Origin: a virus | Strand: one strand, 5' to 3' | IMG/VR virus record: IMGVR_UViG_3300046411_000405 | Span: 1 to 21,659 of that record | Length of the DNA stretch: 21,659 nucleotides | Part shown: positions 1 through 21,659 of the stretch, piece by piece | Layout: each line of letters begins with the position of its first letter | Position numbering within the stretch: position 1 is the stretch's first letter | Notes under the pieces: model-generated | What the model was told of the DNA's origin: nothing | What the model saw: the letters and a program-made list of their open reading frames with translations, nothing else | The model's database searches: none | Translations under genes and position numbers: made by a program

Positions 1-1
1 G

Positions 2-118
2 CCGCGCCTTAAGCTTGATAAAAACTGGACCCCGGACTTCCAGGGCCAGCCACTGGTTCACGCTGAAGATGCAGAGATATTTGCAGCCGCGGATAAGGTG
101 GCCTCGATCATTGACTAA
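2..118 (+). CDS. C-terminal end of a truncated hypothetical protein
   Basis: The second frame is open from the window edge and encodes 38 residues, starting near RLKLDKNW and ending VASIID, before tandem stops TAA TAG at 116-121. The other two frames break early or read as low-complexity sequence. The composition looks like an ordinary soluble, acidic C-terminus (QPLVHAEDAEIF). The double stop and the structured non-coding DNA just downstream support a real gene end. The start lies outside the window. I do not recognise the family. It shares the + orientation and the GC-rich composition of the GP88 gene that follows. Confidence 0.5.
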   Translation, partial: PRLKLDKNWTPDFQGQPLVHAEDAEIFAAADKVASIID

Positions 119-300
119 TAGATCAACGTATAATAGCAGGATGCTGCGGGCAGAGCCCGCGGCACCAGCTGCGCGGAACGGCGTCCGCGGCACTGTCAAC
201 CCGTACTGGCTCCAGCAAGCAGAGAAGCGCAAGCAGGGCACAAGGCGCAGGCAGCAAGCGTACAAGCGCGCAAGGTCACAAGCTCACAAGCTTGACAAAT
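119..300 (+). repeat. GC-rich non-coding segment with two hairpins and CAAGC octamer repeats
   Basis: This stretch lies between the double stop at 116-121 and the GP88 gene. It holds a TATAAT box at 129-134 and a 9-bp stem (one G.T pair) with loop AGA at 143-163. A second stem, CGCGGA/TCCGCG, spans 172-189. CAAGC or CAAGG words follow at 216, 230, 241, 255, 263, 271, 279 and 287. The last five are exactly 8 bp apart (255-294) and run into the -35 box of the GP88 promoter. A similar hairpin-plus-CAAGC tract follows GP88. The role is unknown; an operator, a 3' UTR element or a small structured RNA are all possible. Confidence 0.6.
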
Positions 301-321
301 TAATTTAAATGATTATATTAT
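292..321 (+). promoter_or_regulatory. sigma70-like promoter for the GP88-family gene
   Basis: A perfect -35 TTGACA (292-297) is followed by TATATT at 314-319 (16-bp spacer) or TATTAT at 316-321 (18-bp spacer). GGGAT follows directly at 322-326. An AGAAAGGA ribosome site sits six bases before the ATG at 347. The same layout, with nearly the same spacer sequence, recurs on the - strand at 10412-10383. That recurrence argues against chance. Confidence 0.65.
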
Positions 322-346
322 GGGATATTAATAGAAAGGATAATTT

Positions 347-1054
347 ATGAAACAACAAAAACTGCTGGGCGTAGGTACCAGTTATAAGACAATCAAATCG
401 GAGAAAATAGGCGTGCTCACTGGCATCCTATATATGGCCCCGTATAACCTGAGCGGCAAGAACGTATGTCCTAACGCCAGCGCAGGCTGCGCGGCTGCAT
501 GCCTTAACACAGCGGGCCGGGGCGCCATGAACGTGGTTCAGGCTGCGCGACTCAAGAAGACGAATAGATTCTTTGAGGACCGGCAACAGTTCCTGTGGGA
601 TCTGGTTAACGAGATAAGCGCGCTGCGCCGTAAGGCTAAGGCCCGCGGCATGAAAGCAGCCGTCAGACTTAACGGGACCAGCGACCTGCCATATGAAAAA
701 TATAAGATAAGAGACACTGGTAAAAATATAATGGAGCTATTCCCAGATATACAATTCTATGATTATACAAAATTAGAAACGCGTATCACTAGGGGCCAGC
801 TGCCGGCCAACTATCATTTAACTTTCTCACGTGCAGAAGATAACGATCACAAGGTGGACCAGGTACTGGAACACACCAGCGCGGCCGTTGTATTTGCAGG
901 TGATGCGCTGCCAGACACCTGGCGCGGCTACCCGGTCATTGATGGCGACGAACACGACGCGCGCTTTACGGATGCCGGCCCGGGGACCATTATTGGGCTG
1001 CTGGCTAAGGGCCGCGGCAAGAAGGACGAAACAGGTTTCGTTGTTAACATATGA
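347..1054 (+). CDS. GP88-family phage protein (gene product 88-like)
   Basis: This 235-residue protein resembles the phage family named after mycobacteriophage gp88, whose function is unknown. The N-terminal signature CPNASAGCAAACLNTAGRG spans residues 41-59 and contains Cys41, Cys48 and Cys52. Later blocks include AVRLNGTSD, FYDYTK, YHLTFSRAE and VIDGDEHDARF. The clustered cysteines and alternating strand/helix blocks suggest a metal-binding or iron-sulphur barrel-like enzyme, but that is inference. The spacing C-x6-C-x3-C is not the classical radical SAM motif. The start is fixed by AGAAAGGA upstream. It is one of few + strand genes, has its own promoter, and is more GC-rich than the leftward genes. 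CAAGC/hairpin tracts flank it on both sides. Confidence is high for the family and none is claimed for a specific reaction. Confidence 0.8.
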   Translation: MKQQKLLGVGTSYKTIKSEKIGVLTGILYMAPYNLSGKNVCPNASAGCAAACLNTAGRGAMNVVQAARLKKTNRFFEDRQQFLWDLVNEISALRRKAKARGMKAAVRLNGTSDLPYEKYKIRDTGKNIMELFPDIQFYDYTKLETRITRGQLPANYHLTFSRAEDNDHKVDQVLEHTSAAVVFAGDALPDTWRGYPVIDGDEHDARFTDAGPGTIIGLLAKGRGKKDETGFVVNI

Positions 1055-1123
1055 TATTCAGGCTTTTCTTATCCTTTAGCCTGGATGGGTCCAGCTGCTA
1101 ATGCGCGGCCGGACCTTCCCTCT

Positions 1124-1144
1124 GGGGACGCCACGGGCGTTCCC
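1124..1144. terminator. strong hairpin between convergent genes
   Basis: GGGGACGCC (1124-1132) and GGCGTTCCC (1136-1144) pair over 9 bp with one G.T wobble and a 3-base loop. It lies between the end of GP88 (1054) and the end of the convergent nuclease gene (1212), where a two-way terminator would be expected. No U-tract follows on either strand, so intrinsic termination is uncertain. A weaker stem CAGGCT/AGCCTG lies at 1059-1083. I see no gene in 1055-1211. Confidence 0.35.
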
Positions 1145-1160
1145 AATTAAGAATAGGATA

Positions 1161-1337
1161 CAAGCGGACCTGAGGCGCAAGCAAATGAGAGATAACTACG
1201 CGCGCAAGCGCTCAGGCACTGGTGAGCAAGCGCTCAAGCTCGGACCAAGACGCAAGCTCGCAAGCACCGGGGGCCGCAAGCCCTAGCTGCGAGAGCTCAA
1301 GCGCACAAGATCCTGGATAAAGTTTCGGGGAGCAAGC
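1161..1337. repeat. second CAAGC-rich degenerate repeat tract
   Basis: CAAGC occurs at 1161, 1178, 1205, 1227, 1235, 1252, 1261, 1277, 1298 and 1333, with near matches (CAAGA) at 1245 and 1306. Spacing is often 7-10 bp, as in the tract at 216-294. It begins after the 1124-1144 hairpin and extends into the last ~40 codons of the leftward VRR-NUC gene. There the base composition changes sharply from GC-rich to AT-rich near 1340. Confidence 0.6.
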
Positions 1338-1580
1338 ATCGCGGGTCTGGATAAGGATAAACGTATTCGTGGGGTGCTTGACATGGAACGATATTTGGTG
1401 TGGTGAGAGAGCAACCTTATTACTTTTCGTTACTTTTAACTCGACTGTAAAAAAACCAGCCTTTTCAGTATAACCTACTAGGTCAGGAAAGCCAAAAGAT
1501 GACCAAGATTCAACGCGAGTCCATGTAATATTAGGTGTGTTTCGTTTAACTTTTTGCCAAAGTTTTGACTCAGCTTTCAC
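1212..1580 (-). CDS. VRR-NUC-type PD-(D/E)XK nuclease
   Basis: This 122-residue protein matches the small phage VRR-NUC nucleases. The motifs are RVESWSSFGFPDLVG (catalytic Asp33), FFTVELKV (Glu47 and Lys49) and LSPHQISFH (Gln62). The family cleaves DNA, often at structured junctions. The start is GTG (1578-1580) five bases after the preceding stop, without a clear Shine-Dalgarno site, so translation is probably coupled. The conserved part ends near residue 101 (LELSQLGL). The remaining ~20 residues are encoded inside the GC-rich CAAGC tract and may be an extension formed by that repeat. It is the last gene of the leftward late block, convergent with GP88. Confidence 0.8.
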   Translation of the reverse strand: MKAESKLWQKVKRNTPNITWTRVESWSSFGFPDLVGYTEKAGFFTVELKVTKSNKVALSPHQISFHVKHPTNTFILIQTRDACSPKLYPGSCALELSQLGLAAPGACELASWSELERLLTSA

Positions 1581-1585
1581 AGTAA

Positions 1586-1912
1586 TTATTGAACAAGAAT
1601 AACACAGCGATACTTCTCTCTTGAACCTATAATTTTGTTCTCAACAAGAGTAATTTCTTTAATATTAAATTCTTTCTGCAAAGGGTTTCTGCCTTCTGGT
1701 AATACCATCATTACCTTTGCATTGGCTCCAACATCAGATGTAGCAAACCTAGTAAGTATAGTTATAAAGTTTTTAACATCATAATAATTGTGTGCTGTTT
1801 TTAGTTGTTTATTTACAGCAGAACTGTTGTCATTAAGTATAGAATTAGTTTCAATTAATTCATTAATACTCATTTCGTCTAGTGTTTTGTCTTTTGTGTC
1901 TTTAATAGTCAT
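1586..1912 (-). CDS. hypothetical phage protein, 108 aa
   Basis: I do not recognise the family. The chosen start (MTIKDTKDKTLDEM) has a strong AAGGAGAT site just upstream. An in-frame ATG 29 codons earlier (position 1999) lacks one. The N-terminal half is helical and hydrophilic (MSINELIETNSILND). The C-terminal half looks like beta strands (AKVMMVLPEG, KEFNIKEITLVENKIIG, KYRCVILVQ). It lies between the terminase small subunit and the VRR-NUC nuclease, so a packaging or DNA-processing partner is possible but not shown. About 130 bases upstream (1913-2043) hold nothing else recognisable. Confidence 0.6.
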   Translation of the reverse strand: MTIKDTKDKTLDEMSINELIETNSILNDNSSAVNKQLKTAHNYYDVKNFITILTRFATSDVGANAKVMMVLPEGRNPLQKEFNIKEITLVENKIIGSREKYRCVILVQ

Positions 1913-2043
1913 ACTATCTCCTTTTTCCTTGCCCCCTATATTTTTTAAAGTTGCGTCTTTTATGTTTATTTTTTGGTCTTGACCTAACGCTATGGCCAAT
2001 AGCTGTTCGCTTCTTGGGACCGGCTACGTGTTCGCTGTATGCT

Positions 2044-2520
2044 TTAGCTTTTCTCATCTACTAACGTATATTCTCCTTTTATTAATACCTCGTTCTCTTG
2101 ATATATTTTTTTCATCTTAGCTTCCAAGTCTTCAATAGACATGTCTTCTAACTTACCTGTTCTGATTATTTTCTGTTCAATGTATAGTCCTGCTGCTTTG
2201 CCTCGCGCAACCTCCGCATTTGTAGCTGCCGAGAAAGCTCCTTTTGCAAGAGCTTCTTGGCGTATACGACCGAGTTCTGTGATGTGACGTTCAAAGCTAA
2301 CCTCATACTTCTTCTGTATTTCTGATCTGAGTTCACCAATGTATTTGACAACGAGTGGAAACTTGTTTGGATTGCGCAGCTCAGACGCACGTACATGGCA
2401 CGAGCCTTCTGCATAGCCTGCTTCTTTAGCACATTCAGTAGGTGTCTTACGTCCTTCATTGTATACCAATAACTCCGCAAATTTCTTTTGCTGTTCTGTT
2501 AATAATTTGGGTAGTCCCAT
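2044..2520 (-). CDS. terS: terminase small subunit
   Basis: This 158-residue protein has the typical start of a phage small terminase: LTEQQKKFAELL, TECAKEAGYAEGS (helix-turn-helix), then VRASELRNPNKFPLVVKYIGELR. A long helical and coiled-coil region follows (residues ~65-120, KYEVSFERHITELGRIRQEALAKGAF). The family recognises the phage packaging site and recruits the large terminase ATPase/nuclease. No large subunit follows: the next leftward genes are an unknown protein and a nuclease, so terL must lie outside the window. The start lacks a good Shine-Dalgarno site. Two overlapping palindromes occupy the 37 bases before it. Confidence 0.82.
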   Translation of the reverse strand: MGLPKLLTEQQKKFAELLVYNEGRKTPTECAKEAGYAEGSCHVRASELRNPNKFPLVVKYIGELRSEIQKKYEVSFERHITELGRIRQEALAKGAFSAATNAEVARGKAAGLYIEQKIIRTGKLEDMSIEDLEAKMKKIYQENEVLIKGEYTLVDEKS

Positions 2521-2532
2521 GAATGTAAATAT

Positions 2533-2558
2533 AAGTAAGTTTACTTGTGATTACAAGT
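2533..2558. promoter_or_regulatory. two overlapping palindromes before terS
   Basis: AAGTAA-GT-TTACTT (2533-2546) overlaps ACTTGT-gatt-ACAAGT (2543-2558). Together they fill the gap between terS and its upstream neighbour in an otherwise overlapping operon. They could be an operator, an RNA hairpin covering the terS start, or a processing site. No protein-binding family can be named from the sequence. Confidence 0.35.
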
Positions 2559-2785
2559 TATTTTATTATCTTGTCGCAATGTTTGACACCAGTTTGGTCT
2601 GTTGTCATTAAACATTTTTCTAGGCTGCATGTGTATTGTACTTGGTTTCCTGAGTTCCTCTCCGCCGTGCGCTTGGCTGTGAGGCACGTACTTAAATTAT
2701 CCTGGTGATACCAACCTTCAATAGTTTTATTACCCCCGTCATAGACGTACAAACTAAGTATGATAACTGTTTCAATGATTCCCAT
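2558..2785 (-). CDS. small secreted or membrane-anchored Cys protein
   Basis: This 75-residue protein of unknown family has a short hydrophobic N-terminus (MGIIETVIILSLYVY) that can act as a signal or anchor. A small domain with four cysteines follows (STCLTAKRTAERN, VQYTCSLEKC, KHCDKIIK). The paired cysteines suggest disulphides in the periplasm. It overlaps the preceding gene by 14 bases and has no strong ribosome site, so translation is probably coupled. It closes a run of five envelope-directed genes (5883-2558). Confidence 0.65.
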   Translation of the reverse strand: MGIIETVIILSLYVYDGGNKTIEGWYHQDNLSTCLTAKRTAERNSGNQVQYTCSLEKCLMTTDQTGVKHCDKIIK

Positions 2786-3146
2786 TCTTTCGCTCTTCTA
2801 AATCTATTAATCTTTCTTCATGAAATTGTATAATCATATCGTTTTTTAATATCATTGGAATTTCTGCTTCCATTTGTTCCTTAAGTTTTTCGGTGCTCTC
2901 GGCAAGGTATTCCACCAACATGTATAATTCCTGGACTTGTGGACTGACCATGTCGCCTTTGGGGACTCCGTCAATAAAAGTATTAGCAGCTTCCAGGTCT
3001 TTTTCCATAAGCTGTAGTGTAGTCTCAATGCTGTTAAGCCTTTCAACAATTGTAAAATATGACATGGTGCCAATTGCTACGGCAGCCAGGATGGCTAAAA
3101 GGTTACGCGCCGGTAACGAAATTTGTGTCGAGTCTGAGAGCTTCAT
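2772..3146 (-). CDS. single-span membrane protein with coiled coil, 124 aa
   Basis: A hydrophobic segment at residues ~13-32 (ARNLLAILAAVAIGTMSYF) is followed by a long heptad-like helix (IVERLNSIETTLQLMEKDLEAAN). A second helical region starts near PQVQELYMLVEYL. The short positively charged N-terminus predicts a cytoplasmic N-terminus with the coiled coil outside (type II). The start overlaps the preceding stop by one base (TAATG). It shares its architecture with the 109-residue neighbour, and the two may pair. An inner-membrane spanin or another envelope role are alternatives; no family is recognised. Confidence 0.7.
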   Translation of the reverse strand: MKLSDSTQISLPARNLLAILAAVAIGTMSYFTIVERLNSIETTLQLMEKDLEAANTFIDGVPKGDMVSPQVQELYMLVEYLAESTEKLKEQMEAEIPMILKNDMIIQFHEERLIDLEERKNGNH

Positions 3147-3475
3147 TACAATAACGGATTATCTAATGACGCTTTTAGTTCGTCTATCTTTGCATCTAAA
3201 AAATCTATTGCTGCTTGGTTTACAGACATGTCTGATTTTAAGGCTTCTATTGTTTGAGATAGTAATCTTAACTCTTGCATAATTTCTTTGTCACCATTGA
3301 TTATACGATCATGTGTATCCGTAAGATCAACTGTTTCGTTAACTGTAAACTCTTTGTTTTCTATTGCTGATAGTCTTGTGTTAAATTCACCCCATGCATA
3401 AAAACCACCACCGATTGCGCCGACAACACCAACTAGTGCTGCATAGCTAGATAGTTTATTAATTAGATCTGGCAT
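3146..3475 (-). CDS. single-span membrane protein with coiled coil, 109 aa
   Basis: Residues ~8-28 form a glycine-rich hydrophobic segment (SSYAALVGVVGAIGGGFYAW). A helical C-terminal region follows with repeated heptads (MQELRLLSQTIEALKSD, NQAAIDFLDAKIDELKASL). Translation starts within the end of the acidic protein gene (17-base overlap), with GGAG eight bases before the ATG. Its layout (anchor then coiled coil) repeats that of the next gene, suggesting paralogues or interacting partners. Similar small proteins in phages are often called holin-like or hypothetical; there is no motif to decide. Confidence 0.7.
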   Translation of the reverse strand: MPDLINKLSSYAALVGVVGAIGGGFYAWGEFNTRLSAIENKEFTVNETVDLTDTHDRIINGDKEIMQELRLLSQTIEALKSDMSVNQAAIDFLDAKIDELKASLDNPLL

Positions 3476-5231
3476 TTATTTTCTCCATTAGTTTCCTGTA
3501 TGCATCTGATGTCTTTTTCTTTGCTTCTATCATTTTGATTTGATGCTGTACTAAAGGATCAGTGCCTACAATATTTGCTTGTGTAGCATATATTGTTTTG
3601 TCATAGCTGGCAAGACTGGCCTGCGTGAAGAACATAGGGTCGCCACCTGGCAATTGGCGTGTGTCAAACAAAGCAGAATTTGTGTCAAAATAACTAGAAA
3701 TATCAGCTTGTTTTGCTGTCATCTCACGAGAGACAATTTCATTAATTACATCAAGTGTTAAACTAACTCGTTGCATTTCGTTAGACACTTTGTTTTGTAT
3801 TGCTTTTTCTACGGCAGCGACCTTAATATCTAAATCAACTTCCACTGACTCTTTAGATTCTGGCTCTGTTGTTTCTGCAACTTCAGTAGGTTCTGTTTCA
3901 ATTGGCTCCTCGACGACCTCTTCTTGTTCGGCAACTTCTGTTGTCGGTTCTGGTTCGTCTGCAACAATTTCTTCGCTACTGGGTTGCTCTTCAATTTGTT
4001 CATCTACAATCTCCTGTTCAATAGGTTCTTCTTCAATCATTTCTTCCTCTACCATAACCACCTCTTCTATTGGCTCCGGCTCTGGTTCAGGCATTGGTTC
4101 AGGTTCTGTTTCTATTACAAATTCTTCATACATTTCTTCTATAAACTCTTCTTGCATTTCTTCTGTAAATTCTTCTACAAACATTTCCTCTTCCATAACT
4201 ATGTCATTTATAACCGCCTCCTCTACCAGAGGCAGGTCATCAAATAGTTCTACATTAGAATCATTCCAATCTACATCCATGTCCATATCAATGTCTGTCT
4301 CAGGAACGTAGACCACGTCAAACTCTTCGTAATAGTCATCTTGATAGTAATCGTCTTCAAAAAAAAATTCGTCAGCTATCATATAGTCATCTTGTATATC
4401 AAACTCTTCTTCTTCAAACAAATCAGGATTGAATGAGTATTCAATATCTATTGGAATAGGTTCTGGCTCAAAAAAGTCGTCAGGTATTTCATAAATAATA
4501 GTGTCAATGTCATCTATAATATCTTCAACAATATCTATCTCGTCTTGTCCAGGGCATGTTGGTGGGTTCTTTTGCCAACAATATTCAACTGTTGTTACAG
4601 TTGTTGAGGACAATGCCGTGTAGTCTACAGTTAGTGTTGGGTCCTTTACATCCACCCCCGCATGGCCTGAGTTATAGTTTTTATTGCCTTGTATATCAAA
4701 ACTAAAACCTGCTGTAAGTGTGCCATGCGTCATGTTTGGATCAGCATTCATAATCAAAGTGTTGCCATAATTATTAAACTCATAGTTATGATTTGTTGTA
4801 TCTTCAAATGTTGTGCTTTGTGTTGTAGTGTCAACACCATTAGATGCTATTTGATACATTGTAACTGTTGACTCAGTTGGATTCCACCATCGTATGTCCG
4901 CATTAAAATTAGAACTAAAACCTAATCTCATTTCTTCTATTGATACATAGTCTTCTGAGTTGATTGTAGTTTCTGCATATGCACCATCTTTGCCTGTAAG
5001 GTAAATGTTTTCATTAATATCAGATGAGTCAGGAAACATAGAACCATTCCATGTACCATCAATAAAGTCTTGTGATATTAAATTATCTGTAGTGATGGGA
5101 TTGCCTGTTGTTACAGTAGTAATTGTAGTTGTGTCACCTACATTAGGTGTGTCTGGTATAACTACAACGTCAGTCTTGGCTACCGAGGATAACAGCGTTG
5201 CCATTACCGTCAACAATACTAGGTTCTTCAT
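3459..5231 (-). CDS. large secreted protein with acidic Glu/Pro-rich domain
   Basis: This 590-residue protein has three parts. A cleavable-looking signal peptide (MKNLVLLTVMATLLSSVAKT) is followed by a Thr/Asn-rich beta domain to about residue 225 (TTITTVTTGNP, DIRWWNPTESTVTMYQ, ending near CWQKNPPTCPG). The central region (~230-465) is extremely acidic and repetitive (MPEPEPEPIEEVV, EEDDYYQDDYYEEFD), and looks disordered. The C-terminal ~120 residues are helical (IKVAAVEKAIQNKV). A very strong GGAGGAG site precedes the ATG, inside the 3' end of the upstream gene. It should be exported to the envelope or cell surface. It may be a virion or host-envelope protein; I cannot name a family. The acidity contrasts with the basic proteins encoded just upstream. 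Confidence 0.75.
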   Translation of the reverse strand: MKNLVLLTVMATLLSSVAKTDVVVIPDTPNVGDTTTITTVTTGNPITTDNLISQDFIDGTWNGSMFPDSSDINENIYLTGKDGAYAETTINSEDYVSIEEMRLGFSSNFNADIRWWNPTESTVTMYQIASNGVDTTTQSTTFEDTTNHNYEFNNYGNTLIMNADPNMTHGTLTAGFSFDIQGNKNYNSGHAGVDVKDPTLTVDYTALSSTTVTTVEYCWQKNPPTCPGQDEIDIVEDIIDDIDTIIYEIPDDFFEPEPIPIDIEYSFNPDLFEEEEFDIQDDYMIADEFFFEDDYYQDDYYEEFDVVYVPETDIDMDMDVDWNDSNVELFDDLPLVEEAVINDIVMEEEMFVEEFTEEMQEEFIEEMYEEFVIETEPEPMPEPEPEPIEEVVMVEEEMIEEEPIEQEIVDEQIEEQPSSEEIVADEPEPTTEVAEQEEVVEEPIETEPTEVAETTEPESKESVEVDLDIKVAAVEKAIQNKVSNEMQRVSLTLDVINEIVSREMTAKQADISSYFDTNSALFDTRQLPGGDPMFFTQASLASYDKTIYATQANIVGTDPLVQHQIKMIEAKKKTSDAYRKLMEKINARSN

Positions 5232-5883
5232 TTAACTCCTCCAATATTTTGTTATCTACTTTTTCCATATATCGTAATGATGCCACATACTCTTCGTAGT
5301 CTGGTCTTTCTTTGTCGTATTTATTCCACTCTTCTAATGCGTCATCACCAATTTTACCGTTGAATGGACAAGGTGTGCCAGCATGCGCCATACTTTGGAA
5401 CACTCTACTGTCTTGACATAATATAGATACAGCAGCAACCTTCATGTTAAAATCAAACAATAGTTTAGATAATTTCATACGTTCACAATTCATATCACGC
5501 TTTGTAATACCAATGCTTGCACCTATTAATGGTTTTTGCATACCTGCAGATACACCTACAGTACAAAGGTCTTGCGACATTGCAGAAATACCTGGCGCAG
5601 ATGCAGAAGGAACAGTACGTTGATCGCCTGTGTAAGAATTATTGTTGTTTGTAGTACTGTTGGTTGTTGTTGTGTTAGAGGAAGAACCGTCTTGATAGTT
5701 TGTTGTGGCTTCACTGTGGTAGCCGCCTGTGATTGCAGTATTACTAGCTGATGATCCTGATGTAGATTGTGTGTTGGTGGTTGAACCAGCGCCTGTTACG
5801 TCTGCCATTGCAGAGTCCATTAATTTTCCAAAACCAAATAAAAAACTGCATAACACAGCTACTATTACTAAAATACCTTTCAT
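5170..5883 (-). CDS. secreted phage protein, 237 aa
   Basis: The N-terminus (MKGILVIVAVLCSFLFGFGK) is a signal peptide or anchor. Residues ~30-90 are a low-complexity Ser/Thr/Asn linker. A conserved-looking domain follows (ISAMSQDLCTVGVSAGMQ, KRDMNCERMKLSK, KVAAVSILCQD, AGTPCPFNGKIG), with four cysteines that could form two disulphides. GGGGGAG precedes the start at five bases. Its 3' end overlaps the acidic protein gene by 62 bases in another frame. I know similar proteins only as hypothetical proteins of marine phages. Probably periplasmic; function unknown. Confidence 0.7.
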   Translation of the reverse strand: MKGILVIVAVLCSFLFGFGKLMDSAMADVTGAGSTTNTQSTSGSSASNTAITGGYHSEATTNYQDGSSSNTTTTNSTTNNNNSYTGDQRTVPSASAPGISAMSQDLCTVGVSAGMQKPLIGASIGITKRDMNCERMKLSKLLFDFNMKVAAVSILCQDSRVFQSMAHAGTPCPFNGKIGDDALEEWNKYDKERPDYEEYVASLRYMEKVDNKILEELNEEPSIVDGNGNAVILGSQD

Positions 5884-5918
5884 AAAACTCCCCCAAGTTC
5901 TAATTTTTTATGAATGCA

Positions 5919-6215
5919 CTAACACCTCCAACGACGCCGTGCCTGTCTGATCCTTGAATTAGGATCATTTTTAGTTTTCTCTGATGATCGTTTTAGCTGA
6001 CCAGCTGAGCGTGCGCAATATGATTTACGTCTCTTTGCAGCTTTGCTACCTGGTTTAACTTTACCGGTAACTGCTGTTTTTAATTTACTTCCAGGGTTTG
6101 CACGTCTATAGGCTTTTACACCTTTAGCTGTCATACCTGCACCAGCTTTGGTCTTGCGATAGTTCGCACCTTTACCAGTTGTGGTCTTCGGTATGTTCCC
6201 CCTGCTGGTAGCCAT
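5919..6215 (-). CDS. DUF6321-like basic protein
   Basis: This 98-residue, strongly basic protein has the pattern of DUF6321 proteins in cyanophages and pelagiphages: MTAKGVKAYRRANPGSKLK, then KPGSKAAKRRKSYCAR, ending NSRIRQARRRWRC. The function is unknown. The charge and the paired cysteines (YCAR and the terminal Cys) suggest nucleic-acid contact, perhaps inside the virion. It is coupled to the preceding Lys-rich gene by a TAATG overlap, as the third of three consecutive small basic genes. Confidence 0.75.
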   Translation of the reverse strand: MATSRGNIPKTTTGKGANYRKTKAGAGMTAKGVKAYRRANPGSKLKTAVTGKVKPGSKAAKRRKSYCARSAGQLKRSSEKTKNDPNSRIRQARRRWRC

Positions 6216-6403
6216 TAGCTACTCTTTTTCTTTTTCTTCTTAACTGGTTTCTTTGCAGTTTTAGCAGATGCTTTTAAAGCTTTGTCAGTAACAGTGCCTT
6301 TACCTGGTTTGCTTTTACCAGCTTTTTTAGCTCGGTTCATATAATAGTACAAACCTTTTTTTACTGTTCTACCATCTTTTGTTACATGGGTATCTTTAGC
6401 CAT
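6215..6403 (-). CDS. small Lys-rich basic protein, 62 aa
   Basis: The protein begins KDTHVTKDGRTVKKGLYYYMN, then becomes a lysine/alanine tail (KASAKTAKKPVKKKKKKSS) like a histone H1 C-terminus. It probably binds DNA or RNA, or another polyanion such as the acidic 590-residue protein; this is inferred from charge alone. The start and stop share bases with both neighbours (TAATG at each end), so the basic trio is translated as a unit. No family name is claimed. Confidence 0.7.
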   Translation of the reverse strand: MAKDTHVTKDGRTVKKGLYYYMNRAKKAGKSKPGKGTVTDKALKASAKTAKKPVKKKKKKSS

Positions 6404-6639
6404 TACGCTTTACCTCCACGTTTCATTCTTTTTTTCATCATGCCACCGCCCATCTTACCTGCGCGTCCGCCACGTGCCATTCTTTTTTTCATCATGCCAC
6501 CGCCCATTTTGCCAGCACGTTTTTTCTTTTTAATTTTTTTCTTAACAGCTCCACCTCTTTTCATGAAGCCCATTTTATTACGAACTTCTGTTGGCAGTTT
6601 TGCTAAGCCTGGGTTTTTCTTTTTATCAACTGGTTTCAT
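6403..6639 (-). CDS. small basic protein with an 18-residue tandem repeat
   Basis: This 78-residue protein has a short N-terminus (NPGLAKLPTEVRNKMGF), then a Lys/Arg/Gly/Met-rich tail. RAGKMGGGMMKKRM-(A/K)-RGG occurs twice in tandem. An AGGAG site lies eight bases before the ATG. Methionine-rich basic tails like this are common in marine phage virion-associated small proteins, but no function is established. The repeat is very exact at the DNA level, suggesting recent duplication or slippage. Confidence 0.7.
   Translation of the reverse strand: MKPVDKKKNPGLAKLPTEVRNKMGFMKRGGAVKKKIKKKKRAGKMGGGMMKKRMARGGRAGKMGGGMMKKRMKRGGKA
6424..6507. repeat. 54-bp-period direct repeat within the basic protein gene
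   Basis: A 30-base sequence is perfectly repeated at 6424-6453 and 6478-6507, a period of 54 bp (18 codons). It includes a run of seven T in each copy. It encodes the duplicated KMGGGMMKKRM block and could expand or contract by slippage. Confidence 0.85.
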
Positions 6640-7171
6640 GTCGATATCTCCTATAAGATTTTCGTTTATTTACTGTGCCCTCGTAATAGTCCTTGGGCCA
6701 GTTGTCATAATATCCAGTTTTGCGTAAGTTGTCACTAGCTTTTTCTAGCTCATCATATTTTTGTATAAGAACCATCATAAATTCATTTTCAGGTTCCCAT
6801 TCACCTGTTTCTAAAAACTCTACAGGTTCATCTTCTTCATCGTCCCAAGGATGTGCTCCCATAAGGTATATGTCTTGTGGAACTAATATTCTGTTTAAAA
6901 TGTCTATAACCGAATCTAATTCTTCTGGTTCGTATTTTATATCATCACAACCAACTATAACTATCTGTATATCAGGATCTTTTGCTAACTTTGCACCTTC
7001 TATTATAGCGTCTTGGAAAGCATTAAAATTTTTACATTCTAATATTCTGTAAGTTTTCTTGAGTCTAGCTGTGCGTGCGTAAGGACATACAGGAACGTTG
7101 CCCAGGTGTTTATTTTTTGGTTCTAGGTATTTTTCAGACCACTCAAGTATATCTTCAGTTATCGATTTCAT
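6626..7171 (-). CDS. hypothetical protein with VCPYAR motif, 181 aa
   Basis: The N-terminal domain (residues ~1-110) shows NVPVCPYARTARLKK, then alternating strands and helices (YRILECKNFNAFQDAI, PDIQIVIVGCDD, ILVPQDIYLMGAHPWDD). That suggests an alpha/beta fold with a conserved Cys near the start. The C-terminal third is acidic then basic (DDEEDEPVEFLE, NKRKSYRRYRHE). The CPYAR motif recalls small proteins found near oxygenases and in DUF1415, but the match is too weak to assign. It overlaps the peptidase gene by 17 bases and the basic protein gene by 14. Confidence 0.6.
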   Translation of the reverse strand: MKSITEDILEWSEKYLEPKNKHLGNVPVCPYARTARLKKTYRILECKNFNAFQDAIIEGAKLAKDPDIQIVIVGCDDIKYEPEELDSVIDILNRILVPQDIYLMGAHPWDDEEDEPVEFLETGEWEPENEFMMVLIQKYDELEKASDNLRKTGYYDNWPKDYYEGTVNKRKSYRRYRHETS

Positions 7172-7559
7172 TTAAATGTTTTTTAAGCATGTCTAACAAC
7201 CAGGGGTTGTCTCTATATACGCCCATCATAAAATTAGATATTGTATTTACAGTTAATTCTTCTGCATCGTCTTCTTTTAATGGGCCGTTTGCTTGGTTAA
7301 GTCCGGCTATATACACCACCGCATGTAAAATTTCATGCCACGTAGTATTGCAGCGCTCTTGTCCTACCAATGCATCTTGGATATAGATAACTCCTTCTCT
7401 GGCCCGGTATTCACCATAGCTATCAGTCATGTCATCCAGAACAAAACTAGGATTTACATACTTAATCTTTATGGTTCTGTAACCAACTTTAACTTCAGTA
7501 GGTCTGCCATTTGCAGGTACTTCGTGTGCTTCTGTTAATGTTTGTTTTTTTCTAATCAT
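7155..7559 (-). CDS. HExxH zinc metallopeptidase-like protein
   Basis: This 134-residue protein has a beta-rich N-terminal half (VKVGYRTIKIKYV, REGVIYIQDAL), then NTTWHEILHAVVY (His75, Glu76, His79). A downstream acidic helix, EDDAEELTVNTISNF, can give the third zinc ligand (Glu100 or 101). The layout resembles ImmA/IrrE- or SprT-like minimal metallopeptidases common in phages, which cut repressors or act on virion or host proteins. The substrate is unknown. It is the first gene of the leftward late block, directly after the 7560-7853 control region; a promoter-like arm starts ~20 bases upstream. Confidence 0.75.
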   Translation of the reverse strand: MIRKKQTLTEAHEVPANGRPTEVKVGYRTIKIKYVNPSFVLDDMTDSYGEYRAREGVIYIQDALVGQERCNTTWHEILHAVVYIAGLNQANGPLKEDDAEELTVNTISNFMMGVYRDNPWLLDMLKKHLNEIDN

Positions 7560-7579
7560 GATATTTTATCTCTTTCTTT

Positions 7580-7613
7580 GAGGCTGTGCTATAGTGAGAT
7601 TTTGACCCCCTAG
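7580..7613 (-). promoter_or_regulatory. left arm of long inverted repeat; possible phage RNAP promoter
   Basis: Read on the - strand, this arm contains GGGGGTCAAAA, then CTCACTATAG, then CACAGCCTC. CTCACTATAG is identical to the core of the T7 promoter, and the arm points at the metallopeptidase gene. A near-copy in the opposite direction lies at 7803-7834. The last 15 bases of each arm match perfectly (7580-7594 and 7820-7834). A promoter for a single-subunit RNA polymerase is a good hypothesis, but no such polymerase is encoded in the window. Confidence 0.5.
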
Positions 7614-7680
7614 TGTTAAAAAAAGTTGACAAAAAAACTCTCGCGCGCCAAGTATGCAAAAACTGGGAAAAATTGCTTCT

Positions 7681-7723
7681 ACTCTACCGGGACAAAAGTA
7701 GAACGGTAGAGTCGTGGTAGAGT
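7681..7723. repeat. three GGTAGAGT boxes, iteron- or operator-like
   Basis: ACTCTACCG (7681-7689) is the inverse of CGGTAGAGT (7704-7712). A direct copy GGTAGAGT lies at 7716-7723, 11 bp (one helical turn) further on. This geometry suits cooperative binding of a dimeric initiator or repressor. The binding protein is unknown. Confidence 0.5.
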
Positions 7724-7802
7724 GTTTCTTTAATATAATCATATGTTTAACTCAATTACCACCATTACCGCGTGTTTGAAACGTTCGTGCAAAATGAACA
7801 TG

Positions 7803-7834
7803 CTAGGGTCAAAACTTCCCTATAGCACAGCCTC
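7803..7834 (+). promoter_or_regulatory. right arm of long inverted repeat; rightward promoter-like
   Basis: On the + strand this reads CTAGGGTCAAAA, CTTCCCTATAG, CACAGCCTC, matching the left arm except for a 2-base gap and four changes. Transcription from it would run rightward, antisense to the exonuclease operon, so it would not express the adjacent genes. It could prime replication, produce antisense RNA, or act only as a structural arm. Confidence 0.4.
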
Positions 7835-7853
7835 GGTAAGTGTTGCATAAATG

Positions 7854-8069
7854 TCACACTTCCTCCGCATATCTATTCTCGCAAAAGAAAACAAAACTTT
7901 TTAACTCGTCTCCATACTCAATAACATGTGGTGTCAACAACTCTATCTTGTTCTCATATATATACTTGTGGCACGCCCAGGTGTCCTTAAACGTCTGTTC
8001 TAGGTATACCCGGTGTCCCTGCTCCGCGGTGCTATTAAACATCAACACGATTGTAATAACAAAATACAT
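7854..8069 (-). CDS. small secreted or membrane protein, 71 aa
   Basis: The N-terminus (MYFVITIVLMFNSTAEQG) looks like a signal peptide or short anchor. A small charged domain follows with two cysteines (DTWACHKYIYENK and SFVFFCENRYAEEV), perhaps bonded in the periplasm. The start overlaps the exonuclease stop by one base (TAATG). It is the last gene before the control region. Unrecognised; it is similar in size and layout to the four-Cys protein at 2558-2785. Confidence 0.6.
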   Translation of the reverse strand: MYFVITIVLMFNSTAEQGHRVYLEQTFKDTWACHKYIYENKIELLTPHVIEYGDELKSFVFFCENRYAEEV

Positions 8070-8761
8070 TACCCATTCTCCTTGTAAAATTGGTCTAGGC
8101 GACGTAAAAAATCGTGTTTCGCGGCCCGGTATTCCTCACCCTCTATAACAAACTCCTGATAATAGAGGTCTTTAGAACACATCATAATCACCCCTTTCTC
8201 TATACTCGTACCGTAAACCGCGTCATGTGCCATTCCATACGCCGCCATTTGCAGAAAATAATCACCAATCCATTCTCTTTGTTTTGGTTTATTTGTCTGC
8301 TTGAAGTCGATGATAGCAATAGATCCGTCGAGTTGTCCAACTAAATCGACCGATCCTGCGTATAAATGTGGGTAGTACAAGGTGGCTTCGTTGCCATAAA
8401 TTTCTGTTAGCCGATTGTCGATTCCATTATCTACAATCTTTTCAGCCATATGCTTGGCGACGTTACCAACGTCTGTTAAGTCAAGATAGCCCTCGCCTAG
8501 GCAATACTTCTCCAAGTACAGGTGCATAGACGTGCCGCGGCTCGCGGCCTCTGATGTTATTTTAGCAGCTTCAGTATGTCCGACACGATCTCGCCACTTT
8601 TGGAGAGAAGCTTGTTTATCTTTTGACTGAGTTTGGCCAATGACTGTCGTGACCGATGGTAGGCGCTGTCCTTGAAGATCGCCTGCAATAGAATAATGTC
8701 TAAGACCTTCAATGCTAGCTCTAGTAGAACTGGGATAAGCATACTTATTGACTAACTTCAC
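8069..8761 (-). CDS. RecB/MGME1-like PD-(D/E)XK exonuclease
   Basis: This 230-residue protein belongs to the single-domain RecB-nuclease type used by phages. It shows RGTSMHLYLE (His80 before the core), AGSVDLVGQLDG (Asp139), IAIIDFKQT (Asp152 and Lys154) and FLQMAAYG (Gln171, Tyr175), the standard order of this superfamily. It should degrade DNA ends, for recombination, host DNA breakdown or replication clean-up. The start is GTG at 8759-8761, overlapping the previous stop as GTGA. It has a full-length core and no sign of damage. Confidence 0.85.
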   Translation of the reverse strand: MKLVNKYAYPSSTRASIEGLRHYSIAGDLQGQRLPSVTTVIGQTQSKDKQASLQKWRDRVGHTEAAKITSEAASRGTSMHLYLEKYCLGEGYLDLTDVGNVAKHMAEKIVDNGIDNRLTEIYGNEATLYYPHLYAGSVDLVGQLDGSIAIIDFKQTNKPKQREWIGDYFLQMAAYGMAHDAVYGTSIEKGVIMMCSKDLYYQEFVIEGEEYRAAKHDFLRRLDQFYKENG

Positions 8762-9012
8762 ACCATTCTCGGATTCTTGAAATAGATAATACCTTCTAGG
8801 TAATCTATTACGTGGGGGTTATGTAACAATTCTTCTACAGTTACCGCGCCCATACGGACCCAATTGGTGTGCCCATACTTCGCTTTGCACAACCTATCAA
8901 CTGTAGATGCAGGTAAATCTACTGGTATAGTTTCACCATCTGGCGTGTTCTCTACAAACACGTGTTTATTTTCCCCCTCAGGAATCCAAATAATATCAAG
9001 TTCTTCAGTCAT
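8758..9012 (-). CDS. hypothetical protein, 84 aa
   Basis: Not recognised. It is an acidic alpha/beta protein: strands LDIIWIPEG and KHVFVENTPDG, then PVDLPASTVDRLCKAKYG, VTVEELLHNPHVIDYLEGIIYF. It overlaps its upstream neighbour by eight bases and the exonuclease by four, so it is translated with the exonuclease and might be its partner. No motif for catalysis or metal binding is seen. Confidence 0.6.
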   Translation of the reverse strand: MTEELDIIWIPEGENKHVFVENTPDGETIPVDLPASTVDRLCKAKYGHTNWVRMGAVTVEELLHNPHVIDYLEGIIYFKNPRMV

Positions 9013-9208
9013 TGTTCTCTAGTTTTTTTTCGTTATCACGTTCCATTTGTTTTATTTTATCGTCGCGTGATTGTTTAAGATTGAACACTCGTTCAGTGTG
9101 TTCTTTAATATATTCTACATCAGCATCGGTTAAATGTGCTGGTCTAAATATTTCATCAAAGTTATCTTTAAACTTTTTAGATGGATAATGTTTGCCGTCT
9201 TTTGCCAT
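9005..9208 (-). CDS. small charged helical protein, 67 aa
   Basis: Not recognised. The N-terminus (MAKDGKHYPSKKFKDNF) is basic, and the rest is a long charged helix (DADVEYIKEHTERVFNLKQ, KIKQMERDNEKKLEN) likely to form a coiled coil. GAAGGA precedes the ATG at a good distance. It follows the TSCPD-like gene by one base and overlaps the next gene by eight. Confidence 0.6.
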   Translation of the reverse strand: MAKDGKHYPSKKFKDNFDEIFRPAHLTDADVEYIKEHTERVFNLKQSRDDKIKQMERDNEKKLENND

Positions 9209-9209
9209 A

Positions 9210-9605
9210 TTATTCCTTCATAGCATACGGATCCGTTGACAACTCACGTTGTTTTTTCTCCGGCTGCTTGCCCATAATTATATCTTCCATGTTCTTGTAC
9301 AGATAGTTGGCCATCTGACCAACCACGTTGTCTTGTGATAGCGTATCTACCAATTCTTTTAAACTTTCACCGTGTTGCATGCACCTAGATATAAGTTTGC
9401 CGCTTGCACGCAGTTCTCTATCTAAATATGAATCTGTTGGTTTCAGTTTAATCCAAAAAGCCATGGGCGTTAGCCCAGTGTCGTTTGCTGTATAGTCTAG
9501 TATGCCTACAACCCGTCTACCATCGATTGGTAAAGCGAAAGTTGCACTCATCATCCTATTCGGAATCTCTCTTCTCACGTTTTTGTTTTCCTTAATCAAA
9601 GTCAT
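9210..9605 (-). CDS. stand-alone TSCPD-like (NrdJ C-terminal-type) protein
   Basis: This 131-residue protein resembles short proteins related to the C-terminal TSCPD domain of B12-dependent ribonucleotide reductases. It has RREIPNRMMSATF at the N-terminus, FWIKLKPTDSYLDRELRASGKLIS, and RCMQHGESLKELVDTLSQDN. That last block corresponds to the family's LQHG-xxL-xxL element. The domain is thought to aid substrate or zinc binding in the reductase; the role of stand-alone copies is not known. No reductase is in the window. The start ATG has GAGGA eight bases upstream. A GTG nine codons later, with AAGGA, is an alternative. Confidence 0.6.
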   Translation of the reverse strand: MTLIKENKNVRREIPNRMMSATFALPIDGRRVVGILDYTANDTGLTPMAFWIKLKPTDSYLDRELRASGKLISRCMQHGESLKELVDTLSQDNVVGQMANYLYKNMEDIIMGKQPEKKQRELSTDPYAMKE

Positions 9606-9807
9606 TCTTGTGTTCCTCGATAAACTGATACAGACCTATATTCGTCTCCTTCACCTGTACTATCTCGTGCCACATTGTTTCAATTGTGTTTTCTAGTTTA
9701 ATGATATATCTAGAATTTACAATAATAACTATTAGACAAATAAATATTGTAAACCCCAATATCAAGAAGCTAGTGTACTTTTCTAGCTCTTTCCACAGTT
9801 TTTTCAT
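9592..9807 (-). CDS. single-span membrane protein, 71 aa
   Basis: Residues ~13-31 form one strong hydrophobic segment (SFLILGFTIFICLIVIIV). A basic N-terminus (KKLWKELEKY) precedes it, and a helical, partly acidic tail follows (LENTIETMWHEIVQ). GGAG lies eight bases before the ATG. Its start lies inside the upstream small gene and its end overlaps the TSCPD gene. The small size and single span would fit a holin, antiholin or exclusion protein, but it sits among early genes. Function unknown. Confidence 0.6.
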   Translation of the reverse strand: MKKLWKELEKYTSFLILGFTIFICLIVIIVNSRYIIKLENTIETMWHEIVQVKETNIGLYQFIEEHKNDFD

Positions 9808-9922
9808 ATTCTATCTCCACCCTTCTTTCTAATAACTGTTCTAATTTACGCGCCCAAACTTTTTTAAACTCTGGATTACAGCGCGTCATTACCCATTCTA
9901 TATTAGATATTCTTTTTTGCAT
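9770..9922 (-). CDS. small basic protein, 50 aa
   Basis: This gene is below the usual size cut-off. It encodes MQKRISNIEWVMTRCNPEF, then KKVWARKLEQLLERRVEIE and KTVERARKVH, a basic helical protein. In-frame ATGs at 9928 and 9937 are other possible starts; TAGGA favours 9922. It fills the gap between the zinc-finger gene and the membrane protein gene, overlapping the latter by 38 bases. Small size and no homology known to me keep confidence moderate. Confidence 0.5.
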   Translation of the reverse strand: MQKRISNIEWVMTRCNPEFKKVWARKLEQLLERRVEIEYEKTVERARKVH

Positions 9923-9956
9923 CAACATTCCTACCATCCAAATTCATCCTCAGGGT

Positions 9957-10199
9957 TCATTCTTTACCCTTTTCTGGCAAGGTTTCCCTTGACCATTTTG
10001 CTATTGATTCACGACCCCCCTCAACGTTTTTGCGCGTTTGCTCTATTGGCAGCATCACATAACCGTTGTGTGTCGTTACTTTACCACCCATATGCATAAA
10101 ATCTTCTTCACACATAGGACAATCTATTTCTTCGTTTTGCACCACAATATAACCATTCCCATTACATCTTGGGCAAATTGTTTCAACTAGCTTTGGCAC
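9957..10199 (-). CDS. DnaJ-type zinc-finger protein, 80 aa
   Basis: The N-terminal half carries ICPRCNGNGYIVV and then IDCPMCEE. That is one CxxCxGxG pair and one CxxC pair, enough for a single zinc site like half of a DnaJ cysteine-rich domain. The rest is polar and probably loosely folded. It starts with GTG at 10197-10199, overlapping the preceding gene by 17 bases, with AAGGG upstream. Likely a protein- or nucleic-acid-binding adaptor; the target is unknown. Partial DnaJ zinc domains have been noted in HMO-2011-type phage replication genes, so a link to replication is possible. Confidence 0.65.
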   Translation of the reverse strand: MPKLVETICPRCNGNGYIVVQNEEIDCPMCEEDFMHMGGKVTTHNGYVMLPIEQTRKNVEGGRESIAKWSRETLPEKGKE

Positions 10200-10350
10200 G
10201 TTTTTTGCCCTTGACTTCTTTAGATAATAAAAACTCTATTACCTTCTGAATACTGACCGGAACTTCAAATCGTGATTTAGCCAATGATTCCAACTGTTTA
10301 TGTGTGCTTGTCGACACAGAAACAGATTTAAATCTACTTGTATCTGGCAT
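10183..10350 (-). CDS. ribbon-helix-helix-like small DNA-binding protein
   Basis: This 55-residue protein (from MPDTSRFKSVSVSTSTH) fits a minimal RHH/CopG-type fold. The strand FKSVSVSTSTH is followed by helices HKQLESLAKSRF and PVSIQKVIEFLLSKEV, with a Lys-rich tail. AAGGAG seven bases before this ATG fixes the start, and an upstream in-frame ATG overlaps the promoter. It is the first gene after the 10412-10383 promoter. A repressor that controls its own operon would be typical of this family and position. The assignment rests on pattern only. Confidence 0.6.
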   Translation of the reverse strand: MPDTSRFKSVSVSTSTHKQLESLAKSRFEVPVSIQKVIEFLLSKEVKGKKRAKAS

Positions 10351-10382
10351 TTTCTTTCTCCTTGTTTGTGTTATACTATGGG

Positions 10383-10412
10383 ATAATATAGTCATTTTAT
10401 TTTATTTGACAA
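10383..10412 (-). promoter_or_regulatory. sigma70-like promoter for the RHH-exonuclease operon
   Basis: On the - strand, TTGTCA (10412-10407) is followed by TATATT (16-bp spacer) or TATTAT (18-bp spacer), then CCCAT. The sequence CTTGNCAAATNAA plus AAATGANTATATTAT is shared, in register, with the GP88 promoter at 291-321. The transcript would start ~25 bases before the ribosome site of the RHH gene. Confidence 0.6.
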
Positions 10413-10455
10413 GTATTTATATTAATATATTTTAAAACTATCTTCTCACCTTCAT

Positions 10456-10485
10456 ATGTCGGGTGCTTTTATCTGCATCCGACAT
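10456..10485 (-). terminator. hairpin at the end of the polymerase-nuclease operon
   Basis: ATGTCGGGTGC (10456-10466) pairs with GCATCCGACAT (10475-10485) over 11 bp with one wobble and an 8-base loop. It lies immediately downstream of the nuclease stop (10489) and before the next promoter, the expected place for termination or for blocking 3' exonucleases. On the - strand no U-run follows, so it may be an incomplete terminator. Confidence 0.45.
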
Positions 10486-10488
10486 TAT

Positions 10489-10755
10489 TTATACGTATAA
10501 AATCTTAACATCTAAATTTTTTGCTGATTTGTTTTTGACTCTGTTTATTAGTCTCATCTTACCCTTCATCATACGATAGCTTTTCATCTTGACATCATAT
10601 AAATCCACGGTCCCCGTCGCACTATTCACGACAATAATATCCGCTGGACCTTTGCCACCTAGATCGTAATATACATGTGTATTTGGCTTTGCTAGAAAGT
10701 CTATGGCAGCTAACAACTCGGCACGAATACCTTTTTGTTGTTTACTGGTTTCCAT
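10489..10755 (-). CDS. small Hjc-like PD-(D/E)XK nuclease
   Basis: This 88-residue protein has the minimal nuclease core: KGIRAELLAAIDFL (Glu13), KGPADIIVV (Asp39) and VDLYDVKMKSY (Asp54, Lys56). The GxxAE...PADI...(D/E)xK order matches archaeal Holliday junction resolvase-like and related phage endonucleases. It is about two-thirds of the usual resolvase length, so it may be a compact variant. It is coupled to the polymerase gene by a TAATG overlap, which supports resolving or trimming replication intermediates. Confidence 0.75.
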   Translation of the reverse strand: METSKQQKGIRAELLAAIDFLAKPNTHVYYDLGGKGPADIIVVNSATGTVDLYDVKMKSYRMMKGKMRLINRVKNKSAKNLDVKILYV

Positions 10756-12614
10756 TAGTGTATATCTCCCCAGCTATCACCCTCCTCATAATCCACTTTA
10801 TTAGGCACTTCTAATTGTACCGCGTCCTCCATAACATTTATAATTTTTTCTATTTGTTCTTGTGAGTGTACCGATATGTCAAGTTCATCATGTATTTGTA
10901 TGTGTGGTATTACACCCTCTTCATATAACGCGAGCATAGCTTTCTTTGTCATGTCAGCCGCTGATCCTTGTATTAATTTGTTTAGTGCTTTGTATGTAAA
11001 CGCTCTCTTAATCCCCGGTCCGTGTTCCCTTAGTGCATCAGCGTGAGGCAATGCTTTCTTAATGCCATATCCATGTGGCTCCCACATATCAAAATGACAT
11101 AGCCTACCACCAATCGTTCTAATCTTACCGCTGTCTTCAGCACGTCTAGTAACAGCGTCCGATAACATTTTTACAAATGGAGCTTTTTGGTGATAGGTTT
11201 TAATTAATTTCTCAGCCGCTTCTTTAAGAAGTCCTAGCTCAGCCATTAATTTATTTTTACCCATGCCATACATTAATCCTAAGTTAATAGTTTTTGCTTG
11301 TTTACGTTCTATACCAGCCATGTCTGCAATCATTTGATGAAAGTCTGCTTCACCATTATTATATTGATCAACAATCATGGATGACCCTTCTAGTTTTAAG
11401 AGTGATGAAAAGTGAACCACGATCCGCGGTTCTTGCTGCGAGTAATCAAAGCAACCCCACTTATGTCCTTGCTCTGGTATAAATAAAGATCGAATCAACG
11501 GTCCGAGCTCCTTGTGCCGTGCCGGTATTTGCTGCAGGTTCGGGTTAGAATAACTAAATCGTCCTGTCACAGTTCCGCCATCATCAGATCTAATTTGATT
11601 AATGTCCGAGTGTATGCGGCCTTGGTGTTCATGTTTTAATATCGTTTCAATAAACGTAGTGTTGGCTTTATTAATTTCTCTTGCTTCGTTAATTAGTTTC
11701 GGTAGTTCTGCTGGGTGTGTCGCCAGGAAATTTTTTGTAAATGATGGTGCACCTTTGTCAGTGCGGTCGTATGGTATTTTTTGGTTGTCAAATGCTTTTT
11801 GTATTGATGACGCCGCCCATATTTCTACATCAAAACCAACTAATTTTTTTATGTCGCGGTGTAATCCTTTTTCTGTTTTTGTTAATTGTGTTCTTAATGC
11901 GGCAGCTTTCTCTATGTCTACCCGCACACCTTTGAACTTCATATCAACTAAACATGGAAACAGACTGGTTTCTAAATTAAATATGTCCCACAAATCTTGT
12001 TGTGTAATCTCATGTTGTAATGCATGCCATAGTTTTAATGTAACTTCTGCATCGCGTTCAGCGTACTCACCAACTAATGGCGCTGGCAGTCTCCACATTT
12101 CTGCTTTCGGATTAACACCCCATGCTTTGGCCGAATCAGTTAAAACTTTTTCATTCTTACCCATACCAATAAATTCTTTAGAAATAGAATCTAATGTAAA
12201 GCTCCACCGGTTTTCGTTAACTAAACTTGCTGCAATCATAGTATCGATAATGCCACCACGGATTTGGAAACCTAATGATCTAATCCAGGATACATCGTAC
12301 ATTGCATTGTGAAATATTTTTGTAGCGTCTGTGTGTAAAACTTCTTCAAACCAATCCAATACTAATGCGCGGTCCATGTTCCCACCAGCTTCATGCGCTA
12401 TAGGAAAATAACCTGACCACCCTTCTACAGCAACAGCTATACCAACCACCTCACCATCACCACGTACAGAACCGGAGCCCATACTCATTAGATTCGGATC
12501 CCTGGTTTCTAAGTCAATGGCAATTTCTGAATATTCTTTTAAGTCTGGTAAATTTAACGGCGGCACCCATTCAGTCTGCGGACTAAACATTGGCATTTGT
12601 AATGGTTTATTCAT
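10755..12614 (-). CDS. polA: family A DNA polymerase with 3'-5' exonuclease
   Basis: This 619-residue protein is the replicative polymerase. The proofreading domain comes first: Exo I IAIDLETRD (Asp34, Glu36), Exo II HNAMYD (102-107) and Exo III YAERD (184-188). The polymerase domain has motif A WGCFDYSQQEPRI (Asp390), motif B RKQAKTINLGLMYGMGK and motif C HIQIHDELD (His575, Asp576, Glu577). All catalytic residues are present, and there is no 5'-3' exonuclease domain, as in T7-like polymerases. At the position of E. coli Phe762 it has Leu (Leu445). Motif A has Gln-Glu-Pro in place of Ile-Glu-Leu. It overlaps DUF3310 upstream by eight bases and the nuclease downstream by one. Confidence 0.95.
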   Translation of the reverse strand: MNKPLQMPMFSPQTEWVPPLNLPDLKEYSEIAIDLETRDPNLMSMGSGSVRGDGEVVGIAVAVEGWSGYFPIAHEAGGNMDRALVLDWFEEVLHTDATKIFHNAMYDVSWIRSLGFQIRGGIIDTMIAASLVNENRWSFTLDSISKEFIGMGKNEKVLTDSAKAWGVNPKAEMWRLPAPLVGEYAERDAEVTLKLWHALQHEITQQDLWDIFNLETSLFPCLVDMKFKGVRVDIEKAAALRTQLTKTEKGLHRDIKKLVGFDVEIWAASSIQKAFDNQKIPYDRTDKGAPSFTKNFLATHPAELPKLINEAREINKANTTFIETILKHEHQGRIHSDINQIRSDDGGTVTGRFSYSNPNLQQIPARHKELGPLIRSLFIPEQGHKWGCFDYSQQEPRIVVHFSSLLKLEGSSMIVDQYNNGEADFHQMIADMAGIERKQAKTINLGLMYGMGKNKLMAELGLLKEAAEKLIKTYHQKAPFVKMLSDAVTRRAEDSGKIRTIGGRLCHFDMWEPHGYGIKKALPHADALREHGPGIKRAFTYKALNKLIQGSAADMTKKAMLALYEEGVIPHIQIHDELDISVHSQEQIEKIINVMEDAVQLEVPNKVDYEEGDSWGDIH

Positions 12615-12828
12615 ACTGCTCCTTTAGTTTGTTTAAGAACCAAATAGATTTATCTAAGTCCTCTACTTGTTTACCTTTATGTTCGTAACGCCATAAATAT
12701 TTCATGGCTGATCCTTGTAAATAGTATTTAAAACCTTCACCTAATGCCGATTTAATTGCATCAATACACTGTATGTTGCCTTGATTGTAATGTGCTGGAT
12801 AATCAACTGGATCAAAATCATCTTTCAT
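12607..12828 (-). CDS. DUF3310 family protein
   Basis: This 73-residue protein matches DUF3310 closely: YPAHYNQGNIQCIDAIKSALG, then MKYLWRYEHKGKQVEDLDKSIWFLNKL. The domain is widespread in phages and forms part of T7 gp1.7, a nucleotide kinase; as an isolated domain its activity is not established. It is linked to the helicase gene by an ATGA overlap and to the polymerase gene by eight bases, suggesting a role in nucleotide supply or replication. Confidence 0.88.
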   Translation of the reverse strand: MKDDFDPVDYPAHYNQGNIQCIDAIKSALGEGFKYYLQGSAMKYLWRYEHKGKQVEDLDKSIWFLNKLKEQYE

Positions 12829-14333
12829 AATACATATGCCCTATCATAATTTTTGGGTTCTAATATGTGTAATGCTTGCTTAGCTCTAGTCACAGCAACA
12901 TAGAAAAGCCTGTGTAACTCATCAGGATCAATGTCGTTGTTGTCTACAGCAGATTTAGTAATGTCCGGTAGTAATAAAACATTATCAGCCTCACCACCTT
13001 TAGCGCCATGTATGGTTGACATAGTTATTCGTGGTGCTCTTGTAATATTTTCACGTTGTGCCAACATGTTTCTTATATAATTTTCTGTCGTTGTATCTAA
13101 TCCTGCAAAAGAATCAAACCAAGCTTTGTCAGTTGTTAATCCGTGTTCCGCGGTGCATGTTGCAATGTCATATGATAAGTCTGGGTTAAAAGTTTTCGCG
13201 GTACGATAACCACGTGTTACGTTTTCTCCAAGATAAGAATAAATATTTTTTATTTGTATAACAGATAAACTTTGTCCTTTACGTAACTCTTCCCAGTTAC
13301 GAATTGCTGTTAACAAACTTAATGATATAGAATTTTTGTTTCTGTGTGAGTAATACCAACCTTGTAGTTCACATAAATCTTTTGCATCATCAAGAAAATA
13401 ATTTGCTGATGCTAATACAAGCCATTCCCCTTTACTCATGTCAACTTGTGTAATGTCTGAATACCTGTTCAATTTACCAATCTCTTCGCGTGGTTTATAT
13501 TTTTTCTCGTATCTGTTTTGTACGCGTTCAATAATGTTTTGTGATAGTTCGTGTATCGGTCCACCAGGAATACGATAAGATTGATTTAATGTATTGATGT
13601 CGTCTACTTCTTCTTTAAGAGCGATAAAAGAATCAACATCAGCACCAGCCCATTTAAATATAGCTTGATCATCGTCCCCTGCAATGTAGGTTTTGTTTGC
13701 TTTCGACCAAAGAGACCTGACCATTCTCCACTGCAAAGGTGAGAGGTCCTGTGCTTCGTCAATAAATAATACGTCAAAAGACGGTGATACATCTTGTTCA
13801 ATAAAGTTTTCCAACATGTCGTCATAATCTATCATACCTTTCTCTTTTTTAAAACGAATAAGTTCTTGATTTAATAAGAATAATGTATCTCTTTCAATAT
13901 CTAAATTATGTAAATTATCATCATACACATCCATCAAATCCCGTTCCGTGACGCGAGCTTTGTTAATCAATCTTAAATATTCATTATCAGAATTAAATAC
14001 ACCATCATTCTCAGAATGAAAAGACATCTTAATTGGTATGCCAACCTTTAAACCAAACTCGCGGTAGTCTTCCTTCTTCATAACACGCTCTTTACTTACA
14101 CCTAGTATTCTAAATGCTAAAGAGTGTAATGTTCTAAAGTTTATTAAATCTTGTTGCTCATCTAAATTAAATTTTTCTGCAGCACGTGTAGCTGCTTCGT
14201 TCGCTGCTTTTTTTGTAAAAGAAAAATAACCAATACGCTTAGAATCAACACCAGCTTTCATAAAATCATCAACTAAATTTAACAACGTAGTAGTTTTACC
14301 TGTACCTGGCGGACCTAATATAATGGTTTTCAT
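12825..14333 (-). CDS. SF1 (UvrD/Rep-like) DNA helicase
   Basis: This 502-residue protein has the ordered SF1 motifs: I GPPGTGKTTTL (Lys13), Ia FSFTKKAANEA, II FIDEAQD (192-196), III AGDDDQAIFKWAG, IV NQSYRIP, V STIHGAKGGEAD and VI YVAVTRAKQALHI. It is shorter than UvrD (about 720) and closer to phage Dda-size helicases. It should be a 3'-5' or fork-processing ATPase; polarity cannot be read from the sequence. Start and stop overlap both neighbours (TAATG, ATGA), so it is made with the primase and polymerase. Confidence 0.93.
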   Translation of the reverse strand: MKTIILGPPGTGKTTTLLNLVDDFMKAGVDSKRIGYFSFTKKAANEAATRAAEKFNLDEQQDLINFRTLHSLAFRILGVSKERVMKKEDYREFGLKVGIPIKMSFHSENDGVFNSDNEYLRLINKARVTERDLMDVYDDNLHNLDIERDTLFLLNQELIRFKKEKGMIDYDDMLENFIEQDVSPSFDVLFIDEAQDLSPLQWRMVRSLWSKANKTYIAGDDDQAIFKWAGADVDSFIALKEEVDDINTLNQSYRIPGGPIHELSQNIIERVQNRYEKKYKPREEIGKLNRYSDITQVDMSKGEWLVLASANYFLDDAKDLCELQGWYYSHRNKNSISLSLLTAIRNWEELRKGQSLSVIQIKNIYSYLGENVTRGYRTAKTFNPDLSYDIATCTAEHGLTTDKAWFDSFAGLDTTTENYIRNMLAQRENITRAPRITMSTIHGAKGGEADNVLLLPDITKSAVDNNDIDPDELHRLFYVAVTRAKQALHILEPKNYDRAYVL

Positions 14334-15859
14334 TAGAATGGTGACTCCTGATAAGTTACTTTACTTATACTAGCGCCATTGTCTTTCATAGCCACAATCT
14401 TAACAACTCTTGGTGTTTGGTTTTTTAACGTCATCCTAACTTCCTCAACAAAAATATCTTTTAGTTGTTTTATTAGATTACCAGTTTTAGTTTTATCCAT
14501 TTCCCAATTGTTACGTTTAGCAAATGCATAAAAATCTTCCATTCTAAAATAAGAAAACCCATCATCAGTCCATGCCGTTTTATTAAGTATGTCATCTTTA
14601 GTTCTAGCTTTTGCTCTATGCACTGTAAAGTCATACAATAAATTTTCTATTTGATTGTTTGGATTTAATGACTCTAGAGGATCTATTTCTTGTAAATTTA
14701 ACATCAGGGGTTTTAAATATACCTCGCGCCAGTCTTTGGCTTTTGGTATAGGAGACACTACATTGGCCTGATCTAATACCGCTATTGCAAACAAATTAGG
14801 GTTGTGTAGCTGCTCTGTTTTTAATTCTATTCTTTTACCTGCAACATTTAAAAACCATTGTGGTGGATTAGAATTTATTTTTGTTAGTGTGTCTAACTCC
14901 GGCATTTGCTCTTCTTCAAATCCTACACCAAACTTTTTAGTTCTACATTTCGCAGCATTACACACACCACAAATAGGCTGGTCTTTACATCTGTATTTAT
15001 CGTAGCCACGTTTACCTATGGATGCTAATAATTGTTTTACTTCTTGAAATCCTAGTGGTGGATTCATCCATTTAGAATTATCCTCCATAACTTTATCTTC
15101 CCAGTTATCTGGATTAGCTTGCTTGTGGTATACCGCCACGTTAAATAGTGCATTATTTCTTGAACCTTCACCAAAACCTTCGTCTGCTAGTTTATTTAAG
15201 CAAGGTGGACCATCTAAAAATGCTTCGTTTTTAACTTCTGCTTGTTTTGTTACAACTATTTCTTGTATTTGATCGGGTGTCTGCACTGCTGCATCATATA
15301 TAGAATAGAATGATTCTAAACTAGCCGCATTACATTCATCATCAAAAGCATAACGCAAACCTCTTGCACCACCATGATATGGTAAATTTAAAAAATTACC
15401 GGTGTCACCACGTTCTACTAAAATTTCTGTTTGTTTAGGAAATATTTCACTACCACCAAAACCTAATGCTTCTGACATCATTTTTAGTTTTGCTTGCATC
15501 AATGATGCCATAATAAATTCTGTAGCAAACAAAAACAAATGTGCGCCACCAGATTTTGATCTAAATATTACCAGTGGGAATTTATGGGACTTAATAGAGG
15601 CAGCTAATTTTTTGTGATCTAAATTATATTCATCAACATCTATACAACCCCAACGACAGTTGTTTTCTTCATTAATAGGTATTACACCAAGTGCTGGATC
15701 CTTACCATCAAGGTGGTCTTGCCATAATTGATCAGGTATTGATTCACGTTTAATAAATGCTTTACCAATGGCCTTACCTTTGTCTGTTGTTTCACCTGAT
15801 AAAATTAATTGTCCATAAGCACTGTTGTTGCCTTCAAATATATCCTTAAACTTTTGCAC
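14333..15859 (-). CDS. archaeo-eukaryotic primase (AEP/PrimPol type)
   Basis: This 508-residue protein has the AEP catalytic signature. Motif I is CIDVDEY (Asp74, Asp76), motif II is RSKSGGAHLFLF (Ser103, His107), and EIFPKQTE lies at 138-145, followed by NFLNLPYHGG. A PriCT-like helical domain follows (EGSRNNALFNVAVYHKQ). A zinc knuckle, CKDQPICGVCNAAKC (Cys291, 297, 300, 305), comes next. A C-terminal domain of ~180 residues is unassigned. It should synthesise primers, and may also polymerise DNA. It starts with GTG at 15859, with GAGG upstream, inside the end of the small zinc protein. It replaces the TOPRIM primase-helicase of T7. Confidence 0.85.
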   Translation of the reverse strand: MQKFKDIFEGNNSAYGQLILSGETTDKGKAIGKAFIKRESIPDQLWQDHLDGKDPALGVIPINEENNCRWGCIDVDEYNLDHKKLAASIKSHKFPLVIFRSKSGGAHLFLFATEFIMASLMQAKLKMMSEALGFGGSEIFPKQTEILVERGDTGNFLNLPYHGGARGLRYAFDDECNAASLESFYSIYDAAVQTPDQIQEIVVTKQAEVKNEAFLDGPPCLNKLADEGFGEGSRNNALFNVAVYHKQANPDNWEDKVMEDNSKWMNPPLGFQEVKQLLASIGKRGYDKYRCKDQPICGVCNAAKCRTKKFGVGFEEEQMPELDTLTKINSNPPQWFLNVAGKRIELKTEQLHNPNLFAIAVLDQANVVSPIPKAKDWREVYLKPLMLNLQEIDPLESLNPNNQIENLLYDFTVHRAKARTKDDILNKTAWTDDGFSYFRMEDFYAFAKRNNWEMDKTKTGNLIKQLKDIFVEEVRMTLKNQTPRVVKIVAMKDNGASISKVTYQESPF

Positions 15860-16010
15860 GATGTGGATTTCCTCTTGGATTGCCTGTTGGAACGTATTCT
15901 TTTCTAACTATGCTACATTTGTAACCGCAATATTTTTTATTCTTTTGTGATGGGTGATGTATTTTAAATTTTTCACCACATTTTACACATGTCTTTTCTT
16001 CTTCTATCAC
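15846..16010 (-). CDS. small zinc-finger protein, 54 aa
   Basis: This short gene starts with GTG at 16008-16010, after a strong GGGAGGAT site. It encodes EEEKTCVKCGEKFKIHH and then KKYCGYKCSIVRKEYV. CxxC plus CxxxC would form one zinc ribbon; the C-terminus is basic (NPRGNPHRAKV). It overlaps the primase start by 14 bases, so it is probably a primase or DNA accessory factor. A strong hairpin, whose loop can pair with its ribosome site, lies just upstream. Confidence is good because the cysteine pattern is too regular for chance. Confidence 0.75.
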   Translation of the reverse strand: MIEEEKTCVKCGEKFKIHHPSQKNKKYCGYKCSIVRKEYVPTGNPRGNPHRAKV

Positions 16011-16019
16011 TTGTGATAT

Positions 16020-16061
16020 CCTCCCTAAATGGTACCGAGCCGGGGGGATTAGCTCGGTACC
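16020..16061 (-). promoter_or_regulatory. hairpin with possible pseudoknot over the zinc-finger/primase start
   Basis: On the - strand a perfect 10-bp stem, GGTACCGAGC/GCTCGGTACC (16061-16052 and 16040-16031), encloses the loop TAATCCCCCCG. ATTTA follows, then the ribosome site GGGAGGAT. Loop bases ATCCCCCC can pair with GGGAGGAT in 7 of 8 positions, giving an H-type pseudoknot that would hide the ribosome site. It lies in the only sizeable gap of this operon, directly after the SSB gene. No U-run follows, so it is not a standard terminator. Confidence 0.5.
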
Positions 16062-16070
16062 TGTTCATAG

Positions 16071-16838
16071 TTAAAACGGTGTTTCTTCTTCTGATTTAGA
16101 TTCACCCTCACTATGCTTGGTTTTCACATCGCCATTTCTACATGACTCCGCAAAACTTTTAGCGGACGCGTACAATGCTTTATCTTGTACCGGTCCAACC
16201 TTAGACACAGTCCAACCATACCAAGTTCCCTTGTCGTTTGACTGCTCTACTGTCTTTAAGTTATACACGTGACTGTATGATGCAGGTGTAAACAAACCAT
16301 TCTTGCCTTCTAGTTTGATACTTTTCATCATTGAATTCCATGATCTACTAACCTTTAACTGTGTTGATTTCATAGAAATTAATGCTGTCTGCATATCCTC
16401 AGTAAGTACATAATACGATGCAGTGTTTTCAAGATAATTACCATTCGGTAATCTGTCCTTCCAATCTGCACCCCTAGTGGTTTCTTTTATTATACCACTA
16501 TCTACTGAGTGGATAGAAACAGGAGCAGATGTGCCCTGTCCTCTATCTGACCATTCAACATACTCGCGTTTGTAATAACACGGTATAATGTTTAGTCCCT
16601 TCTCGCCATCATATGCCACCTTAGTCACGGTATTAAATATCATACCTGCCTCAGCGCCTTCTACATACTTAGCATCCCGTTTATTTATCTCGGGTGATAA
16701 TTGTCCTAATACTCTTAAGAACGGTAGGGCTAAATCTTCTGCGCCCATGTTGTCCAAACTAGTACTAGAGTCTGCCTCAAACATACTCGCTAAAGCTATG
16801 CTTGAGTTTTCTTTTTTCGCTACTTGTTTCTCTGTCAT
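16071..16838 (-). CDS. ssb: single-stranded DNA-binding protein
   Basis: This ~255-residue protein has a predicted beta-rich core (FLRVLGQLSPEIN, GLNIIPCYYKREYVEWSD, GTWYGWTVSKVG). Its tail, HSEGESKSEEETPF, is acidic and ends in Phe. That tail is the hallmark of SSBs (E. coli SSB, T7 gp2.5), where it recruits partner enzymes. Together with its place in the replication operon, this supports an SSB. AAGGAG lies eight bases before the chosen ATG (16838). An ATG seven codons earlier (16859) forms an ATGA overlap with the preceding gene but has a weaker site. The core fold cannot be proved by eye. Confidence 0.75.
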   Translation of the reverse strand: MTEKQVAKKENSSIALASMFEADSSTSLDNMGAEDLALPFLRVLGQLSPEINKRDAKYVEGAEAGMIFNTVTKVAYDGEKGLNIIPCYYKREYVEWSDRGQGTSAPVSIHSVDSGIIKETTRGADWKDRLPNGNYLENTASYYVLTEDMQTALISMKSTQLKVSRSWNSMMKSIKLEGKNGLFTPASYSHVYNLKTVEQSNDKGTWYGWTVSKVGPVQDKALYASAKSFAESCRNGDVKTKHSEGESKSEEETPF

Positions 16839-16855
16839 GTTTCTCGTCTCCTTAT

Positions 16856-17416
16856 TCATGATTTCCGGCTTATTTTTGTTTGATCTTTAACAAAAGTATT
16901 AAAGAATTCCGAGGGCATATCGAGGCCGGCCTCGATACGCTCTCTATAGAGAGCCTTCAATGTCATGGGTTCTACCTTTTGTTTTTGGGTAGGCTCATAA
17001 CCTTCTTGCTCTGCAAGGGTAAGCAATTGCTCCGCCTTGTTATCCTCGCCCTTCCCGAACTGTACGGCAACCTCATTTTTAATAAGATCACCTAGTCCGT
17101 TATTACGAAGCCATGTGTACGCTGATTCGACCGAGTCTTTTTTTACAGTGCAGCTGTAAGTTTTTCTTACGTCTACGCCACTACCGTCAGCGAGTTTCAA
17201 AGATGATAACCCTTGCTCTGCTAGCAAGTTAGGTATTATCTCTGAACTAATTTTGTCTGCTTTTTCTTTATGTGCTTTTAGTTGCTCCTCTAAATTACTT
17301 ATGCCGTTTTCTAGCTCTGCTAGTTCGTGACAAAAAGAAGCTAATGTTTTGATATCTGTCTGTTCGATCAAATGTTGTTGATCATCTTCTAAATCTTCTA
17401 AAGTAATATTACTCAT
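16856..17416 (-). CDS. conserved phage protein preceding SSB, 186 aa
   Basis: The N-terminal part is a coiled coil (residues ~25-70, ELAELENGISNLEEQLKAHK). A compact domain follows (NLLAEQGLSSLKLADGSGV, VRKTYSCTVKKDS, YTWLRNNGLGDLIKNEVAV), ending KALYRERIEAGLDMPSEFF. I know this layout only as a conserved hypothetical of phage replication regions, often beside SSB or recombination genes. GAGGGG eight bases before the ATG at 17416 favours that start over a GTG five codons earlier. The end overlaps the SSB reading frame at ATGA. A DNA-binding or SSB-loading role is inference. Confidence 0.7.
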   Translation of the reverse strand: MSNITLEDLEDDQQHLIEQTDIKTLASFCHELAELENGISNLEEQLKAHKEKADKISSEIIPNLLAEQGLSSLKLADGSGVDVRKTYSCTVKKDSVESAYTWLRNNGLGDLIKNEVAVQFGKGEDNKAEQLLTLAEQEGYEPTQKQKVEPMTLKALYRERIEAGLDMPSEFFNTFVKDQTKISRKS

Positions 17417-17603
17417 TTGAAGCCCCCTCACAACAATCTGTTATTTGTAATCGTTTTCCACAATAACTAATTAAGTTTGGTTCTCGTGCAAATGTTTTTT
17501 TAAAAATATTTTTTGCATTTTCAATAGAGTCAGCAACTAGTCTGATACTAGTTTGAATTCCATCTGCATCTGCATACGAAACTTCGTATATATCTTCGCT
17601 CAT
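17409..17603 (-). CDS. hypothetical protein, 64 aa
   Basis: This is a small alpha/beta protein: YEVSYADADGIQTSIRLVA, then SIENAKNIFKKTFAREPNL, SYCGKRLQITDCCEG. The strand-helix-strand pattern is like small regulatory or ferredoxin-fold proteins, but no family is recognised. The strong AGGGAGGGAAG site is directly before the ATG. Its stop overlaps the next gene by eight bases. The Cys-Cys pair near the C-terminus is notable. Confidence 0.65.
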   Translation of the reverse strand: MSEDIYEVSYADADGIQTSIRLVADSIENAKNIFKKTFAREPNLISYCGKRLQITDCCEGASNE

Positions 17604-17620
17604 CTTCCCTCCCTTATAAA

Positions 17621-17776
17621 TTAATTTGTTTCTTCTTCCGTTGGAACATCTTCAACTTTTTTTAATTCAGCAATTTCTAAATCTTTTGCTGAATTATTTA
17701 ATTCTAATTGTAAAATGTCATTATTTAATTTTTGTATTTTACCAAGTAAAGTATTTATAATTTGTTTGTCGTCCAC
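17621..17776 (-). CDS. small coiled-coil protein, 51 aa, first gene of the replication operon
   Basis: It starts with GTG at 17774-17776, eight bases after AGGAG. It encodes DDKQIINTLLGKIQKLNND, then ILQLELNNSAKDLEIAELK and an acidic tail (VEDVPTEEETN). Leucine-spaced heptads suggest a coiled coil. It is the first gene downstream of the leftward promoter at 17840-17811. Too small to assign; a regulator or assembly factor is possible. Confidence 0.65.
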   Translation of the reverse strand: MDDKQIINTLLGKIQKLNNDILQLELNNSAKDLEIAELKKVEDVPTEEETN

Positions 17777-17800
17777 TTTTATTCTCCTATTTATAATTTG

Positions 17801-17843
17801 CTCTTGACATGTTATATAACAATCCCATATAGTATGTCAAGAG
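17801..17843. promoter_or_regulatory. palindromic pair of overlapping divergent sigma70 promoters
   Basis: CTCTTGACAT (17801-17810) and ATGTCAAGAG (17834-17843) are perfect inverted copies. Rightward: TTGACA at 17804-17809, 18-bp spacer, TATAGT at 17828-17833. Leftward: TTGACA at 17840-17835, 18-bp spacer, TATAAC at 17816-17811. The two promoters use the same DNA, so RNA polymerase cannot occupy both at once. They drive the SNF2 helicase (+) and the replication operon (-). Confidence 0.75.
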
Positions 17844-17848
17844 AAGAT

Positions 17849-19294
17849 ATGATAAAAAATTATAAATTTAAAACTAAGCCATATAACCACCAATTACAAG
17901 CCTTAGAAAAGTCTTGGGCCGAGAAAACCTACGCTTTATTTATGGAAATGGGTACTGGTAAATCAAAAGTGCTTGTGGATAACTTAGCTATGTTATATGA
18001 CCAAGCCGCGATCCGCGGTGCTTTAATCGTGGCGCCTAAGGGTGTGTACAAAAACTGGCATGACATAGAATTGCCTGTGCATTTACCAGACCACATAAAA
18101 CATACTAAAGTATTGTGGGAACCTAGTAACAGTAAGAAAAAACAATTAGAGCTAGACACTTTGTTTGATAAGAAAGGTGATCTTAAGATATTGATAATGA
18201 ACGTAGAAGCATTTTCTACCAAGAAAGGACTGGACTTTGCACATAGTTTCCTTAACATGTTAGCAGGGAAAGCCCTATTAGGAATCGACGAATCTACGAC
18301 AATCAAGAATCCGACAGCTAAAAGAACAAAAAATATTTTAACATTAGGGAATCTAGCATCGTACCGTAGAATACTAACCGGCTCTCCTGTAACTAAATCC
18401 CCATTAGATTTGTACACTCAGTGTATGTTTTTAGACAAAAAACATCTTGGTCTTGATTCATATTATTCTTATCGTGCGCGTTATGCACACATGGTCAGAA
18501 GAAATTTTGGCGGTCGTCAAGTGCAAATTGTAGATAGTTATAGACGACTTGATGAATTGGCTGGTAAGCTAGATAGTTTTTCTTATCGCGTGTTAAAAGA
18601 AGATTGTTTAGATTTACCACCTAAAGTATTTACCACTAGAACTGTAGAATTATCTGACGAACAAAAAGAACAATATGTTATGATGAAGAAAGCTGCGATT
18701 GCAGAACACAAAGGTAAGTTGATGAGCTCAGCTACTGCACTAACAACTTTATTACGCCTGCATCAAATTACTTGTGGCACATTTAAAGCTGACGATGGTA
18801 CGGTGACACCAATAAAAAATAATAGAATTACTGCTTTGATGGATTGTGTAGAAGAAATTGAAGGCAAGGCAATTATATGGGCAACTTACCGCGAAGACAT
18901 AAAAAATATAGTCGCTGCTCTAAAAAAAGCTTACGGAGAAGCCTCTACAGTCGAATATCACGGTGGTGTGGATGCTACCCTTCGCCAGGACAACATTGCT
19001 CAGTTTCAGCAAGTTAAGGGCCCTACACGCTTTTTCGTCGGAAACCCACAGACTGGAGGGTATGGAATTACGTTAACAGCGGCTAACACTGTAATTTATT
19101 ATTCTAACAATTATGATTTAGAAAAAAGACTACAATCAGAAGACCGAGCACATCGTATCGGCCAGACTGGCAGTGTTACTTACGTGGATTTAGTTGCAGA
19201 AAAGACTATAGATGAACGTATAATCAAATCACTTAAAGATAAGGTAAACATTGCAAATGAAATTATGGGCGAAAATATTAAAGACTGGATCTAA
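17849..19294 (+). CDS. SNF2-family helicase/ATPase
   Basis: This 481-residue protein (from MIKNYKFKTKPYNHQ) has the SF2/SNF2 motifs. These are the Q-like YNHQLQALEK, Walker A EMGTGKSK (Lys38), LIVAPKGVYKNW, GIDESTTIKNP (DExx at 147), LTGSPVTKSPLDLY, GGYGITLTAANTVIYY, and RLQSEDRAHRIGQTG with DERI. Phage members remodel or translocate on dsDNA. An upstream ATG (17834) lies inside the promoter, and the predicted transcript starts near 17840, so 17849 is preferred, implying a very short leader. It is the only rightward gene in this half, and its stop overlaps the endolysin stop. Confidence 0.9.
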   Translation: MIKNYKFKTKPYNHQLQALEKSWAEKTYALFMEMGTGKSKVLVDNLAMLYDQAAIRGALIVAPKGVYKNWHDIELPVHLPDHIKHTKVLWEPSNSKKKQLELDTLFDKKGDLKILIMNVEAFSTKKGLDFAHSFLNMLAGKALLGIDESTTIKNPTAKRTKNILTLGNLASYRRILTGSPVTKSPLDLYTQCMFLDKKHLGLDSYYSYRARYAHMVRRNFGGRQVQIVDSYRRLDELAGKLDSFSYRVLKEDCLDLPPKVFTTRTVELSDEQKEQYVMMKKAAIAEHKGKLMSSATALTTLLRLHQITCGTFKADDGTVTPIKNNRITALMDCVEEIEGKAIIWATYREDIKNIVAALKKAYGEASTVEYHGGVDATLRQDNIAQFQQVKGPTRFFVGNPQTGGYGITLTAANTVIYYSNNYDLEKRLQSEDRAHRIGQTGSVTYVDLVAEKTIDERIIKSLKDKVNIANEIMGENIKDWI

Positions 19295-19752
19295 AGAATT
19301 ATCGGCGAATAACTTGTTCGGCCTTCTATTTTTTCTGCTTTCAACATTTGTTTTCTTGATTTTTCCATTGAGCACGAGCAGTGCACCCAACCTGAGTTTG
19401 GATCTACACCATCATAAAACTCTAATATCAATTGATCAAAGTCACAGTTAGCCGCGATCCACGCTGCAAGTTCCTTGTTGTCAACACCAGCTATTTCAAA
19501 GTCTGCTGCCTCACCCTTGGCATGTTGTGACTTAGCCGAAGAACCAATAGCCTCGCACAACTCTGGGCTTCTATAGCCTGAGGATATGATAACCGGTTTA
19601 CCAAAATGCTCACGCACTGGTTGTAGGATATTCTTCGCTAGGTGAATAAGATTCTCTATCTCCGCGGTCCCCGGTTCATTATTAATTCCTTTACGGGTAG
19701 CGGTTTGTGATTTAACTAGCTCTGCTAGTGAAAAATTTTCTGATAGTTTCAT
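19291..19752 (-). CDS. M15 family peptidase endolysin
   Basis: This 153-residue protein matches the Peptidase M15_3 type: FSLAELVKSQTATRKGINN, ISSGYRSPELCEAIGSSAKS, SQHAKGEAADFE (His77, Asp84) and GWVHCS (His124). These give the zinc triad. It should cut peptide cross-links in peptidoglycan for lysis, or locally during entry. It has no signal peptide, so it needs a holin; the 86-residue protein two genes upstream is a candidate. Its GGAGGA site lies in the preceding gene, with a TAATG overlap. It ends convergently on the SNF2 gene, sharing three bases. Confidence 0.9.
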   Translation of the reverse strand: MKLSENFSLAELVKSQTATRKGINNEPGTAEIENLIHLAKNILQPVREHFGKPVIISSGYRSPELCEAIGSSAKSQHAKGEAADFEIAGVDNKELAAWIAANCDFDQLILEFYDGVDPNSGWVHCSCSMEKSRKQMLKAEKIEGRTSYSPIIL

Positions 19753-20792
19753 TAATATCCTCCTCCAAAATTAGGTGTAATCATGTTGCCAAAAATTTGA
19801 CTCGATTGTGTTTGTCCATCAGGCACACTGTTACCAGCTGCGTCAAACATTGGTGATGGTTGATTTATTTGTTGTGATCCTTGTTGTGGAAAATATTGTT
19901 CAAACAATTTTCCTATACCTGATAATAAATCGTCGTGTGAATGACCAGGCTGCGTGTTAGGTGCTGTTGGCATACTTGGCATCGGTGCAATCGGGTTATT
20001 CATAACTGGATTACTGCCTATGCCGAAGCTATCGGTAGTGTCAGGATTTATTGGCTGCATATTAGATGGACCAAATCCCATGTCAGGTCCAGGTGAACCT
20101 GGTGGTGCTGTTTCCGTTGGATCACCAAAAATACTTGGTAGTCCTGTTGCAGGATCCAATGGCCCTTCTACTGGTAATGGTCGTGATGATGTATCACCAA
20201 GAAAAGGCTGCATTGGGTTTCCGTCTGGTCCTAGAATTTGACCAGTAGAACTAAGGTTCATACCTTGAGGAGCTCCACCTGCGCTACCTGCACCTGGTTC
20301 ATAAAAAGCAGTGCCACCTGGAAACATTTTATTGTACGCTTCACTTATTAAATTAAATCTTTCTAGAGTTTCGGGTGAATGTTTTAATCTAGTTGTTAAA
20401 CTTCTCATCACGCCTTCTTGAGCATTTTGTAAATAGTCCATGAAACCTGATCCATATACACCTGCTCCACTTTGACTTGAGTAATTACCAAACAAAGGAT
20501 CTTCAAACATGGCCTGACCCATATGATTAGTAGGTTTATAAAAATTTGAACCAAAATACTCGTTAACTAAAGAACCGTACTTACTGTCACCTTGATAGGT
20601 ACGTGGTATAGTACCGCCTCCTGCTGCTGTACCGCCTCCTGCTGTATACAATGTTCCACCTCCTGGTCCTTGAGTAGACACACCTGCTCCTTCAAGATAG
20701 TCTTGAATTTTTTGTCCTCCACCTAAATCAAGTGTGTTTGTAATTCCAGAACCAGCCATAAATTTTGCGTGATCTTCCATAGTGTAAGCCAT
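19752..20792 (-). CDS. Gly/Pro-rich hypothetical protein, 346 aa
   Basis: The start MAYTMEDHAKFMAGSG is fixed by a one-base TAATG overlap with the upstream gene. Residues ~35-60 are glycine-rich (GPGGGTLYTAGGG, AAGGGTIPRTY). A more globular part follows (EYFGSNFYKPTNHMGQAMF, YLQNAQEGVMRSLTTRLKH). The C-terminal half is rich in Pro, Gly, Asn and Gln. It may be a virion or tail-associated protein, because it lies between a virion-type gene and the lysis gene. No family is recognised, and low complexity makes similarity searches unreliable. Confidence 0.65.
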   Translation of the reverse strand: MAYTMEDHAKFMAGSGITNTLDLGGGQKIQDYLEGAGVSTQGPGGGTLYTAGGGTAAGGGTIPRTYQGDSKYGSLVNEYFGSNFYKPTNHMGQAMFEDPLFGNYSSQSGAGVYGSGFMDYLQNAQEGVMRSLTTRLKHSPETLERFNLISEAYNKMFPGGTAFYEPGAGSAGGAPQGMNLSSTGQILGPDGNPMQPFLGDTSSRPLPVEGPLDPATGLPSIFGDPTETAPPGSPGPDMGFGPSNMQPINPDTTDSFGIGSNPVMNNPIAPMPSMPTAPNTQPGHSHDDLLSGIGKLFEQYFPQQGSQQINQPSPMFDAAGNSVPDGQTQSSQIFGNMITPNFGGGY

Positions 20793-21052
20793 TATAACAT
20801 TCCCATCAGTGTTTCTATAACCATTAATCCTACAGCCCCCACTGTAGATAAAACTACCCAATAGATTTTATCTATCTTACCGCCCAATTTTTCTACGTCT
20901 TCATGCACGTGTGAAATTTTGTCGTCCAGATGTTTAAGATGATTAGTTTTTATAATATCAATCTCACGTTCTACACCTTTAATGTGACCGTAAAGAGAAA
21001 TTATATGTTCTCTATCATCTTCTGGTACTATGCCTTTTACTGTATCGTTCAT
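20792..21052 (-). CDS. XhlA-like membrane protein, probable holin
   Basis: The chosen ATG (21052) follows GGAAG and gives 86 residues. An amphipathic, coiled-coil helix (HIKGVEREIDIIKTNHLKH, DDKISHVHEDVEKLGGKID) is followed by a C-terminal membrane span at ~63-83 (IYWVVLSTVGAVGLMVIE). This order and length match the haemolysin XhlA family, which works with holins or as one. The nearby M15 endolysin supports a lysis role. A structural accessory protein is the alternative. Confidence 0.65.
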   Translation of the reverse strand: MNDTVKGIVPEDDREHIISLYGHIKGVEREIDIIKTNHLKHLDDKISHVHEDVEKLGGKIDKIYWVVLSTVGAVGLMVIETLMGML

Positions 21053-21053
21053 A

Positions 21054-21659
21054 TTAACTTCCAAAAATAGGATCATTTGATCCAAATACTTGTTGTCCTT
21101 TTGATAACGTATTATTAATACCCCCACCTGTTATGTTAGAACCTTGCAAAGTTAGTCCTAAATTAGGCAACCTTACATTTGTATCACCCATGCCTGCTGT
21201 TGGTAAAGAAGTATTTTGAGCACTAAATGGATTAGTGTTAAATGGGAATGGTTCAATCATCATGTTAGTTTTGTTGTATTGTCTAGCTAATCTATTGATT
21301 GTTTCCCGCGCTGCGTTGTACGGGTTCTGTTGTCCTAGAGCTCTAGCGTTTTCTGCAAAAGATTTAACAATGTTTTCTGATGGTATAAATGGTTTGAACT
21401 GACCACGCTTGATAGCATTTAATGCTTTGTTTGATACCCTGTCTTTAAACTCACGGTCCAAGGTTGACTGTCCTGAACCCAGTAATCGTGCAGCATAATA
21501 ATCTTTATTCATTTCTTGTTGCACTTTGAATAGCTGTTCATTTGCTACCATGTAACGATCTATAATTTGTTCTGGTGTTACAGGCCCACCTCTTAATAAG
21601 GGTCTAGTAAACTCACGACGAGAGTTGTTAATACCTGTAGTGTAATCAGCAATCTTAAA
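21054..21659 (-). CDS. partial virion-type protein, C-terminal 201 aa
   Basis: The frame stays open to the window edge: 36 residues (beginning FKIADYTTGINN) precede the first internal ATG at 21551, so the gene continues beyond the window. Visible blocks are RPLLRGGPVTPEQIIDRY, ANEQLFKVQQEMNKDYYAA and ETINRLARQYNK. A Gly/Asn-rich tail follows (NITGGGINNTLSKG). The helical, Gln/Asn-rich character suits an internal virion or portal-associated protein, but I recognise no family. Its stop and the next start are separated by one base. Confidence 0.65.
   Translation of the reverse strand, partial: FKIADYTTGINNSRREFTRPLLRGGPVTPEQIIDRYMVANEQLFKVQQEMNKDYYAARLLGSGQSTLDREFKDRVSNKALNAIKRGQFKPFIPSENIVKSFAENARALGQQNPYNAARETINRLARQYNKTNMMIEPFPFNTNPFSAQNTSLPTAGMGDTNVRLPNLGLTLQGSNITGGGINNTLSKGQQVFGSNDPIFGS

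Follow-up and report, generated by a model that had tools for sequence, protein, structure and literature searches.

The window analysed here is the whole 21,659-nt stretch of the viral record IMGVR_UViG_3300046411_000405, and its minus strand carries five consecutive ORFs, A to E, which confirms the initial annotation of five overlapping genes and their positions. Gene A (5170..5883; 237 aa) overlaps gene B (3459..5231; 590 aa) by 62 nt, B overlaps gene C (3146..3475; 109 aa) by 17 nt, C overlaps gene D (2772..3146; 124 aa) by 1 nt, and D overlaps gene E (2558..2785; 75 aa) by 14 nt. Genes A to D gave omega values of 0.03-0.26 against their relatives, indicating purifying selection. A membrane or signal segment was found in 6 of the 37 window genes, and four of these six are adjacent (permutation P ~0.007). 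Pfam, NCBIfam, PHROGs and PADLOC provided a functional name for none of the five genes; A belongs to PHROG 20531 (function unknown), D to PHROG 20984 and E to PHROG 24646. Weak coiled-coil hits to ZapD, DndD and spanin PHROG 739 (E 0.06) were taken as chance, and the DndD match of D, the sole PADLOC hit (7e-4), likewise looks like a coiled-coil match.

Gene A encodes a secreted 4-Cys protein, as had been proposed. A signal peptide at about residues 1-27, ending in AMA before DV, is followed by a Ser/Thr/Asn-rich stretch and a helical domain whose four cysteines (C107, C133, C156 and C172) are invariant among 43 sequences; an AxA motif stands behind the hydrophobic stretch in 170 of 179 homologues. 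The AF2 model predicted helices at residues 131-217 with modest confidence, and its overall confidence was low (mean pLDDT 55). No sequence relative of A was found in the PDB. The 4-Cys domain also occurs in chromosomal proteins of Hyphomonadaceae (E 1e-22 to 1e-28), which carry collagen-like repeats and, in one case, an OmpA domain. These secreted proteins share the domain with A but differ from it in their chromosomal location and long repeats, and no B or C profile match was found beside them. The annotation of A from CRP-810 as OmpA was not upheld, as the common part is the 4-Cys domain and the OmpA domain was found only in a chromosomal relative.

Gene B also agrees with its first description as an acidic secreted protein of 590 residues, having a signal-peptide-like start and an acidic middle. 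In the AF2 model, a beta-sandwich of carbohydrate-binding type at about residues 42-208 (block confidence of some 64-87 for residues 81-180) is followed by a disordered Glu-rich linker at about 211-466 and a helical C-terminus at 467-589. VIA-align placed the sandwich close to the sugar-binding domain of Fbs1 (Z 11.9; 145 residues, 3.4 A), to BcsB (Z 9.7) and to CBM16 (Z 9.4), and residues 42-208 are thus modelled as a jelly-roll/CBM-type fold. Sharing a predicted fold with sugar binders does not by itself show that B binds glycans. A role at the cell surface or in adhesion would likewise agree with the CBM-like domain of B and with the chromosomal relatives of A.

C and D share a hydrophobic N-terminal anchor followed by a coiled coil, helical in D, and both show a modest charge bias that favours an N-in/C-out topology. 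The same layout had been claimed for the two proteins, and it holds for the anchor and the coiled coil but not for the C-terminus: the motif NPL lies within the last 9 residues in 170 of 172 C homologues, the remaining two being cut off at contig ends, and in 0 of 73 D proteins. NPL is the sole invariant feature across 18 divergent members of the C family. Gene E is small and Cys-containing as annotated, but only two of its four cysteines are conserved. Signal peptides or anchors, originally assigned to all five proteins, were found in A, B, C and D but not in E, which has a KD17 maximum of 1.41 and few basic N-terminal residues. Relatives of E in locus L296 carry a signal or anchor, and by eye the N-terminus of E matches an internal strand of these signal-bearing relatives (L296:52-357), which is why E as called in the window has no convincing signal or anchor. 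A frameshift fusion of D and E was rejected, since the overlap is not kept (1 nt in HTVC019P) and an extra gene stands between D and E in HTVC010P.

Comparison with relatives divides the cluster into two modules, an essentially inseparable A-B-C trio and a movable D-E pair. In well-covered loci of the pelagiphage type, B lies behind A in 42/42 and 15/15 cases, and C lies behind B in 42/42 and 14/15. An NPL-ending gene follows A in 70 of 71 roseophage-type loci (79/80 in another count) and in all 58 freshwater loci, and the trio recurs in phages of SAR11, of roseobacters and of freshwater; for the gene that separates A from C in freshwater phages and roseophages, the B profile gave no homology with B. 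D was found in 35 phage records, and D-E occurs without A-B-C in many pelagiphages. The cluster had been read as one co-translated five-gene unit whose genes should stay together. What remains of this is a presumably late envelope cluster in which A, B and C are kept together, while D-E is separable and scattered relative to the trio.

In relatives, both modules stand directly behind endolysin and holin-like genes, the endolysin being of the Amidase_2, GH24 or M15 type. The order Amidase_2, holin-like, w7854 (a small conserved neighbour), D-E, A-B-C was found in two loci (L011 and L014) and, as far as B, in a third (L008); L070 has GH24, holin-like, w7854, A-B-C, D-E. HTVC033P carries Amidase_2, a holin-like gene and two small ORFs before A-B-C, L300 carries GH24 and a holin-like gene before A and the next gene, and in HTVC023P the trio is followed by M15. 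Behind holin-like genes, D-E was observed in HTVC109P, HTVC142P and HTVC031P, and in HTVC010P it follows M15 and a holin-like gene; HTVC027P has the order D-E-M15. A holin-like gene lies nearby in 19 of 22 well-flanked pelagiphage loci, in 12 of them together with an endolysin. Freshwater loci run from A to C, then an HExxH protein and GH24, with an endolysin near in all 24 that are well flanked. The T7-like phage S28-C10 has a holin-like gene at 15350-15781 and A-B-C directly after it, from 15783 on, all between the tail fibre and terminase genes, where T7 itself keeps its holin, Rz and Rz1. The endolysin is far from the module in HTVC202P and Baldr, and no endolysin adjoining A-B-C was found in roseophage loci. 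The "lysozyme" genes beside A in CRP-207 and CRP-810 were excluded from the endolysin counts because they are C proteins ending in NPL.

The initial annotation had placed an endolysin/holin pair elsewhere in the window and concluded that the five genes are not the obvious lysis cassette. An M15 endolysin does lie at 19291-19752 (PF08291, 6e-22), ~13 kb from the cluster, but its supposed holin partner had no family match: no holin-like homologue was found in the window, and the product of 20792-21127, which has a C-terminal membrane segment, matched nothing in Pfam or PHROGs. The conclusion is correct for the window itself, whereas relatives carry A-E genes inside lysis cassettes. The holin-like neighbours in relatives belong to PHROG 2524 and PHROG 38283, both of "unknown function", and their position and layout suggest a putative holin role. 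Homology with a GTA-type holin was considered for one holin-like family (A3), and the profile comparison was not significant.

The repeated contiguous cassette context with unrelated endolysins supports a lysis reading, and the export or anchor signals on A, B, C and D support action at the envelope. A lysis role of some kind is probable for the cluster. We consider the chances about even that A-B-C, mostly accompanied by D-E, forms a late module of the lysis cassette whose task is to open the outer layers of the host envelope, filling the part of a spanin but lacking a lipoprotein. The distant endolysins of the window, HTVC202P and Baldr, the roseophage loci with no endolysin found beside A-B-C, and the possible or small lipoproteins of Baldr and roseophages speak against this reading. 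Of the three roles initially suggested, outer-membrane disruption is the best supported; superinfection control and surface change obtained no specific support.

Such a module would be expressed late and would act after the holin and endolysin. A and B would be exported by Sec to the periplasm, while C (and D) would remain in the inner membrane with periplasmic coiled coils. The beta-sandwich of B may bind an envelope glycan, either peptidoglycan or an LPS sugar, and its acidic linker and helical C-terminus could extend as far as the NPL tip of C. A might sit at the peptidoglycan/outer-membrane side, its domain being related to cell-surface and OmpA-linked proteins. Loss of peptidoglycan would then release the trapped complex, and the outer membrane would be disrupted. 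The invariant NPL of C would suit a tip-binding role, and the spanin subunits of lambda contact each other via their C-termini (PMC6139136).

Judged by sequence, A-E themselves do not belong to the known spanins. No match to spanin families beyond chance was found for A-E, and a lipobox scan of the window, including A-E, yielded no candidate and hence no lipoprotein of a two-component spanin. The scan recovered its positive controls (T7 gp18.7, lambda Rz1 and Mu gp23.1) and found no sense-strand candidate in HTVC019P, HTVC202P, HTVC010P, HTVC033P (first 50 kb), ctXG6705 or S28-C10; a seventh relative, Baldr, has one possible lipoprotein. Roseophages encode a small lipoprotein upstream of A; the one of CRP-207 escaped the scan, which is thus of imperfect sensitivity. 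The cluster resembles two-component spanins (lambda Rz/Rz1, T7 gp18.5/18.7 and Mu gp23/23.1) in its place, in relatives, beside endolysin and holin-like genes or within the T7 interval, in the predicted inner-membrane anchor and coiled coil of C and D, and in overlapping gene starts, a conserved C-terminal tip and Cys residues. It differs in that no lipoprotein partner was found in the window or in most relatives, and in that A-B-C adds two secreted proteins, one of them the 590-aa B with its sugar-binding-type domain and long acidic linker. To our knowledge, B is far larger than any known spanin. Unimolecular spanins such as T1 gp11 share the proposed periplasm-spanning function, but carry a lipobox at the N-terminus and a membrane segment at the C-terminus, an arrangement seen in none of A-E; the window has no lipobox candidate. 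It is possible, though somewhat short of an even bet, that A-B-C represents a third type of machinery for disrupting the outer envelope, replacing spanins in phages of SAR11, roseobacters and freshwater bacteria. Equally tentative is its proposed make-up, a sugar-binding secreted rod (B), a 4-Cys secreted protein (A) and a membrane-anchored coiled coil tipped by NPL (C).

The place directly behind holin-like and endolysin genes would also suit a role in lysis timing or endolysin release, of the antiholin, releasin or lysis-inhibition type, with C and D as tethered regulators and A and B as periplasmic sensors. Mu gp25, a releasin of the DUF2730 family, is comparable with C in its anchor and helical domain and in its place in a lysis region just upstream of the terminase genes (PMC9239132), and the depositors of S28-C10 annotated its C protein as DUF2730. 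Pfam does not reproduce that annotation: PF10805 matched neither the window C (E up to 0.1) nor diverse C proteins (E up to 1), gp25 has the opposite predicted topology to the N-in/C-out bias of C and D, and the NPL end distinguishes C from it. Moreover, the trio co-occurs with GH24, Amidase_2 and M15 and is therefore not matched to a single endolysin type, and this reading offers no explanation for the glycan-binding-type domain in B. We regard a timing role as unlikely.

Cell-surface remodelling, such as superinfection exclusion, receptor masking or aggregation, would account for the lectin/CBM-type domain of B and for the presence of the A domain in secreted Hyphomonadaceae proteins of the collagen-like and OmpA-linked types, with the proximity to lysis genes reflecting only that all are late genes. 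Curli secretion genes are known in pelagiphages and have been discussed as a superinfection defence or a means of aggregation (PMC9599517; PMC7029224). This type VIII secretion is likewise exported, multi-gene and common to several families of SAR11 phages, but uses different genes (CsgG, CsgF, CsgA/B, FecR), none of which was matched in a Pfam scan of A-E (E up to 0.1), and a curli identity was rejected. In addition, none of A-E gave a convincing match to a curli, OmpA, pilin or defence model, no outer-membrane crossing route was recognised nearby, and the close association with holin-like and endolysin genes would go unexplained; a surface role is rather improbable. A virion or virion-assembly function for A and B, with export for late maturation, is very improbable, for although the terminase genes adjoin and the carbohydrate domain of B is tail-spike-like, with phage tail proteins among its many viral Foldseek matches, its fold is common to many non-virion lectins, signal-peptide-like starts are conserved in homologues of A and largely in those of B, and gene order tracks lysis genes rather than tail genes.

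Bacteria that rank among the most abundant of the ocean are killed by pelagiphages. Of one group of phages treated by Kongari et al., 20 infect marine cyanobacteria. Among the SAR11 phages that we looked up, the sole named lysis function is a peptidoglycan enzyme (Skadi, PMC10504331). With the trio beside holin-like and endolysin genes, the question of SAR11-phage lysis becomes testable in E. coli by the lambda Rz/Rz1 assay, and a marker made of the 4-Cys A and the NPL-ended C would flag lysis regions in many unannotated marine and freshwater phages. The small gene w7854 (7854..8069, minus strand; 71 aa) was present in 57 of 80 loci in a first scan and, in relatives, comes after the holin-like gene and ahead of D-E or A; it is probably an accessory gene.

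The window, a 21.7 kb virus fragment, comes from a pelagiphage-type phage, judging by the matches of its D and A proteins, which are mainly to Pelagibacter phages. The five minus-strand genes proposed in the initial annotation were found where it had placed them, in the transcription order A (5170-5883), B (3459-5231), C (3146-3475), D (2772-3146) and E (2558-2785), with mutual overlaps, and a terminase small subunit gene (PHROG 51, 3e-11) lies 3′ of E. Purifying selection is strong on A-D (omega 0.03-0.26). All five products had been thought to carry a signal peptide or an anchor; signal-peptide-like starts are present in A and B, and N-terminal anchors in C and D, but neither signal was convincing in E.

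We collected 177 relatives of A in a first scan of IMG/VR. Additional scans, seeded with distant members, yielded 40 sequences related to a distant B and, for A, 92 relatives of roseophage type and 238 of freshwater type. Among loci with enough downstream sequence, the order A then B then C was found in 42 of 42 from the first scan, and in the B-seeded set B followed A in 15/15 and C followed B in 14/15. A C-type gene ending in Asn-Pro-Leu (NPL) was located no more than 2.3 kb from A in 70/71 loci of roseophage type and in 58/58 freshwater loci. The D-E pair follows C in 18 loci, precedes A in 14 and separates A from B in 9; in 16 it was not found. Many cultured pelagiphages carry D-E with no ABC nearby. 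Synonymous distance to some relatives jumps from about 0.4 in C to about 3 or saturation in D, suggesting an exchange joint between the two genes. Taken together, the linkage counts, the varied placement of D-E and this jump indicate a trio plus a movable pair.

Protein A has a low-complexity stretch and then a helical domain with four invariant cysteines, an unnamed envelope domain. This domain is also encoded on chromosomes of Hyphomonadaceae/Alphaproteobacteria, in secreted proteins with Asn-rich or collagen-like repeats (L305:7386-8441, L306:7083-8384, L307:7020-8345, L308:2-1351 and 1370-2908), in one of which an OmpA domain follows. Immediately upstream of A, two cultured roseophages encode a small lipoprotein that includes an A-like domain. 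Two contigs, binned as Bacteroidetes and Rhodobacteraceae, have several small secreted proteins in a row behind A (L301:8434-10717, L302:8437-10829); these look pilin- or chaperone-like, but no Pfam model matched them (L302 scanned).

Residues 42-208, approximately, of B form a predicted beta-sandwich matching sugar-binding domains (Fbs1, Z 11.9; CBM16; BcsB), followed by a Glu-rich linker predicted at low confidence and a helical end. The C-terminal NPL was present in 170 of 172 C profile hits, the other two being truncated, and 79 of 80 roseophage loci have an NPL-ending gene. Such an ending is rare: among 7440 ORFs with a length of 60 aa or more it was seen in 260, nearly all C genes. It was also the sole invariant feature of 18 divergent C proteins. 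Two roseophage genes, L095:3292-3873 (CRP-207) and L094:9207-9629 (CRP-810), are deposited as '(putative) lysozyme'; this label looks wrong because their products have the membrane segment, coiled coil and C-terminal NPL of C-type proteins.

In relatives, the A-B-C and D-E modules sit within lysis cassettes with differing, Pfam-confirmed endolysins (Amidase_2, GH24, M15). The holin place is filled by membrane proteins of PHROG 2524 and PHROG 38283, both putative holins. The former family (363 phage records) overlaps M15 genes or lies next to them in several pelagiphages, and a Vibrio phage relative is annotated DUF3154, an earlier designation of the GTA holin family. The latter is a neighbour of M15 in Skadi phages and, in two roseophages, of a cell wall hydrolase or transglycosylase. 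In phage S28-C10, A-B-C comes directly after a PHROG 38283 member, in the stretch from tail fibre to terminase that is the lysis interval of T7; Mu likewise has its lysis genes ahead of the terminase genes. The M15 endolysin of the window (19291-19752) stands apart from A-E, and no holin-like homologue was found in this fragment, which may be incomplete. On one 52 kb freshwater contig (IMGVR_UViG_3300028027_000073; L223, L258), two A-C-GH24 lysozyme loci are separated by about 38 kb, reflecting either two joined genomes or a duplication.

Based on gene position and the export and anchor signals, we infer that A-B-C, usually with D-E, most likely serves to open the outer layers of the envelope during lysis, with outer-membrane disruption presumed on the same grounds; a periplasmic complex of these proteins would carry this out. 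A timing or releasin role in lysis and a surface role are less probable alternatives. None of A-E fits the spanin definition, so we claim only that the module works like a spanin, not that it is one. A scan for short lipoproteins in all frames, which picked up the o-spanins of T7, lambda and Mu, gave one possible candidate in Baldr and no plausible candidate on the sense strand of HTVC019P, HTVC202P, HTVC010P, HTVC033P (first 50 kb), ctXG6705, S28-C10 or the window. Lipoprotein absence from the sequences that gave no candidate is likely, short of proof, because the scan missed the CRP-207 lipoprotein. No description of the A-B-C trio was found in the openly accessible literature searched.

Two small window proteins (9592-9807 and 20792-21127) have one membrane segment each and no clear family match; the second is probably the holin presumed in the initial annotation. 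The short protein at 7155-7559 has a HEILH motif, resembles a HEILHM protein adjoining C and lysozyme in freshwater phages, and is a possible metallopeptidase, its DUF6782 match (0.0065) falling below the cut-off. The small protein at 7854-8069 (minus strand) has two spaced cysteines and a layout similar by look to that of E; many relatives retain it beside either the holin-like gene or D-E.
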